DNA from: Sphingobium sp. CR2-8
Lineage (GTDB): Bacteria; Pseudomonadota; Alphaproteobacteria; Sphingomonadales; Sphingomonadaceae
DNA: 64,000 nucleotides
Direction of reading: 5' to 3'
Assembly: GCF_035818615.1 (NCBI RefSeq)
Contig: NZ_JAYKZY010000002.1
Coordinates: 870,501-934,500 of the forward strand
Shown here: positions 1 through 64,000 of the stretch, one piece after another
Numbering within the stretch: the first letter of the stretch is position 1
Layout of the letters: each line of letters opens with the position of its first letter
The notes under the pieces: generated by a model
Databases searched by the model: none
Seen by the model: only the letters and a program-made list of their open reading frames with translations
Told to the model about the DNA's origin: nothing
Made by a program: the position numbers and the translations under genes

Positions 1-324
1 GATGATGTGGTTGGGACCGACGAACAGGGCGGTTTCGCCGTAGCAGATGGTGTCGCCCTCGACATGGGCGGTGCGCGCGACCACGAACAGCTGGTCGCCA
101 TAGATATCGACCTTGGGCAGCTGGTTCGCGTTGAGCGCATCCTCCACCGCCAGCGGATGCAGGCCGTGGGTGCGGGCCAATATCTGCATCTCGTCCTCGG
201 TCGGGTCGGCGACGCCGATCCAGATGAATTCGGACTTGTCCGGCGCGCACTCGACCCGCTCGTCGATCGCAACTTGGCGGACCCGCTGACCATGGCGATA
301 CAGATAGGCGGCAACGACGGTCAT
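1..324 (-). CDS. corA: Magnesium/cobalt transporter CorA, N-terminal part (runs off the window)
   Basis: Read on the minus strand from an ATG at 324, the frame stays open to base 1 and gives about 108 residues resembling the cytoplasmic N-terminal domain of CorA: a start like MTVVAAYLYRHG, then WIGVADPTEDEMQ, HPLAVEDALNANQLPKVD and FVGPNHII. CorA is a pentameric inner-membrane channel for Mg2+ and Co2+. The membrane helices and the GMN selectivity motif would lie outside the window, so the family call rests on the N-terminal domain only. It diverges from the exonuclease-like gene at 536 across a 211-bp gap in which I see no obvious gene. Confidence 0.85.
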   Translation of the reverse strand, partial: MTVVAAYLYRHGQRVRQVAIDERVECAPDKSEFIWIGVADPTEDEMQILARTHGLHPLAVEDALNANQLPKVDIYGDQLFVVARTAHVEGDTICYGETALFVGPNHII

Positions 325-535
325 GCAGATGTTTCCCTTGGGTTTCCGCCGCCTAGCAGAAGATGGCGACGTCGTCTCGCCTTTCGCCGCATCCCGGCTG
401 CATTGCATATGATTTTTGCTGAAGGGGGTGGCGAGTGACTTTCGTCTGACATAGTTCGGGTGGAAAGGGGGCGCATCGATACGCACGGACCATGCCGGGA
501 GGGGGCAGGCCGCGCGACAGTTACGGAGCCGCGTC

Positions 536-1066
536 ATGCCCATCATGACCATTGATTTCGAAGCGTCCTGCCTGCCGCGCCACGGACGATCCTTTCCGAT
601 CGAAGTGGGGATAGCGGAGGGCACCCTGTCACGCAGCTGGCTGATCCGGCCGCATGACAGCTGGGCGGGATGGGACTGGACGGCGGAGGCGGAAGCGCTC
701 CATGGCCTGAGCCGCGAGCGGATCGCGCGCGACGGGCAACCGGCCGCCGACGTGCTGGCCGAACTGGCGGCCGCAACGCAGGGGCGGCACATGGTAGCTG
801 ACAGCCTGATCGACCAATATTGGCTCGATACGCTGGCTATCGCGGCGGGCGCAGCGTCGCCCTTTACGATCCAGCATGTCTCGACCCTGATCGACCGGCA
901 GGGCGCGAACGCGGCGCAGGTCGCTGCCGCGGTCGCTTTTGCCGACGGTCGGGTGGTCGCGCGGCATCGCGCCGCCGGGGACGCGCTGTGGCTGTCGGCG
1001 GTGATCGCGCATCTGGATGGCACGGATTGCGATGCGTCCGATCCAATGTTGCTCGCGGCGCAATGA
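536..1066 (+). CDS. DEDD-family 3'-5' exonuclease-like protein
   Basis: A 176-residue protein. It opens with an exonuclease I motif (IDFEAS, supplying the Asp and Glu of a DEDD metal site). It carries a possible Exo II Asp in the ADSLIDQYWLD stretch and ends with HRAAGDALWL, which fits the HxAxxDA Exo III motif of the DEDDh subgroup. The length equals a bare exonuclease domain. Such stand-alone domains process DNA or RNA 3' ends, but the substrate cannot be inferred here. The start may be the ATG at 536 or the in-frame ATG at 545, closer to the Exo I motif. The gene stands alone, with about 140 bp before the next probable reading frame. Confidence 0.72.
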   Translation: MPIMTIDFEASCLPRHGRSFPIEVGIAEGTLSRSWLIRPHDSWAGWDWTAEAEALHGLSRERIARDGQPAADVLAELAAATQGRHMVADSLIDQYWLDTLAIAAGAASPFTIQHVSTLIDRQGANAAQVAAAVAFADGRVVARHRAAGDALWLSAVIAHLDGTDCDASDPMLLAAQ

Positions 1067-1202
1067 AGGGTTGAGCCTGGCCATGGCAATGATTTGTTAC
1101 ACTGGGTCAATGAGGGAGACATCCGCCAGCCTTACTCTTCCCATTGCTCGTATCTGCAAGGCCCCGATGGCGCAGATCGCCCATGTCGCAGAGGAGACGC
1201 GC

Positions 1203-1307
1203 ATGATCCAGACCCCGGCGTCCGACAGGCTGACCCCGTCCGCCACTATCCGCCCCGCCGCCGTCACGATCCGCCAGGACGCGAAGAGCGTCGTCAAAGG
1301 CGGATGA
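1203..1307 (+). CDS. Possible 34-codon leader ORF coupled to the response regulator
   Basis: This short frame opens with ATG at 1203, preceded six bases upstream by a strong Shine-Dalgarno sequence (GAGGAG at 1191-1196), and stops at TGA 1305-1307. The stop overlaps the ATG of the response regulator at 1304 (ATGA). The peptide starts MIQTPASDRL, is Thr/Ala/Arg-rich and has no membrane segment. I do not recognise it. The strong SD and the ATGA overlap suggest that translation of the small ORF delivers ribosomes to the regulator gene. It could be a functional micro-protein or only a translational leader. Confidence 0.45.
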   Translation: MIQTPASDRLTPSATIRPAAVTIRQDAKSVVKGG

Positions 1308-2014
1308 GTTCGCCCCTGATATTGATTGCCGAGACGCACCAGGATCTGCGGCAGACGGTGCGCGAATATCTGGAGCAGACCGGGTTTCGCGTGCTGCCCG
1401 CAGCATCGGCCAACGATATTTTCAGCGCCTTGTCCACGACGCCCGTCGGCGCGCTCGTGCTGGATGCCGGGCTGCGCGGATCGGATGGCATGGACCTGTG
1501 TCGCGACGTGCGCGAACGCAGCGATGTGCCGATCATTCTGGCCGGATCGAACAGTTCGGAGGTCGACCGGGTGGTCGGGCTGGAACTAGGCGCGGACGAT
1601 TATATGGCCAAGCCCTATTCGAAGCGTGAACTGGCCGCCCGCCTGCGCGCCGTGCTGCGCCGGGGGCGGGGTGAGCGCGCGCTCAGCCTGCGCCGCCAGA
1701 CCATAGCGGTGTTCGATGGTTGGACGGTGGATTTCGCCCGGCGCGAAGTCACCGATCCGGACGGCGGACCGATCGCGCTGACCGCCGCCGAATTTGCGTT
1801 GCTGTCGGTGTTTCTGGACCATGCGCAGGCGGTGATCGCACGGGCGCGGCTGATGGAACTGGCCGGGGTGCGCGATGCGCCGTCATCCGACCGCAGCATC
1901 GACGTGCTGGTCAGCCGGTTGCGCCGAAAACTGGGTGCGGGCGGACGGGCCGCGCCGATTGTTACAGTCCGCGGCGTCGGCTACATGTTCAGCGCGGTGG
2001 TCGACCGGCGCTGA
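1304..2014 (+). CDS. OmpR-family response regulator with degenerate receiver pocket (orphan)
   Basis: A 236-residue protein with an N-terminal receiver domain (about 1-120) and a C-terminal OmpR/PhoB winged helix (about 140-232, ending ...SRLRRKLGAG...VRGVGYMF). The phosphoacceptor Asp is present in LVLDAGL (about residue 54), as is the switch Lys in MAKPYS. However, the acidic cluster reads AETHQD, where its paralogue at 5680 has VEDDPP, and the conserved Ser/Thr position reads AGSNSS against ISAKGS. The metal pocket is therefore incomplete and phosphorylation may be altered or absent. No histidine kinase gene is adjacent. The ATG at 1304 is chosen because AAAGGCGG precedes it and it overlaps the upstream ORF stop. 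The carbonic anhydrase gene follows 178 bp downstream and is a possible target. Confidence 0.85.
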   Translation: MSSPLILIAETHQDLRQTVREYLEQTGFRVLPAASANDIFSALSTTPVGALVLDAGLRGSDGMDLCRDVRERSDVPIILAGSNSSEVDRVVGLELGADDYMAKPYSKRELAARLRAVLRRGRGERALSLRRQTIAVFDGWTVDFARREVTDPDGGPIALTAAEFALLSVFLDHAQAVIARARLMELAGVRDAPSSDRSIDVLVSRLRRKLGAGGRAAPIVTVRGVGYMFSAVVDRR

Positions 2015-2192
2015 CAGCGTGGCTCGACACGCGAAAGCGCGGATTCCCGCAGTTTCCTGCACAATCGCGTCGCGCAATGCTCAGACACATTTTTTAACAA
2101 TCCCGCTGCGTTGCAGCAAGATCAGACCTCTATTCTTCACAATAAGCCGGTCCGCCCCCTGACCAGCCATATTGAGAAGAGGATAGGCTCCC

Positions 2193-2891
2193 ATGAATGA
2201 GCTGCTCGGTCGTGTTTTCAGCTTCGAAACCAAGGTGTTCCCCAAGGAAAGCGCCCTGTACAATCAGTTGGCCAGCCATGGGCAAAGCCCCAAGGCGCTG
2301 ATGATTTCCTGCGCCAACTCGCGCATCGTGCCCGAACAGATCATGCAGGCCGCGCCGGGCGACCTGTTCGTATGCCGCAATGCGGGCAACATCGTGCCGC
2401 CGCACGCCAGCCAGCTGGGCGGCGTGACCGCCACGGTCGAATATGCGGTCATGGTGCTGGGCGTGCGCGACATCATCGTGTGCGGCCATAGCGATTGCGG
2501 CGCGATGAAGGCGCTGGCCACCGACGCCGACCTGACGTCCATGCCCAATGTTGCCGCCTGGTTGCGCAACAGCCATGCCGCGCAGAAGGTGTGCCGCGAA
2601 AATTATCCCACCGACCTGACCGACGCGGAAAAGCTGCGCAACATGGCGCTGGAAAATGTCGTGGTGCAGCTGGCGCATCTGCGCACCCATCCGTCGGTCG
2701 CATCGGGCATCGCCCGCGGCGAGATCGCGCTCCATGGCTGGTATGTCGACATCCATGCCGGGCAGGTGCTCGGCCTCGACGGCGAAACCGGCCGCTTCAC
2801 GCCGCTGCGTGAAGGCGAACATATGCCCGTAGCTCTTTCCCACGGCCGCCGCCTTGCCGGCGAAGCGGCCTATGCCCAAGCGGCGGAGTAA
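2193..2891 (+). CDS. Beta-class carbonic anhydrase (Asn at the usual dyad Asp)
   Basis: A 232-residue protein of the beta-carbonic anhydrase family, which interconverts CO2 and bicarbonate. The zinc ligands are visible: Cys40 in MISCANSR, then His99 and Cys102 in VCGHSDCGAMK. The family normally has C-x-D-x-R, where Asp and Arg form a catalytic dyad; here the triplet at the Asp position is AAC, giving Asn42, with Arg44 retained. Whether the enzyme is fully active is therefore open. The SulP transporter starts four bases after its stop, so the two are almost certainly co-transcribed and act together in inorganic-carbon uptake and hydration. The ATG at 2193 follows an AGGA-containing stretch. 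Confidence 0.9.
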   Translation: MNELLGRVFSFETKVFPKESALYNQLASHGQSPKALMISCANSRIVPEQIMQAAPGDLFVCRNAGNIVPPHASQLGGVTATVEYAVMVLGVRDIIVCGHSDCGAMKALATDADLTSMPNVAAWLRNSHAAQKVCRENYPTDLTDAEKLRNMALENVVVQLAHLRTHPSVASGIARGEIALHGWYVDIHAGQVLGLDGETGRFTPLREGEHMPVALSHGRRLAGEAAYAQAAE

Positions 2892-2894
2892 ATC

Positions 2895-4391
2895 ATGTTG
2901 AAAGCGCTTTCCGGCGGCAATCTGGGCCGCGACTTCACGGCGTCGATCGTCGTATTCCTCGTGGCGATGCCGCTCTGCATGGGTATCGCCATCGCATCCG
3001 GCGTGCCGCCGGAAAAGGGCCTGATCACCGGCATCATCGGCGGCCTGGTCGTCGGTCTGCTGGCCGGTTCGCCGTTGCAGGTCAGCGGCCCGGCCGCCGG
3101 TCTTGCGGTCATCGTCTTTGAAATCGTGCGCGAACAGGGGCTTTCGGCCCTTGGCCCGATCCTCATTCTGGCAGGCGCGATTCAGGTCGCCGCCGGCCTG
3201 TTGCGGGTCGGCGGCTGGTTCCGCGCCATTTCCCCTGCCGTCGTACATGGCATGCTGGCGGGCATCGGCGTGTTGATCGTGGTCGGCCAGTTCCATGTCC
3301 TGTTCGACGACAAGCCCCTGTCCAGTGGTCTGCACAATCTGATCGCCATGCCGGGCCAGATTTTCGGCCTGTCGAACGGCGACACGGTCACGGCCTTCGC
3401 CGTCGGCCTGGTCACGATCTTCGGCATGCTGGGCTGGGAAAAATTCCGTCCCGCATCGATGAAGCAAGTGCCCGGCGCGCTGGTCGGCGTCGTCGCGGCC
3501 ACGCTGGTCGCCTTCATGCTCGGCCTGCCGGTGGCGCGTGTAACCGTGCCCGAATTGATCGTCTCGGCGATCAGCCTGCCCGAACAGGGCCTGCTCGCGC
3601 AGTTCCTCAACCCGACCGTCATCACCACCGCGATCGCCATCGCGTTCATCGCCAGCGCCGAAACCTTGCTGTCGGCGGCCGCCGTCGACCGCATGCATGA
3701 TGGCGTGCGCACCAACTACAACCGGGAACTCAGCGCACAGGGCGTCGGCAATCTGCTGTGCGGCTTTGCCGGCGCGCTGCCGATGACCGGCGTCATCGTG
3801 CGCAGTTCCGCCAACGTACAGGCCGGGGCGAAGACCCGCCTGTCCACCATCCTGCACGGCGCCTGGATATTGGGTTTCGTCGCGCTGCTGCCCTGGTTGC
3901 TGCGCGAAATCCCGATGGCCGCCCTCGCCGGCATCCTGGTCATCACCGGCGTTCGCCTGGTCAGCGTCGCGCATGTGAAGCATCTGTTCCACCTCTATGG
4001 CCCGCTGCCCGCGATCGTGTGGGGGGCGACGCTGATTTGCGTCGTGGCGACCGACCTTCTGACCGGCGTGCTGGTCGGCATCGGCCTGTCAATGCTGGAA
4101 CTGCTGCCCCATGCCACCCGCCTGCGTCTGAAGGTGGATGAAGAAAGCCGGGGCGAAGCGCATGAGGTTGCGCTGCGCGGCACCGCGACCTTCCTCAGCC
4201 TGCCCAAGCTGTCGGCGAAGCTGGAAGCGCTGCCGGCCGCGGGTCTCGTCATCCTGAACGTCGAACGGCTCGGCCATATCGACCATACTTGCGCGGAAAT
4301 GCTGCGCGAATGGGTCGATCGCCGTCGTGGGACCGGCGCGCCCGTCGAACTGTTCGGCGCCACCGGCCGGATGCGTCAACTCGTCGCCTGA
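2895..4391 (+). CDS. SulP-family anion (probable bicarbonate) transporter
   Basis: A 498-residue membrane protein beginning MLKALSGGNLGRDFTASIVV. It has the multi-helix SulP core (about residues 15-400) and a short C-terminal STAS-like domain (about 415-498, with LVILNVERLGHIDHT). SulP proteins carry sulfate, bicarbonate or other anions across the inner membrane. Pairing with a carbonic anhydrase in one operon, with only three bases between stop and start, points to bicarbonate. A strong hairpin terminator follows at 4420. Substrate is inferred from context. Confidence 0.9.
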   Translation: MLKALSGGNLGRDFTASIVVFLVAMPLCMGIAIASGVPPEKGLITGIIGGLVVGLLAGSPLQVSGPAAGLAVIVFEIVREQGLSALGPILILAGAIQVAAGLLRVGGWFRAISPAVVHGMLAGIGVLIVVGQFHVLFDDKPLSSGLHNLIAMPGQIFGLSNGDTVTAFAVGLVTIFGMLGWEKFRPASMKQVPGALVGVVAATLVAFMLGLPVARVTVPELIVSAISLPEQGLLAQFLNPTVITTAIAIAFIASAETLLSAAAVDRMHDGVRTNYNRELSAQGVGNLLCGFAGALPMTGVIVRSSANVQAGAKTRLSTILHGAWILGFVALLPWLLREIPMAALAGILVITGVRLVSVAHVKHLFHLYGPLPAIVWGATLICVVATDLLTGVLVGIGLSMLELLPHATRLRLKVDEESRGEAHEVALRGTATFLSLPKLSAKLEALPAAGLVILNVERLGHIDHTCAEMLREWVDRRRGTGAPVELFGATGRMRQLVA

Positions 4392-4419
4392 CCCTTCCCC
4401 CAGAAGCGGGCGACGTCTG

Positions 4420-4459
4420 GAGCCGCCATGCCAGGTCCGGCATGGCGGCTCTTCTTTTT
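4420..4459 (+). terminator. Rho-independent terminator of the carbonic anhydrase-SulP operon
   Basis: A perfect 13-bp stem (4420-4432 with 4439-4451) closes a 6-nt loop and is followed by a T-rich tract (TTCTTTTT). It lies 28 bases after the SulP stop codon and ends the operon on the plus strand. Confidence 0.85.
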
Positions 4460-4620
4460 GGGGCGGCAGCTCGGGTGTGCTTTTTTGGCGACACCATGGT
4501 CGCAATCCTTCGCAGTTGCGAGAATAGGGTTTACCTGAAAATTCCCAGCGCATAATCCATGCCTATCCGTCGGGATCGAAGGCGATTGAAACAGATCTTT
4601 GGACCACGGATGCAGGACGG

Positions 4621-4646
4621 AACATTCCAACGTAAAGGGGAATGTT
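4621..4646 (+). promoter_or_regulatory. Inverted repeat overlapping the porin Shine-Dalgarno sequence
   Basis: AACATTCC (4621-4628) and GGAATGTT (4639-4646) form a perfect 8-bp inverted repeat with a 10-nt loop. The porin ribosome binding site (AAAGGGG, 4634-4640) lies partly in the loop and partly in the right arm, just before the ATG at 4648. Folding in the mRNA would restrict ribosome access; as DNA it could also be an operator. Function is inferred. Confidence 0.5.
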
Positions 4647-4647
4647 C

Positions 4648-5487
4648 ATGAAGTATCAAATCGCCTGTGCCGCCCTCGCGCTCATGTCCAGCGTGCCGGC
4701 TTTCGCGCAGGAAGCACCCACCAGCCCCGTCACCGTTACCGGCAGCGTCGGTCTCGTGTCCGATTACCGCTTCCGTGGCGTGTCGCAAAGCGACCGCGGC
4801 ATGGCGGTGCAGGGCGGCATCACCGTTACCCATGAAAGCGGCTTCTATGTCGGCACCTGGGGATCGAATCTGGGCGGCTGGGGCCGTTTCGGCGGCGCGA
4901 ACATGGAGCTGGACCTGATCGGGGGCTATTCCGCATCTCTGGGCGAAGGCACCACGGTGGATGTCGGCCTCACCTGGTATATGTATCCGTCGGGCGCGGA
5001 TGAAACCGATTTCGCTGAACCCTATGTCAAGCTGTCGCACCAGTTCGGCCCGGTAAAGGCCCTGGTCGGCGGCGCCTATGCACCCAAGCAGCAGGCGCTG
5101 GGCAACTGGCAGAGCAGCGCCACCAGCGGCATCGACAATCCGGGCGACAAGGAAGATAATTTCTACGGCTGGCTCGACCTGAGCGGCGCGGTGCCCAACA
5201 CGCCCGTCACGCTCAAGACGCATGTGGGCTGGTCGAACGGTAATCCGGGCCTTGGCCCCAATGGCACGTCGGTGGCGCCCACGGGCAAGTATCTCGACTG
5301 GCTGGTCGGCGCCGATGTTGCCATCCCCGGCACGCCGCTGACCGTGGGCGTGGCCTATGTCGACACCGACATCGCCCGCGTGGAGGAAAATTACATCCGT
5401 CCCAACTTCATGGTCAACGACAGCAAGGATTTCGGCAAGTCGATCGCGCGCAGCACGGTCGTCTTCTCGGTCACCGCGGCTTTCTGA
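4648..5487 (+). CDS. TorF-family putative outer-membrane porin
   Basis: About 279 residues. A signal peptide (MKYQIACAALALMSSVPAFA, cleavage after AFA-Q) is followed by the TorF-type start of the mature protein (VTGSVGLVSDYRFRGVSQ). The rest shows alternating beta-strand patterns and ends in Phe (VFSVTAAF), as expected for an outer-membrane barrel. Members are putative porins of unknown solute. I prefer the ATG at 4648 over 4642 because AAAGGGG then sits seven bases upstream. The gene stands alone, between the SulP terminator and a TTCG-capped hairpin at 5496. Confidence 0.85.
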   Translation: MKYQIACAALALMSSVPAFAQEAPTSPVTVTGSVGLVSDYRFRGVSQSDRGMAVQGGITVTHESGFYVGTWGSNLGGWGRFGGANMELDLIGGYSASLGEGTTVDVGLTWYMYPSGADETDFAEPYVKLSHQFGPVKALVGGAYAPKQQALGNWQSSATSGIDNPGDKEDNFYGWLDLSGAVPNTPVTLKTHVGWSNGNPGLGPNGTSVAPTGKYLDWLVGADVAIPGTPLTVGVAYVDTDIARVEENYIRPNFMVNDSKDFGKSIARSTVVFSVTAAF

Positions 5488-5495
5488 TCTGTTGT

Positions 5496-5521
5496 GCCGG
5501 GCCTGGTTCGCCAGGCCCGGC
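5496..5521 (+). terminator. TTCG-capped hairpin after the porin gene
   Basis: A perfect 11-bp GC-rich stem (5496-5506 with 5511-5521) closes a TTCG tetraloop, starting eight bases after the porin stop. There is no clear T-run, so it may stabilise the mRNA 3' end as much as terminate transcription. Confidence 0.6.
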
Positions 5522-5679
5522 GCATCGCCTGCGCCGCTGGCCGGGCCGATAAGTGACCCAGGCCGTGACAAATTGTTGCTGCGCTTGCGTTTCCGCAGCT
5601 TCCCGCTGCCCGCGTGGTTGACCCCCGATCCGCCGCCGCCTAGTTTCCCGGCCATGACATTTTGTGCGCTGACGCCTTC

Positions 5680-6390
5680 ATGACCGCCCCGTCGATCATC
5701 CTCGTCGAAGACGATCCGCCGCTGCGCACGCTCACGGCCCGCGCGCTTCAGGAACATGGCTATCAGGTGCGCCCCGCATCTTCCGGCCCCGAAATGTGGG
5801 TGGCGTTCGACGCAGGCCCGGTCGACCTGGTCGTGCTCGACGTCATGCTGCCGGGCACCAACGGCATCGACCTCTGCCGCCAGATCCGGCGCAAGAGCGA
5901 CGTGCCCATCATCTTCATCAGCGCCAAGGGCAGCGAAACTGACCGTATCGTGGGCCTGGAACTGGGCGCGGACGACTATCTGCCCAAGCCCTTCGGCACC
6001 CGTGAACTCATCGCCCGCATCCGCGCCATCCTGCGCCGCGTCGGCGTGGAGCGCGGCCCGGACGACCATCGTGAGAGCGAAGCGCATTTCGACGGCTGGA
6101 ATGTCAATTTCCCCCGGCGCGAACTGCGCTCTCCCACCGGCGCGATCGTGGAACTGACCGGCGCGGAGTTCGACCTGCTCGGCTCCTTCCTCAGCCACCC
6201 GCAGCGCGTGATCGCGCGCGAGCGGCTGATCGAACTGTCGCGCACGCGCATGGGCGACAGCAGCGATCGCAGCATCGACGTGCTGGTCAGCCGCCTGCGC
6301 CGCAAGCTGTCCACTGCGGACAAGGGCGCGCCCATCACCACCGTGCGCGGCGTCGGCTATATGTTCAATGCAGAGGTCAGCCGCGCTTGA
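5680..6390 (+). CDS. OmpR-family response regulator (partner of the following histidine kinase)
   Basis: A 236-residue regulator. The receiver domain has an intact acidic pocket (ILVEDDPPLR), a phosphoacceptor Asp in VVLDVMLPG (about residue 53) and Lys in LPKPFG. The C-terminal winged helix ends SRLRRKLSTA...VRGVGYMFNAE. The histidine kinase gene overlaps its stop by four bases (TTGA), so they form a two-component system. It closely resembles the orphan regulator at 1304, suggesting an old duplication. The start is the ATG at 5680 before MTAPSIILVEDD; no strong ribosome binding site is visible. The target genes and stimulus are unknown. Confidence 0.9.
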   Translation: MTAPSIILVEDDPPLRTLTARALQEHGYQVRPASSGPEMWVAFDAGPVDLVVLDVMLPGTNGIDLCRQIRRKSDVPIIFISAKGSETDRIVGLELGADDYLPKPFGTRELIARIRAILRRVGVERGPDDHRESEAHFDGWNVNFPRRELRSPTGAIVELTGAEFDLLGSFLSHPQRVIARERLIELSRTRMGDSSDRSIDVLVSRLRRKLSTADKGAPITTVRGVGYMFNAEVSRA

Positions 6391-7727
6391 GACGGCACGT
6401 CAGGGGATCGCTGGGGCTGCTGGGCCGCCTGTTCGCGATCCTGCTGGTCACGGTCGTGCTGGAATTTGCCGTGGGCACGCTCATCTATGAGCGGACCAGC
6501 CAATTGTCGTTGCAGGATGATGAGGCACGGCGGCTGGCCGAACATCTGGTCATCGCCCGCAAGCTGCTGGTCGAACAGCCCAGCGGGGAGCGGCCGGGGC
6601 TTAGCCTGCAACTGACCACCGATCGGTACGACGTCCACTGGTCGCCGGCCGCGCCGCCGCCGCCGCCGCTATCCCCCGAACTGGAGCGGATGCGCGAGCA
6701 GATCGTGACATGGGAGCCCGGCCTTGAAAAATCCGGTCTCTGGCTGCGCCTGACGCCCGGTCGCCATTCCGAAATCAATGGCGGGTTGCGGCTGACCGAT
6801 GGCAGCTGGCTCTATTTCGGCATGCATCATAGCGGCGGGAAATGGGCCTTCACCATCGGCCGCATGGGCCTGGCGCTGATCCCGGTGCTGGCGTTGCTGC
6901 TGGCGGGGCTGCTGCTGATCCGGCGGACGCTGGCGCCGCTGCGCGACCTGACCCATGCCACGCACAAGATCGGGCGCGGATCGGAAGTGATCGTGCCCGA
7001 AGCGGGCACCAACGATGTCCGCAACCTCATCAGCGCCTTCAACGCGATGCAGGCGCGCATCCATCGCCTGATCGACGAACGCACCGAAACGCTGGCGGCG
7101 GTGGGCCATGACCTGCGCACGCCGCTCGCCCGGTTGCAGCTGCGGCTGGAACTGGTGAAGGACCCGGAGGTCCAGCAGGCCATGGGCGGCGACCTGGAGG
7201 AAATGGGCGCGATGCTCGAATCGCTGCTCGCCTTCCTGGGGGAGAAAGATCCCGAGCCGCGCGTCCGCAACGACATCGCCGTCAGCATCGCGACGATCGT
7301 CGACGCGTTTCAGGATCATGACCAGGACGTCACCTATGACGGGCCGGACCATCTGGAAATGGACGTGCGCGGCCTGTCGCTGCGCCGCGCGGTCCGCAAC
7401 CTCATCGAAAATGCGCTCCATTACGGCGATCGCGCCCGCGTGTCTCTGGAGCGTAAAGGCGATGAGGTGCTGATCCGCGTGGATGACGATGGTCCCGGCA
7501 TCCCGCGCGACCAGCTGGACAAGGTACTCCAGCCTTTTTCGCGTCTGGATGACGCGCGCCAGCGCAACACGCGCGGGCTGGGCCTTGGCCTTGCCATCGT
7601 CCACAAGGTCGTGCGAGCCGAAGGAGGGCAGCTGATCCTCGCCAATCGGCCCGAAGGCGGGCTGCGCGCGGAAATCTGCCTGAACCTGCCCAGGTCCGCG
7701 ACGCGCGGCGGAGCGGCGCACCGCTAA
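6387..7727 (+). CDS. Sensor histidine kinase
   Basis: About 446 residues starting at a TTG that overlaps the regulator stop. It has a first membrane segment (about residues 10-30), a periplasmic part with a run of prolines (APPPPPPLSPE), and a second membrane segment (about 155-175). A HAMP-like linker and a HisKA dimerisation helix with the phosphorylatable His in VGHDLRTPLARL (about residue 240) follow. The HATPase domain has the N box (NLIENALHYG), G1 (DDGPGIP) and G2 (GLGLGLAIV). It autophosphorylates and passes phosphate to the regulator at 5680. The signal is unknown. Confidence 0.9.
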   Translation: MRRHVRGSLGLLGRLFAILLVTVVLEFAVGTLIYERTSQLSLQDDEARRLAEHLVIARKLLVEQPSGERPGLSLQLTTDRYDVHWSPAAPPPPPLSPELERMREQIVTWEPGLEKSGLWLRLTPGRHSEINGGLRLTDGSWLYFGMHHSGGKWAFTIGRMGLALIPVLALLLAGLLLIRRTLAPLRDLTHATHKIGRGSEVIVPEAGTNDVRNLISAFNAMQARIHRLIDERTETLAAVGHDLRTPLARLQLRLELVKDPEVQQAMGGDLEEMGAMLESLLAFLGEKDPEPRVRNDIAVSIATIVDAFQDHDQDVTYDGPDHLEMDVRGLSLRRAVRNLIENALHYGDRARVSLERKGDEVLIRVDDDGPGIPRDQLDKVLQPFSRLDDARQRNTRGLGLGLAIVHKVVRAEGGQLILANRPEGGLRAEICLNLPRSATRGGAAHR

Positions 7728-7816
7728 AAGAGAAACTGTCCGTCCCCAAGCAAAACTCGTTTATCCCTGTCTGTGTCATCACGCTATGCCCATGGCGACA
7801 AGCGCATGAGGCGGAT

Positions 7817-8827
7817 ATGATATTGGACGGACAGGATGACGATCGGATCGTCGAAGGCTATTGGGATCTGGACCAGCTGGTCGTCGCACTGGGCGCGGCG
7901 CGCAGCCGCTGGCGGCAGGGGCAGAAACATCATGCCGAATATGGCGCTGAAGGTTTTCCCTCGCGCGCCAACCTGACCAAGATCATGCAGTCGCTGTGCG
8001 GCGCGCTGTTTCCGCTGCGCCTTGGTCCCAGCTTCGTGCGGCTCCACAATGAAGACGCCTATGTCGCCGAAACCCTGCAAACGGTGCTCAGCCGCCTCTA
8101 CGGCCAGATCCGGCTGGAACAGATTTATGCGCTGAAGGGCGAGCCGGCCGATGCGGTGGATCGGGAGGCCGCGCGCATCATCGGCAGCTTCGCCCAGAGC
8201 CTGCCCGCCTTGCGCGTGCTGCTGGATACCGATGTCGACGCGGCGTTCCTGGGCGATCCCGCCGCGCGCAGCGTGGACGAAGTGCTGATCTGCTATCCGT
8301 CCATGCTGGCGATCATCCACCACCGGCTGGCGCATCGCCTGCATGCACTGGGCGCGCCACTGGTCGCGCGGATCATCTCGGAAATCGCCCATGGGAAGAC
8401 GGGGATCGACATCCATCCCGGCGCGACCATCGGCCAGTCCTTCTTCATCGATCATGGCACCGGCGTCGTCATCGGCGAAACTGCGATCGTGGGCGACCGG
8501 GTGCGCCTGTATCAGGGCGTGACGCTGGGCGCGCGCAGCTTTCCCGCGGACGAGAAGGGGCATCTGGAAAAGGCGCTGCCCCGCCATCCGATCATAGAGG
8601 ATGATGTGGTGATCTACGCCGGGGCGGCCGTGCTGGGGCGGATCATCGTGGGCAGCCGGTCGGTGATCGGCGGCAATGTCTGGCTGACCGACAGCGTGCC
8701 CGCCGACAGCAACGTCCGCCAGGCCAAGGCCCATTATGAAGTGACCAGCCGCGTCGACGTCTCCGCCCCCCACCGCGTTCACGCCTGGGTGGAGGAGGCA
8801 AGCGACGGGATCGGGGAGAATATCTAG
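7817..8827 (+). CDS. epsC: Serine O-acetyltransferase, EpsC type
   Basis: A 336-residue protein. The N-terminal helical part is followed by a left-handed beta-helix acyltransferase domain (about 195-310) with hexapeptide repeats such as IDIHPGATIGQSFFIDHGTG and VIGETAIVGDRVRLYQGVTL. Serine acetyltransferase makes O-acetylserine from serine and acetyl-CoA, the first step of cysteine synthesis; the cysteine synthase gene is at 40679 in this window. A GAGG ribosome binding site precedes the ATG. A long palindrome (8832-8903) follows the stop. Confidence 0.87.
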   Translation: MILDGQDDDRIVEGYWDLDQLVVALGAARSRWRQGQKHHAEYGAEGFPSRANLTKIMQSLCGALFPLRLGPSFVRLHNEDAYVAETLQTVLSRLYGQIRLEQIYALKGEPADAVDREAARIIGSFAQSLPALRVLLDTDVDAAFLGDPAARSVDEVLICYPSMLAIIHHRLAHRLHALGAPLVARIISEIAHGKTGIDIHPGATIGQSFFIDHGTGVVIGETAIVGDRVRLYQGVTLGARSFPADEKGHLEKALPRHPIIEDDVVIYAGAAVLGRIIVGSRSVIGGNVWLTDSVPADSNVRQAKAHYEVTSRVDVSAPHRVHAWVEEASDGIGENI

Positions 8828-8831
8828 GTTC

Positions 8832-8903
8832 GCTGTTCCCCGGCGAAGGCCGGGGTCCAGTCCCATCCAAGCAACTGGACCCCGGCCTTCGCCGGGGAGC
8901 AGC
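8832..8903. repeat. Palindromic repeat, family B copy 1 (intergenic)
   Basis: A 30-bp inverted repeat with one mismatch (8832-8861 with 8874-8903) around a 12-nt loop. The arm core reads CCCCGGCGAAGGCCGGGG followed by TCCAGT. It fills the gap between the convergent epsC and alkaline phosphatase genes and may serve as a terminator for both. Related copies lie at 32270-32343 and inside murD at 52005-52080. Confidence 0.85.
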
Positions 8904-8908
8904 CAAAT

Positions 8909-10600
8909 TTATCGTCCAGCGCAGCTATCCCCGTTGCCTGCGATCAGGTCCAGGCAGCGGCCGTCGATCTCGCTTTTGGGCACTGGCAGGGCGATCAGCG
9001 CGGCCAGGCTGGGCAGGATATCCACCGTCTCTATGCCCAGCGGCTGTTCGAAATGCTGCATGCCCTTGCGCCAGAACAGGATCGGCACGCGGCGGTCGGT
9101 GTCCCAGGGCGAACCATGGGTCGCGACCGATCCCATCACCGCCTGTTCGGGGATGGACATCACGCGCGGCTTCAACAGCAGCAGCAGGTCGCCCGAGCGT
9201 TCGGGATAGAAGCTGGCGCGCGCTTCCTGAATCAGGCTCCAGCTTTCGGGCGGGCCGGAGGGGGAAGGGGTGGCGGCGATCTGCGCCTTGGTGAACACGG
9301 TTTCGACCTGGGGATGCGCGCGAAGCAGCTTGAGCGCTTCGGCCTCCACGCGCGCGCGCTGCGGCGCGGTCAGCCCCTTGTCGAAATAGAGGTCGCCCGA
9401 AGGACCGTCGCCCCAGATGACCTTTTTGCCGGGCAGCCCCGCCTTGTCCGCGATGGCGGCATTAAGCGCCTTGGGCGTCAGCGCCATGTCGACGCGCTGT
9501 TCCATGGGCATGGCGTTCAGCTGGTGGCGTTCGGGCAGGTCGTGGCCGCCATGGTCGGCGGTCAGCACGACGACATAGTCGATGCCGTCCTTGTCCAGCC
9601 GGTCGAAGAAGGCGCCCAGTTCATGGTCGAGCCGATCGACCTGGATGCAGCTTTCGGTCCCTTCGGTGCCATAGGTGTGGCCGACATAGTCGGTCGCCGA
9701 CAGGCCGATCGATATGATGTCTGTCTGCGCCTGCTTGCCCAGGTCCAGATTTTCGATCGCGGCCGCAGCGAACGCCAAAGTCATCGCGTCCTGCTCGGGC
9801 GAGATGCGAAAGCCCTTATAGTCGCCCGCCGCGCGCGCGAAGCGGCCGGTGCCCACGCTGCGGTCGCCCGCTTTCACGGCGAAATCCTTCGACACGCATT
9901 GTGCGGGCAGGGCAAAGCCCGGATTGGCCTGCGCCAGTCGCCCGGCCATCGCTTCGTTCACCTTGGCGACCAGCGGCGGGGTGGCGACGCCCTTGTAACT
10001 GACATAGCCCTGCGGTCCGCCCAGCCACCAGACATGATCGGCGGTGCCGCCGCCCATCATGATCGCGGCGCGATCCTTCCCCGCGACCGACACGACGCGG
10101 GTGGCGGGGTTGGCCGCCTTCATTCGGCCGCCCAGCGTCGGGACTTTGAGGTGCAGGGGGGAGGCGACATAATTATCGCTGTCGCTGCCCGGCTGGCTTT
10201 CATCCTCGGCGCAATAGACATTCTTGTCGGCGCGCCCGGTCGACAGGTCGAACCAGTTATTGGCGATGATGCCGGTGCGCGACGGGCGGCTGCCGGTCAG
10301 GATGGTCGAATGGCCGGGGCAGGTTTCGGTCGCGGCATGGCTTTGATAGCCGCGCGGGAAGACCGCGCCCTCGCTCGTCAGCCGCTTGAGGCCGCCGGTA
10401 TAATATTGGCGATATTCGCTGAACAGGTCGGCGGAAAACTGGTCCACGCTGATCGCGACGATCAGCTTGGGCGGCGTCGCAGCTGTCGTCGCGGCGGACC
10501 GGACGGTGGCCGACGCGGGCGCTGGGCTTTGCGCCATGGTCGGCATGACGGGGGCCATGGCAGTGGCGATCAACAGGGCGGCGACAACTCGTTTCAACAT
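8909..10600 (-). CDS. Secreted alkaline phosphatase, SPAP/PafA-like
   Basis: A 563-residue protein with a signal peptide (MLKRVVAALLIATAMAPV...AQS). Residues expected for the Sphingomonas SPAP enzyme are visible in order: Asp in ISVDQF, the nucleophilic Thr in TETCPGHST, Asn in IANNWFD, Lys and Arg in AGKDRAA, Asp and His in ATDYVGHTYG, Asp-His in TADHGGHD, and His in VATHGSPW. These are the two-zinc site and the Lys/Arg phosphate contacts of the PhoA/PafA superfamily. It hydrolyses phosphate monoesters, probably in the periplasm, for phosphate scavenging. Divergent from the DsbD gene across 76 bp. Confidence 0.92.
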   Translation of the reverse strand: MLKRVVAALLIATAMAPVMPTMAQSPAPASATVRSAATTAATPPKLIVAISVDQFSADLFSEYRQYYTGGLKRLTSEGAVFPRGYQSHAATETCPGHSTILTGSRPSRTGIIANNWFDLSTGRADKNVYCAEDESQPGSDSDNYVASPLHLKVPTLGGRMKAANPATRVVSVAGKDRAAIMMGGGTADHVWWLGGPQGYVSYKGVATPPLVAKVNEAMAGRLAQANPGFALPAQCVSKDFAVKAGDRSVGTGRFARAAGDYKGFRISPEQDAMTLAFAAAAIENLDLGKQAQTDIISIGLSATDYVGHTYGTEGTESCIQVDRLDHELGAFFDRLDKDGIDYVVVLTADHGGHDLPERHQLNAMPMEQRVDMALTPKALNAAIADKAGLPGKKVIWGDGPSGDLYFDKGLTAPQRARVEAEALKLLRAHPQVETVFTKAQIAATPSPSGPPESWSLIQEARASFYPERSGDLLLLLKPRVMSIPEQAVMGSVATHGSPWDTDRRVPILFWRKGMQHFEQPLGIETVDILPSLAALIALPVPKSEIDGRCLDLIAGNGDSCAGR

Positions 10601-10676
10601 ATGCTATGCCTTCTCATGCCTTGACGGCGCTATGGGAGCGACCTAGCCCCCTTGCATTCTTGCGACCAGAGGCCCG

Positions 10677-12704
10677 ATGCGGATTTTTCAAGTCATATTC
10701 ATGACGCTTGCCCTGCTGGCGGGTCTGCCCGCCGCACAGGCGCAGGGCGCGTTCGCCACCGGCCCGGCGCATATCGTCGCTGGCCTGGCCGCCGAAAGCG
10801 CCGCGCCCAAAGCGGGCGAGGGGACGACTATCGCCTTTGCCATGGCGCCGGAAAAGGGCTGGCACGGCTATTGGGAAAATCCGGGCGATGCGGGCCTTGG
10901 CATGACGGTCGACTGGACGCTGCCCCAAGGCGTGACCGTTGGCCCGCTGCGCTATCCGGTGCCCGAAACGCTGCTGATTTCCGGCCTGATGAACCATGTC
11001 TATGAAGGCCCCTATGCGGTGCTGGCCGACCTGAAGGTCGCGCCGGGCATCGCGCCGGGCACGCGGCTGCCGATCCGGGCGAAGGCGCAATGGCTGGTCT
11101 GCACCGACAAGGTGTGCGTGCCCGAAAGCGGCGACCTGACGCTCGACCTGATCGTGGGCGACGGCAGCGTCGCGCCTGCGGCCCGCGCCCGTTTCGACGA
11201 CTGGCGCACCCATATGCCCCGGCCGCTCGGGTCGGAAGCAACCTATGCGATCAAGGACGGCAAGCTGCGCCTGTCCGTGCCGTTCCCGGCGGACGCCCAG
11301 GCGCGCGACGTCCATCTCTTCCCGCTGGCCGAAGGGCTGGCCCGCTACGCCGCGCCGCAGACGGTGACGCGTCAGGGTGACCGGCTGCTGCTGGAAACCG
11401 ACGCGGCGGAGGGTGGAAAAGGCGGCATCGTGCAGGCGGTGCTGCGGACCGGCGAGCATGTCGGCTTCCTGCTGACGGCGAAACCCGGCGATATCGCCGT
11501 GCCTGCGAGCGGTAGCCAGATGGGTGCGATCCTTGCCGCACTGGGTGGCGCGTTGCTGGGCGGCCTGCTGCTCAACATCATGCCCTGCGTCTTCCCGATC
11601 CTGGGTCTCAAAGCCATGAAGCTCGCCAAGGCGGGCGGCGACGAGCGCGCCGTGCGGCGCGAAGCACTGGCCTATACGCTCGGCATCATCCTGACCTGTC
11701 TGGCGCTGGGCGGCCTGCTGCTGGCGCTGCGCGCGGCGGGCGGGGCGGTCGGCTGGGCGTTCCAGTTGCAGGATCCGCGCATCATCCTGGCGCTGCTGCT
11801 GCTGGTGACCGGCATCGCCTTCAACTTGGCGGGCTTGTTCGACCTCAGCGCCTATGGCGGTGGCGAGGGGCTGGCGGGGAAGGGCGGCGTGGCCGGTTCC
11901 TTCTGGACCGGCGCGCTGGTCGCCTTCGTTGCGACACCTTGCACCGGCCCGTTCATGGCGGCGGCGATGGGGGCGGCGCTGCTCCTGCCCCTGCCCGCCG
12001 CGCTGGCGGTCTTCGCGGGGCTGGGGTTGGGGCTGGCGCTGCCCTTCCTGCTGCTCGCCTACATACCCGCGCTGCGCAACCGCTTGCCCAAACCAGGTGG
12101 CTGGATGGGCCTTTTCCAGAAGATCCTCGCCATCCCCATGTTCCTGACCGCGCTCGGCCTCGCCTGGCTGCTGGGCCAGCAACGCGGTGTCTCCGGCATG
12201 ACGATCGGGCTGGCGGCAGCGCTGTTGCTGGCGCTGCTCCTCTGGTGGCTAGGTGGTCGCCAGCGCAGCGGCAAGGGCGGTGGTCTGATCGCCCTGATCG
12301 TCGGGTTTGCGCTGCTCGCGGGCGCCAGCTACGCCCTGCCGACCCACGCGCCGACCGCTGTCGAAAAAAGCGAAACAACTGTCCATTTCGATGTCGCAAA
12401 ACTGGCCGAACTGCGCGCCGCGAGCAAGCCGGTCTTCCTCTATTTCACCGCCGACTGGTGCCTGACCTGCAAGGCGAATGAGGCCGCCGCGATCGACCGC
12501 GCCGAAACCCGCGACGCGTTCAACAAGGGTGGGGTGACGGTCATGGTCGGCGACTGGACCAATGCCGATCCGGCCATCACCCGCTTCCTGGAAAGCCAGG
12601 GCCGCTCGGGCGTCCCCCTCTACCTCTGGTACGCGCCGGGCAAGGAGGCGCAGACCCTGCCGCAACTCCTGACCCCCGCCACGCTCGCCGGGCTGGTGCC
12701 CTGA
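10677..12704 (+). CDS. DsbD/ScsB-like thiol:disulfide interchange protein
   Basis: A 675-residue inner-membrane protein. A signal peptide (residues 1-22) leads into an N-terminal periplasmic domain (about 25-270) with a Cys pair near CTDKVCVPE. The transmembrane core (about 280-550) has the paired cysteines in NIMPCVFPIL (about 303) and VATPCTGPF (about 421). A C-terminal thioredoxin domain has the active site ADWCLTCKANE (about 593). It carries electrons from cytoplasmic thioredoxin across the membrane to periplasmic thiols. The N-terminal domain resembles ScsB (suppressor of copper sensitivity) more than classical DsbD. The tlyA start overlaps its stop (TGATG). Confidence 0.88.
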   Translation: MRIFQVIFMTLALLAGLPAAQAQGAFATGPAHIVAGLAAESAAPKAGEGTTIAFAMAPEKGWHGYWENPGDAGLGMTVDWTLPQGVTVGPLRYPVPETLLISGLMNHVYEGPYAVLADLKVAPGIAPGTRLPIRAKAQWLVCTDKVCVPESGDLTLDLIVGDGSVAPAARARFDDWRTHMPRPLGSEATYAIKDGKLRLSVPFPADAQARDVHLFPLAEGLARYAAPQTVTRQGDRLLLETDAAEGGKGGIVQAVLRTGEHVGFLLTAKPGDIAVPASGSQMGAILAALGGALLGGLLLNIMPCVFPILGLKAMKLAKAGGDERAVRREALAYTLGIILTCLALGGLLLALRAAGGAVGWAFQLQDPRIILALLLLVTGIAFNLAGLFDLSAYGGGEGLAGKGGVAGSFWTGALVAFVATPCTGPFMAAAMGAALLLPLPAALAVFAGLGLGLALPFLLLAYIPALRNRLPKPGGWMGLFQKILAIPMFLTALGLAWLLGQQRGVSGMTIGLAAALLLALLLWWLGGRQRSGKGGGLIALIVGFALLAGASYALPTHAPTAVEKSETTVHFDVAKLAELRAASKPVFLYFTADWCLTCKANEAAAIDRAETRDAFNKGGVTVMVGDWTNADPAITRFLESQGRSGVPLYLWYAPGKEAQTLPQLLTPATLAGLVP

Positions 12705-13441
12705 TGGCGAAGGTCCGCGCCGACCAGTTGCTCGTCGATAGCGGTCTTGCCGAAAGCAGGGCGCGCGCGCAGGCGTTGATCCTCGCGGGCCTCGTCTTCC
12801 TGGGCGACAAGAAAGTGGAGAAGGCCGGGCAGCAGGTGGCGGCCGACGCAGAACTCGACGTGCGCGGTCGCGACCATCCCTGGGTCTCGCGCGGCGGCAT
12901 CAAGCTGGCCCATGCGCTGGACGCATTCGCGATCGACGTGACCGGCTTCGTCGCCATCGACGTCGGTTCCTCGACCGGGGGCTTTACCGACGTGCTGCTG
13001 ACGAACGGCGCGGCGAAGGTCTATGCGGTCGACAGCGGCACCAACCAGCTCGCCTGGAAACTGCGCTCCGACGACCGGGTTATCGTCCATGAACAGACCA
13101 GCGCCCGGATATTGACCGACGCGCACATTCCCGAACCGGCCGACATCATCGTGTGCGACGCCAGCTTCATCGCGCTCTCCAAGGTACTGGAAAAGCCGAT
13201 CGGCTTCGTCAAGCCCGGCGCGCAGATGGTCGCGCTGATCAAGCCGCAGTTCGAAGCGCGGCGCGAGGAGGTGGGCAAGAATGGCGTGATCCGCGATCCC
13301 GCCGTCCACGACCGGGTCTGCACGGAAGTGCAGGACTGGGTCGTCGCGCAGGGCTGGACCGTCGCGGGTCTGACGCAAAGCCCGATTACCGGACCGCAGG
13401 GCAATGTCGAATTTCTGCTCTATGCCCGCCTTGGCGGATAA
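12704..13441 (+). CDS. tlyA: TlyA-family rRNA methyltransferase (S4 plus FtsJ domains)
   Basis: A 245-residue protein with an N-terminal S4 RNA-binding domain (about 1-60, beginning MAKVRADQLLVDSGLAESRA) and a Rossmann FtsJ-type methyltransferase domain. The SAM-binding start is FVAIDVGSSTGGFTDVLL and a later motif is ICDASFIALSK. TlyA proteins methylate 2'-O of cytidine in ribosomal RNA; they were once called hemolysins. Translation is probably coupled to the dsbD-like gene (one-base overlap), though no functional link is evident. Confidence 0.9.
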   Translation: MAKVRADQLLVDSGLAESRARAQALILAGLVFLGDKKVEKAGQQVAADAELDVRGRDHPWVSRGGIKLAHALDAFAIDVTGFVAIDVGSSTGGFTDVLLTNGAAKVYAVDSGTNQLAWKLRSDDRVIVHEQTSARILTDAHIPEPADIIVCDASFIALSKVLEKPIGFVKPGAQMVALIKPQFEARREEVGKNGVIRDPAVHDRVCTEVQDWVVAQGWTVAGLTQSPITGPQGNVEFLLYARLGG

Positions 13442-13538
13442 TGGACCCCTGTTCGTTTTCTGACCCCGACACCTGTTGATACATATTGCGACAAACCTCC
13501 CCATTGTGTCGCCCCGAAAGGCCCGATAGCCCCCTGCC

Positions 13539-14618
13539 ATGCGCCCGTTCCTGCCTGCCCTTATCACCGCCCTTTGTGTTGCCGGTTGCAGCGGCGAAAA
13601 GCCGCAAAAGCCCCGCCTCGTCCCGCTGGTCGAGGTGCAGCCGATCGCGCCTGTCGCCTTTACCGACGATATCGAAGCGGTCGGCACGGCGCTCGCCAAT
13701 GAACAGGTGGTGCTGTCCGCGCCTGTGACCGAACGGATCGAAACCCTCAACTTCTCCGATGGCGGCTATGTGGCCAAGGGGCAGGTGATCGCGCGGCTGG
13801 CCGTCGGGCAGGAAAAGGCCGAACTTGCATCGGCCGAAGCGACCGCGCTACAGGCGGGCCAGCAGCTCCAGCGCATCCAGGCGCTCAAGGCGCGCGGCTT
13901 CGCCACCGGTGCGACGCTGGAACAGCAGGTGGCGCTCGCCAACGCCGCCCGCGCCAATGCGCAACTGGCCCGCGCCTCGATCGGCGACCGGGTGATCCGC
14001 GCACCCTTTGCCGGCTGGGTCAGTCTGCGCACCGTGTCGCCCGGCGCGATCGTCACTGCGGGCACGCCGATCGCCACGGTCAGCGACATCAGCCGCATCA
14101 AGCTGGACTTCACCATTCCTGAAACCCGGCTGGCGATGATCCGCACCGGCATGCCGATCAAGGCGGTGTCGGCCGCCTGGCCCGACCGGCCCTTCAACGG
14201 CACGATCGCCACCATCGATCCCGTGATCGACCCCGCCACCCGCGCGGTGCGGGTGCGCGCGATCCTGCCCAATCCCGACCGGGCGCTGAAACCCGGCATG
14301 TTGCTGACCGTCAGCGTGCTGGCCCGCCAGCGCCGGTCGCTTGGCCTACCCGAACTCTCTGTGGTGGGGGACGGCGACGAACGCTATGTCTTCGTGATCG
14401 AGGATCGCACCGCCAAGCGGGTGAAGGTCGACACCGGCATCCGCCAGGATGGACGGGTCGAGATATTGAGCGGCGTGAAGCCGGGCCAGATGGTCGTGAC
14501 CGAAGGCGTGGTCAAGCTGACCGACGGCGCGACCGTGCGGCTGGCTGGTGACAAGCCCAAGGGTGGCGCTGGCAAGGATGGCATGTCCGGGGATGCTGCC
14601 GGCAAGGCCGCGCGCTGA
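13539..14618 (+). CDS. RND efflux periplasmic adaptor (lipoprotein)
   Basis: A 359-residue HlyD/AcrA-type membrane fusion protein. A lipobox (LCVAGC) places the acylated Cys near residue 18, so it is anchored in the inner membrane. A barrel-sandwich lipoyl-like domain (SDGGYVAKGQVIARL) flanks a short helical hairpin (about 85-150), followed by beta-barrel and membrane-proximal domains. The pump starts inside its stop codon (ATG at 14618). No TolC-type channel gene is adjacent, so one elsewhere in the genome must complete the tripartite pump. Confidence 0.9.
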   Translation: MRPFLPALITALCVAGCSGEKPQKPRLVPLVEVQPIAPVAFTDDIEAVGTALANEQVVLSAPVTERIETLNFSDGGYVAKGQVIARLAVGQEKAELASAEATALQAGQQLQRIQALKARGFATGATLEQQVALANAARANAQLARASIGDRVIRAPFAGWVSLRTVSPGAIVTAGTPIATVSDISRIKLDFTIPETRLAMIRTGMPIKAVSAAWPDRPFNGTIATIDPVIDPATRAVRVRAILPNPDRALKPGMLLTVSVLARQRRSLGLPELSVVGDGDERYVFVIEDRTAKRVKVDTGIRQDGRVEILSGVKPGQMVVTEGVVKLTDGATVRLAGDKPKGGAGKDGMSGDAAGKAAR

Positions 14619-17600
14619 TGCAGCTTTCCGACCTTTCCGTCCGCCGCCCGGTCTTCGCCGCGGTCGTCGCGGTGCTGCTCTGCATCGTCGGCGTCGTCGG
14701 CTGGATGAGCCTGTCGGTGCGCGAATATCCCGACACCGATCCGCCGATCGTGTCGGTCGAAACCAGCTATACCGGCGCGGCGGCATCCGTCGTGGAAAGC
14801 CGCATCACCCAGTTGATCGAAGATGCGGTCGCAGGCGTGCAGGGCATCCAGACGATCACGTCCACGTCGCAGGACGGCACGTCGAACATCAATATCGAAT
14901 TCGACCCCTCACGCGATATCGACACCGCCGCCAACGACGTGCGCGACCGCGTGGGATCGGTGGTGGAAGATCTGCCCGAAGACGCGCTGGCGCCTGAAAT
15001 CCGCAAGGTCGATTCAGATGCGCGCGCCATCCTGTTCCTCGCCTTTTCCCGGCCCGGCTGGACGCCGATCCAGATCAGCGACTATCTCGACCGCAACGTC
15101 GCCGACCGGTTCGCCGCGATCGACGGCGTCGCCCGCGTCAACATCAGCGGTGAAGCGCGCCCGTCCACCCGCATCTGGTTCAACGCCGAAAAACTCGCCG
15201 CCTTCGGCCTGACTCCCGCCGATGTCGAATCCGCGCTGCGGGCGCAGAATGTCGAACTGCCCGCCGGTCGTTTCGAATCGCAGGATCAGAACCAGACGCT
15301 GCGGGTCGAGCGCCCCTTCGCCACGCCCGCTGAATTTGCCGGGCTGGTCGTGGGACGCGGCACCGATGGCTATCAGGTGCGGCTGGGCGACGTCGCGCGG
15401 ATCGAGGAAGGGGCGGAAAACCCCTATACCAGCTTCCGGTCGAACCAGGGCACCGCGATCGGCATCGGCATCATCCGCCAGTCGGGCGCGAACACGCTGG
15501 ACGTCGCGCAAAAGGCCAAGGCGCTGATCAAGGAGCTGGAGCCGACCCTGCCGCAGGGGATGCGCGTCGCCATCGGCACCGACGAATCCCTCTTCATCGA
15601 ACGCGCCATCGCCAATGTGTACGACACGCTGATCGAAGCGGCGCTGCTCGTGATCCTGGTCATCTTCCTGTTCCTGGGGTCGGTGCGCGCCACCATCATC
15701 CCGGCGGTGACGGTGCCCATCTGCCTGCTCGCCACCTGCGCCGTCATGTGGCTGCTCGGCCTGTCGATCAACCTGCTGACCCTGCTCGCCTTCGTGCTGG
15801 CGATCGGCCTGGTGGTGGACGACGCCATCGTCGTGCTGGAAAATGTCTATCACCGCATCGAACAGGGCGAAGACCCGCTGGTCGCCGCCTATCTCGGCAC
15901 GCGGCAGGTGGGCTTTGCGATCATCTCCACCACGCTGGTCGTGTGCGCCGTGTTCGTGCCCGTCATGTTCCTGGCGGGGCAGACCGGCCTGCTGTTCCGC
16001 GAGCTGGCGATCGCGATGATCGCGGCGATCGCCTTTTCCGGCTTCATCTCGCTCAGCCTCGCGCCGATGCTCTGTTCCAAGCTGCTGAAAAATGCCGAAC
16101 GGGGCCGGCTGGCGCGCTGGATCGACGCGCGGTTCCAGCGGCTGGAAAATGGCTATGCCCGATGGCTGGACGGCGCGCTGCGCAAACCGCTGCTGCCGCT
16201 GCTGGGCGTGCTGCTGTTCCTGGGAGTCGCGGGTTTCTTCTTCACCCGCCTGCCGAGCGAACTGGCCCCGGCGGAAGATACCGGCGTGGTCGAAGCGCAG
16301 ATCAGCGCGCCCGAAGGCACCGGCTTTGCCCGGATGATGGCCTATATGAAGAAGATCGAGGATGACCTTGCCTTCCTGCGCAAGGATGGCACGCTCCAGA
16401 ATCTGGTCATTCGCGCGCCTGCCGGGTTCGGGGCGACCGACGATTATAACAGCGGCAACGTCATCGCCTTCCTGCGGCCATGGGAAGATCGCACCATCAC
16501 GACGGCCGAGGTCGCCACGATCGTGAACAAGGTGATCGCCGACCAGCCCGGCGTGCGCGGCAATGCGGCGCCGCGATCGGGGCTGGGGCGCGGGCGCGGG
16601 CTGCCGGTCAACATCGTGCTGGCGGGGTCCACCTATGAAGGGCTGGTGGCCGCACGCGACCGGATCATGGCGGCGGCGGCGGCCTATCCGGGCCTCATCA
16701 ACGTGGACAGCGATTATAAGGAAACCAAGCCGCAGATGCGGATCGAAACCAACCTGGCGCGCGCGGGCGACCTGGGCGTTTCGGTGAACGACGTCAGCCA
16801 GGCGCTGCAAAGCCTGCTCGGTTCGCGGCGCGTGGGCACCTATGTTGACCGGGGCGAGGAATATCGCGTGCTGGTGCAGGCGGAGGAGGATGGCCGCCGC
16901 ACCGTGGCCGATCTGGAGCGGATCAACGTCCGCTCGCGCACCGGCGCGCTGGTGCCGCTGTCCGCGCTGGTCACCGTGCGCGAAGTCGCCGGGCCGCGCC
17001 AGCTCAACCGGTACAACAAGCTGCGCGCCATCACCCTGACCGCCGCGCTTGCGCCCGGCACCTCGCTGGGCGAAGCGCTCGGCTTCCTGGAGGATCAGGC
17101 GCGTCAGTCGCCCGAAGTGCTGGCGATCGGCTATCGCGGCGAAAGCCAGTCGTTGCGCGAAACCGGCGGCTCGATCTGGGTGATCTTCGGCCTCACCATC
17201 CTGCTGGTCTATCTGCTGCTTGCCGCGCAGTTCGAAAGCTTCGTCCATCCCGGCGTCATCATCGCCACGGTGCCGCTGGCGGTGGCCGGCGGCGCGCTGG
17301 GGCTGGCGATCACCGGTGGGACCATCAACCTCTACAGCCAGATCGGCATCGTCATGCTGGTGGGGCTGGCGGCCAAGAACGGCATCCTGATCGTCGAGTT
17401 CGCCAACCAGTTGCGCGACGAAGGCATGGCGGTGGCCGAGGCCATTCGCGAGGCCGCCAAGCGCCGCCTGCGCCCGATCCTGATGACCTCCATCGCGACC
17501 GTGATCGGCGCGGTGCCGCTGGTCATTCGGGGTGGTGCCGGGGCTGCAGCGCGTCATTCGATCGGCACCGTGGTGGTGTTCGGCGTCAGCCTGGCGACGC

Positions 17601-17722
17601 TCATCACATTGTTCCTGATCCCGATCTTCTATTCGCGCGTTGCCAAGCGCACGGTTTCTCCGCAAACCGTCAGCCGGAAACTGGATTCGGCGCTCAAGGA
17701 TTCGCCGGAACCGGCCGAATAA
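14618..17722 (+). CDS. RND efflux pump, HAE1 (AcrB-like) family
   Basis: A 1034-residue inner-membrane pump, the usual length of HAE1 permeases. It opens with the cytoplasmic helix and first TM (LSDLSVRRPVFAAVVAV) and has the large periplasmic loops. The proton-relay Asp pair of TM4 is in GLVVDDAIVVLENV. The second half repeats the architecture (GIVMLVGLAAKNGILIVEF). It exports hydrophobic or amphiphilic compounds using the proton gradient, together with the adaptor upstream. No local regulator gene is seen, so the substrate is unknown. Confidence 0.93.
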   Translation: MQLSDLSVRRPVFAAVVAVLLCIVGVVGWMSLSVREYPDTDPPIVSVETSYTGAAASVVESRITQLIEDAVAGVQGIQTITSTSQDGTSNINIEFDPSRDIDTAANDVRDRVGSVVEDLPEDALAPEIRKVDSDARAILFLAFSRPGWTPIQISDYLDRNVADRFAAIDGVARVNISGEARPSTRIWFNAEKLAAFGLTPADVESALRAQNVELPAGRFESQDQNQTLRVERPFATPAEFAGLVVGRGTDGYQVRLGDVARIEEGAENPYTSFRSNQGTAIGIGIIRQSGANTLDVAQKAKALIKELEPTLPQGMRVAIGTDESLFIERAIANVYDTLIEAALLVILVIFLFLGSVRATIIPAVTVPICLLATCAVMWLLGLSINLLTLLAFVLAIGLVVDDAIVVLENVYHRIEQGEDPLVAAYLGTRQVGFAIISTTLVVCAVFVPVMFLAGQTGLLFRELAIAMIAAIAFSGFISLSLAPMLCSKLLKNAERGRLARWIDARFQRLENGYARWLDGALRKPLLPLLGVLLFLGVAGFFFTRLPSELAPAEDTGVVEAQISAPEGTGFARMMAYMKKIEDDLAFLRKDGTLQNLVIRAPAGFGATDDYNSGNVIAFLRPWEDRTITTAEVATIVNKVIADQPGVRGNAAPRSGLGRGRGLPVNIVLAGSTYEGLVAARDRIMAAAAAYPGLINVDSDYKETKPQMRIETNLARAGDLGVSVNDVSQALQSLLGSRRVGTYVDRGEEYRVLVQAEEDGRRTVADLERINVRSRTGALVPLSALVTVREVAGPRQLNRYNKLRAITLTAALAPGTSLGEALGFLEDQARQSPEVLAIGYRGESQSLRETGGSIWVIFGLTILLVYLLLAAQFESFVHPGVIIATVPLAVAGGALGLAITGGTINLYSQIGIVMLVGLAAKNGILIVEFANQLRDEGMAVAEAIREAAKRRLRPILMTSIATVIGAVPLVIRGGAGAAARHSIGTVVVFGVSLATLITLFLIPIFYSRVAKRTVSPQTVSRKLDSALKDSPEPAE

Positions 17723-17748
17723 CATAGGTTTTTGGAGCTGCGTTGCCG

Positions 17749-18300
17749 ATGAACCAGATCGCGTCCCCCGGTCAGTTGCGCCTCGCCTATTTGCGTTGGG
17801 CGCTCGTCACCGTTCCTGCGATCGTGTTTCTGGGCTTCCTATCGGGGCGTCTGGCCAATAGCGGCTATGGCAATCGCTGGTTCGACGCGCTGGAAAAGCC
17901 GACGCTCATGCCGCCGGGCTGGGCGTTCGGCGTCGCCTGGACCATTCTCTATGTCATGATGGCGCTGGCCTTCGCCATCGTGCTGCATGCGCGCGGCGCA
18001 AACGGGCGGGGCGGGGCGATAGCGCTGTTCCTGACCCAATTAATCCTGAACCTGCTCTGGTCCCCACTGTTTTTTCGCGCGCATCAGGTCGGCAGCGCGC
18101 TGGCGCTGATCCTGATCCTGCTCGTGCTGGTGGCCGTAACGACCGCGCTTTTCTGGCGCATCCGGCGCTTTGCGGGCGTGCTGCTGCTGCCTTATCTGGC
18201 GTGGCTGGCCTTCGCCTCCTTCCTCAACTATGAGATCGGCCGCCTGAACCCCGATGCGGCGACCCTTGTCGCCCCGGCGCTCAAGACCCAAGTTAGATAG
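17749..18300 (+). CDS. TspO/MBR family membrane protein
   Basis: About 183 residues with five predicted membrane helices. TspO features include WFDALEKPTLMPPGWAFGVA, WTILYVMMALA, LILNLLWSPLFF and LPYLAWLAFASFLNYEI. TspO proteins bind porphyrins and are linked to tetrapyrrole handling and stress. The ATG at 17749 is preferred to the TTG at 17743 because GGAG (17734-17737) has better spacing. It follows the RND pump by about 25 bp. Confidence 0.9.
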   Translation: MNQIASPGQLRLAYLRWALVTVPAIVFLGFLSGRLANSGYGNRWFDALEKPTLMPPGWAFGVAWTILYVMMALAFAIVLHARGANGRGGAIALFLTQLILNLLWSPLFFRAHQVGSALALILILLVLVAVTTALFWRIRRFAGVLLLPYLAWLAFASFLNYEIGRLNPDAATLVAPALKTQVR

Positions 18301-18341
18301 ACTGGCCGCGCCGACCGCGTGCCGCAAGAAGGACAAGTGCA

Positions 18342-18641
18342 ATGCAGAGCGAAAACCGCTTCTTCGACGATCTGGCCAAGCTGGTGAACGGCGCCGCTGG
18401 CACCGTGGCCGGTGTGTCGCGCGAATTCGAAGCCAATGCCCGCGAGCGCGCGAAGGAATGGATCGGCGGCATGGACTTCGTGACGCGCGAGGAGTTCGAC
18501 GCGGTCAAGGCGATCGCCGCAGCGGCCCGCGAGGAAGTCGACCTGCTCAAGGCCCGGATCGACGCGCTGGAAGGCAAGGCGGGCGAGCCGGTCAAGAGCA
18601 GCGTGAATACGAGCAAGCCCAAGCCTTCGGACGCGGACTGA
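18342..18641 (+). CDS. UbiK-family ubiquinone biosynthesis accessory factor
   Basis: A 99-residue, mostly helical protein of the BMFP family. An amphipathic N-terminal helix (FFDDLAKLVNGAAG) is followed by the conserved FVTREEFDAVK and a C-terminal coiled coil (about 50-80). UbiK trimers bind lipid and assist the UbiJ-centred ubiquinone complex. AAGGA lies nine bases before the ATG. Confidence 0.82.
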   Translation: MQSENRFFDDLAKLVNGAAGTVAGVSREFEANARERAKEWIGGMDFVTREEFDAVKAIAAAAREEVDLLKARIDALEGKAGEPVKSSVNTSKPKPSDAD

Positions 18642-18683
18642 TCCCATCTGTCCTTTCACCCTGCGCGGTGATAAGGCGCGCCG

Positions 18684-19190
18684 ATGATGGATAGCGACGA
18701 ATTTGAACATGGCGGCGGGGAAGCCGCGCCGATCGACATGCTGGCCGCCTATTTCGAGGCGCATGGCTGGAGCTACGAGCAGGCCGGCGAGGATGAAATC
18801 GTCGCGAATACCCAGGGGTCGTGGGCGCAATATGAGCTGCGCGGCATCTGGCGCGACGAGGATCAGGTGCTGCAACTGCTGGCCCTGCCCGACATTCGCG
18901 TGACCGAGGAAAAGCGTAGCACCATCTACGAGACGCTGGGGCTGATCAACGAACAGCTATGGCTCGGCCATTTCGAGCTGTGGTCGTCCAGCGGCATCAT
19001 CCTGTTCCGTCATGGCGCTCTTCTGGGCGCGGGCGGCACGTTGACGCTGGACCAGGCGCAATTGCTGGTCGAAACCGCGATCGACGAATGCGAACGCTTC
19101 TATCCTGTGTTCCAGTTCGTGTTGTGGGGCGGCAAGTCGCCTGCCGATGCGATCTCCGCCAGCCTGATCGAAACGCGCGGCGAGGCCTGA
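18684..19190 (+). CDS. YbjN domain-containing protein
   Basis: A 168-residue soluble protein with the YbjN-type alpha/beta fold (similar to type III secretion chaperones). Typical stretches are YFEAHGWSYEQ, ELRGIWRDEDQVLQLLALP, and a C-terminal ECERFYPVFQFVLWGGKSP. The molecular role is not established. It starts MMDS, so the start could be the ATG at 18684 or 18687. proC begins four bases after the stop, so the two are probably co-transcribed. Confidence 0.85.
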   Translation: MMDSDEFEHGGGEAAPIDMLAAYFEAHGWSYEQAGEDEIVANTQGSWAQYELRGIWRDEDQVLQLLALPDIRVTEEKRSTIYETLGLINEQLWLGHFELWSSSGIILFRHGALLGAGGTLTLDQAQLLVETAIDECERFYPVFQFVLWGGKSPADAISASLIETRGEA

Positions 19191-19194
19191 TCCC

Positions 19195-20004
19195 ATGACG
19201 CAAGTCTGGCCCGATCGCCTGTTCATGGTGGGCTGCGGCAATATGGCGGGGCAGATGCTGACGCGCTGGCTGGACTGCGGTCTGGACCCCGCGCGCGTTA
19301 CCGTGCTGCGCCCCAGCGGCAAGCCGGTGGCCGATGGCGTGGCCGTCGTTACCGACTATCCCGCTACGCTGCCCGCCGGAACGACGGTGCTGCTGGGCAT
19401 GAAACCCTATCAGATCGCCGACATCGCCGCGGCGCTGGGGCCGCTTTGCTCGGCCGATACGCGGATCGTGTCGATCCTGGCTGGCACGACCCTTGCCGAT
19501 TTGCGCGATCGCTTCCCGTCCCGCGATATCGTCCGCGCCATGCCCAACCTGCCGGTCGGTCTGGGGGAGGGGGTCACGGCGATCTTCACCGACGACAGGA
19601 CATCGGCGGAGGCAAAGGGTGACGTCGACGCCCTGATCCGGCCGCTGGGCCTGACCGAATGGATCGCGGACGAAGCGCTGTTCAATCAGGTGACGGCGCT
19701 GTCGGGCTGCGGCCCGGCCTTCCTGTTCCGCTTCATCGATGCGCTCGCCCGCGCGGGCGAAGCGATCGGCATTCCCGCCGATCAGGCCGCGCGCATGGCG
19801 CTGGCGACGGTGCAGGGATCGGCGAACATGGCCGCTCGCGCCAGTGACAGCGCGGCCGTGCTGGCCGATCGCGTCGCCAGCCCCGGGGGCATGACGCGCG
19901 AAGGTCTCAACATGCTGGACGCCGACGACCGGCTGCTGGCGCTGCTCACCGACACGCTCGCTGCGGCCCGCAATCGCGGCGAGGCGATGGCACGGGGCGG
20001 CTAA
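19195..20004 (+). CDS. proC: Pyrroline-5-carboxylate reductase
   Basis: A 269-residue enzyme of the normal family length. An N-terminal Rossmann NAD(P)H site (MVGCGNMAGQML) is followed by VRAMPNLPVGLGEGVT and the conserved C-terminal dimerisation stretch with SGCGPAFLFRFIDAL and SPGGMTREGL. It reduces pyrroline-5-carboxylate to proline, the last step of proline synthesis. Confidence 0.95.
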   Translation: MTQVWPDRLFMVGCGNMAGQMLTRWLDCGLDPARVTVLRPSGKPVADGVAVVTDYPATLPAGTTVLLGMKPYQIADIAAALGPLCSADTRIVSILAGTTLADLRDRFPSRDIVRAMPNLPVGLGEGVTAIFTDDRTSAEAKGDVDALIRPLGLTEWIADEALFNQVTALSGCGPAFLFRFIDALARAGEAIGIPADQAARMALATVQGSANMAARASDSAAVLADRVASPGGMTREGLNMLDADDRLLALLTDTLAAARNRGEAMARGG

Positions 20005-20066
20005 GGACGGTTTCGACCACGGGGCTTTTGCGCTAAGGCGCGCGCTCATTGATCCCGGAGTCCTGC

Positions 20067-20570
20067 ATGCTGCCCCCAGAAACCCCGATCCTGCTGCTCA
20101 CCACCGGCGGGACGATCGACAAGGTCTATTTCGACGCGCTGTCCGACTACCAGGTCGGCGAAACGGTGATGGCCAAGCTGCTGGAGGTCGCCCGCGTCAA
20201 GCGCCCCTTCCGTATCGAGGAGGTGGCGCGCAAGGACAGCCTGGAACTGGACGCGACTGATCGCGCGCTGATCTACGCGCGCGTTGCCGCCGCGCCCGAA
20301 CGCCATATCGTCATCACCCATGGCACCGACACCATGACAGATACGGCGAAGGAACTCGCCGCGATTACCGACAAGACGATCGTGCTGGTCGGCGCGCTGG
20401 CCCCCGCGCGCTTCGGGGAAAGCGACGCCAGCTTCAATCTGGGCATGGCGTTCGCCACCGCGCAGGTCGCTGAGCCGGGCGTCTACATCACCATGAGCGG
20501 TTCGGTCTTCCGCGCCGACAAAGTGGTCAAGGATCGGGCCAAGGGTGCTTTCGTGCCAACCGGCGACTGA
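20067..20570 (+). CDS. Short asparaginase-domain protein (N-terminal domain only)
   Basis: About 167 residues matching only the N-terminal half of L-asparaginases. The first catalytic Thr region is LLTTGGTIDKVYF and the second is ITHGTDTMTDTAKEL; the C-terminal domain of the usual 330-residue enzyme is absent. Such short proteins occur in proteobacteria and may be standalone hydrolases or sensors. I chose the ATG at 20067 because GGAG lies just upstream. The frame is clean, so I do not call it a pseudogene. Confidence 0.78.
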   Translation: MLPPETPILLLTTGGTIDKVYFDALSDYQVGETVMAKLLEVARVKRPFRIEEVARKDSLELDATDRALIYARVAAAPERHIVITHGTDTMTDTAKELAAITDKTIVLVGALAPARFGESDASFNLGMAFATAQVAEPGVYITMSGSVFRADKVVKDRAKGAFVPTGD

Positions 20571-20649
20571 GCGGACCGTCTCGCTCCCGGAACAATCCCT
20601 ATCGCCCGGCATTGAAACAGGCGGGTGGCGTGATGAGGAGGAAAGAGAC

Positions 20650-20907
20650 ATGACCGACAACAGGTCCGACTATCAGGAACGTCCGGCAACGACGACCACG
20701 ACCATTATCGAAAAGCGTGGGGGTGGTGGCACAACCATAGCTGTGCTGCTGCTAGTGGTCGTGGTGGCGGTCGCAGCCTTCTTCCTCGTCAGCAGCCAGA
20801 CGAACAAGGACAACGCCGTATCGACTGCGGCAACGCAGGTTGGCCAGGCTGCCAGCGACGTGGGCGACGCGGCGAAGGATGCCGCAGGCGCCGCCAAGGC
20901 GGACTAA
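20650..20907 (+). CDS. Small single-pass membrane protein, unrecognised
   Basis: An 85-residue protein with a GAGGAGGAAAG ribosome binding site before the ATG. It has a polar N-terminus with a Thr run, one membrane helix (about 30-48, VLLLVVVVAVAAFF), and an Ala/Asp/Lys-rich tail (QAASDVGDAAKDAAGAAK) likely to form an amphipathic helix. I do not recognise a named family. A weak hairpin follows at 20925. Confidence 0.75.
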   Translation: MTDNRSDYQERPATTTTTIIEKRGGGGTTIAVLLLVVVVAVAAFFLVSSQTNKDNAVSTAATQVGQAASDVGDAAKDAAGAAKAD

Positions 20908-20924
20908 CCGGATTGCGATGTAAG

Positions 20925-20951
20925 AAGGGCTGATACGGTGCGTCAGCCCTT
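20925..20951 (+). terminator. Candidate hairpin terminator after the small membrane protein gene
   Basis: A 9-bp perfect stem (AAGGGCTGA with TCAGCCCTT) around a 9-nt loop, 17 bases after the stop codon. No T-run follows, so it is weak as an intrinsic terminator. Confidence 0.45.
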
Positions 20952-21062
20952 ATCACCATGCGTCGCCATGATGCCCGTCGTTCGGACATATGCTGTTTTC
21001 TCGCCTACGTAAGGCTGATAGGCCTTAGTTATGGCCGCCTACCTGCGGCAGGAGATGACGGC

Positions 21063-21962
21063 GTGCACAGACAGTATCGATCGGCTCTGGCGGCGCTTTG
21101 CCCCTTTATTCTCTTGGCCGGTTGTGCCTCCACGCCTGTGCCCTCGCCCGCGTCGATTGCGCCAGCGGCGCGTTATGTCGCCATGGGCAGTTCTTTTGCG
21201 GCAGGGCCGGGAGTCACGGTATCGGCGGACACGCCAGCGACGCGCTGCACGCGATCGGCGGATAATTATGCCCGGCAACTCGCGCGATTGCGGCAGCTGA
21301 ACCTGGTCGATGTCAGCTGCGGCGGCGCGACCACGGCGCATCTGCTGGGACCATGGAAGGAACTGGCGCCTCAGCTCGACGCGTTGACGCCTGACACGGC
21401 GCTGGTGACGATCACGATCGGCGGCAACGACGTCAGCTATGTCGGCTATTTGTTCACCGAATCCTGCAAGGGCGCTGCCGACCGACCCGATCTCGGCAAG
21501 GCGGCCGACATGTGCAAGGCGATGGCAGCGCGACAACCGCCCACTGCGGCACCCGGCGCGCCGACCGAGGCGGCCTGGTCCAAACTGGCGGCGGATATGG
21601 ACAAAATCGCGATGGAGGTTCGTCACCGGGCACCCGGTTCGCGCTTGATCTTCGTCGATTATGTCACTTTGCTGCCGTCGGGTGCGGCCTGCCCGCAGGT
21701 GCCGCTATCGCCGCAAGCCCTCATGACCGCGCGGGCGACGGCGGCGCGGCTGGCGCAGTTGACGGCGGAGGTCGCCCGGCGGAATGGGGCGGATGTCCTG
21801 CGCGCGTCGGCCATGTCGGCGGGGCATGATGCCTGCGCGGCGGACCCATGGGCCAATGGATTCGTGGCGCGGCCGGGTGTCGATCCCTTTACGCCCTATC
21901 ATCCCAATCTGGCGGGCATGACCGCGATCGCGGCAGCGCTGGATCGCCAGCTCGGCCACTGA
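21063..21962 (+). CDS. SGNH/GDSL-type hydrolase lipoprotein
   Basis: A 299-residue protein read from a GTG start, with GGAG at about ten bases upstream. A lipobox (LLAGC, Cys about 21) marks it as a lipoprotein. SGNH blocks are visible: block I around AMGSSFAAGPG (nucleophilic Ser about 43), a Gly in VSCGGATT, block III GGND in ITIGGNDVSYVG, and block V His in YHPNLAG with an Asp several residues upstream. It probably hydrolyses ester bonds in lipids or polysaccharides at the envelope. The natural substrate is unknown. Confidence 0.85.
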   Translation: MHRQYRSALAALCPFILLAGCASTPVPSPASIAPAARYVAMGSSFAAGPGVTVSADTPATRCTRSADNYARQLARLRQLNLVDVSCGGATTAHLLGPWKELAPQLDALTPDTALVTITIGGNDVSYVGYLFTESCKGAADRPDLGKAADMCKAMAARQPPTAAPGAPTEAAWSKLAADMDKIAMEVRHRAPGSRLIFVDYVTLLPSGAACPQVPLSPQALMTARATAARLAQLTAEVARRNGADVLRASAMSAGHDACAADPWANGFVARPGVDPFTPYHPNLAGMTAIAAALDRQLGH

Positions 21963-21982
21963 TCGCCGGCAAAAGACAATGA

Positions 21983-22018
21983 AAAAGGGGCGTTCCGACC
22001 GATCGGAACGCCCCTTTT
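21983..22018. terminator. Strong bidirectional terminator between convergent genes
   Basis: A 16-bp perfect stem (21983-21998 with 22003-22018) around a 4-nt loop. The stem is A-rich on the left and T-rich on the right, so it works in both directions. It separates the SGNH hydrolase (plus) from carD (minus). Confidence 0.9.
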
Positions 22019-22054
22019 GCTATTCAGGCCTGCCAGTGCGGCAGAACGCGAAGA

Positions 22055-22582
22055 TCAGCCTTCGACCTTCACATATTTGGGTGCGGCTTCGTTCAGGATG
22101 AACAGGATCTTCTTGAGCGCGGTCGGCTCGTCCGTTTCTTCCATCGCCGCCAGTTCGCGCGCCAGGCGGCTGGAGGCCGCTTCGAAGATCTGGCGTTCCG
22201 AATAGCTCTGCTCGGGCTGGTCGTCGGCGCGGAACAGGTCGCGGGTCACTTCGGCGATCGACACCAGGTCGCCCGAATTGATCTTCGCTTCATATTCCTG
22301 GGCGCGGCGCGACCACATGGTGCGCTTGACCTTGGGCTTGCCCTTCAATGTTTCCATCAATTCTTCAAGCGTCTTGTTGGACGACAGCTTGCGCATGCCC
22401 ACGCCTTCGGCTTTATTGGTCGGCACGCGAAGCGTCATGCGCTCCTTTTCGAAACGGAGCACATACAGCTCCAATTCCATGCCCGCGATCTGCTCCTTTT
22501 GCAGTTCGATCACACGGCCAACGCCGTGCTTGGGGTAAACGACATAATCACCAACGTCAAAGGACAGCGCTTTGGCAGCCAT
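22055..22582 (-). CDS. carD: CarD-family transcriptional regulator
   Basis: A 175-residue protein starting MAAKALSFDVGDYVVYPKHG. The N-terminal CarD RNA-polymerase-interacting domain (VGDYVVYPKHGVGRV) is followed by a helical C-terminal DNA-binding domain with KVKRTMWSRRAQEYEAKI. CarD stabilises open complexes at many promoters, including rRNA promoters. I chose the ATG at 22582 because AAAGG lies seven bases upstream, rather than the longer frame from 22732. Confidence 0.92.
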   Translation of the reverse strand: MAAKALSFDVGDYVVYPKHGVGRVIELQKEQIAGMELELYVLRFEKERMTLRVPTNKAEGVGMRKLSSNKTLEELMETLKGKPKVKRTMWSRRAQEYEAKINSGDLVSIAEVTRDLFRADDQPEQSYSERQIFEAASSRLARELAAMEETDEPTALKKILFILNEAAPKYVKVEG

Positions 22583-22829
22583 TTGATACCTTTCCAATTC
22601 GACCGGGGGACGGGCCGTCGCGGGGACAAATGCGCGAGAAGCAAATGCCGGGAGGTCCACGGCGCCACCGTCAAGACATGAAGCGTATTCTCCAGGGACG
22701 GACAGGGGGATGTCCGGCCGTTGCAGCGCCATTTAGCAGATTCGTAACAAAATTACCACCCCTGGACATAAAGGTCCGGAGTGTGGCGCAAAACGGGTCG
22801 GGGGGCATGGCGGCACAGGCCGCCAGTGG

Positions 22830-23168
22830 TCAGTTGCCCGCGCCAGGCTCCGGCGAGAAGAATTTCTCCAGCTTGCCTTCCACGCCGCTCATCGCGTCGG
22901 CGTCGGCAGGCGCTTCGCCCTTCACCGTGATATTGGGCCATTCGGCGGAATATTTGGTGTTGAGTTCCAGCCATTTTTCCAGGCCGTTCTCGGTATCGGG
23001 CAGGATCGCTTCGGCCGGGCATTCGGGTTCGCACACGCCGCAGTCGATGCATTCGCTGGGATTGATGACCAGCATGTTCTCGCCCTCGTAGAAACAATCT
23101 ACGGGGCAGACCTCGACGCAATCCATATATTTGCAGCGGATGCAGTTGTCGGTCACGACATAGGTCAT
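22830..23168 (-). CDS. fdxA: 7Fe ferredoxin FdxA
   Basis: A 112-residue ferredoxin with the typical start [20 protein letters not shown]. The Cys of the 3Fe-4S and 4Fe-4S clusters lie in [18 protein letters not shown] and [12 protein letters not shown]. The C-terminal extension is common in alphaproteobacteria. It carries electrons in the cytoplasm; the partner is unknown. carD lies downstream on the same strand, separated by about 250 bp. Confidence 0.95.
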
Positions 23169-23262
23169 TGGCTGGGCACTCTTGGGTTGGAAACGCGGCC
23201 CTGCTATGCTCAGGCAGGCCGAAGGTCAATGAGGATATTGTTGCCGGGCGACAGCCTGAACT

Positions 23263-23559
23263 TCAGCCGCCGACCATCAATTCCTCATAGCATGCCTGCG
23301 CTTCGGGCGCGGGGCCGCGCCGCGTCGGCAGGGCGACGATGCGCACTACCCGCACCGCGTCGCCATGGGGAAATGTGATGAGGTCGCCCGGCCGCACCGG
23401 CGCATGGGCACGCTCGATGCGGCGCCCATTCAAGCGGATATGCCCATCCTCCGCCAGCTTCTGGGCGATCGAGCGGCTCTTGGACAGCCGCGCGAACCAG
23501 AGGAACTTGTCGATGCGCAGCGTCGGCCCGTGACCGACGCCGGTCACCGGGTCAGCCAT
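23263..23559 (-). CDS. RNA-binding S4 domain protein (HslR-like)
   Basis: A 98-residue protein starting MADPVTGVGHGPTLRIDKFL. It has the S4 motif (IDKFLWFARLSKSRSIAQKL...GHIRLNGRRIER) followed by a short beta-rich tail. Such proteins bind RNA or stalled 50S particles. Its start overlaps the helicase stop by eight bases, so the two are translated from one mRNA. An in-frame upstream extension exists but has the composition of the overlapping helicase frame and is rejected. Confidence 0.85.
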   Translation of the reverse strand: MADPVTGVGHGPTLRIDKFLWFARLSKSRSIAQKLAEDGHIRLNGRRIERAHAPVRPGDLITFPHGDAVRVVRIVALPTRRGPAPEAQACYEELMVGG

Positions 23560-26335
23560 TGCGGCCCAACAGGTCGGCCAAGCCGGCAAAGGCGTTGTTG
23601 ACGGGCGCTGGCGCGCTGCGATGGGCCGGAGCGCCAGCGCGGTCGCGCTGTTGCCGTTCGCCGCCGGGCTTGCCACTGCCGCGTTTGCCGTCATTGGCTT
23701 TGCCGTCGCCCTGCTTGTCGGCGCGTCGCGGCCCGCGCGATGCCTGGGCGCGTTCGGGGCGGGGCTTCTGCCGACCCCTGAACACCCAGTTGGCTGCGTT
23801 GACGACGGGCGCCTCGGCGGCTTCGGATGCTTCTGCGCCTTCGCTCGCTTCCACGCCTTCAACCGTCTCCGCGGCCGGTTTCGGGGCAGGCGCTTCGATG
23901 GGGCGGAAGCCGGCGAGGCGCATCAGTTGCAGGAAGGAAGGTTCGGACAGGCCAAGCGACACGATCTGCGGGCTGACATGGGTGAAGGCTTCGTTCTTGG
24001 CGATCGCTTCATGGGCGGTGCGGGCCATGCGTTCGGCCATGTCGATCCGCAACATCTGGTCGCCGAACCCACGGAAGCCCGCGATCCGCGCGCCCATCTG
24101 GGCATGACGGTCGTCGCCCGCCGGGATCAGGGTCAGGCCGGGGCCGGGCAAAGGCAGGCACGGCTTGCCGATCCGCGCAGCCAGCAAGGCAGAGCGCCAG
24201 CGCGCCGCGCCGGGCTTCAACAGGCCCGCATGATAAATGTCGAGGACACCGATATCGATGCCCGCCTTGCGCAGCAGATGGCGCTGATCCTTGTCCAGAT
24301 GGCCCAGCGCCGAATTGAGTTCGGTCCGCGCGATCACGCCGCCCGCATCGGCGAGCTGCGCAAAGACTGCGCGCACCACGGCGGGCACGTCCGGATCGGA
24401 CGCGCTTTCGCTCATCTTGACGAGGGGGAGGAGATGCTTCTGCTTCTGCGCTTCGACCCAGGTGGCGAGGCGGTTGGCGACCTGCTTCTGAACGTCCTGG
24501 TCTAGGCTAAGTAGCGCGCGATCCAGCCGAATTTCCGGCGACAGCAGGCCTGGCCCCGCCAGCAGCGACGCCACCGGCGTTTCGCCCCAGGCGATGCCTG
24601 GCGCTTGTCCCGCTTCGTCCATGAGCGCGAAATCCGTATCCGCCGCGCCCACCAATTCGTCTGCCTTCACTCGCAATACCTTTCCAAGGCGCCGTTCCGC
24701 GGCCGCCAGCAACATCTTTCGATCCTGATGTCGCGTAGCGGGATCGACCGAGAATCGGAAGCCGTCAAGTTTTCCGATCGTCTCGCCATCGACACAGACG
24801 CGCCCGTCCGGCTCCACGATGACCGGCAGGTTGCTCGCATTCTGGCCCATGTCACGCAGCAGCACGGACGTGCGCCGGTCCACGAAACGCTGGGTCAGCG
24901 CGGCATGCAGCGCATCGGACAGCTTTTCTTCCAGCACGCGGGTACGCTCGGCCATTTCGGCGGGATATTGCAGCCAATCGGGGCGGTGGGCGATATAGGA
25001 CCAGGTGCGCGCGGCGGCGATCCGGCCCGAAATCGTATCGATATCCCCCTGTACCGAATCGAGTCGCGCCAGATTCTGCGCAAACCAGTCTCGCGGAATG
25101 TAGCCGTTCCCCTCCGACAGAAAGCGCCAGATGCGGCCGACGGCGCGGGCATGATGATCCGCGCCCAGCTTCTGGAAATCGGGCAGGCTGCTGGCGGCCC
25201 AGAGTTGTTCGACCTGGCGTTTGCCTATGACGCGCTCGATCACCAGCGGGTCTTCGGCCAGCCGCTTGAGCACCGCCAAATCCACCGCCTGCGGCGCAGC
25301 GCGCAGCTCTGGGCGATCGGGCCTTTCCTCCAGGTCGGCGATCAGCATGTCGAGCCGGTCGGTGCACGGCGTGCCGTCGCGCCAGAACAGTTGCTCGATC
25401 GGCGGGAAGCGATGCGCCTCGATCGCCTCTATCTCTTCGGGCGTGAAGGCGGCATTGCCATCCTCCCCGCCCAGGCTGCCGAAAGTGCCGTCCTTGTGAT
25501 GGCGTCCCGCGCGTCCGGCGATCTGCGCCATTTCGCTGACGGTCAGGCGGCGGCTGCGATGCCCGTCATATTTGCGCAGCGAGGCAAAGGCGACATGCGC
25601 GACGTCGAGGTTCAGCCCCATCCCGATCGCATCGGTCGCGACCAGATAGTCGACCTCGCCATTCAGGAACATCTGCACCTGCGCGTTGCGGGTGCGGGGG
25701 GTTAGCGCGCCCATCACCACCGCCGCGCCGCCGCGGAAGCGCCGCAGCATCTCGGCCACGGCATAGACCTCCTCGGCGGAGAAGGCGACGATGGCGGATC
25801 GCTTGGGCAGGCGGGACAGCTTCTTGGCGCCCGCATAGGACAGGGTGGAAAAGCGTGGGCGGCCGACAATCTCGACATCGGGCACCAGCGCCTTGACCAG
25901 GCGGCTGATGCTGGCGGACCCCAGGATCATCGTTTCTGCCCGGCCCCGCGCGCGGAGCAGCCGGTCGGTAAAGATATGCCCGCGCTCCGGGTCCGCGCCC
26001 AGTTGCGCCTCGTCCAGCGCGACGAAGGCGAAATCCTTCAGGCCATTGGCCGTGGCATCCTTATCCTGTCCTCCACCGATTGGCATGGATTCCGCCGTGC
26101 AGAGAAAATAGCGTGCGCCCGGCGGCACGATCTTTTCCTCTCCGGTGATGAGCGCGACCTGCGCCGGTCCCTTGATCGCGACCACCCGGTCATAGACTTC
26201 ACGCGCCAGCAGCCGCAGCGGAAAGCCCATCATGCCGCTGGAATGGCCACACATCCGCTCGACGGCGAGGTGCGTCTTGCCGGTATTGGTCGGACCCAGG
26301 ACGGCGGTTATGGGGGAACGGGCGAACTGGGCCAT
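23552..26335 (-). CDS. Suv3-like superfamily 2 RNA helicase
   Basis: A 927-residue helicase. Motif I is GPTNTGKTHLAVERM, the Walker B variant is DEAQ (VALDEAQLG) and the later motifs include GSASIS, LVATDAIGMGLNLDV and QIAGRAGRHHKDGTFG. The DEAQ box and sequence style resemble mitochondrial SUV3 and its alphaproteobacterial homologues. The C-terminal 110 residues are low-complexity and Lys/Arg/Gly-rich (about 815-927), probably an RNA-binding tail. It probably works in RNA turnover or processing. Confidence 0.9.
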   Translation of the reverse strand: MAQFARSPITAVLGPTNTGKTHLAVERMCGHSSGMMGFPLRLLAREVYDRVVAIKGPAQVALITGEEKIVPPGARYFLCTAESMPIGGGQDKDATANGLKDFAFVALDEAQLGADPERGHIFTDRLLRARGRAETMILGSASISRLVKALVPDVEIVGRPRFSTLSYAGAKKLSRLPKRSAIVAFSAEEVYAVAEMLRRFRGGAAVVMGALTPRTRNAQVQMFLNGEVDYLVATDAIGMGLNLDVAHVAFASLRKYDGHRSRRLTVSEMAQIAGRAGRHHKDGTFGSLGGEDGNAAFTPEEIEAIEAHRFPPIEQLFWRDGTPCTDRLDMLIADLEERPDRPELRAAPQAVDLAVLKRLAEDPLVIERVIGKRQVEQLWAASSLPDFQKLGADHHARAVGRIWRFLSEGNGYIPRDWFAQNLARLDSVQGDIDTISGRIAAARTWSYIAHRPDWLQYPAEMAERTRVLEEKLSDALHAALTQRFVDRRTSVLLRDMGQNASNLPVIVEPDGRVCVDGETIGKLDGFRFSVDPATRHQDRKMLLAAAERRLGKVLRVKADELVGAADTDFALMDEAGQAPGIAWGETPVASLLAGPGLLSPEIRLDRALLSLDQDVQKQVANRLATWVEAQKQKHLLPLVKMSESASDPDVPAVVRAVFAQLADAGGVIARTELNSALGHLDKDQRHLLRKAGIDIGVLDIYHAGLLKPGAARWRSALLAARIGKPCLPLPGPGLTLIPAGDDRHAQMGARIAGFRGFGDQMLRIDMAERMARTAHEAIAKNEAFTHVSPQIVSLGLSEPSFLQLMRLAGFRPIEAPAPKPAAETVEGVEASEGAEASEAAEAPVVNAANWVFRGRQKPRPERAQASRGPRRADKQGDGKANDGKRGSGKPGGERQQRDRAGAPAHRSAPAPVNNAFAGLADLLGRNG

Positions 26336-26602
26336 AGGAGCCTATGTCGGGCAGGAGCGGTTGGGGAGCAAGCGGATTTGCCGGTTCCCTCGCTGCTATC
26401 GATCCCGTCGAAGGCTCGGCACGGTTCGTCGCAGCGTCAGCGGTCATGGCAACGTCTTTATTTGACTTTAACCCTGTGCCTTCACAACAGTCCCGCCCAC
26501 GCAGGACGCGGGGATGCGCGTCGGCGCAGCAATGAAAAAGCCTTTGGGGTTGCGGGTTTGTTTCAGGATAGTCAGTTGGGATCGCAGCAGGGCGGCGCGT
26601 CC

Positions 26603-28087
26603 ATGTCGCTCTGGATGGCCGATTCGCTCGCCCGCGCGCCCGCTGCGGCGCTAACGGACTGGCGCACACGCCTGCGCGACTGGGCCGATGAAGTCGACCT
26701 GACGCCCGATCTAGGCCAGCGCGTCGGCAGTCTCACCTGGTTCCGGGGCCTCGCCACCTGCTTCGGCCTCTGCGCCACCGCCCTCTATCTTTCGCCCGCC
26801 TTCCAGCCGATTCCCGGATTGCCCGGCCCGCGCCTGAGCGACGCGCATTATGACGAAGTGCGCAGTCAGATGATCACGCCGCTCGCGCTCGGCGCGGACA
26901 GCGGTCGTCATATGGGCGCGACCGATGCGGTGCAGCCGCTGCGTGAAACGCCCGAACGCCCGCAGATAGAGCTCAGCGCCCAGATCGGCAGCAGTGATAC
27001 GCTGGCCCGCGCCCTGTCGCGCGCCGGGGTCAGCGGCGGCGACGTCGCGACGATCACGTCCATGGTCGGTGGCGACATCAGCGAAGGGGGGAAGCCCGGC
27101 ACGCGACTCGATATCGTCCTGGGTCGCCGCGCCAGCCGCGACCGGCCCCGTCCGCTCGACAAGCTGGCTTTCCGCGCCCGGCTGGACCTGGGTCTGGAAC
27201 TGACGCGGGCAGGGGGCGTGCTCTCGGTCAAGCGCATACCCATCCGCGTCGACGATACGCCGCTGCGCATCCAGGGGGTGGTCGGCGACAGCATCTATCG
27301 ATCGGCCCGCGCCGCAGGGGCACCGCCCAAGGCGGTGCAGGCGTTCCTCCGCGTCATTGCGGGGCAGGTGGACCTGGGCGGCATAGCCGCTGGCGACCGC
27401 TATGACATCGTCACCGCATATCGCCGCGCGGAAACCGGGGATGTGGAGGTCGGCGACCTGCTCTATGCCGGGCTGAAGCGCGCGCGTGGCAAGTCGGTCG
27501 ACATGCTCAAATGGACTAAGGACGGCCGCACCGAATGGTTCGAGGCGTCCGGCGTCGGCGAACGACGCGGCGTCCTGTCCGCGCCCGTTTCCGGTCGCAT
27601 GTCGTCGGGCTATGGTCAGCGCCGCCATCCGATATTGGGCTATACCCGCATGCACGCCGGTATCGATTTCGCCGCCCGCTACGGTTCGCCCATCTATGCC
27701 GTGACCGATGGCGTGGTCGCCTTTGCCGGGCGGCATGGCGGCCATGGCAATTATGTCCGTATCCAGCATGGCGGGGGGCTTGCCACCGGCTACGCCCATA
27801 TGAGCCGTATTGCCGCAGCGCCGGGTCAACGGGTGCGGCGCGGCCAAGTGATCGGCTATGTCGGATCGACCGGGCTGTCGACCGGCCCGCATCTCCATTA
27901 CGAACTCTATCGCAACGGCGCGACGGTCAATCCGCTGTCGGTGAAGTTCACCACCACCGCGCAACTGGCAGGCGCGGAACTGTCCGCCTTCCGCGCCCGG
28001 CTGGCGCAATATCAGGGGTTGCGCGTGGGGACGCATGACGCGTTCGCGCAAAAGGCGGAGGCAGGGCCGACCGCATCGGGCAAGTAA
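26603..28087 (+). CDS. M23-family metallopeptidase (peptidoglycan hydrolase)
   Basis: About 494 residues from the ATG at 26603. A cytoplasmic tail, one membrane helix (about 48-68) and a periplasmic region with OapA/LysM-like segments lead to the C-terminal M23 (LytM) domain. Zinc ligands are visible: HxxxD in MHAGIDFAA and HxH in GPHLHYELYRNG. Such enzymes cut peptide cross-links in peptidoglycan during growth or separation. The frame continues upstream to 25976, but that part overlaps the divergent helicase antisense and lacks protein character. The start is uncertain; no clear ribosome binding site is seen. Confidence 0.88.
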   Translation: MSLWMADSLARAPAAALTDWRTRLRDWADEVDLTPDLGQRVGSLTWFRGLATCFGLCATALYLSPAFQPIPGLPGPRLSDAHYDEVRSQMITPLALGADSGRHMGATDAVQPLRETPERPQIELSAQIGSSDTLARALSRAGVSGGDVATITSMVGGDISEGGKPGTRLDIVLGRRASRDRPRPLDKLAFRARLDLGLELTRAGGVLSVKRIPIRVDDTPLRIQGVVGDSIYRSARAAGAPPKAVQAFLRVIAGQVDLGGIAAGDRYDIVTAYRRAETGDVEVGDLLYAGLKRARGKSVDMLKWTKDGRTEWFEASGVGERRGVLSAPVSGRMSSGYGQRRHPILGYTRMHAGIDFAARYGSPIYAVTDGVVAFAGRHGGHGNYVRIQHGGGLATGYAHMSRIAAAPGQRVRRGQVIGYVGSTGLSTGPHLHYELYRNGATVNPLSVKFTTTAQLAGAELSAFRARLAQYQGLRVGTHDAFAQKAEAGPTASGK

Positions 28088-28127
28088 GTCCCTTTCCGTA
28101 AAGGGCAGGCTCGGCTAACGCACGGCG

Positions 28128-28907
28128 ATGACTGGTTCGATCACCGCCATCCTGCTTGCAGGCGCTCGCCCCATAGCCGATCCGCTCGCCATCGCGGCGG
28201 GCGTTCCAGTTAAGCCGCTCGTGCCTGTGGGCGGCGAACCCATGATCAACCGACCCGCCCGCGCCCTGTTGGCGCATGCCGCCATCGATCGCGTCATCAT
28301 CCTGACCCAGGCCCCCGAATATTTTGCCGCCGATCCCGCCACCGCCTGGCTCGCCAGCGATCCGCGCGTCCGGTTCGAACGGGGTGGGCAGGGGATTGCC
28401 TCATCGCTGCTGGGGTTGCTGGAAGCGGACGACCTGCCTTTCCCCATCCTGCTGACCACCGCAGACCATGTGCTGCTGGACGCCGCGATGCTGGACCAGT
28501 TCGTCGGGCAAGCGACCGGTGCGGACATCGCCGTCGCCATGGTCGAGCGCGCCACGTTGCTGGCGCGCTATCCGCAGTCGCGCCGGACCTGGCTTAAATT
28601 CCGCGACGGCTGGTGGTCCGGCGCGAACATCTTCTGGTTCGGCAGCGCCAAGGCCCGTCCCATCATCGCGCTGTGGCAGGAAATGGAGCAGGATCGCAAG
28701 AAGGGCTGGAAAATATTGGCCGCTTTCGGGCCGTTCGCCCTGATCGGCGCACTGCTGCGCATGCTGACCCTGCGCGGCGGGATCGCGCGGAGCGGCCGCA
28801 AATTCGGGCTGACCGCGCGGCTGGTGGCGATGGATAGTCCGGAAGCCTGCATCGACGCGGACAAGCCGGAGGACGTGACGCTGATCGAGGCGATCCTGCG
28901 CACATAG
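28128..28907 (+). CDS. NTP-transferase (MobA-like) family protein
   Basis: A 259-residue GT-A fold nucleotidyltransferase. The N-terminus SITAILLAGARP is the nucleotide-binding loop, VPVKPLVPVGGEPMI matches the sugar/nucleotide site, and LLTTADHVLL supplies the metal-binding Asp. The C-terminal half is helical and ends with a conserved CIDADKPEDV. The specific substrate cannot be assigned. The gene stands alone, 40 bp after the M23 gene. Confidence 0.8.
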   Translation: MTGSITAILLAGARPIADPLAIAAGVPVKPLVPVGGEPMINRPARALLAHAAIDRVIILTQAPEYFAADPATAWLASDPRVRFERGGQGIASSLLGLLEADDLPFPILLTTADHVLLDAAMLDQFVGQATGADIAVAMVERATLLARYPQSRRTWLKFRDGWWSGANIFWFGSAKARPIIALWQEMEQDRKKGWKILAAFGPFALIGALLRMLTLRGGIARSGRKFGLTARLVAMDSPEACIDADKPEDVTLIEAILRT

Positions 28908-28922
28908 CGTCGTATGGGGCCG

Positions 28923-29369
28923 TTACTTCCGAAAACGCTCCGCCGCCGCGCAGGCCAATTGGTCGGCGCGCTCGTTTTCCGGGTGGCCGGCATGGCCCTT
29001 GACCCATTGCCACGTCACCTGATGCGGCGCGATGGCCTTCACCAGCGCCTGCCAGATTTCGACATTCTTGACCGGCTTGTTGTCGGCGGTCCGCCAGCCG
29101 CGTTTCTGCCAGCCGAAAATCCATTTGGTGATGCCGTCCAGCACATATTTGCTGTCGGTATAAAGCGTCACGCGGCAAGGTTTCTTGAGCATATTGAGCG
29201 CCTCGACCGCCGCCATCATCTCCATGCGGTTATTGGTAGTCTGCGCTTCGCCGCCCGAAATTTCCTTCTCCGTCGCGCCGAAACGCAGCACGGCCCCCCA
29301 GCCGCCGGGGCCGGGATTGCCCTTGCAGGCGCCGTCTGTGAAAATCTCTACGGTGGGGAGGTCGGTCAT
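28923..29369 (-). CDS. rnhA: Ribonuclease HI
   Basis: A 148-residue enzyme of the usual length. The start [20 protein letters not shown] has the first catalytic Asp; the Glu lies in [12 protein letters not shown], the next Asp in [11 protein letters not shown], and the last His/Asp in [14 protein letters not shown]. It degrades the RNA strand of RNA-DNA hybrids. It is the last gene of the ispH-thrB-rnhA group, with a palindromic repeat between it and thrB. Confidence 0.96.
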
Positions 29370-29389
29370 TGAAGCGAAAACCTATATTT

Positions 29390-29465
29390 CCGTTCGCCCT
29401 GAGCTTGTCGAAGGGCCATTCTTCTTTGAAGAAGAGAAGGGCTTCGACAGGCTCAGCCCGAACGG
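29390..29465. repeat. Palindromic repeat, family A copy 1 (thrB-rnhA gap)
   Basis: An imperfect inverted repeat with outer arms CCGTTCGCCCTGAGCTTGTC and GGCTCAGCCCGAACGG, containing the internal palindromic core CTTGTCGAAG / CTTCGACAG. It fills most of the gap between rnhA (start 29369) and the end of thrB (29474). Related copies lie at 48766-48819, 55128-55246 and 57809-57927. Confidence 0.85.
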
Positions 29466-29473
29466 GATCATGT

Positions 29474-30451
29474 CTATCGGCCCAGCAATGCCGCTGGTTC
29501 GGCGCTGGCATAGAAGTCCAGCCGGCGCAGATAGGCGAGCGGGTCTTTGCGCGTCACCAGCGCATCGGCGGGTGTGTTGATCCAGTCATAGGCGCGCGTT
29601 AGCAGAAAGCGGAGCGCCGCGCCCCGGCACAATAGGGGGAAGGCGGCGCGCTCGGCATCGCTCAATCCATGCGCCTCCGCATAGCCAGCGCCGATCGCCG
29701 CCCCGCGCGCGCTATACCATGTCGCGCCGTTATTGCTGAAACACCAGGCACTATGGGTGACGGCCAGATCATAGGCGCGAATGTCGGTGCAGCTGAAATA
29801 GAAGTCGATCAGGCCCGTGACCTCTTCGCCCAGCATCAGCACATTGTCGGGGAACAGGTCGGCATGGATCACCGATCGCGGCAGGTCGCCGGGCCAGTGC
29901 GCGTCGAGAAACGCCAGTTCTTTGCCCACACGCGCGGCAAGGCCGGGCTGGATCTGGTCGAAATCGTCGCCGCATTTGGCCGCCAGCGCATGCCAGCCAT
30001 CCTTGTCGAGCGCATTGCGCCGCTCGCCCGCAAAGCCCCGCGCTGCCTTGTGCAGTTCGCCCAGCGCCACGCCCGCCGCGCGGGCTTGGCCCGGGGTCGG
30101 CTCGGTGACGGAAATGCCGGTCAGGAATTCGATCAGGCAGGCGGGACGGCCCGATAATTGTTGCAACCGCTTGCCGTCGCGATCGGCGATGAAGCGGGGC
30201 ACTAGGCAACCGCGCGCGCCCAGATGATCGAGCAGGTCCATGAAGAAAGGCAGGTCCGCCTCATCCACCCGCTTTTCGTACAGGGTCAGGATGTAGCGAT
30301 GGCCCGCACCGTCATGCCCCGTGGTTTCCAGCAGATAATTGCTGTTCTCCACCCCTTCCGCGATCCCCTTGGCCGACACCAGGCGGCCGGCGTCGTAGCG
30401 GGTGAGGAAGGCGTCGATCTCTTCGGCGGGCACATGCGTATAGACGGCCAT
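29474..30451 (-). CDS. thrB: Homoserine kinase (ThrB2 type)
   Basis: A 325-residue protein of the aminoglycoside-phosphotransferase fold used as homoserine kinase in alphaproteobacteria. The start is MAVYTHVPAEEIDAFLTRYD, with EGVENSNYLLET near residue 35. The catalytic loop HADLFPDNVLM (about residue 195) and the metal-binding Asp in GLIDFYFSC follow. It phosphorylates homoserine on the way to threonine. It starts three bases after the ispH stop, so the two form an operon. Confidence 0.93.
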   Translation of the reverse strand: MAVYTHVPAEEIDAFLTRYDAGRLVSAKGIAEGVENSNYLLETTGHDGAGHRYILTLYEKRVDEADLPFFMDLLDHLGARGCLVPRFIADRDGKRLQQLSGRPACLIEFLTGISVTEPTPGQARAAGVALGELHKAARGFAGERRNALDKDGWHALAAKCGDDFDQIQPGLAARVGKELAFLDAHWPGDLPRSVIHADLFPDNVLMLGEEVTGLIDFYFSCTDIRAYDLAVTHSAWCFSNNGATWYSARGAAIGAGYAEAHGLSDAERAAFPLLCRGAALRFLLTRAYDWINTPADALVTRKDPLAYLRRLDFYASAEPAALLGR

Positions 30452-30454
30452 CGC

Positions 30455-31414
30455 TTATGCCGTCTCCAGCCCGCGCGGCAGTTTGAAGGCGATCGTCTCG
30501 CGCGCGGTTTCCACCTGCTCCTCCTCGACCGCGAAACGCTCCGCCAGCCGGTCGACCACTTCGCGTACCAATATTTCCGGGGCGGACGCGCCAGCGGTCA
30601 GGCCCAGCGTTTCGACGCCGTCCAGCCATGCGAAGTCGATTTCCGACGCGCGCTGGATCAGCCGGGCGCGTGTCCCTTCGCGTTCCGCCACTTCGACCAG
30701 TCTCAGCGAATTGGAACTGTTGGGCGCGCCGATGACATAAAGCGCGTCGCATCGCGGCGCGATCGCCTTGACCGACGTCTGGCGATTCGACGTGGCGTAA
30801 CAGATATCCTCGCCCTTGGGCGCGGCGATGGTCGGGAAGCGGCGTTCCAGCACCGCCACGATCGCGGCGGTATCGTCCACCGACAGGGTCGTCTGCGTCA
30901 GGAACGCCAGATTGTCGGCATCGGTCGGCGCAAAGGCCTCGGCGTCCTCGACCGTTTCGATCAGCGTCATCGTGCCTTCGGGCACCTGGCCGAAGGTGCC
31001 GATCACTTCGGGGTGCCCCTTATGGCCGATGAACAGGATATGGCGTCCGGCCTCCACCTGCCGTTCCGCCTGGCGATGCACTTTGCTGACCAGCGGGCAG
31101 GTGGCGTCCAGATAGGACAGGCCACGCTTTTCCGCCTTGGCCGGCACCGCCTTGGGCACGCCATGGGCGGAAAAGACGACCGGCACGCCGTCGGGGACCT
31201 GATCCAGGCTCTCCACGAAAATCGCGCCCTTGGCCTTCAGCCCGTCGACGACGAACTTGTTGTGAACGATCTCGTGGCGGACATAGACCGGCGCGCCATA
31301 GGCCTCGATCGCCTTTTCCACGATGATGATCGCGCGGTCGACTCCCGCGCAAAAGCCGCGCGGCGCGGCGATCAGAAGCTTCATCGGCGGGCGGGCGGAG
31401 GGCGCGTTCGTCAT
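30455..31414 (-). CDS. ispH: 4-hydroxy-3-methylbut-2-enyl diphosphate reductase
   Basis: A 319-residue enzyme. The three cluster-binding Cys are visible in [25 protein letters not shown] and [11 protein letters not shown]. IspH makes IPP and DMAPP in the last step of the MEP isoprenoid pathway. I chose the ATG at 31414 ([14 protein letters not shown]); the in-frame ATG at 31384 ([10 protein letters not shown]) is possible. It leads the ispH-thrB group. Confidence 0.95.
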
Positions 31415-31577
31415 GTCCTGCCGCTTAGGCGAATGTTGGGCCAGAGGAAAGGGCGAACCGGCCAGGGCGACAGTGCGAACCCGAAAGCCGCGTCCTTGCG
31501 GTTGCGTGGCGGGCGGCGGATGGATAAGGAAGCGCAAAGCTTCTGGCCTATGGGGCCGTGCGAAGGAATATCTGCCT

Positions 31578-32216
31578 GTGAAAGTGTCTCATATCGCCCT
31601 GACTGCCATGCTCGCTCTGGCCCTGGCAGGCTGTTCGCGCCGGGGTGAAATCGACGCGACCGGCGGGATCGTCGCCGTGCGTTCGGCCTGCCCGACCGCC
31701 GCCGTGCCCGCGCAGACCGGCGATATCACCCTGTTCGATCCTGCGGGCCGCACCGACGCGTCGGCAATCGATGTCGTCGCCAACATCACGAATTTGCGGT
31801 CGACCTGCACCGACGGGGCGCAATTCTATACCGAAGCGACCTTCATCGTGAACGCGCGGCGCAGCGACGCCACCGCGGCGCGGCAGGTGACCTTGCCCTA
31901 TTTCTCGGCCGTGGTGCGCGGCGGCAATGCCGTGGTCGCCAAGCGGGTGGGGCAGGTGACGCTCAATTTCGCGGCGGGCGACTATCGCGCCAGCGCGCAG
32001 GGCCAGGCTGGTTCCTATGTCGACAAGGGCGCGGCCACGCTGCCCGCCGACATCCAGCAGAAGATCGTGCAAAAGCGCAAGGCGGGCGACGCCGACGCCG
32101 CGATCGATCCCTTCGCCCAGCCCGACGTGAAGGCGGCGCTGCTGAAAACCAGTTTCGAACTGCTCGTGGGTTTCAACCTGACCCAGGACCAGCTCCGATA
32201 TAACGCGACGCGTTAA
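31578..32216 (+). CDS. Predicted lipoprotein, unrecognised
   Basis: A 212-residue protein from a GTG start. The lipobox LALAGC puts the acylated Cys at about residue 19. The mature part is beta-rich ([38 protein letters not shown]) with three further Cys. I do not recognise a characterised family. It probably sits in the envelope. A GTG at 31584 is an alternative start. Confidence 0.82.
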
Positions 32217-32269
32217 GCGTTTTGTCGACGCTTGCACACTCGTTGCAAAGCCGACTTTTTTGAAGCGAG

Positions 32270-32343
32270 CCTTGTTCCCCGGCGCAGGCCGGGTCCAGTC
32301 CCGCCATGTAGAACTGGACCCCGGCCTGCGCCGGGGAACAAGG
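32270..32343. repeat. Palindromic repeat, family B copy 2 (upstream of argS)
   Basis: An inverted repeat of about 30 bp per arm with the same core as the copy at 8832 (CCCCGGCGCAGGCC followed by GGGTCCAGT). The left arm lacks one G. It lies between the lipoprotein gene and argS, 44 bp before the argS start. Confidence 0.85.
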
Positions 32344-32387
32344 GTTCATGTAAACAAACAGAATCCGTGTTTTCGAGGAACTGCCCC

Positions 32388-34112
32388 GTGTCCCTTTACA
32401 CCCGTTTCACCACCCATCTCGACGCCGTGCTCGACGCGCTGGAGGCCGACGGCACCTTGCCCGCAGGCCTCAACCGCAAGCCGGTGACGGTGGAGCCGCC
32501 GCGCGACCCCAGCCATGGCGATTTGGCCACCAACGCCGCCATGGTGCTGGCCAAGCCCGCAGGCACCAATCCGCGCGCGTTGGCCGACGCGATCGTGACG
32601 AAGCTCCAGGCGCTGGACGAAGTCGAAAGCGCGACCATCGCTGGTCCCGGCTTCATCAACCTGACCCTGACCGACCCGACATGGCGGGCAGAACTGGCCG
32701 CGATCCATGTGGACGCCGCCGATTATGGCCGGTCCGACATCGGGCAGGGTGTGACCGTCAACGTCGAATATGTCTCGGCCAACCCGACCGGCCCCATGCA
32801 TATGGGCCATTGCCGCGGCGCGGTGGTGGGCGATGCGCTCGCAACCTTGTTGGAATATGCCGGGCACAAGGTGACGCGCGAATATTATATCAACGACGCG
32901 GGCGGTCAGGTCGATGTCCTCGCCCGGTCGGCGCATCTGCGCTACCGCGAGGCGCTGGGCGAAAGCATCGCTATCCCCGAAGGCCTTTACCCCGGCGACT
33001 ATCTGGTGCCGGTGGGACAGGCCCTGGCCGCCGAATATGGCGACACCTATGTCGGCGCGCCCGAAAGCGAATGGCTCGTCACCTTCCGCAGCTTCGCCGT
33101 GGAAAAGATGATGGACATGATCCGCAGCGACCTGGCGCTGCTCGGCATCCATCACGACATCTTCTCGTCGGAGGCCGAATTGCAGGCGGCGGGCAAGCCC
33201 GAACAGGCCGAAGCCTGGCTGCGCGCGCATGACCTCGTCTATGATGGCGTGCTCGAAGCACCCAAGGGCGAACTGCCTGATGATTGGGAGCCGGTCGAGC
33301 TGCCGCTGTTCCGATCGACCCGCTTCGGCGACGATCAGGATCGCCCGATCAAGAAGTCGAACGGCAGCTGGACCTATTTCGGCGCGGACATGGCCTATCA
33401 TTACCAGAAGGCCCAGAGCGCGGACCAGTTGATCGACATCTGGGGCGCGGACCATGCCGGCACGGTCAAGCGCATCCAGGCCGCCGTCGCCGCCCTGACG
33501 GAGGGCAAGGCGCGCTTCGACGTCAAGCTCATTCAGATGGTCCGCCTGCTGCGCGACGGCGAGCCGGTGAAAATGTCCAAGCGCGCGGGCAATTTCGTGA
33601 CGCTGGCCGATGTCGTGCAGGAAGTGGGCAAGGATGTCGTCCGCTTCACCATGCTGACGCGCAAGGCTGATGCCCAGATGGACTTCGATTTCGCCAAGGT
33701 GGTGGAGGCGTCGAAGGACAATCCGGTCTTCTACGTCCAATATGCCCATGCGCGGATTTCCTCGCTCGGACGGCGGGCCGAAGAGGCGGGGATCGTCCTG
33801 CCTGCGCCCGACCTGTCCCTTCTTGGGACGGCCGAACTCGCCATCGTCAAGCTCGCGGCGCAGTTCCCGCGCGTGGTGGAGGGGTCTGCCCAGGCCCGCG
33901 AACCGCATCGTATCGCCTTCTATCTCAACGACTTGGCTTCCGCCTTCCACGGATGGTGGAATATGGGCAATGACGATCCACGCGCGCGCGTCATCCTGGC
34001 CGACGATCCGGCGCTCACCGCCACGCGCCTTTTCCTCGCGCAAGGAATAGGGCAGATTATCCGCAACGGGCTGGCGCTGATGGGCGTTGAGGCCCTGACG
34101 GAAATGCAGTGA
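32388..34112 (+). CDS. argS: Arginyl-tRNA synthetase
   Basis: A 574-residue class I synthetase from a GTG start with AGGAA upstream. It has the N-terminal Add1 domain, the HIGH motif as HMGHCRGAVVGD (about 136), a KMSKR signature as VKMSKRAGNFV (about 395), and a C-terminal DALR anticodon-binding domain. It charges tRNA-Arg. The SPOR gene follows 12 bp downstream. Confidence 0.96.
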   Translation: MSLYTRFTTHLDAVLDALEADGTLPAGLNRKPVTVEPPRDPSHGDLATNAAMVLAKPAGTNPRALADAIVTKLQALDEVESATIAGPGFINLTLTDPTWRAELAAIHVDAADYGRSDIGQGVTVNVEYVSANPTGPMHMGHCRGAVVGDALATLLEYAGHKVTREYYINDAGGQVDVLARSAHLRYREALGESIAIPEGLYPGDYLVPVGQALAAEYGDTYVGAPESEWLVTFRSFAVEKMMDMIRSDLALLGIHHDIFSSEAELQAAGKPEQAEAWLRAHDLVYDGVLEAPKGELPDDWEPVELPLFRSTRFGDDQDRPIKKSNGSWTYFGADMAYHYQKAQSADQLIDIWGADHAGTVKRIQAAVAALTEGKARFDVKLIQMVRLLRDGEPVKMSKRAGNFVTLADVVQEVGKDVVRFTMLTRKADAQMDFDFAKVVEASKDNPVFYVQYAHARISSLGRRAEEAGIVLPAPDLSLLGTAELAIVKLAAQFPRVVEGSAQAREPHRIAFYLNDLASAFHGWWNMGNDDPRARVILADDPALTATRLFLAQGIGQIIRNGLALMGVEALTEMQ

Positions 34113-34123
34113 GGCGCTGAAAC

Positions 34124-34846
34124 ATGGGCGATTATGCGCGCGGACGACTGGATCTGGACGATGAGGATCGTCTGCCCTGGCTGGAACCGGCGATCGATGA
34201 CGATGCGGAAGACCCGATTTCGCCCTTGCGGTTGCTTGGCCTGATCCTGCTCGGCCTCGTGCTGATCGGTGCGGTCGTCGCGGGCATATGGTGGATGCAG
34301 AACCGCAACGGCGCAGGCGGTGCGGGCGAAGGCCAGCTGATCGCGGCCCCGACGCAGGACTATAAGATCGCCGCCAACGAAGCCGACGCCAAGAAGTTCG
34401 ATGGCGAAGGCGACGCCAGCTTCGCCGCCAGCGAAGGCGTGCTGCGCGACGGGCGCATCGATCCCAGCCGCGTGCCCGAAGCGCCGATCGCCAAGACCGC
34501 GCCCGCGCCTGCCAAACCCGCGGCTGCCACGCCGAACAAGCCCGCGCAAAGCGTCACGACCCGCGTCACCGACGAAACGAGCGCCCGCCCCGCCGCCGCG
34601 CCCAGGCCGACGGCAGGCGGCGCGATGATCCAGCTGGGCGCCTATGGCAGCGCATCGGGGGCCAAGGATGCCTGGACCAAGCTGTCCAAGCGTTTCGCTT
34701 ATCTCGCCCCCCTCGCCATGACGGTGGAACCGGCGCAGGTCGGCGGCGGCACCGTCTATCGCCTGCGCGCCAGCGCGGGCGGCCAGGCCGGAACGATCTG
34801 CGGCAAGCTCAAGGTCGCGGGCGAAAGCTGCCTGGTGGTCAACTGA
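34124..34846 (+). CDS. SPOR domain-containing protein
   Basis: A 240-residue protein with a cytoplasmic N-terminus, one membrane helix (about 40-60, LLGLILLGLVLIGAVVAGI), a low-complexity Ala/Pro periplasmic linker (about 120-165) and a C-terminal SPOR domain (about 166-240, IQLGAYGSASGAKDAW...). SPOR domains bind denuded glycan at the division site. It is between argS and nagZ, consistent with a cell-wall role. Confidence 0.9.
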   Translation: MGDYARGRLDLDDEDRLPWLEPAIDDDAEDPISPLRLLGLILLGLVLIGAVVAGIWWMQNRNGAGGAGEGQLIAAPTQDYKIAANEADAKKFDGEGDASFAASEGVLRDGRIDPSRVPEAPIAKTAPAPAKPAAATPNKPAQSVTTRVTDETSARPAAAPRPTAGGAMIQLGAYGSASGAKDAWTKLSKRFAYLAPLAMTVEPAQVGGGTVYRLRASAGGQAGTICGKLKVAGESCLVVN

Positions 34847-34923
34847 TCCGTGCTTCCCTATCCTCGCAAAGGGGAGAGGGAACAGGTTGCGCGAACCACC
34901 TGCGTCCCGCTACGATTGCGTCC

Positions 34924-35937
34924 ATGAAACCCGTCATCTTCGGCCTGTCCGGCGCAACACTGACTTCCGACGAGCGCGCCTTCTTCCATGACGCGCAGCC
35001 CGCCGGCTATATCCTGTTCAAGCGGAACATTGCCGACCGGGCGCAATTGCGCGCGCTGACGGACGATCTGCGCAGCCTGCACGGGCGCGAAGACCTGCTG
35101 ATCATGATCGATCAGGAGGGCGGACGCGTCGCGCGGATGCAGGCGCCCGTCTGGCCCAGCTTCCCGCCCGGCGCGGTGTTCGACCGGCTGTACGATCTCT
35201 CCCCGTCCAGCGCGATCGCCGCCGCGCGCGCCAACGCCCATGCCATCGCGCTGACGCTGGCGGAGGTCGGGATCACCGTGGACGCGCTGCCGCTGCTCGA
35301 CGTGCGACAGGATGGGGCCAGCGACATCATGGGCGACCGGACGCTGGGCGCGGAGCCGATGCGGGTGGCGGCGCTGGGCCGCGCCACGCTGGAGGGGCTG
35401 GCCGATGGCGGGGTGGTCGGCATCGTCAAGCATATGCCGGGCCATGGCCGGGCACTGGTGGACAGCCATCTCGACCTGCCGGTGGTCGATGCAGATCTGA
35501 ACGCGCTGGAGACCGACCTCGCCCCCTTCCGCACGCTCAATCAGGCGCCGATCGGGATGACCGCCCATGTCGTCTATACCGCCTGGGACGCACAGCACCC
35601 CGCCAGCCTGTCGCCCACGATCATCGAGGAGATTATCCGGCAACGCATCGGTTTCGACGGACTGTTGATGTCCGACGATCTCGATATGAAGGCGCTGAAC
35701 GGCAGCATCCCCGAACTGGCCGCCGCCGTGGTCGCGGCGGGATGCGACCTGGCGCTCAACTGCTGGGGTCGGATGGACGATATGGTCGGCATCGCCACGC
35801 TGTTGCCGGAAATCACAGATGCGGGCCGGGCGCGGCTCGACCGGGCGATGGCGTCGGTGACGGGACGCGCGGACCAGCCGCCGCTCGATACGCTGCTGGC
35901 CACCCGCGATTCGCTGCTGGACCTGGTAGCCGCTTGA
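34924..35937 (+). CDS. nagZ: Beta-N-acetylhexosaminidase NagZ
   Basis: A 337-residue glycoside hydrolase family 3 enzyme. The first barrel strands include LIMIDQEGGRVARM, the family loop KHMPGHG carries the catalytic His (usually KHFPGHG), and GLLMSDDLDMKAL contains the nucleophile Asp. NagZ removes GlcNAc from recycled muropeptides in the cytoplasm. The scpA start overlaps its stop by TTGA. Confidence 0.94.
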   Translation: MKPVIFGLSGATLTSDERAFFHDAQPAGYILFKRNIADRAQLRALTDDLRSLHGREDLLIMIDQEGGRVARMQAPVWPSFPPGAVFDRLYDLSPSSAIAAARANAHAIALTLAEVGITVDALPLLDVRQDGASDIMGDRTLGAEPMRVAALGRATLEGLADGGVVGIVKHMPGHGRALVDSHLDLPVVDADLNALETDLAPFRTLNQAPIGMTAHVVYTAWDAQHPASLSPTIIEEIIRQRIGFDGLLMSDDLDMKALNGSIPELAAAVVAAGCDLALNCWGRMDDMVGIATLLPEITDAGRARLDRAMASVTGRADQPPLDTLLATRDSLLDLVAA

Positions 35938-36725
35938 CCGACGATCTGTTCCATCCACCGACCATTTTCAGCGCCGGGACGCTGCCCGAAACCCTGAACG
36001 TCAGCTTCGACGCGTGGGAGGGGCCGCTCGACCTGCTGCTCAGCCTCGCGCGCGCGCAGAAGGTGGATCTGCGCGAAATTTCAATACTGGCGCTGACCGA
36101 ACAATATCTGGGGTTCATCGACGGCGCGCGGGAATTGCGGCTGGAACTGGCGGCGGATTATCTCGTGATGGCGGCCTGGCTCGCCTATCTCAAATCCTCG
36201 CTGTTGCTGCCCCGGCAGGAGCAGGAAGATCCCAGCCCCGAAGACCTGGCGCTGCGCCTGCAATTGCGGCTCCAGCGGCTCCATGCGATGCGCGACGCCG
36301 CCGCCCGGCTGATGGCCCGCGACCGGATCGGCCGCGACGTCTTCGCCCGTCGCAAGCCCGAAGGCCTGCGGCTGGTGCGCAAGGCGCAATGGCGCGCCAG
36401 CCTCTACGACCTGATCCAGGCCTATGGCCAGATTCGCGCCCGCACCCAGCCGGTCGTCCATACCATCGCCGTGCGCCCGGTCATGACGCTGGACGAGGCG
36501 ATCCAGCGGGTCGGCAGGCTGGTCGGCGTTGCGATCGACTGGACCCGGCTCGAATCCTTCCTGCCGCCCGATCTCGACGCGCCCAAGGCGAAGTCGGCGC
36601 TCGCCAGCAGCTTCGTCGCGGCGTTGGAACTCGCCCGGCAGGGGCGGCTGGAGATGCGGCAGGACGGTATCTTCGCGCCCCTCTATCTTCGCGCTGCACC
36701 ATCGAATCAAGGTGCTAGGGCATGA
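35934..36725 (+). CDS. scpA: Segregation and condensation protein A
   Basis: A 263-residue kleisin. The TTG start at 35934 overlaps the nagZ stop and gives a start LTDDLFHPPTIFSAG. The family core is VSFDAWEGPLDLLLSLARAQ and VDLREISILALTEQYL. The C-terminal winged helix is near SFVAALELARQGRLEMRQ. ScpA bridges SMC heads in chromosome organisation. The scpB start overlaps its stop (ATGA). Confidence 0.93.
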   Translation: MTDDLFHPPTIFSAGTLPETLNVSFDAWEGPLDLLLSLARAQKVDLREISILALTEQYLGFIDGARELRLELAADYLVMAAWLAYLKSSLLLPRQEQEDPSPEDLALRLQLRLQRLHAMRDAAARLMARDRIGRDVFARRKPEGLRLVRKAQWRASLYDLIQAYGQIRARTQPVVHTIAVRPVMTLDEAIQRVGRLVGVAIDWTRLESFLPPDLDAPKAKSALASSFVAALELARQGRLEMRQDGIFAPLYLRAAPSNQGARA

Positions 36726-37315
36726 CCCCGGAACCCGACGATTTCCTGCGCGCGGTGGAGGCGGCGCTGTTCGTGGCCGAAGCGCCGCTGACTCCCGCCG
36801 AACTCAAACTCCATGTGGGCGATCGCGGCAACCTGTCGGCCGCGCTGGCGGCCCTGTCCGATCATTATGCCGGGCGCGGCGTCAATCTGGTCGAACGGGG
36901 CGGTCGCTGGCATTTCCAGACCGCCAGCGACCTGGCCCATATCCTGCGCCGCGAAAAGGACGAGCCGCGCAAATTGTCGCGCGCCGCCATGGAGACGCTG
37001 GCGATCATCGCCTATCACGAACCGGTCAGCCGGGCCGAGATCGAAGCGATCCGCGGCGTCCAGGTGGCCAAGGGCACGCTCGACGTGCTGATGGAGGCGG
37101 GGTGGGTCCGCCCCGCCGGACGGCGCGAAGTGCCCGGTCGTCCGCTCACCTATGCGACCAGCGTAGATTTTCTGTCACATTTCGGGCTTAGCAGCCGTCG
37201 CGACCTTCCCGGGATGGATGATTTGCGCGCCGCCGGCCTGCTCGACCCCGTCGATTTGGCGCTGGAGGGTCTGGGCGGTCAATCCGTTGTGGAAAATGAT
37301 GAGGAAGACGCCTAG
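36722..37315 (+). CDS. scpB: Segregation and condensation protein B
   Basis: A 197-residue protein with two winged-helix domains, including KLSRAAMETLAIIAYHEPVS and the conserved IRGVQVAKGTLDVLME. ScpB dimers bind ScpA in the SMC complex. Overlap with scpA implies coupled translation. The tatA gene follows 28 bp downstream. Confidence 0.93.
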   Translation: MTPEPDDFLRAVEAALFVAEAPLTPAELKLHVGDRGNLSAALAALSDHYAGRGVNLVERGGRWHFQTASDLAHILRREKDEPRKLSRAAMETLAIIAYHEPVSRAEIEAIRGVQVAKGTLDVLMEAGWVRPAGRREVPGRPLTYATSVDFLSHFGLSSRRDLPGMDDLRAAGLLDPVDLALEGLGGQSVVENDEEDA

Positions 37316-37343
37316 ATAGGCCTTCTACTTGGAGTATTGAAAA

Positions 37344-37592
37344 ATGGGTTCCTTTTCGCTGATGCACTGGGTGATCGTGCTCCTGGTCGTCATGCTGCTG
37401 TTCGGCGGCGGCCGGATTTCCGGCCTCATGGGTGACGTGGCCAAGGGCATCAAGAGCTTCAAGAAGGGCATGGCCGACGACAGTGACGACGACGTGACGC
37501 CGACGAAGCCCGCGACGCGCCTGGAGGGGCACCGCGTGCCTGAACAGGACGCGCCGACGCCCAGCGCGACCGAAGAAAAGACCAAGGCCTGA
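37344..37592 (+). CDS. tatA: Sec-independent translocase protein TatA
   Basis: An 82-residue protein with an N-terminal membrane helix ([18 protein letters not shown]), the hinge and an amphipathic helix with [13 protein letters not shown], followed by an acidic tail. TatA oligomerises to open the Tat pore. A GGAG site lies at nine bases before the ATG. First gene of tatABC. Confidence 0.95.
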
Positions 37593-37619
37593 TCCTCTAG
37601 CGCAGGCCGGTAGTCCCGC

Positions 37620-38105
37620 ATGTTTGGTATCGATTCGTCCGAATTTCTGGTGATCGTGATCATCGCCGTGATCGTGATCGGGCCGAAGGATTTGCCGCGC
37701 GCCCTTTACAAGGTGGGCCAGATCGTCGGCAAGGCGCAGGGCATGGCCCGGCATTTCCGCACCGGCATCGACGCCATGGTCCGCGAAGTGGAACTGGAAG
37801 AGCTGGAAAAGAAGTGGGCGGCGCAGAACAAGCGGATCATGGACGAACATCCACCCGAAACCGCGCCCGACGCCTTGCCGGCCCCGGTCGAATCATCGGC
37901 GCAGGATGTGCCACCCTATGTCGCGGAAGCGTCGGCCGAAACGCCCGCCTTCGTGGCCGAATTGGCGCCTGTACCCGCTGCGGCGGCCCCGGCGGCCCCG
38001 GCGGCCCCGGCGGCCCCGGCGGCCAGCGAAGGCCCGCCCTATGTCGCCGAAGCGCCTGCGTCCCACTCGCACGCCACCCCGCATAAGGGCGATGCAGCGG
38101 CATGA
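37620..38105 (+). CDS. tatB: Sec-independent translocase protein TatB
   Basis: A 161-residue protein with the TatB start [20 protein letters not shown] and [14 protein letters not shown], then a long amphipathic helix and a Pro/Ala-rich tail. The tail holds tandem Ala-Pro-Ala units encoded by a 9-bp repeat. TatB with TatC recognises twin-arginine signal peptides. tatC starts inside its stop codon. Confidence 0.93.
37979..38024 (+). repeat. 9-bp tandem repeat inside tatB
   Basis: About five direct copies of GGCGGCCCC, which encodes Ala-Pro-Ala units in the TatB tail. The repeat length is a multiple of three, so changes in copy number would alter protein length without shifting the frame. Confidence 0.85.
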
Positions 38106-38881
38106 TCGGTGACATCGACGACAGCAAGGCGCCCTTGCTCGACCATCTGATCGAACTACGCGGCCGTCTGCTCAAATGCGTCTATGCGCTGGTGGTCAGC
38201 GGCGCGGTCTGCTTCTACTTCTCCGAGCAGCTCTTCGCGATTCTGGTCCACCCCCTCAAGGAAGCCTTTGGCGACGGCGGCGGCAAGCTGGTCTACACCA
38301 AGTTGTACGAGGCTTTTTTCGTACAGGTGAAGATCGCCTTTTTTGGCGCTTTCTGCCTGTCCTTCCCGATCATCGCCAACCAGCTCTGGGCCTTCGTCGC
38401 GCCCGGCCTCTATGCCAAGGAAAAGAAGGCGCTGCTGCCCTTCATCCTCGCGACGCCCTTCCTGTTCGCCATGGGCGCGAGCCTGGCCTATTTCGTGGTG
38501 ATGCCGACCGCTTTTCACTTCTTCCTGGAATTTCAGGGTAATAGCAGTGGTTTGTCGGTCGAGGCTCTGCCAAGCGCCGACGCCTATCTGGGCCTCGTCA
38601 TGCAGTTCATCCTGGCCTTTGGCATCAGTTTCCTGATGCCGGTGCTGTTGATGCTGCTTAACCGTGCGGGCTTCGTCACCCGGGCGCAACTGATCGGCAT
38701 GCGCCGCTACATGATCGTTGCCGCCTTCATCCTGGCCGCGGTCCTGACCCCGCCGGATGTCGTGTCGCAGCTGATGCTCGCTATCCCGCTGTTGCTGCTC
38801 TACGAAATCACCATCATCGCCATCTGGTTCACTGACCGACGCGCGGCCAAGGTCGAGGCGGCCGAGGAAGCGTCAGCCTGA
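38102..38881 (+). CDS. tatC: Sec-independent translocase protein TatC
   Basis: A 259-residue inner-membrane protein with six predicted helices. Family features are [15 protein letters not shown] at the N-terminus, the loop with [20 protein letters not shown], and [15 protein letters not shown] plus [22 protein letters not shown] at the C-terminus. With TatB it forms the receptor for folded Tat substrates. It overlaps tatB by four bases. Confidence 0.96.
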
Positions 38882-38943
38882 TCGGGGATTTTTGGGAAGG
38901 GTGAGAAACGGCCCTTCGCATCACCGCGTCTCTCCCCGCACAC

Positions 38944-38975
38944 AAAAAAAGGGCCCGCCTTGTTACGGGCGGGCC
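38944..38975 (-). terminator. Rho-independent terminator of the entericidin-like gene
   Basis: An 8-bp GC stem (38952-38959 with 38968-38975) is flanked by seven A on the plus strand, that is seven U at the 3' side of a minus-strand RNA. It ends the transcript of the entericidin-like gene at 39015-39143 and faces the end of tatC. Confidence 0.85.
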
Positions 38976-39014
38976 ATGCTAGGGAGCGGGGTAGTAAACG
39001 CGGATAGCGTCTAT

Positions 39015-39143
39015 TTAGTTCGCCGATTTTTCCACGGCCTTGCCAGCACTCTGCACGTCGCGGCCTGCGCCTTCGACGGTGTTGCATGCGGCGACCATGA
39101 GTGATCCGGTGAGCAGCACAGCGGCCAGAATTTTCTTCGACAT
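39015..39143 (-). CDS. Entericidin A/B-like small lipoprotein
   Basis: A 42-residue protein read on the minus strand from ATG at 39143. The signal MSKKILAAVLLTGSLMVAAC ends in a lipobox, and the mature part is CNTVEGAGRDVQSAGKAVEK, the typical entericidin signature. A strong GGAGGAG stretch lies just upstream (39152-39160 reversed). Entericidins are tiny membrane lipoproteins associated with stress. The terminator at 38944 belongs to it. Confidence 0.88.
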   Translation of the reverse strand: MSKKILAAVLLTGSLMVAACNTVEGAGRDVQSAGKAVEKSAN

Positions 39144-39267
39144 CGGAAATCTCCTCCTCAAAATCTGTGACCGGATGGCCAGGCCATCGCAGTGACGAGG
39201 GAAGAACCCGCACTGCCGAAATACGTTCCGCAGCCGAAAAGAATAATGATTTCAAAAGGAAGATTGC

Positions 39268-39366
39268 CCCTGAAAAAAGTCTGAGCCCGGAATGCGTCGG
39301 GGGGAAACATTCCGGGCTCATATTATGTGGATAGCAAGAGCGGGGGGCAAAAGATTTGCTATCCGG
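39268..39366 (-). ncRNA. Candidate trans-acting small RNA with two C-rich hairpin loops
   Basis: On the minus strand two stem-loops follow each other: a 9-bp stem (39364-39356 with 39337-39329) with a loop containing CCCCCC, then a perfect 12-bp stem (39319-39308 with 39294-39283) with a loop also containing CCCCCC, ended by TTTTTT at 39278-39273. Two adjacent hairpins with C-rich loops plus an intrinsic terminator are the layout of alphaproteobacterial mmgR/suhB-type and related sRNAs, whose loops pair with Shine-Dalgarno sequences. A TTATAT -10-like element lies just upstream (about 39370). Lies in the 361-bp gap between the entericidin-like gene and the hydrolase gene, which otherwise holds nothing I recognise. 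Confidence 0.55.
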
Positions 39367-39504
39367 AATATAAAACCTCTTACCGCCCGGATCGGTTCCC
39401 GTAGCCTTCGCCAAAATGCATTTTTTTAAGTGCTTTTTTTCCAGTCGCTTCGATGGTGGCGCTGTCGTTAACCGCAAAAAAGATCGCCGTACGCAGGGAA
39501 AAGT

Positions 39505-40548
39505 TCAGATCAGCGGGCGGCCGCTGTTGCGATATTCCGGGCGTATGGTCGATTCCGGCAGGCCATCGTCCACCGGGGCGGGCACCGGTGCGGGCGTCCA
39601 TCCGCCGCGTGGCGAAACGGGCGCTTGTGCGGGAAGAGGGCCCCCATAAAGCGGCGCCAGCGTTTCGACCGGCTGCACGGGGCGGGCGGGCCAACTGGTG
39701 CGCGCTGGACCGGCGATCGTCTCGCGTCCCAGATAGGTGGCGTGGAACGCTGCTGGCGTGCCGATGAAGCCCGGATTGCGGTAGAATATATGCGCGCCGA
39801 CCACCGCCACCGCCTGCAGGCTGGACGACCAGTCGGGCCGCACCGCCAGCGTGTGATAATGGGTGGCAAGGCCGACCGGCGCATAGACCCTGCCTGCCAG
39901 CGCCTCTTCCGCCACATGCCGCGCCCGGACCCAGGCAGCAGCAGCGGGCAGCCGCGCCATCGCCCCGTCGCAGCTGAAAGTGAACTGGCATTTATAGTCG
40001 GTGCGTTCCGACCCCTGATAGACGACGCCGCACACCGTGTTCGGCCAAAGCTGACTGCGCACCCGATTGAGCACCACCTGCGCCACCGCGCGTTGTCCGT
40101 CGTCCGGCTCGTTGCCCGCTTCATAATAGATGGCCGACGTCAGGCAGTTGAGCGCGCGATAGCTGTCCACGCCGGTCAGCCCGCGAAACACCATGGCGGG
40201 TGCCGCCTTGACCTCGTCCAGGCCCAGCACATGTTCGCTCTGCACCGTGGCGACGCCCGGCACCGGATCGAACGCACCCTGCGCGTAGAAGAAGGCGGAG
40301 CCGGGGAAATTCGCGCCCGAATCCTCCGACGGATCGGCAGCGGCCGCCGCGCGATCGCCACCCAGCATGTCGAGCGGCGCGGCGGTGATCAGGCGCGGGG
40401 CAACCAGGGCCAGCAGCGCGATCATCAGAATCGCGCCATGCCCCTTCCATCCCCGAAACTGCGCCGACAGCCGCATGGCAAATCCCATCATCGACGACCA
40501 CGCGTCGCCCAGCCTGCCCTTACGCCAAAATCCTTCCGCTTTCCTCAC
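39505..40548 (-). CDS. SleB-type cell-wall hydrolase
   Basis: About 347 residues. One membrane helix (LMIALLALVAPRLITA) anchors a periplasmic Hydrolase_2 (SleB-like) domain at about 125-260, with the family features LTSAIYYEAGNEPDDGQRAVAQVVLNRV (split here: LTSAIYYEAGNEP and GQRAVAQVVLNRV), WPNTVCGVVYQGS and CQFTFSCDG. The Glu in YYEAG is the presumed catalytic residue. A Pro-rich tail follows. I chose the GTG at 40548, with AGGAA five bases upstream; a TTG at 40569 and an ATG at 40491 are alternatives. It probably acts on peptidoglycan. Confidence 0.85.
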   Translation of the reverse strand: MRKAEGFWRKGRLGDAWSSMMGFAMRLSAQFRGWKGHGAILMIALLALVAPRLITAAPLDMLGGDRAAAAADPSEDSGANFPGSAFFYAQGAFDPVPGVATVQSEHVLGLDEVKAAPAMVFRGLTGVDSYRALNCLTSAIYYEAGNEPDDGQRAVAQVVLNRVRSQLWPNTVCGVVYQGSERTDYKCQFTFSCDGAMARLPAAAAWVRARHVAEEALAGRVYAPVGLATHYHTLAVRPDWSSSLQAVAVVGAHIFYRNPGFIGTPAAFHATYLGRETIAGPARTSWPARPVQPVETLAPLYGGPLPAQAPVSPRGGWTPAPVPAPVDDGLPESTIRPEYRNSGRPLI

Positions 40549-40678
40549 TACATTTCCTATGTGCCGCAATGGGACGGCAATGAAGGCAAAGGTTAATCGG
40601 CGCAGCTAAATGCGCGCTTTCGCCCGATCATCATTCCCTTGCTTGGCAAAGCCGCGCCCGCTCCGCTATGCGGGGGCC

Positions 40679-41674
40679 ATGCTGCTTCAACCCCATAGTC
40701 TCGCGCTGATCGGCAATACGCCGATGGTGCGCCTCGTCGGCCCCTCGGAAGAGACGGGGTGCGATATTTTCGCCAAATGTGAATTTGCCAATCCGGGTGC
40801 GTCCGTGAAGGACCGGGCGGCGTTGTTCATCGTCAACGATGCCGAGGAGAAGGGCCTGCTCAAGCCCGGCGGCACCATTGTCGAGGGGACGGCAGGCAAT
40901 ACCGGCATCGGTCTGGCGCTGGTGGCCAATGCCAAGGGGTATAAGACGATCATCGTCATGCCTGAAACCCAGAGCCGCGAAAAGATGGACACGCTGCGCG
41001 CGCTCGGCGCGGAACTGGTCACGGTCCCGGCCGCGCCCTATTCCAACCCCGGCCATTTCGTCCACACCTCGCGCCGCCTGGCGGAAGAGACGGAAGGCGC
41101 GATCTGGGCCAACCAATTCGACAATATCGCCAATCGCAAGGCGCATATCATCGGCACGGCCGAGGAAATCTGGACCCAGATGGACGGCCGGATCGACGGC
41201 TTCACCTGCGCGGCGGGCACCGGCGGTACGATCGCGGGGGTGGGATTGGGCCTCAAAGCCAAGGACGAAGCCGTCACCATCGCGCTCAGCGATCCCCACG
41301 GTGCGGCGCTCTACAGCTATTATGCGGAAGGCGAACTCAAGTCGGAGGGCAGCAGCGTCGCCGAAGGCATCGGGCAGGGGCGCATCACCGCCAATCTGGA
41401 AGGCGCGCCGATCGATACCCAATTCCGTATCTCCGACGAAGAGGGGCTGGAGTGGGTGCGCCGTCTGCTGGCCGAGGAGGGGCTGTGCCTGGGCCTGTCG
41501 TCGGGCATCAACGTCGCGGGCGCGGTCGCGCTGGCGAAGCAACTGGGGCCGGGCAAGCGGATCGCAACCATCCTGTGCGACACCGGCTTCCGCTATCTGT
41601 CGACCCTCTACAACCGGCAATGGCTGGAATCTAAGGGCTTGACGGTCTTCCCCTGGCTCGCGCACACTGCATGA
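40679..41674 (+). CDS. cysK: Cysteine synthase A
   Basis: A 331-residue PLP enzyme. The PLP Lys lies in NPGASVKDRAAL, the substrate loop in GTAGNTGIGLAL, and the PLP-phosphate loop in AAGTGGTIAGVG. It makes cysteine from O-acetylserine and sulfide; the acetylserine-forming enzyme is at 7817. The ATG at 40679 is chosen at the usual family N-terminus (MLLQPHSLALIGNTPMVRL). The next gene overlaps its stop by ATGA. Confidence 0.92.
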   Translation: MLLQPHSLALIGNTPMVRLVGPSEETGCDIFAKCEFANPGASVKDRAALFIVNDAEEKGLLKPGGTIVEGTAGNTGIGLALVANAKGYKTIIVMPETQSREKMDTLRALGAELVTVPAAPYSNPGHFVHTSRRLAEETEGAIWANQFDNIANRKAHIIGTAEEIWTQMDGRIDGFTCAAGTGGTIAGVGLGLKAKDEAVTIALSDPHGAALYSYYAEGELKSEGSSVAEGIGQGRITANLEGAPIDTQFRISDEEGLEWVRRLLAEEGLCLGLSSGINVAGAVALAKQLGPGKRIATILCDTGFRYLSTLYNRQWLESKGLTVFPWLAHTA

Positions 41675-42021
41675 TCGTCGACACGGGTCGCGGCGAAGAC
41701 AATAAGAGCGCAGGCATGGCTGAAACACCCCGCCGACAGGAAGGGTTGCAGCGCGTCCAGATCGGCCTGACCGGTCTGGCGGGTGTCGTTCTGCTCGTGG
41801 GCCTTGCCAATATCGTCATCGAAAAGGCGCGGATGGACGACGCCGCGCTGCCGCCGCCGGTCGTGCCGACGCTGCCGCAAAATGCCGTCGCGCCCAAAGA
41901 TCCGCTGGCCGAACTGGGCGTGCAACCCGCCCCGGAACAGGCCCCGATCGTGCCCGACCTCCAGCCCGATCCCAATATTCGCAAATCCATCGATCGCGAA
42001 GCCCCGCAGCAGCAACGTTGA
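41671..42021 (+). CDS. Small single-pass membrane protein, unrecognised
   Basis: A 116-residue protein starting in the cysK stop (ATGA overlap) or at the ATG 41716. It has one membrane helix (about 32-48, IGLTGLAGVVLLVGLANIVI) and a Pro-rich extracytoplasmic tail (LPPPVVPTLP, APEQAPIVPD). No family recognised. The large membrane protein at 42053 follows and the pair may act together. Confidence 0.75.
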   Translation: MIVDTGRGEDNKSAGMAETPRRQEGLQRVQIGLTGLAGVVLLVGLANIVIEKARMDDAALPPPVVPTLPQNAVAPKDPLAELGVQPAPEQAPIVPDLQPDPNIRKSIDREAPQQQR

Positions 42022-42052
42022 TGCTGCGACCGGGGAGGGGGCGTCACCCGTG

Positions 42053-43324
42053 ATGGCGGGGGTCAGGCAATTCCTTGGGATCTGGCTGCCGTCGCTTCTG
42101 ATCTTTCTCATCGGCCTTAAGCGCGCCTGGCTGACGGGACAAGCCGATCCCTGGGACTGGGGCCTGCCTGCGGCCATGGTTTCAGCGGCGGTCGGGCTAC
42201 TGCTCGCGCGGCGTAGCTGGGCGATGCTCGCCTGGGTGGCGATGGGTGGCATCGGGACGGCGCTGATATTCTGCACCATCGCCGCGGCGCGCGCGCCAGA
42301 TGTGGTTGCGGCGCTGGGCTTGCTGGCGGTCGCCCTGCTGGCACTGTTCGGCGGGTCTGCCCTGCGCCAACCTCCGTTCGGTGCGAGCCTGTCGAGAACC
42401 AGCAGCGCGGCACGCTCCACTTCTCGACTGCGCTGGAAGAGAAGGCTTGTGGGAATGGCCTTCCTCATCCTCGCCGGGCTGATCCTATGGCGTGGCCCCA
42501 CCCAGCAGCTCCAGCCTGTCCCGGACCGCCCCAAACTCGCTGTCGTCACGGGCCTGCCGCTTTTCTGGGCGGAGTCGGGACAGGATGGGCCGCAGGATGC
42601 CCCCATCATCACGGTCCTGCGCACCCGTTTCACAGTCGTGCCGCTGGACGACCCGCTACAGCTGTCCGCATCACGCGCGCGCCGCCTGCTGCTGGCCCAA
42701 CCGCGCGCGCTCACGCCGCCGCAACGGGTGGCGATCGACCGATGGGTGCGGGATGGCGGCACCGCGCTCGTCCTCGCCGATCCTCTGCTGCGCTGGCCCT
42801 CCACTTTGCCGTTGGGCGATCGTCGCCGCGCGCCGTCGGCGCATTCGCTTGCGCCGCTGCTCGACCATTGGGGTTTTGAACCATCCGGCCGTGACAACAC
42901 GGAAATCCGCCATTTTTCGCCCGATGGCGCCCTCATAACCGTGTCGGGCGCGCAATTTTTCGGCGCCGATGGGGATCGCGACATCCAGCGCAAGCGCGTC
43001 GGCGAGGGTCAGGTGCTGCTGCTGGGCGATGCAGACCCGATCGACGACCGGCTCTGGCTGGCCGATCCCGCCCATCCGCTCGATCCCCGTCTATGGGTGG
43101 CGGACACGCCCGCCCGCGTCGCGCAGTGGCTGGGCGCATCCATCCCCGGCGCGCGGCACTGGATGCGGGAGGCTGCGGACGTGACCGCCGCACTCCGCTG
43201 GGCGCTTTTGGCCGGGATGATCTGGGCAATTCTGGGCGCGATCCTCTTCCGGCAGGAAAAGCGCGGCACACCCGGCGGAACAAAAAGTGAAACCTACATC
43301 AATAATGCCAGGAAATCCGACTAG
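42053..43324 (+). CDS. Membrane protein with GldG/DUF4350-like soluble domain, unassigned
   Basis: About 423 residues with five N-terminal membrane helices (about 5-145), a soluble region (about 155-385) and a last membrane helix (about 392-412). The soluble part resembles GldG/DUF4350-type domains: LAVVTGLPLFWAE, VRDGGTALVLADPLLRWP and EGQVLLLGDADPIDD. The usual ABC or MoxR/DUF58 partner genes of such proteins are not adjacent. GTG 42050 is an alternative start; GGGGAGGGGG lies at 42032-42041. The assignment of the fold is tentative and the function unknown. Confidence 0.7.
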   Translation: MAGVRQFLGIWLPSLLIFLIGLKRAWLTGQADPWDWGLPAAMVSAAVGLLLARRSWAMLAWVAMGGIGTALIFCTIAAARAPDVVAALGLLAVALLALFGGSALRQPPFGASLSRTSSAARSTSRLRWKRRLVGMAFLILAGLILWRGPTQQLQPVPDRPKLAVVTGLPLFWAESGQDGPQDAPIITVLRTRFTVVPLDDPLQLSASRARRLLLAQPRALTPPQRVAIDRWVRDGGTALVLADPLLRWPSTLPLGDRRRAPSAHSLAPLLDHWGFEPSGRDNTEIRHFSPDGALITVSGAQFFGADGDRDIQRKRVGEGQVLLLGDADPIDDRLWLADPAHPLDPRLWVADTPARVAQWLGASIPGARHWMREAADVTAALRWALLAGMIWAILGAILFRQEKRGTPGGTKSETYINNARKSD

Positions 43325-43375
43325 TCCCAAATTTCACCTGATTTTCCCGACTACACCCATCTTTTCCCTTCCCAG
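43324..43375 (-). promoter_or_regulatory. MraZ operator: GGG triplets with 10-bp periodicity
   Basis: On the minus strand, G-triplets of the MraZ box (TGGGN-like) recur every ten bases, with CCC on the plus strand at 43326, 43346, 43356 and 43366 and a weaker ACC at 43336. E. coli MraZ binds TGGGN repeats separated by 5 nt, which is the same 10-bp period. The array lies about 130 bp upstream of the mraZ start, so MraZ probably represses its own dcw cluster through it. Confidence 0.7.
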
Positions 43376-43508
43376 TCGGCCTCATGCTTGATAGGAAAAT
43401 GGCATTGGGGTTCGTCAGGCTTTGTGCAGTCCTGTGCGCTGGATGGTCTTATCGTGATTCCGGCGACGGGCGGCCTGTGCCCCGGTTCATAAGGGGCCAG
43501 TCGCTACC

Positions 43509-44006
43509 GTGTCGGACGTCACTCTCTATTCGGGCAACGCGTTCAGCGTCGCGGACGGCAAAGGCCGGTTCGTGCTGCCCCTGGAGATGCGCAAGCTGGT
43601 CCGGCAGGCGAGCGGCGACGAAAACCGCCTGTGCCTCTCGGTCCATATGGACAATGGTTGCGCCACTGGCTTTGGCCTGTCGCACAAGCAGTTCCTCTTC
43701 GATGAAGTCGCCGAACTGGAACGGCTGGCGCGGGAGGCGAACCGCCCCTTCAATGGCGATCTGGAGCGGGAAAATCGGCTCGGCACGATCGAGGACGTCA
43801 ATTTCGATGATGGCGGCCGTTTCTTCCTGCACCCCGATATCAAGGAAGAAGCGGGCATCACGGACGCGATCTTCTTCTATGGCGTGGGCCGCTATTTCCA
43901 GATCTGGCATCCCCAAGCCCTGGTCGAAAGCCCCGAACGCCCGGCGCTGATCCGCAACAAGGTCCGCCGCTGGCTCGACGCGCGCGCGGCAGGGGGCGGC
44001 AAATGA
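43509..44006 (+). CDS. mraZ: Division/cell-wall cluster regulator MraZ
   Basis: A 165-residue protein from a GTG start, with two AbrB-like halves: [20 protein letters not shown] and [17 protein letters not shown], each with the conserved G-R-F. The E. coli protein is a repressor of the dcw cluster and binds DNA as a ring. A probable operator array lies upstream. First gene of the cluster; rsmH overlaps its stop (ATGA). Confidence 0.93.
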
Positions 44007-44953
44007 GCCACGCTCCCCACATTCCCGTCCTGATCGATGAAGTGCTGGACGCCCTTGCCATCACCCCCGGCGAGATTCATGTCGACGGCACCTTCGGCGC
44101 GGGCGGCTACAGCAGCGCCATGGCGCGCGCGGGCGCGCAGGTCTTCGCCTTCGATCGCGACCCCGATGCGATCCGCGAAGGGCAGGCGGTGGCCGATGCG
44201 CATGGCATCACGCTAATCGCGGGCGAATTTTCGCGCATGGCCGACTTGCTGGCCGAACGCGGCATAGAGAAGGTGTCGGGCATCACGCTCGACATCGGCG
44301 TCTCCTCGATGCAACTCGATCGGGCGGAGCGCGGCTTTTCCTTCCAGTCCGATGGCCCGCTCACCATGACGATGAGTCAGGACGGCATGAGCGCCGCCGA
44401 CTTCCTCAATACGGCGTCCGAAGAGGATATCGCCAACGTCATCTATCGCTATGGCGACGAACCCCGCTCGCGCCGGGTCGCGCATGCGATCGTCGACGCC
44501 CGTCCGCTGGAGCGCACCGGCCAGCTGGCCGCCGTGGTCCGCCGCGCGCTGGGCCACAAGCCGCATGACAAGAAGGACCCGGCGACCCGCACCTTCCAGG
44601 CGATCCGCATCCATGTAAATCGCGAGCTGGAGGAATTGGAACTGGCGCTGGACGCGGCCGAGGCGCTGCTGGAAGAGGGCGGTCGGCTGGCGATCGTCAC
44701 CTTCCACAGTCTGGAAGATCGCATCGTCAAGCAATTCCTGCGCAAGCGCAGCGGCGGTGAAGGGGCCGGGTCCAGGCATTTGCCCGAACGCGCGGCCGGA
44801 CCGCAGCCGACCTTCGCCAAGCCTGCCAAGGCGGTGCGTCCTGGCGATGCGGAACTGGCGCGCAACCCCCGCGCCCGCTCCGCGACCCTGCGCGCCGCCG
44901 TTCGTACCTCTGCCCCAGCCCAGTCCGCTTCCATCCGGAGTAACAGCGCATGA
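44003..44953 (+). CDS. rsmH: 16S rRNA m4C1402 methyltransferase RsmH
   Basis: A 316-residue enzyme. The conserved start [13 protein letters not shown], the SAM loop [14 protein letters not shown], and [18 protein letters not shown], and [20 protein letters not shown] are clear. It methylates N4 of C1402 in 16S rRNA. Coupled to mraZ and to ftsL by four-base overlaps. Confidence 0.96.
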
Positions 44954-45600
44954 TCGCCGTCAAAAGGTTGCAGAGCCTGATCTGGGTGATCCTGGTCGCG
45001 CTGGGCGCGCTCGGCGCGTACATGGTGTCGCTCAAGGTCGCGACCGAGCGCAACGAGCTGATGTATGTGCGGGCGCAGATCGCGCGGGCGAAGAGCGACA
45101 TCCGCTATCTGGAAACGGAATTCAGCGCGCGCGCCTCGATGCGCCAGCTGGAACGTTGGAACCAGGACGATTTCATGTACGCCACGCCCACCGCCCAGCA
45201 ATATCTGGGCGGCGAACGGGCGCTCGCCAATCTCGACGGTATCCAGCCCAACGGCCCCGATTATGTCGCGCCGCCGGTGATGGTCGCGATGGTCCAGACC
45301 CCCGCCGACCTGCCGTCCGCCCCGCAAAAGGCGCCAGAAAGCCCGGCCGCGACCCAGATTCGCAGCGAAATCGCCGTGATCCGCGAAGCTCACGCGGCCG
45401 ACGCCGTCGACAAGCTGCCCAAGCCCGCGCCCCGCACCCCGGCGGTCCAGGCGAAGGTCGACGCCGACATGTCCAGGCCCAATCCGATCGCGCGCAAGGC
45501 GGAGCGGATGGCGATGCTCGATGCCAAGCTGCTGGACGACAGCACCTTGGGTGACCTCAGCGCCAAGGCGGCGCGCGAGAAGCGCAGGGAGGCGCGCTGA
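44950..45600 (+). CDS. ftsL: FtsL-like divisome protein
   Basis: A 216-residue protein: a short cytoplasmic end, one membrane helix (about 10-28, [20 protein letters not shown]), then a coiled coil (about 30-70, [19 protein letters not shown]) and a long polar, Ala/Pro-rich C-terminal tail. Position between rsmH and ftsI and topology fit FtsL. The tail is longer than in E. coli FtsL (121 residues), as in other alphaproteobacteria. Sequence alone would give only moderate support. Confidence 0.82.
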
Positions 45601-47303
45601 TGGCCACGATCATTGTTCAGCCCGGCGGCGAACGGGCAGGGCGGCAAAGGGTCAACCTGACCGCCATGGCTCACAACCGGTTGATGCTGCTGCTCATCCT
45701 GTTCCTAGCCATTACGACCATCCTGATCGGCCGACTCGCATGGGTCGGCATTTTTGCGCATGGGTCGGCGGGGGACGGCACGCTGTCGCCCTTCCTGCCC
45801 GCGCGCGCCGATATCGTGGACCGCAACGGCGTGCCGCTGGCGCGCACGATGGACGCCTATTCGGTGGCGGTGCGCCCGTCCAAGCTGATCGGCGAACCGT
45901 CCGAATTGGCGCGCAAGCTGCACGAAATCTTTCCCGACGAACCCGAATCCGCCTTCTACAAGAAGCTGGCCGGCCGGGGCTGGGCCTATCTGCGCCGTCG
46001 CGCTCTGCCCGAAGAAGTGGCGGCTGTGAACGCGCTGGGCGAAATCGGCATCGAATTCCCGCGTGAGAAGGAACGGCTCTATCCGCAGCGCACGCTCGCG
46101 GCGCATGTGCTGGGCTTTGCCCCCAATGCCGATGGCGTGGGCGGCATGGGCGTGGAGGCGGCCTTCAACGACCGGTTGACTGACGCAGCACAGCGCGGTC
46201 AGCCCTTCGCCGTGTCGATCGACAGCCGGGTGCAGGGCGCGCTGGAAAGCGAGCTTTATGCGCAGCTGGTGCAGACCCGGGCGAAGGGCGCGGGCGGCAT
46301 CATCCTAGACGCCAATACCGGCGAAGTGATCGCCATGGCGTCCATCCCCGTCTTCGATCCCAACAAGTTGCAGAATTACGCGGGCAAGACGTGCAGCGAA
46401 TCGCCGCTTTGCAACCATATGGTGCAGGCCCGCTACGAACTGGGTTCGTCCTTCAAGCCGCTGTCGATCGCCGCCGCGATGGACGCGGGCGTCGTGACGT
46501 CGATGAGCAAGCGCTATGACGCGACCGCCCCGCTCGCCGTCGCGGGCTTCCGCATCAAGGACGACCATGCGATGGGCCGCTGGATCAACGTACCGGAAAT
46601 CTTGGTGCACAGCTCCAACATCGGCACCGCGCGCATCGCCGACGAAATGGGCGCCGCACCGCTGCAAAAGATGTTCCGCAGCCTAGATTTCGACCAGCGC
46701 GCGCCGATCGAGTTCAACGAGCGCGCCAAGGGCATCTGGCCGTCTAGTTGGGGCCGCATCACCAGCATGACGACCGCCTATGGCCATGGCATCGCCGTCA
46801 CGCCGCTCCATCTGGCGAGCGCGTACGCCGCTCTGGTCAATGGCGGCATCTGGCGTCCCGCAACCGTGCGCAAGCTGCGCCCCGACGAAGTGCCCGAAGG
46901 TCGCCGCGTCTTTTCCGCCGCCACCAGCGCGCGGATGCGGCAACTGTTGCGGATGATCGTGTCGGCGGGTACAGGGCGTAGCGCCGACGCCAAGGGATTC
47001 CGGGTGGGCGGCAAGACGGGTTCCGCCGAAAAGCCTCAAGAGGGGCGCTATAACAAGACTTCGCTGGTGACGACTTTCGCTTCTGCTTTCCCCATGGACA
47101 ATCCCCGCTACGTCGTCGTCGCGATCATGGACGAGGCGACGGGCCAGTACGGCCTGCGCACTGCCGCCTGGACCGCCGCGCCCGTGGTGAAGCGCGTGGT
47201 CGAGCGGACCGGCCCGATGCTGGGCGTGATGCCGGACGAAAGTCGCGATGTCGACATTTCCGACCTCATGCCGCTGCTGCACGGCGACAAGGAGAAAGAA
47301 TGA
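45600..47303 (+). CDS. ftsI: Penicillin-binding protein FtsI (PBP3-like)
   Basis: A 567-residue septal transpeptidase. One membrane helix (about 28-45) precedes a PBP dimer domain and the transpeptidase domain. Active-site motifs: S-x-x-K as GSSFKP (about 283), S-x-N as HSSNIG (about 337), and KTG as GGKTGSAEKP (about 472). It cross-links septal peptidoglycan with FtsW. Overlaps ftsL (TGATG) and murE (ATGATG). Confidence 0.95.
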   Translation: MATIIVQPGGERAGRQRVNLTAMAHNRLMLLLILFLAITTILIGRLAWVGIFAHGSAGDGTLSPFLPARADIVDRNGVPLARTMDAYSVAVRPSKLIGEPSELARKLHEIFPDEPESAFYKKLAGRGWAYLRRRALPEEVAAVNALGEIGIEFPREKERLYPQRTLAAHVLGFAPNADGVGGMGVEAAFNDRLTDAAQRGQPFAVSIDSRVQGALESELYAQLVQTRAKGAGGIILDANTGEVIAMASIPVFDPNKLQNYAGKTCSESPLCNHMVQARYELGSSFKPLSIAAAMDAGVVTSMSKRYDATAPLAVAGFRIKDDHAMGRWINVPEILVHSSNIGTARIADEMGAAPLQKMFRSLDFDQRAPIEFNERAKGIWPSSWGRITSMTTAYGHGIAVTPLHLASAYAALVNGGIWRPATVRKLRPDEVPEGRRVFSAATSARMRQLLRMIVSAGTGRSADAKGFRVGGKTGSAEKPQEGRYNKTSLVTTFASAFPMDNPRYVVVAIMDEATGQYGLRTAAWTAAPVVKRVVERTGPMLGVMPDESRDVDISDLMPLLHGDKEKE

Positions 47304-48742
47304 TGCGCCTCGGCTCGCTGGTCGCAGGGCTGGATGCGACGGTGATCGGTGAAGGCCTCGACGCCAACGTCACCGGCTTTGCCATCGACAATCGCAAGGT
47401 TGCGCCCGGCACCGTCTTCGGCGCCTTCCAGGGCCTGCGCGTCAATGGAGAGGATTATATCGCCGATGCGGTCAGATCCGGCGCGATCGCCGTGGTCGCC
47501 CGCCCGGAAGCGAAGGTCGAAGGGGCGATCCACATCGCCCACGCCAATCCGCGCCGCCTGCTGGCGCTGCTCGCCGCGCGCTATTTCGCGCCCTTCCCCG
47601 ATGTGACCGTCGCCGTTACCGGCACCAATGGCAAGACCAGCACCGTGGAACTGGCGCGTCAGCTCTGGCGCATGCTGGGGCACAAGTCTGCGTCGATCGG
47701 CACGCTGGGCGTGACGACCGCAGTCGATCAGGTGTCCACCGGCCTTACCACGCCGGACATCGTCACCTTCCTTGCCAACATGTCGGGCCTGCGTCGCGAA
47801 GGCATCACCCACGCCGCGTTCGAAGCGTCCAGCCATGGCCTGGACCAATATCGCACCGAAGGCCTGCCGGTTGTCGCCGGAGCCTTCACAAACCTGTCGC
47901 GCGATCATCTCGACTATCATGGCGATATGGAGGCCTATTTCGACGCCAAGATGCGGCTGTTCGACGAAGTGGTCGCGCCCGACGGCGCGGTGGTCGTCTG
48001 GGCGGACGACGCCTGGTCGGACAAGGTCATCGCGCGGGCTACGAAGCGGGGGCTTCGTGTGCTGAGCGTCGGGGTGCAGGGGCAGGCGCTCCGCCTCACC
48101 AACCGCACCCCGACCCAGTTGGGCCAGACGCTGGAAATCGAAGTCGAAGGCAAAGGCTACAAGGTCAATCTGCCGCTGATCGGTGCCTATCAGGCCGCCA
48201 ACGCCCTGACCGCCGCAGGCCTCGCCATCGCCACCGGCAGCGATATCGCCAGGGTGCTGGAACTGCTGGGCCGGGTCCAGCCCGTCCGCGGACGTCTGGA
48301 ACGCGCCGTCATCAGCAAGGCGGGCGCGCCGGTCTATGTCGATTACGCCCATACCCCGGACGGCCTGCGCGCCGCGATCGAAGCCTTGCGCCCGCACACC
48401 CGTGGCAAGCTCATCGCCCTGTTCGGCGCGGGCGGTGATCGCGACGCGGGCAAGCGTCCCCTGATGGGCCAGGTCGCGGCGGAACTGGCCGATCACGTCA
48501 TCGTCACCGACGACAATCCACGTTCCGAGGAACCCTCCGCCATCCGCGCAGCCGTCATGGCGGGCGCGCCGGGAGCCAAGGAAATCGGCGGCCGCCGCGC
48601 CGCCATTGCCGCCGCCATCGCGCAGGCCGGGGCGGACGACATCGTGCTGCTGGCGGGCAAGGGCCATGAACAGGGCCAGATCATCGGCGACCGCGTGCTG
48701 CCCTTCGACGATGTGACCGTCGCGCGGGAGTGCGCGGGGTGA
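47300..48742 (+). CDS. murE: UDP-MurNAc-tripeptide ligase MurE (meso-diaminopimelate type)
   Basis: A 480-residue ligase. The ATP loop is VTGTNGKTSTVEL, the central domain has TTPDIVTFLANM, and the C-terminal substrate motif is DDNPRSEEP; DNPR is the signature of meso-diaminopimelate addition. It adds the third residue to UDP-MurNAc-dipeptide. The gap to murF (94 bp) is filled mostly by a repeat palindrome. Confidence 0.96.
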   Translation: MMRLGSLVAGLDATVIGEGLDANVTGFAIDNRKVAPGTVFGAFQGLRVNGEDYIADAVRSGAIAVVARPEAKVEGAIHIAHANPRRLLALLAARYFAPFPDVTVAVTGTNGKTSTVELARQLWRMLGHKSASIGTLGVTTAVDQVSTGLTTPDIVTFLANMSGLRREGITHAAFEASSHGLDQYRTEGLPVVAGAFTNLSRDHLDYHGDMEAYFDAKMRLFDEVVAPDGAVVVWADDAWSDKVIARATKRGLRVLSVGVQGQALRLTNRTPTQLGQTLEIEVEGKGYKVNLPLIGAYQAANALTAAGLAIATGSDIARVLELLGRVQPVRGRLERAVISKAGAPVYVDYAHTPDGLRAAIEALRPHTRGKLIALFGAGGDRDAGKRPLMGQVAAELADHVIVTDDNPRSEEPSAIRAAVMAGAPGAKEIGGRRAAIAAAIAQAGADDIVLLAGKGHEQGQIIGDRVLPFDDVTVARECAG

Positions 48743-48765
48743 TTATACACCCGACCACATCCCTT

Positions 48766-48819
48766 CGGTTCGAGCTTGTCGAGAACCATCACTCAGCGGT
48801 TCTCGACAAGCTCGAACCG
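48766..48819. repeat. Palindromic repeat, family A copy 2 (murE-murF gap)
   Basis: A perfect 22-bp inverted repeat (48766-48787 with 48798-48819) around a 10-nt loop, built on CGGTTCGAGCTTGTCGAGAA. It ends three bases before the murF Shine-Dalgarno sequence (GGAGG at 48823-48827). No T-run follows. Confidence 0.9.
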
Positions 48820-48836
48820 ATCGGAGGTTGGTGTTG

Positions 48837-50228
48837 ATGACCACCCTCTGGACCTCCGCCGACATCGCCAAGGCCACAGGCGGCGCCGCGTCGGCGCCGT
48901 TTGCCGTTTCGGGCGTCGCCTTCGACAGCCGCGAAGTGGGGCCGGGCGATCTGTTCGTCGCGATGAAGGGCGAAACCACCGACGGTCATAAGTTCGTGGA
49001 CAAGGCCTTCGATCAGGGCGCATCCGGCGTGATCGTCAGCGAACCTGTCGCCCACCCCCATATCCTCGTCCCAGAAAGCGCTGCGGCACTGGACGCGCTG
49101 GGACTGGCGGCGCGCGCGCGCATGGCTGGCAAGGTGATCGGTGTCACCGGGTCGGTCGGCAAGACCGGCACGAAGGAAGCGCTCTATCAGGCGCTGGATC
49201 GCGCCGCGCCTGGCGACGTCCACCGCTCGGTCAAAAGCTACAACAACCATGTCGGCGTGCCCTTGAGCCTGTCGCGCATGCCGCGCGGCGCTGCCTATGG
49301 CGTGTTCGAAATGGGCATGAACCATGCGGGCGAACTGGCGGCGCTGACCCGGCAGGTCCGTCCCGATGTCGCGATCGTCACCGCCATCGCGCCCGCCCAT
49401 ATCGAATTTTTCGGTACGGAGGCGAAGATCGCCGAAGCCAAGGCGGAGATTTTCGAGGGCCTGCAACCCGGCGGCACCGCGATCATCCCCTATGACAGCC
49501 CCCATGTCACGCTGCTCTATAACAAGGCGGAACGTCACGCCGCGCGCATCCTGACCTTCGGCACCAGCGCGCAGGCAGACGTCTGCGTGCGCGAAGCCGT
49601 GCCCGCGCCGGGCGGCGGCACCCTCGTCACCGCGACGCTGCCCGACGCCGAACTCTGCTTCACCGTGGCCGCGCCGGGCGACCATTGGGTGTCGAACGCG
49701 CTCGCCGTGCTGGCGGCGGTCGCGGCGGTTGGCGGCGATCTGGCGGCAGCGGGCCTTGCGCTGGCTGAAATGCCGGGCCTGCCGGGCCGGGGCGAACGCC
49801 GCATCCTGCCCGTGGCGGGCGGCGAGGCGCTGCTGATCGACGAAAGCTACAACGCCAACCCCCTGTCGATGACCGCGACGCTGACGCAACTCGGCCGCGA
49901 AAAGGCCGATCGCCGCATCGCCATATTGGGCGGCATGCGCGAACTGGGAGACCGCAGCGTCGAATTGCATGCGGGCCTTGCCGAACCGCTGGGCGCAGGC
50001 CGGGTCGACTACGCCATATTGGTCGGCGCGGAAATGGCGCCGCTCGCCGACGCTTTGGGTAGCGCCATCCCCCATGTCCATGTCGCCGACACGGCGGCGG
50101 CCATCCCCCTCATTCAAACGGAAATGCGCGCGGGCGACGCGATCCTGGTCAAGGGCTCCAACGGCGTGGGCCTGTCCCGCCTGGTCGCAGCCCTGGCGCA
50201 GGCCGCCCGCGACGGAGACACAGAATAA
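48837..50228 (+). CDS. murF: UDP-MurNAc-tripeptide:D-Ala-D-Ala ligase MurF
   Basis: About 463 residues. The ATP loop [14 protein letters not shown], the central [15 protein letters not shown] and C-terminal [12 protein letters not shown] are family features. It adds D-Ala-D-Ala to complete the UDP-MurNAc-pentapeptide. The ATG at 48837 has GGAGG nine bases upstream and is preferred to the upstream TTG. mraY overlaps its stop (TAATG). Confidence 0.95.
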
Positions 50229-51301
50229 TGCTCTACTGGCTGGCCGAAACCCTGGATTTCGCAGGTATATTCAACCTCATCCGCTACCTGTCCTTTCGCG
50301 CGGGCGCGGCGATCTTCACGTCGCTCATCATCGGTCTGGTGATCGGTCCCAAATTCATTGGCTGGCTGCGCGTCCGTCAGGGCAAGGGGCAACCGATCCG
50401 CGACGACGGCCCGCAAAGCCACCTCGCCAAACGCGGCACGCCCACCATGGGCGGCCTGATGATCCTGACGTCGATGGTCGTTTCAGTGCTGCTGTGGATG
50501 GACCTGTCGTCCACCTATGTCTGGGCCTGCCTGTTCGTCACCCTGGGTTTCGGCGCGATCGGCTTCCTGGACGATTATGACAAGGTGACGAAGGCCAGCC
50601 ACAAGGGGCTGTCGGGCAAGATGCGCCTGGCGTTCGAATTTCTGATCGCCGGGGTCGCCGCCTGGATGATCGTGCATCAACATGGCAATACCGCGCTGTA
50701 CGTGCCCTTCTACAACGGCCCGGCGATCGAGCTGGGGCCGTTCTATTTCTGCTTCGCCGCCTTCGTCATCGTGGCGTTCGGCAATGCGGTGAACCTGACG
50801 GACGGCCTCGACGGCCTCGCCACCATGCCGGTCATCATCGCCAGCCTGGCCTTCATGCTGATCGTCTATCTGGTCGGCCGCGCGGACTTCGCCGAATATC
50901 TGGGCATCCCGCATGTGCCCGGCGCGGGCAATCTGACGATCCTGTGCGGCGCGATCATCGGCGCGGGCCTGGCCTTCCTGTGGTTCAACGCGCCGCCCGC
51001 CGCCGTTTTCATGGGCGACACCGGCAGCCTTGCGCTGGGCGGCACGATCGGCGTCATCGCCGTCACCGCCCATCATGAAATCGTGCTGGGCATCATCGGC
51101 GGCCTGTTCGTCGTGGAGGCGCTCAGCGTCATCATCCAGGTCTTCTTCTACAAGCGCACCGGCAAGCGCGTGTTCAAGATGGCCCCCATCCATCATCATT
51201 TCGAACAACTGGGCTGGGCCGAGCCGACCGTCGTGATCCGTTTCTGGATCATCGCCTTCGTACTGGCGCTCGCCGGTCTTGCGACGTTGAAGCTGCGATG
51301 A
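50228..51301 (+). CDS. mraY: Phospho-MurNAc-pentapeptide transferase MraY
   Basis: A 357-residue membrane protein with about ten helices. Family motifs: [11 protein letters not shown], the Asp pair in [22 protein letters not shown], and [10 protein letters not shown], ending [13 protein letters not shown]. It makes lipid I. Overlaps murD by ATGA. Confidence 0.97.
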
Positions 51302-52680
51302 TCGTCAGCAGCGCCTTTGCGGGGAAAACCTACGCCGTGCTGGGGCTGGCGCGGTCTGGCCTCGCCACGGTCGAGACGCTGGTCGCCAGCGGCGCGCGCG
51401 TCGTCGCCTGGGATAGCCGGGAGGAAGCCCGCGCGCTGGTCGAGGGACGGGCGGAAATCGGCGACCCGATGGAGATCGACCTGACCGGCTTCGACGGCAT
51501 CGTGGTGTCGCCGGGCGTGCCATTGAACCGCCACCCCATCGCCATGCGCGCGAAGATCGCGGGCGTGCCGATCATCGGCGACATCGAACTGTTCGCGCTC
51601 GCCCGCCCGACGCTGCCGCCGCACAAGGTGGTCGGCATCACCGGCACCAACGGCAAGTCGACCACCACCGCGCTCATCCACCACATCATCGAACAGGCGG
51701 GCTATCCCACTGTCATGGGCGGCAATATCGGCCTGCCGATCCTCAGCCAGCCGCCGCTGGAACCCAATCTGCACGGCGTGGGCGTCTATGTGCTGGAACT
51801 GTCCAGCTACCAGATCGACCTGACGCATAGCCTGGATTGCGACGTCGCGGTGCTGCTCAACATCACGCCCGATCATCTGGATCGCTATGATGGCTTCGAA
51901 GGCTATGTCGCGTCGAAGGCACGGCTGTTTGCGATGCAGTCGGCGGACCATATCGCTGTCATCGCGACCGATGACGAGCCGAGCAAAGCGATCGCTACCA
52001 ACCTGTTCTCCGGCGCAGGCCGGAGTCCAGTGTTGAACGCGGTGTCATCCGGCCCTGGACTCCGGCCTGCGCCGGCGAACGGTTTGGGGCAGGTGACGTC
52101 CTCCGACATCGACCCCGCCGCCCAACTGACCTGGCCCGCCCTGCAAGGCCCGCACAACGCGCAAAACGCCGCTGTCGCCATCGCTGTCGCAAAAGCACTG
52201 GGCATCGACGAATCTACCATCGCCAACGCGCTCACCAGCTACGCCTCGCTCCCCCACCGGATGCAGGCCGTCGCGACCCGCAAAGGCGTCCTCTACGTCA
52301 ACGACAGCAAGGCGACCAACGCCGCCTCGACCGCCCCGGCGCTCGCCGCCTGGCCGCCGGTCGACGGACGCCCCCGCATCCACTGGATCTTGGGCGGCGT
52401 CGCCAAGTCGGACAATCTGGACGAGTGCGCGCCCCATTTCGGCAACGTCGCCCATGCCTACACCATCGGCGAAGCGGGGCATATGTTCGCCGATCTGCTG
52501 CGCACCCATATGGCCGTGGACGATAGCGAGATGCTAAGCGCCGCCGTCCGCCGCGCCGCGCGCATCGCGCAGCCGGGGGACGTGGTGCTGTTGTCGCCCG
52601 CCTGCGCCAGTTTCGACCAGTTTCGCGATTTCGAAGCGCGCGGCGATGCCTTTGCCGCGGCCGTTGCGGCGCTGGAATAA
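51298..52680 (+). CDS. murD: UDP-MurNAc-L-Ala:D-Glu ligase MurD with a repeat-derived insert
   Basis: A 460-residue ligase. The ATP loop [14 protein letters not shown] (about 118) and [27 protein letters not shown] and [11 protein letters not shown] are clear, as is the C-terminal [15 protein letters not shown]. Residues 236-261 (beginning [10 protein letters not shown], ending LRPAPAN) are encoded entirely by a 76-bp family B palindrome and look unlike MurD sequence. The frame is kept, and the essential motifs lie outside the insert, so the enzyme is probably functional. Confidence 0.94.
52005..52080. repeat. Palindromic repeat, family B copy 3, translated inside murD
   Basis: Arms of 26 bp (52005-52030 and 52055-52080) with one mismatch share the GGCGCAGGCC and GTCCAG core of the copies at 8832 and 32270. 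It lies in the murD reading frame and encodes residues 236-261. Confidence 0.85.
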
Positions 52681-52702
52681 ACCATCATAGTCGGGGGCGA
52701 CG

Positions 52703-53929
52703 ATGAACAGGGAAGGGACGACGGGCATGTTCAAGGCTGGCGAACTGGTGAAGGGTTTCCGCACCCGCACCGTGCCGCGCGAACGCACCGCGCTCGCCAT
52801 CTGGTTCTGGGAAATCGACCGCGTCCTGCTGTCGCTGATCGTCACGCTGATGGCGATCGGCCTGGTCGCCGTCGCCGCAGCCTCCCCGGTCGCCGCGATC
52901 GATCGGTCGACCGCCAGCGTCGCGGTCAATCCGCTCATCTATTTCTACCGCCAATTGATGTGGGTGTTCATCGGCCTGCCGATCATGCTGGTCATCTCCA
53001 TGCTGCCCCGCCCGCAGGCGCGGCGGCTGGCGATTTTCGGCTGCGCCTTCTTCTTCGTCATGCTGCTGTGCGTGCCGATCCTGGGATCGACCGTGAACGG
53101 CGCGAAGCGCTGGATCGACCTGCCCGGCTTCCGCTTCCAGCCGTCCGAGTTCCTGAAACCCGTCTTTGTCGTCGCGCTCGCCTGGCTGCTTTCGCTCCGC
53201 GCCAAGGATATGAGCCTGCCGGTCGTGCCCTTAAGCTTCTGCGTCACCGGCCTCATCGCCGTCGTCCTGATGCGCCAGCCCGACTTCGGCCAGACCGTCA
53301 TCTTCGCCGCCTGCCTGGGCGTGTTGCTGCTGCTGTCGGGTGTGTCGATGCGCTTCATCGGCGCGATGGGCGGGGTGGCGCTCGCCGGGCTCATCGCGGT
53401 CTATATGTTCTATGAAAATGGTCGTCAGCGCGTGAACGACTTCCTCGGCATCGGTGTCCAGATCGACGCCGGTCCCGACCAGACCGACCTCGCCTTCCGC
53501 ACCATCTCCCACGGTGGCTTCACCGGCGTCGGCCCTGGCGGCGGCCAGAACAAGTTCCGCCTGCCCGAAGCGCATACCGACTATATCTTTTCCGTGATCG
53601 GCGAAGAATTCGGCCTGCTCGCCTGCATCGCCATCGCCTGCGTCTATCTCGCCATCGTGGTGCGGGTGCTGCTGCGCCTGCTGGATGAAGAAGATGTGTT
53701 CACCATCCTCGCCGCCGCGGGTCTCACCACCCAGTTCGGCTTGCAGGCGATCATCAATATGGGCGTCAATGCGCAGATATTTCCGTCAAAGGGTATGACG
53801 CTGCCCTTTATCAGCTATGGCGGCTCCTCTATGCTGGCGCTTTGCATCGGGGTCGGCCTGCTGCTCGCCTTCACGCGGCGCAATCCCTTCATGGGCCGGC
53901 ATACCGTGGTCAAATGGAGTGGTCGATGA
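52703..53929 (+). CDS. ftsW: Septal peptidoglycan polymerase FtsW
   Basis: A 408-residue SEDS-family protein with about ten membrane helices. Conserved stretches: GAKRWIDLPGFRFQPSEFLK, VLMRQPDFGQTVIF, and the C-terminal NMGVNAQIFPSKGMTLPFIS, GGSSMLA. It polymerises glycan at the septum with FtsI. ATG 52727 (MFKAGELVKG) is an alternative start. murG overlaps its stop (ATGA). Confidence 0.95.
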   Translation: MNREGTTGMFKAGELVKGFRTRTVPRERTALAIWFWEIDRVLLSLIVTLMAIGLVAVAAASPVAAIDRSTASVAVNPLIYFYRQLMWVFIGLPIMLVISMLPRPQARRLAIFGCAFFFVMLLCVPILGSTVNGAKRWIDLPGFRFQPSEFLKPVFVVALAWLLSLRAKDMSLPVVPLSFCVTGLIAVVLMRQPDFGQTVIFAACLGVLLLLSGVSMRFIGAMGGVALAGLIAVYMFYENGRQRVNDFLGIGVQIDAGPDQTDLAFRTISHGGFTGVGPGGGQNKFRLPEAHTDYIFSVIGEEFGLLACIAIACVYLAIVVRVLLRLLDEEDVFTILAAAGLTTQFGLQAIINMGVNAQIFPSKGMTLPFISYGGSSMLALCIGVGLLLAFTRRNPFMGRHTVVKWSGR

Positions 53930-55107
53930 GCATTTCCCGTCACTTCGTCCTCGCCGCCGGCGGGACGGGGGGTCATATGATTCCAGCGCACGCCGTGGCC
54001 GAAGAGCTGATGGCGCGCGGCCATCATGTCGCGCTCGTCACCGATGAGCGCGGCGCGAAGATCCCCGGCATCTTCGATCATGCGCCGGACAATCGCGCGC
54101 AGGTCCATGTCATGCCCGCTGGCCGCATGACCAAGAATCCGGCGAGTTGGCCCGGCGCGTTGAAGGCCATCCTGTCGGGCCGCGCCATGGCCCGCCGCCT
54201 TAACGAAACCTTCCGCCCCACCGCCGTCGTCGGCTTCGGCGGCTATCCCGCCATGCCCGCATTGCTGGGCGCGCTGGCGGACGGCATCCCCACCGCCATT
54301 CATGAGCAGAACGCCGTGCTGGGCCGGGTCAACCGCCTGCTCAGCGGCCGGGTCGACGCCATCGCCACCGCCTATCCGAATGTGGAGCGGCTCAAGGACG
54401 CCTATGCGGCCAAGGTCCATCTGATCGGCAATCCGGTGCGCGAAGAAGTAAAGCAGTTGCGTGAGGAGGATTTTCCAGCGCTCACCGACGAAAGCGTGTT
54501 CCGCGTGCTGGTGATCGGCGGCAGCCAGGGCGCGTCCATCCTGTCCAGCGTCGTGCCCGAAGGCCTCTCGATGCTGCCGGTCGCGCTGCGCCGCCGCCTG
54601 CAAGTGACGCAGCAGTGCCGCGCCGAAGACATCGACCGTGTGCGCAAAGTCTATGCGGAGATGGAAATCCCCGCCGACCTCGCCACCTATTTCAACGATG
54701 TGCCCGAAAAGCTGGGCTGGTCGCATCTGGTGATCGCGCGGGCGGGGGCCTCGACGCTCGCCGAACTGACCTGCGCGGGCCGCCCCGCGATCCTCATCCC
54801 GCTGCCCAGCGCGATGGACGATCACCAGACCGCCAACGCCCGCGAAATGACGGAAGCGGGCGGCGCACGCACGATTACGCAGGCGCGCTTCACCGCGATC
54901 GAACTCGCCAAACAGATGCAGAAGATGGCGCTGGAACCCGGCGCGCTTCAGAATGCGGCCAAGCGCGCGCGCACGTGCGGCCGCCCCAACGCCGCGCGCG
55001 ACATGGCCGACCTGCTCGAAAGCATCGGCCGCGCGCCGATCATGAACGATCCGGTCAAGGTCGGCCCGACGCCCACCACGCTCAATCTGCAGGGTGTTCC
55101 GGCGTGA
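53926..55107 (+). CDS. murG: UDP-GlcNAc:lipid I transferase MurG
   Basis: A 393-residue GT-B glycosyltransferase. The N-terminal loop is [15 protein letters not shown] and the C-terminal part has [18 protein letters not shown]-like [11 protein letters not shown] and [12 protein letters not shown]. It makes lipid II from lipid I. A family A repeat lies between it and murC. Confidence 0.96.
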
Positions 55108-55127
55108 AGATTGTAGTCACCCTACCT

Positions 55128-55246
55128 CCGTTCGCCCTGCGCTTGTCGAAGCCTGTCCTGAGCGACTGCTGCAAGCAGTCAGTCGAAGGGGGCTACACTT
55201 CTCCTTTGAAGAAAGGACTGGGCTTCGACAGGCTCAGCCCGAACGG
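55128..55246. repeat. Palindromic repeat, family A copy 3 (murG-murC gap)
   Basis: A compound element of about 119 bp with outer arms CCGTTCGCCCTG... and ...CAGCCCGAACGG. Inside it holds a second hairpin GACTGCTGCAAGCAGTC. It is almost identical in its left 60 bp to the copy at 57809. It fills most of the 163-bp gap. Confidence 0.87.
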
Positions 55247-55270
55247 ATTTTTTTACGAGGAAGAGAATAC

Positions 55271-56698
55271 ATGAAGGGTGTCGGCACGGACATCGGCACG
55301 ATCCATTTCATCGGTATCGGCGGCATCGGCATGTCCGGCATCGCCGAAGTGATGCATAATCTCGGCTATAGCGTGCAGGGGTCCGACGTGGCCGAAGGCT
55401 ATGTCGTGGATGGCCTGCGCAAGAAGGGCATCAACGTGATGATCGGCCACAAGGCCGAAAATCTGGGCGACGCCGCCGTGGTCGTCACCTCCACCGCGAT
55501 CAAGCGCGGCAATCCGGAGGTCGAACTGGCGCTGGAAACCCGCGTCCCCGTCATCCGCCGCGCCGAAATGCTGGCCGAACTGATGCGCCTCAAATCCACC
55601 GTCGCGATCGCGGGCACCCATGGCAAGACCACGACGACGTCGATGGTCGCCGCGCTGCTCGACGCGGGCGGGGTGGACCCGACCGTCATCAACGGCGGCA
55701 TCATCAACAGCTATGGCTCCAACGCGCGCCTGGGCAATAGCGACTGGATGGTGGTGGAGGCCGATGAGAGCGACGGCAGCTTCCTGCGCCTCGACGGCAC
55801 GATCGCGGTCGTCACCAATATCGATCCCGAACATCTCGACCATTATGGCAGCTTCGATCGCGTCAAGGACGCCTTCGTCGAATTCGTCGGCAACGTCCCC
55901 TTTTACGGTGCGGCGATGCTCTGCCTCGACCATCCCGAAGTGCAGGCCATCCTGCCGCGCGTGCAGGACCGCCGGATCGTCACCTACGGTTTCTCCGCCC
56001 AGGCCGACATTCGCGGCGACAATGTCCAGCCCATCCCCGGCGGCAACCGCTTCGACATCCAGATCCGCGAGCGCGACGGTTCGACCCGCCGGATCGAGGG
56101 GATCGAAATGCCGATGCCCGGCCGCCATAATGTGCTGAACGCCATGGCGGCGATCGGCGTGGCGCTGCAAATGGGCATTGACGACACGACGATCCAGACC
56201 GGCTTTGCCAAGTTCGGCGGGGTCAAGCGCCGCTTTACCAAGGTCGGCGAGATCGCCGTCGCGGGCGGCGCCGCCACCGTCATAGACGATTATGGCCACC
56301 ACCCGGTGGAGATCAAGGCGGTGCTCGCCGCCGCACGCGAAGGCGCAAAAGGCCGCGTCATCGCCGTGGTCCAGCCGCACCGCTTCACCCGTCTGCGCGA
56401 CCTGATGGATGAATTTCAGCAGGCGTTCAACGACGCCGACATCGTCTATGCCGCCCCGGTCTATACCGCAGGCGAACAGCCGATCGAGGGCACGGACAGC
56501 GCGGCGCTGGTCGCCGGTCTCAAGCGGCGCGGCCATCGCAACGCCGCCACCGTCGCCGACGCCGCAGACCTCGCCGCCGTCATTGCCGCCGACATCCAGC
56601 CCGACGACATGGTCATCTGCCTCGGCGCAGGCGACATCACCAAATGGGCGGCGGGCCTTGCTGCCGCCGTCTCGGCCAAAGTCCAGGAAACCGCCTGA
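55271..56698 (+). CDS. murC: UDP-MurNAc:L-Ala ligase MurC
   Basis: A 475-residue ligase starting [20 protein letters not shown], with the UDP-binding [14 protein letters not shown], the ATP loop [28 protein letters not shown] and [14 protein letters not shown]. It adds the first residue to UDP-MurNAc. The next small ORF begins in its stop codon. Confidence 0.96.
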
Positions 56699-56895
56699 TG
56701 TTCGAACTGTTCGCCGTAGGTTTCGAAATGCAGAAGCGCATGATCGACGCCCAGATGCAGGGCGTTGAGGCTGCGCGCGACATGGTGGAGGCGGCCCAGC
56801 GCCAGGTCCAAACCGGCATGGCCGCAGCGCAGGCCAATGACGCGAGCCTGAAGGCGATGAAAAGCTGGATGAACCTGTGGGGCATGCGCGGTTGA
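56698..56895 (+). CDS. 65-residue ORF between murC and murB, unrecognised
   Basis: Starts [20 protein letters not shown] with ATG inside the murC stop (TGATG), and its stop overlaps the murB start (TTGA). Met/Gln/Ala-rich and fully helical in appearance, likely amphipathic or coiled coil, without a membrane segment. Coupling on both sides argues that it is really translated. No family recognised. Confidence 0.65.
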   Translation: MFELFAVGFEMQKRMIDAQMQGVEAARDMVEAAQRQVQTGMAAAQANDASLKAMKSWMNLWGMRG

Positions 56896-57791
56896 GCGTG
56901 AACATACCCCTCCCGCCCGTACGCGGCACGTTGAAGGCCGACGCCCCGCTGGCGCCGCTCGTCTGGTTCAAGGCGGGCGGCACGGCGCAATGGCTGTTCG
57001 AACCCAAGGATGCGGACGACCTGTCCGACTTCCTCGCCATGCTCGATCCGCAAGTGCCGGTGATGGCGCTTGGCCTCGGCTCCAACCTCATCGTCCGCGA
57101 CGGCGGCGTGTCGGGCGTGGTCGTGCGGCTGGGCAAGCCCTTCGCGAAGGTCGTCGCCCAGGACGAAACGACGCTGGTCTGCGGCGGCGGCGCGTCGGGC
57201 ATCCTCGTCTCCTCGACCGCGCGTGACGCAGGCATAGCGGGGCTGGAATTCCTGCGCTCCATCCCCGGCACGGTCGGCGGTTTCGTGCGCATGAACGGCG
57301 GCGCCTATGGCCGCGAAACCCGCGACATATTGCTGTCCTGCGAGGTCATCCTCCGTTCGGGCGAACAGGTGACGCTGCTCAACCGCGACCTCGCCTATAC
57401 CTATCGCCACTCGAACCTGACTGATGGCGCGATCGTGGTCAGCGCGACTTTTCGCGGCGAACCCGGCGAACCCGCCGCGATCCAGGCCGAAATGGACCGC
57501 ATCGCCGCCGCGCGTGAGGAAAGCCAGCCTCTGCGCAGCAAGACCGGCGGCTCGACGTTCAAAAACCCGGACGGGCACAAGGCCTGGCAGTTGGTAGACG
57601 AAGCGGGCTGTCGCGGCCTCCAGCTTGGCGGCGCACAGGTGAGCGAGAAACACACCAACTTCCTCCTCAACACCGGCGACGCCACCAGCACCGACATCGA
57701 AGCCCTGGGCGAAGAAGTCCGCCGTCGCGTGAAGGAGAAGAGCGGCGTCGAACTGGAATGGGAAATCCAGCGGGTTGGGGTGGCGACGTGA
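56892..57791 (+). CDS. murB: UDP-N-acetylenolpyruvoylglucosamine reductase MurB
   Basis: About 299 residues; FAD-binding start APLVWFKAGGTAQWLF, VMALGLGSNLIVRDGG, IPGTVGGFVRMNGGAYG and the C-terminal KTGGSTFKNPDG with the catalytic Ser. It makes UDP-MurNAc. The start is uncertain: TTG 56892 (chosen, overlaps the upstream stop), GTG 56898 or GTG 56877. Confidence 0.95.
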   Translation: MSVNIPLPPVRGTLKADAPLAPLVWFKAGGTAQWLFEPKDADDLSDFLAMLDPQVPVMALGLGSNLIVRDGGVSGVVVRLGKPFAKVVAQDETTLVCGGGASGILVSSTARDAGIAGLEFLRSIPGTVGGFVRMNGGAYGRETRDILLSCEVILRSGEQVTLLNRDLAYTYRHSNLTDGAIVVSATFRGEPGEPAAIQAEMDRIAAAREESQPLRSKTGGSTFKNPDGHKAWQLVDEAGCRGLQLGGAQVSEKHTNFLLNTGDATSTDIEALGEEVRRRVKEKSGVELEWEIQRVGVAT

Positions 57792-57808
57792 TGCATCATC
57801 CTCTCACC

Positions 57809-57927
57809 CCGTTCGCCCTGAGCCTGTCGAAGCCTGTCCTGAGCGACTGCTGCAAGCAGTCAGTCGAAGGGGGCTTTTCTTCTTCAAAAAGTGAAGGGAA
57901 GGGCTTCGACAAGCTCAGCCCGAACGG
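57809..57927. repeat. Palindromic repeat, family A copy 4 (murB-ddl gap)
   Basis: Same compound structure as the copy at 55128, with the GACTGCTGCAAGCAGTC inner hairpin and GGCTTCGAC / CAGCCCGAACGG right arm. It lies between murB (stop 57791) and ddl (start 57949). Confidence 0.87.
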
Positions 57928-57948
57928 ATGTAATTTGGAGCATATCGC

Positions 57949-58905
57949 ATGACCCGTGGCCCCTGGCATGTCGCCGTCCTCATGGGCGGCTGGTCGGCGG
58001 AGCGCCCCGTCTCGCTGTCGTCCGGCGAAGGCGTCGCCAAGGCGCTGGAATTGCGCGGCCACACAGTCACCCGCATCGACATGGACCGCAACGTCGCCGC
58101 GCGCCTCGCTGAAATCAAGGCGGACGTGATCTTCAACGCGCTCCACGGCGTGCCCGGCGAAGACGGCACGGTGCAGGGCATGATGGACTTGATGGGCCTC
58201 ACCTACACCCATAGCGGCCTCGCCACCTCGGTCATCGCGATCGACAAGCAACTGACCAAGCAGGCCCTGGTCCCCCACGGCATCCCCATGCCCGGCGGCC
58301 ATATCGTTTCGAGCGAAAGCCTGTTCACCGCCGATCCGCTGCCGCGCCCCTATGTGCTCAAACCCGTCAACGAAGGCAGTTCGGTCGGCGTCGCCATCGT
58401 CACGGCGGAGGGCAATTATGGCAACCCCATTGCCCGCGACAGCGTCGGCCCGTGGCAGGATTTCCCCGAACTGCTCGCCGAACCCTATATTCGCGGCCGC
58501 GAACTGACGACCGCCGTGCTGGGCGATGAGGCGTTGCTCGTCACCGAACTGCGACCCAAGAGCGGCTTCTACGATTTCGACGCCAAATATACCGACGGCA
58601 TGACAGAGCATGTCTGTCCCGCCGACCTGCCGCCCGAAATCACGCAGGCCTGCAAGGCGATCGCCCTGCGCGCCCATCAGCTGCTGGGCTGCAAAGGCGC
58701 GTCGCGCGCGGACTTCCGCTGGGACGACGAACGCGGCATCGACGGGCTGTTCCTGCTGGAGGTCAATACCCAGCCGGGCATGACGCCCTTGAGCCTCGTC
58801 CCCGAACAGGCCGCGAAGCTGGGCATTGACTATGCCACGCTGGTGGAGACTATTGTCGAAGAGGCGCTCAATCGCGCCCGGAAGGCGGGTGGCGAACATG
58901 GCTGA
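57949..58905 (+). CDS. ddl: D-alanine-D-alanine ligase
   Basis: A 318-residue ATP-grasp ligase. The start is VAVLMGGWSAERPVSLSSG, then HGVPGEDGTVQGMMDLMG, PYVLKPVNEGSSVGV, and FLLEVNTQPGMTPLSLVP. It makes the D-Ala-D-Ala used by MurF. GGAG lies about eight bases before the ATG. ftsQ overlaps its end by eight bases. Confidence 0.96.
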   Translation: MTRGPWHVAVLMGGWSAERPVSLSSGEGVAKALELRGHTVTRIDMDRNVAARLAEIKADVIFNALHGVPGEDGTVQGMMDLMGLTYTHSGLATSVIAIDKQLTKQALVPHGIPMPGGHIVSSESLFTADPLPRPYVLKPVNEGSSVGVAIVTAEGNYGNPIARDSVGPWQDFPELLAEPYIRGRELTTAVLGDEALLVTELRPKSGFYDFDAKYTDGMTEHVCPADLPPEITQACKAIALRAHQLLGCKGASRADFRWDDERGIDGLFLLEVNTQPGMTPLSLVPEQAAKLGIDYATLVETIVEEALNRARKAGGEHG

Positions 58906-59848
58906 AGCACGGATCAGGCGCGGCGGCACCGCGCGACTGAGCAGCGCGAAGGGGAGGGCGACCGGAGGACGGGGAGCTCGCGGCCGCGCGCTTAAGCGCC
59001 GCAGCTGGGTCGACAGCCTCATCGAATATCTGCCCGTCAGCGAAGCCACGCTGCAACGCATGGCCAGCTGGGCGATCGTCGGCATCTTCGCCGCAATCGT
59101 CATCGCCATCGCCATTTTCATGGGCCTGCCCGGCATGGCGCGCCAGCAGGCGGCTGACATCGCCGCCCGCGCGGGCTTCGAAGTCGACAAGGTCGAGGTG
59201 CGCGGCGTCGAACGGATGGACGAACTGCCGGTCTACAACATCGCGCTGGGCCAGGTGGATCGCTCCATGCTCTCGCTCGACCTGCCCAAGGTGCGGGCCG
59301 ACATGCTCAAGCTCGGCTGGGTCAAGGATGCGCGTATTTCCCGCCGCCTGCCCGATACGCTGGTGGTCGACATCGTAGAGCGCGATCCGGTCGCCGTCTG
59401 GCAGCATAATGGCCAGCTGCACCTGATCGATGTCCAGGGCGTGGTGTTGCAGTCGGTGTCCGCCAGCGCGATGCCCGACCTGCCGCTGGTCGTCGGTCCC
59501 AACGCCAACCGCCAGACCGCCGGCCTCAATCGCCTGATGGAAAACGCCCCCGCCTTGAAGCCGATGCTGGCGGGCGCGACCTGGGTGGGGAACCGCCGCT
59601 GGGATCTGCGCTTTCAGTCGGGTGAAACGCTCTCCCTGCCTGAGGGCGACAAGGATTCGGCGGGTGCATTGGTGAATTTCGCACGCATGGATGGCGTCAA
59701 CCGGCTGCTCGGTCGCGGCATCGTGAAGTTCGACATGCGCGATCCCGACCGTTTCGTCCTGCGCCTGCCGCAGGGCCGGGTCGAGGAAAAGCCGATGGAC
59801 GACACGGCCAAGACCGCCGCCACGCCGATCGAAGGCGAGGAAGGCTAA
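58898..59848 (+). CDS. ftsQ: Cell division protein FtsQ
   Basis: A 316-residue protein: basic cytoplasmic tail (about 1-40), one membrane helix (about 65-85, WAIVGIFAAIVIAIAIFMGL), a POTRA domain (FEVDKVEVRGVERMDELPVY) and a FtsQ domain (DARISRRLPDTLVVDIVERD). It links FtsL/FtsB and FtsW-FtsI to the divisome. ftsA starts five bases after its stop. Confidence 0.93.
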   Translation: MAEARIRRGGTARLSSAKGRATGGRGARGRALKRRSWVDSLIEYLPVSEATLQRMASWAIVGIFAAIVIAIAIFMGLPGMARQQAADIAARAGFEVDKVEVRGVERMDELPVYNIALGQVDRSMLSLDLPKVRADMLKLGWVKDARISRRLPDTLVVDIVERDPVAVWQHNGQLHLIDVQGVVLQSVSASAMPDLPLVVGPNANRQTAGLNRLMENAPALKPMLAGATWVGNRRWDLRFQSGETLSLPEGDKDSAGALVNFARMDGVNRLLGRGIVKFDMRDPDRFVLRLPQGRVEEKPMDDTAKTAATPIEGEEG

Positions 59849-59853
59849 AAGCC

Positions 59854-61137
59854 ATGGCCCAGCCCAAGGTCGAAAAGCTCATCACCGCCATCGACATCGG
59901 ATCGTGGAAAGTGTCCGCGCTCATCGCGGGCCGGACCGACACGGGCGAGCTGGCGATCCTGGGCACCGGCCAGCGCGAAAGCCGGGGCGTGCGTCGCGGC
60001 TTCATCGCCGACATGGAACGCACCGAACTGGCCGTCCGCGAAACGGTCGAACAGGCCGAACGCGTCGCGGGCACCAATATAGAGGATGTCTGGGTCAGCT
60101 TTTCGGGCGGCAGCCTGGTCAGCGACGTCGTCACGGTGGAACGCGACATGAGCGGCTATCGCATCGAACAGCCCGATATCGACGATCTGCTCACCACCGG
60201 GCAACAGGGTATCGACCCCGATGGCCGCATCGTCCTTCACGCCCAACCGACCTGCTTCACGATCAACGGCCGGGTGCCGGTCAAGAAACCGCTGGGCATG
60301 CATGCCGATCTGTTGGGCGTGGACATCCATGTCGTGCTGGCGGATGGTGCGCCGCTCGCCAATCTCGACCTGTGCGTGCGCGGCGCCTATCTCAACGTCA
60401 ATTCGATCGTCGCCTCCCCGATCGCGACGGGCCTGGCTTGCCTGTCGGAAGAGGAACGCGACCTGGGCGTCGCGCTGGTAGAAATGGGCGCGGGCGTTAC
60501 CAACGTTTCGCTCTATGCGGGCGGCATGCTGGTCGGTCTCCATTCGATTCCCTTCGGCGCGGCCGACATCACCGACGACATAGCCTCCGCCTTCGGCATC
60601 CGCCGCAGCCAGGCGGAGCGGGTCAAATGCTTCTATGGCTCCGCTATGCAGAATCCCCGCGATTTCCGCGAGATGATCGAAATCGCGCCGCCCCATGGCG
60701 AAGCCGCGATACCGGGGCAGGCCGCTGGCCTGAATGCGGAAGGGGGCAAGATCACCCGCGCCGCGCTGGTCGGCGTCATCTGCGAACGGCTGAACCAGAT
60801 CATGACGGACGTGAACGCCGCGCTGGCGGGCATGGGTTTCAACAGCAACGGGCGACAGGTCGTGCTGACCGGCGGTGGCGCGGAAATGAAGGGCATCGCC
60901 GACTATGCGCAGGGCGCGCTGGGCCGCGCGGTGCGGATCGGACGACCCAGGGGCTTGTCCGCCATGCCCGAAGCGCATAGTGGGCCAGCCTTCGCGACAT
61001 TGGCGGGACTCGCGCTTTACGGCGCTTCCAACCCGGTTGATCTCCGCACGATGGCGCCCGCGCCGCAAACGGTGCATCGCCTGGGGGCGCCGCTCTGGTG
61101 GCAACGTATGATGCGCGCGATGAAGACCAACTATTGA
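59854..61137 (+). CDS. ftsA: Cell division protein FtsA
   Basis: A 427-residue actin-like ATPase. The phosphate-1 motif is AIDIGSWKVSALIAG; domain 1C lies at about 80-165; the adenosine motif is VVLTGGGAEMKGIADYA, and the C-terminal amphipathic membrane-binding helix is near LWWQRMMRAMKT. It tethers FtsZ to the membrane. Confidence 0.96.
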   Translation: MAQPKVEKLITAIDIGSWKVSALIAGRTDTGELAILGTGQRESRGVRRGFIADMERTELAVRETVEQAERVAGTNIEDVWVSFSGGSLVSDVVTVERDMSGYRIEQPDIDDLLTTGQQGIDPDGRIVLHAQPTCFTINGRVPVKKPLGMHADLLGVDIHVVLADGAPLANLDLCVRGAYLNVNSIVASPIATGLACLSEEERDLGVALVEMGAGVTNVSLYAGGMLVGLHSIPFGAADITDDIASAFGIRRSQAERVKCFYGSAMQNPRDFREMIEIAPPHGEAAIPGQAAGLNAEGGKITRAALVGVICERLNQIMTDVNAALAGMGFNSNGRQVVLTGGGAEMKGIADYAQGALGRAVRIGRPRGLSAMPEAHSGPAFATLAGLALYGASNPVDLRTMAPAPQTVHRLGAPLWWQRMMRAMKTNY

Positions 61138-61155
61138 ACGAAATTGAACCAAGAC

Positions 61156-61228
61156 GAAAATAGGTAGTGAATTCCCCTATTTTCTGGTGTTAACATTAAA
61201 TGACGGCGTTGCTTCCTGACGAGGAAGC
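61156..61228 (+). promoter_or_regulatory. Two small hairpins in the ftsA-ftsZ gap
   Basis: First, GAAAATAGG (61156-61164) and CCTATTTTC (61176-61184) form a 9-bp AT-rich inverted repeat. Second, GCTTCCT-GACG-AGGAAGC (61211-61228) forms a 7-bp stem with a GACG loop, two bases before the ftsZ Shine-Dalgarno AGGGA (61231-61235). They may be an operator and an mRNA structure; no function is proven. Confidence 0.4.
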
Positions 61229-61244
61229 TGAGGGAGCAGTATAT

Positions 61245-62702
61245 ATGAGCATTGAAATCAGCCCACCGCATGTGGACGAACTGAAGCCGCGGATCGCGGT
61301 CATCGGCGTCGGCGGCGCGGGCGGCAATGCCATCGCAAACATGATCGCCGCCCATGTCGAGGGCGTGGACTTCATCGTGGCGAACACCGACGCGCAGGCG
61401 CTCAACAGCTCGCCCGCCGAACGCCGCATCCAGCTTGGCCCGCAGATCACCGAAGGCCTCGGCGCCGGATCGCGTCCCGAAATCGGCAAGGCGGCGGCGG
61501 AAGAGACCATCGCTTCGGTCGAAGAGGCGCTGCAGGGCGCGCATATGTGCTTCATCACCGCGGGCATGGGCGGCGGCACCGGCACGGGTGCAGCCCCGGT
61601 CATCGCGAAGGCTGCGCGCGATCGCGGCATCCTGACCGTCGGTGTCGTGACCAAGCCCTTCACCTTCGAGGGCAATCGCCGCATGAAGTCGGCGGACGCG
61701 GGGATCGAGGAGCTGCAAAAGCATGTCGATACCCTCATCGTCATTCCGAACCAGAATCTCTTCCTTATCGCCAACCCGAACACGACCTTCAAGGAAGCGT
61801 TCCAGATGGCGGACGAAGTGCTGCAACAGGGCGTGCGCTCCATCACCGATCTCATGATCATGCCGGGCCTCATCAACCTCGACTTTGCCGACGTGCGGTC
61901 GGTGATGGGCGAAATGGGTAAGGCGATGATGGGCACCGGCGAAGCGGAGGGCGACGGCCGTGCGCTTCAGGCCGCCGAAAAGGCGATCGCCAACCCGCTG
62001 CTCGACGGCGTGTCGATGCGCGGCGCGAAGGGCGTCATCGTCTCGATCGTGGGCGGCGACGACATGCGCCTGATGGAAGTGGACGAAGCCGCCAACCATA
62101 TCCGCGAACTGGTCGATCCGGACGCGAACATCATTTGGGGCAGCGCCTTCAACGATGGCCTCAACGGCAAGATCCGCGTGTCGGTGGTCGCCACCGGCAT
62201 CGATAATGAAGTGGGCAATCACGCCGCGCCGCTGACGCAGCCGTTCAGCTTCGCCAACCGGCCCGCCGTGTCCGTTCCGCAGTCCGCCGCGCCTAAGCCC
62301 GCGCCCGTCGCGCAGCAGCCCGCACCGGCGGCTCCCGCGCCCGCGCCTGCACCGACGCCTGCCCCCGTGCAGCCCGAAACGCTCGAACTCGACGTGCCCG
62401 CCGCCCCGGCCCAGCCTGCTCCCGCAGCGCCGACGCCTGCTTTCGCCCCGAAGAAGCCGGCCGCTATCTTTTCCGACGAAGATCCCGACCAGGACGAACT
62501 GATCCTGGGCGCGGACGCCGCCGAACCGGCCGCGCCCGCCGCGCCAGCGCCTGCCGCCCCCGCGCCGCGCGTCGCCGCCGGTGGCACGCTGTTCGAACGG
62601 ATGGCGGGCCTGACCCGTGGCACGGAAAAAGCGCCGGGCGCTGACGACGCGGCGCCTGGCGTCGACATCCCCCGCTTCCTCAATCGCCAGAGCAACCAGT
62701 AA
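61245..62702 (+). CDS. ftsZ: Cell division protein FtsZ
   Basis: A 485-residue tubulin-like GTPase. The nucleotide loops [14 protein letters not shown] and the tubulin signature GGGTGTG (about 107) are present. The core (about 1-320) is followed by a long Ala/Pro-rich linker (about 335-440) and a C-terminal segment with [11 protein letters not shown], the peptide that binds FtsA. The long linker is typical of alphaproteobacteria. SD AGGGA lies nine bases before the ATG. Confidence 0.97.
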
Positions 62703-62707
62703 CCGCG

Positions 62708-62778
62708 CGTGCGGCCAAGGCCGCACGCTTTGATCAAGCGCGCTGTCGGTCGCCTGGGGCGGCCCGGCGCGCTTTTTC
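62708..62778 (+). terminator. Terminator(s) after ftsZ
   Basis: Two hairpins follow the ftsZ stop. GCGTGCGGC-CAAG-GCCGCACGC (62708-62729) is followed by TTT; AAGCGCGC (62737-62744) pairs with GCGCGCTT (62768-62775), followed by T's (62774-62778). They probably end the dcw transcript. Confidence 0.75.
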
Positions 62779-62933
62779 ATGGGGCCAATTCCCTGTCCGG
62801 CGCGATATCGGCTAGAGGATCGACTCTCCGGAGCGCATCTCGCTCCCGACGCAGCCAATGTATCTTTTGTCTTCCGTATCTCCCCTATGCCGATGACCCT
62901 TCGCCCGGCTTGGAGATGTTCTAGGGACCGAAT

Positions 62934-64000
62934 GTGAAACGTACGTCTTCTTGGATCGTCGGTCTTTGCCTTCCCGGCGCGTTCCTCCTTCCCGGCGTCG
63001 CGCTGGCGCAACTGGACCAGTCGCAACTGGTCCGTCCGCTGGGCGCCGCCGACCTCAACACCAACCTGGCGCGCCTCGCGTCCAACCCGCGCGATGTCTC
63101 CGCGCTGATCGGTGCTGGCGAAGCCGCGCTGGCGCTGGACGATCCCCGCGCGGCCACCGGCTTCTTCGCCCGCGCCGAAGCGATCGAGGGCAGCAACGGC
63201 CGGATCAAGGCCGGGCTGGGGCGAGTGATGCTCAAGCTGCAAAACCCCCGTGAAGCCCTGCGCCAGTTCGATCTCGCCACGCGGCTGGGCTATGCCGAAA
63301 CGACCCTGTTCTCCGATCGCGGCCTGGCGCGGGACATGACCGGCGATCAGGCCGGGGCGCAGCGCGACTATCAGGCGGCGCTGCAACGCACCCCCGACGA
63401 CGATGAACTGGTGCGCCGCTATGCCGCATCGCTCGGCATTTCCGGACAGGTCGCGGCGTCCGAAAAAATCCTGCAACCTTTGCTCTACAAGAGCGATCGC
63501 GCCGCCTGGCGCTATCGCGCGTTCATCCTGGCGATGAACAACCGGCAGGCGGATGCCAAGAAGCTGGCGTTGCAGACCATGCCCGCCCAACTGGCCACTG
63601 CCATCATCCCCTATATGGAAAAAATGCCCTATCTGACCGCCGCGCAAAAGGCCGCAGCCGTGCATTTCGGCCATTTCCCGGCGCAGATCGGCACCAGCAT
63701 CGTCGCGATCACGCCGACCCCGCCCGCACCGGGCGTCGCCGTCGCCGCCAGTCCGCCGCCGACCACCGTCGCGGCGGCAACCCCGGCCAGGACGAAACCG
63801 CTCAGCCGCAGCGAACAGCGCCGCCAACAGCGCGAGGCGGCCCGGCTCGCGCGCGCGGAGCGGCAGGCCGCTGCCCGCCGTCCGGCCCAGCCGCGACTGG
63901 CGCAGGCCGACACGACGCCGCCTGCCAACCCGCCCGCCGCCCGGACCCCGCAACAGACCGCGCCCCAGCCTGCGCAACAGCCGACGCCACAGTCCAGCCG
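62934..64000 (+). CDS. Secreted TPR-containing protein (3' end outside the window)
   Basis: A GTG start and a signal peptide (KRTSSWIVGLCLPGAFLLPG...ALA) open a protein that runs off the window end, at least 355 residues. Tetratricopeptide-like helical repeats appear at about 55-170 (ALIGAGEAALALDDPRAATG, MLKLQNPREALRQFDLA, YQAALQRTPDDDELVRRYA). The end is Pro/Ala/Gln-rich, possibly leading to a C-terminal domain such as SPOR that would lie outside. About 230 bp separate it from ftsZ. Confidence 0.8.
   Translation, partial: MKRTSSWIVGLCLPGAFLLPGVALAQLDQSQLVRPLGAADLNTNLARLASNPRDVSALIGAGEAALALDDPRAATGFFARAEAIEGSNGRIKAGLGRVMLKLQNPREALRQFDLATRLGYAETTLFSDRGLARDMTGDQAGAQRDYQAALQRTPDDDELVRRYAASLGISGQVAASEKILQPLLYKSDRAAWRYRAFILAMNNRQADAKKLALQTMPAQLATAIIPYMEKMPYLTAAQKAAAVHFGHFPAQIGTSIVAITPTPPAPGVAVAASPPPTTVAAATPARTKPLSRSEQRRQQREAARLARAERQAAARRPAQPRLAQADTTPPANPPAARTPQQTAPQPAQQPTPQSS

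Follow-up and report, generated by a model that had tools for sequence, protein, structure and literature searches.

Selfish palindromes within proteins are best known from Rickettsia. The Rickettsia palindromic elements (RPEs) are translated in frame within proteins, conserved enzymes among them (Delihas 2007, PMC2229807; 2024 review, PMC10969869); according to the review, nearly half of them are located in ORFs (PMC10969869), and their repeat identity fades with time, as cited in a paper on Nematomorpha (PMC6649704). A further group, the CGTC REPs, is described mainly from alphaproteobacteria, including an S. chlorophenolicum, by Di Nocera et al. (2013, PMC3733652). As characterized there, these elements have a CGTC tag (with TGTC and CCTC variants), a stem of 8-9 bp in which the first and second pairs are 'almost invariably' A-T, a loop of 4-5 nt and a CCA tail, and they predominantly form inverted dimers, which are mainly found between convergent or tandem genes; some are intragenic, and the description associates no transposase with them. 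The same publication assigns RPE-4 and RPE-6 to the CGTC REP super-family and reports that two Xanthomonas species carry different REPs at approximately the same site of recB (PMC3733652).

In a window of 64,000 nucleotides from Sphingobium sp. CR2-8, a palindrome is found within murD (51298-52680, forward strand), the gene for UDP-N-acetylmuramoylalanine--D-glutamate ligase. The ORF is open throughout its 460 codons, with no break across the palindrome, and its product belongs to MurD over the entire length, by sequence as well as by fold. The palindrome, a REP-like dimer, comprises 76 bp (52005-52080, forward strand), compared to 66 bp for the usual unit of its family, and according to ORF coordinates it encodes residues 236-261. 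Its left arm (52005-52030, forward strand) contains the mini-hairpin CTCCGGC-GCAG-GCCGGAG and the tail TCCAG. The right arm (52055-52080, reverse strand) is an inverted copy which differs at one of the 26 positions, and the spacer between them (52031-52054) has 24 nt. The full extent of pairing is 51998-52087, with arms of 33 nt and 3 mismatches. Inverted repeats in murD score up to 24, compared to at most 18 in 100 synonymous-codon shuffles, and the RNA fold of the palindrome has -69.3 kcal/mol (z -8.3), with none of 200 shuffles being equally stable. The length of 76 bp is not divisible by three, so part of the flanking bases has been lost or altered. These data agree with the earlier note, which had described 26-bp arms with one mismatch, translated as residues 236-261 of an intact ORF, and a core shared with two intergenic copies (8832-8903 and 32270-32343). 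Both copies are real and have the arm core in common with the murD copy; the first of them covers 72 bp when flanking pairing is counted.

MurD is a drug target. In an AlphaFold2 model of the protein (42 sequences, mean pLDDT 88.3), the insert is placed between helix 227-239 and strand 262-266. Two stretches have a pLDDT below 50, residues 250-257, which are part of the insert, and 437-442. The insert is thus modelled as a loop of low confidence, which is probably flexible and would presumably leave the active site untouched. The confidence profile, together with the great variation of loop length among relatives, suggests that the insert is tolerated in this loop, as the earlier note had proposed.

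The half-site CCGGCGNAGGCCGG has 136 exact matches in the 4.51-Mb genome, and the same pattern read backwards has none. The matches represent 91 elements, 43 of them with two half-sites, one with three and 47 with one; this census covers copies with at least one exact half-site, and pairing was read where both half-sites are exact. The earlier note had expected further copies, and with about 90 additional elements these are plentiful. Inverted pairs of exact half-sites occur in 42 of the 91 elements, and from these a typical unit of 66 bp was derived, which has the ends GTTCC and GGAAC and the form GTTCCCCGGCGNAGGCCGGGGTCCAGT, about 10 nt, then ACTGGACCCCGGCCTNCGCCGGGGAAC. The half-sites are spaced by 28 nt in 31 of the 42 pairs and by 38 nt in the MurD copy. 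Most pairs have the loop GNAG and the tail TCCAG or CCCAG. The family stem, CCCCGGC/GCCGGGG, has 7 bp with C-G as the first pair and reads CTCCGGC/GCCGGAG in the MurD copy.

Gene context was assigned with an ad hoc gene caller for which the window served as training set. Intergenic location was found for 79 of the 91 elements: 43 are between convergent and 34 between tandem genes, none is between divergent genes and 2 are undetermined. Five more partially overlap a gene, and 7 were called intragenic. Upon inspection of the latter, the MurD copy is the sole paired element among the 91 that lies deep within a gene. Those at C2:963286, 1180527, 2206451 and 2346646 sit in possible N-terminal over-extensions, that at C2:902779 (the copy at window position 32270) is enclosed by an ORF which starts from an upstream TTG, and C2:1972247 is a single tailless hairpin which has probably matched by chance. 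A target-specific complementarity of the flanks, hinted at by the two intergenic copies, found no support: pairing is 17-48% past the fifth position in the 42 paired elements, and the higher values are probably due to copies with common flanks. By eye, eleven of the 42 paired copies are nested in a longer conserved unit with about 30 bp of common flank per side (e.g. C2:2129138, C2:1603761, C1:591715), and both flank test words are present in 7 of the 42. This longer unit is perhaps a larger composite element and may be mobile. Elsewhere in the window, an inverted repeat of 16 bp without mismatch, ending in runs of A and T (21983-22018), directly follows the end of an ORF and, judged by its sequence, looks like a bidirectional terminator.

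Relatives were sampled as 80 named relatives and 50 loci from 50 of the 94 genus genomes (including that of the window); the other 44 genus genomes, represented by match coordinates only, are outside the count from this source. Without the duplicate of the window's own sequence, the 130 murD sequences yielded 103 distinct ones, which were classed by eye: 76 have no recognisable repeat in the loop, part of them having unrelated longer loops, while type A is found in 5, type B in 10, type B-prime in 5, type C in one and a remnant in 6. Accordingly, an in-frame palindrome is present in 21 of the 103 loops, and a repeat or remnant in 27. The relatives bear out that the repeat was inserted, as the earlier note had claimed: those free of the palindrome lack the 26 residues, and the loop stretch has 52 residues in the window compared to a median of 29 in 81 sequences. 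This is of consequence for MurD alignments, in which the insert residues are repeat-derived, not ancestral. Within the same 81 sequences, the best inverted-repeat scores of the loop are 7-26 for 12 full-length inserts (lowest in L048), 6-12 for 4 remnants, 5-9 for 14 other long loops and 4-9 for 51 short ones. In L058 the arms pair without mismatch over 26 nt and in L112 over 27 nt; in L048, 8 of 26 positions are mismatched. The frame is open in all inserted alleles, as would be expected for an essential gene, and every classed insert and remnant is in frame. In remnants such as L073, L127 and L041, the middle of the palindrome is missing, its outer ends are still present and the frame is kept. 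Several of the alleles with insert, remnant or empty loop are from named culture-collection strains, among them S. chlorophenolicum NBRC 16172 (L067), which has an insert. Seven others (L044, L046, L050, L053, L079, L133, L155) have a palindrome-free loop unlike the usual one, hinting at allele exchange. In L106, a run of N is followed by a shifted frame, most likely owing to faulty assembly.

The loci of the 103 sequences, up to about 7.5 kb each, were scanned for palindromes with a score of at least 13, a threshold below which some repeat-bearing alleles fall. Within murD there are 18 such palindromes, 16 of them in the same loop, one in the N-domain of L051 and one in L138 which is probably due to chance. 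The 17 found outside murD (8 in the category 'other ORF', 9 intergenic or at an edge) all lie in one of two places, at 2.3-2.5 kb on the upstream or 2.4-2.5 kb on the downstream side; we interpret these as the junctions murE-murF and murG-murC, gene ends having been checked only at the upstream one of the window. There, a palindrome of another family (TCGGTTCGAGCTTGTCGAGAACC) with perfect 23-bp arms (48765-48820) is located between ORFs read as murE and murF. Palindromes of further families are found in relatives at about the same distance upstream, and also at the downstream junction.

The 21 loop palindromes span at least three unlike families, the GTTC/GTGC, CGTCATTCC/CGTCATCCC and GTTCGGGCTGAGC types. 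At least three families have thus entered the murD loop, namely A, B/B-prime and C. Type B also occurs elsewhere in the genomes of four relatives, where 20 copies were read; of 18 measurable ones, 16 have 87-89 nt between the tags and 2 have 109, and the distance is 89 nt in the 7 measurable MurD copies. In the genomic copies compared for arm pairing (18 of 20 were measurable), arms have 0-3 mismatches, a value biased toward good pairing by the use of near-exact patterns for picking them. When half-sites are counted per genome with one mismatch allowed, the window's own genome has 147 of A1, 2 of A2 and none of B or B-prime. The MurD copy of the window is itself A1-like, its arms having 2+2 differences to A1 versus 4+5 to A2. 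B-prime half-sites are scarce in every genome counted, with at most 4 per genome. For the type C half-site, the counts are 15 in the L104 genome and 100 in that of the window. Repeats of a fourth family are found in frame at a second MurD site, close to residue 48 in the N-terminal domain, in L049, L051 and L103; their half-site, TCTCGACTNCGCTCGA or its complement, has 54, 68 and 34 matches in these genomes, respectively. L049 has repeat-derived inserts in both MurD loops.

We consider it likely, with a probability of roughly 0.84, that a REP-like dimer was inserted in frame into murD, was tolerated and later decays. The repeat exists in many genomic copies, the murD frame runs through it without a break, and the insert is missing in relatives. 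A non-autonomous dispersed palindrome, consisting of an inverted pair of REP-like hairpins, would have entered murD between helix 227-239 and strand 262-266, presumably moved by a transposase-like activity. The insert preserves the frame, which it crosses without a stop codon, and the added residues would form a flexible loop, with the effect that MurD still works and the insert drifts; MurD presumably tolerates the insert, which would then be neutral or nearly so. In relatives, this point of the loop hosts repeats of other families, and the remnants resemble palindromes shortened by in-frame internal deletion, so that the MurD loop probably gains and loses palindromes over time.

The search for a mobilising enzyme, which covered Y1 transposases, gave a single Y1_Tnp match in the window's own genome (C2:3348664-3349026, L141), a remnant which is broken by one stop and which, in our reading, resembles IS200. 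No family half-site is listed within 50 kb of it, and no intact Y1/RAYT gene was detected in this genome by the Y1_Tnp search, for which the E. coli control was positive. A Y1 match is absent in 71 of the 94 genus genomes, including the repeat-rich G029 and G078. A RAYT-driven REP system was therefore rejected as a candidate.

A tree was built from mraY, loop-free murD and ftsW, on which remnants were scored as having no insert and gains and losses were counted together; it has at least 15 changes between presence and absence of an insert. These are not 15 insertions, as losses and allele exchange are included. The window sequence (WIN) and L112 adjoin on this tree (SH-aLRT 86, not starred). 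Divergence was compared in nine allele pairs, the values for the insert being derived from 26-34 codons. There is no difference in the compared insert codons of L115/L116 and of L031/L054 (7 codons). In the other seven pairs, the insert exceeds the rest of murD in pN, by a factor of 1.2-1.8 in five of them and of 2.5-5.7 in L058/L112 and WIN/L112. The pS is lower inside the insert in 6 of the 7 pairs, with WIN/L112 as the exception; in L037/L049, synonymous divergence is 0.095 in the insert versus 0.271 in the rest. The low-pS inserts are from comparisons which involve L037, L049, L119, L145-L147, L065, L067, L058 and L112. The ratio dN/dS is 0.32-0.60 for the insert versus 0.11-0.21 for the rest in five pairs; L049/L119 has 0.18 versus 0.10, and for L145/L146 the ratio is undefined. 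The insert values are inflated by the low insert pS. This low pS counts against plain drift and could be due to constraint on pairing, to conversion among copies or to a recent acquisition.

It is possible, if tentative, that the loop was entered only once or a few times and is now a standing slot, where the resident palindrome is exchanged in place for one of a different family. Other families would have overwritten the resident palindrome by recombination or hairpin template switching, with in-frame shrinkage, and the slot would tend to track the repeats present in each genome. Inserts of types A, B and B-prime all start past one common position (I-x-x-x-[LIV]) with the left hairpin in one reading frame, and they mostly end directly before V, which is L in the window, with an additional G in L145-L147. 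That A and B share codon position and frame suggests either that insertion is tolerated at only one point or that palindromes have been swapped. Replacement is also indicated by the tree neighbours WIN and L112, which differ more inside the insert (pS 0.47, pN 0.24) than outside (0.30, 0.04), and more than L058 and L112 do (insert pS 0.24, pN 0.16), and by the A1-like arm of the window, which has A2-like bases at some positions. However, inspection by eye reveals no homology between the A and B spacers, the type C insert of L104, a member of another clade, requires an insertion of its own, and the MurD type is not always the most abundant type counted: L054 (= G029) has type B in MurD, yet 167 A1 versus 22 B half-sites genome-wide. 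If the slot exists, 20-30 residues of MurD have been rewritten repeatedly, mainly within one genus.

Less probable, and in our view unlikely, is that each family was inserted once somewhere and that the patchiness results from recombination of murD segments between species. Such exchange would account for the frequent changes on the tree, for insert-adjacent residues which track the insert type (mostly DDVxEV at B and B-prime), and for the loops of L053, L079, L155, L044, L046 and L050, which are quite unrelated. Against it, the inserts of the window and L112 differ, and the window copy matches the local family abundance. We consider it improbable that the very stable mRNA hairpin has been selected to modulate how mRNA of the division/cell-wall cluster is translated or decays. 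The fold energy, the near-intact pairing in the window and perfect pairing in L058 and L112 are in line with such a role, as is the reduced insert pS, to be expected from a constraint on pairing or from conversion among copies; but the insert is missing in 76 of the 103 murD sequences, much of the pairing has been lost in several copies with the frame kept, as in L048, and the intergenic spread is that of ordinary REPs. A chance palindrome in ordinary MurD codons can be dismissed, given the multi-copy family, the relatives without insert and the fact that 0 of 100 synonymous shuffles match the score.

Insertion of a dispersed REP-like dimer into murD thus being preferred, the repeat can be compared to the known systems. 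The window family has the layout described for CGTC REPs (PMC3733652): a loop of 4-5 nt and a CCA tail, inverted dimers (42 of 91), location at the 3' side of genes (0 of 79 divergent) and no associated transposase, the Y1 search having returned one Y1_Tnp remnant only. It differs in having GTT at the outer end in place of the tag and a stem of only 7 bp with C-G as first pair. Despite the same layout, the missing tag sets it apart and we do not file it with the CGTC REPs, the comparison being one with their described features only. In contrast, type B of the relatives fits the description of CGTC family 1, with CGTC tag, 8-bp stem, 4-nt loop and CCA tail. With GTAG REPs and BIMEs, which have a RAYT, the family shares inverted hairpin pairs, extragenic location and high copy number, but there is no GTAG in its end consensus and no intact Y1/RAYT gene.

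Like an RPE, the MurD insert is a palindrome placed in frame within a conserved protein gene. The likeness is one of kind, the host being a sphingomonad and the sequence a different one, and only one of 91 elements of the own genome is paired deep in a gene, whereas nearly half of the RPEs are reported from ORFs (PMC10969869). The Rickettsia analogy drawn in the earlier note is nevertheless apt, as RPE-4 and RPE-6 are placed in the CGTC REP super-family (PMC3733652) and CGTC-type elements occupy this very loop in many relatives. Our full-text literature search, within a limited library, returned no paper on MurD inserts in Sphingobium; with the literal half-sites, a paper on meningococcal transcripts was among the matches, which may contain the related repeat of Neisseria. 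Translated intragenic palindromes are already known from RPEs and intragenic REPs (PMC3733652); what is unusual is that one loop has been occupied repeatedly by different families. The closest parallel is recB of Xanthomonas, where different REPs occur at about one site of one gene in related species (PMC3733652), but two species are described there, while here several families and remnants are found in 27 of 103 murD sequences and a second loop is affected. Sphingomonad MurD thus adds a second group, with a dense series from the empty loop through well-paired palindromes of several families to decayed remnants, in which the entry of repeats into genes, their turnover and the gain of usable protein sequence can be tested.
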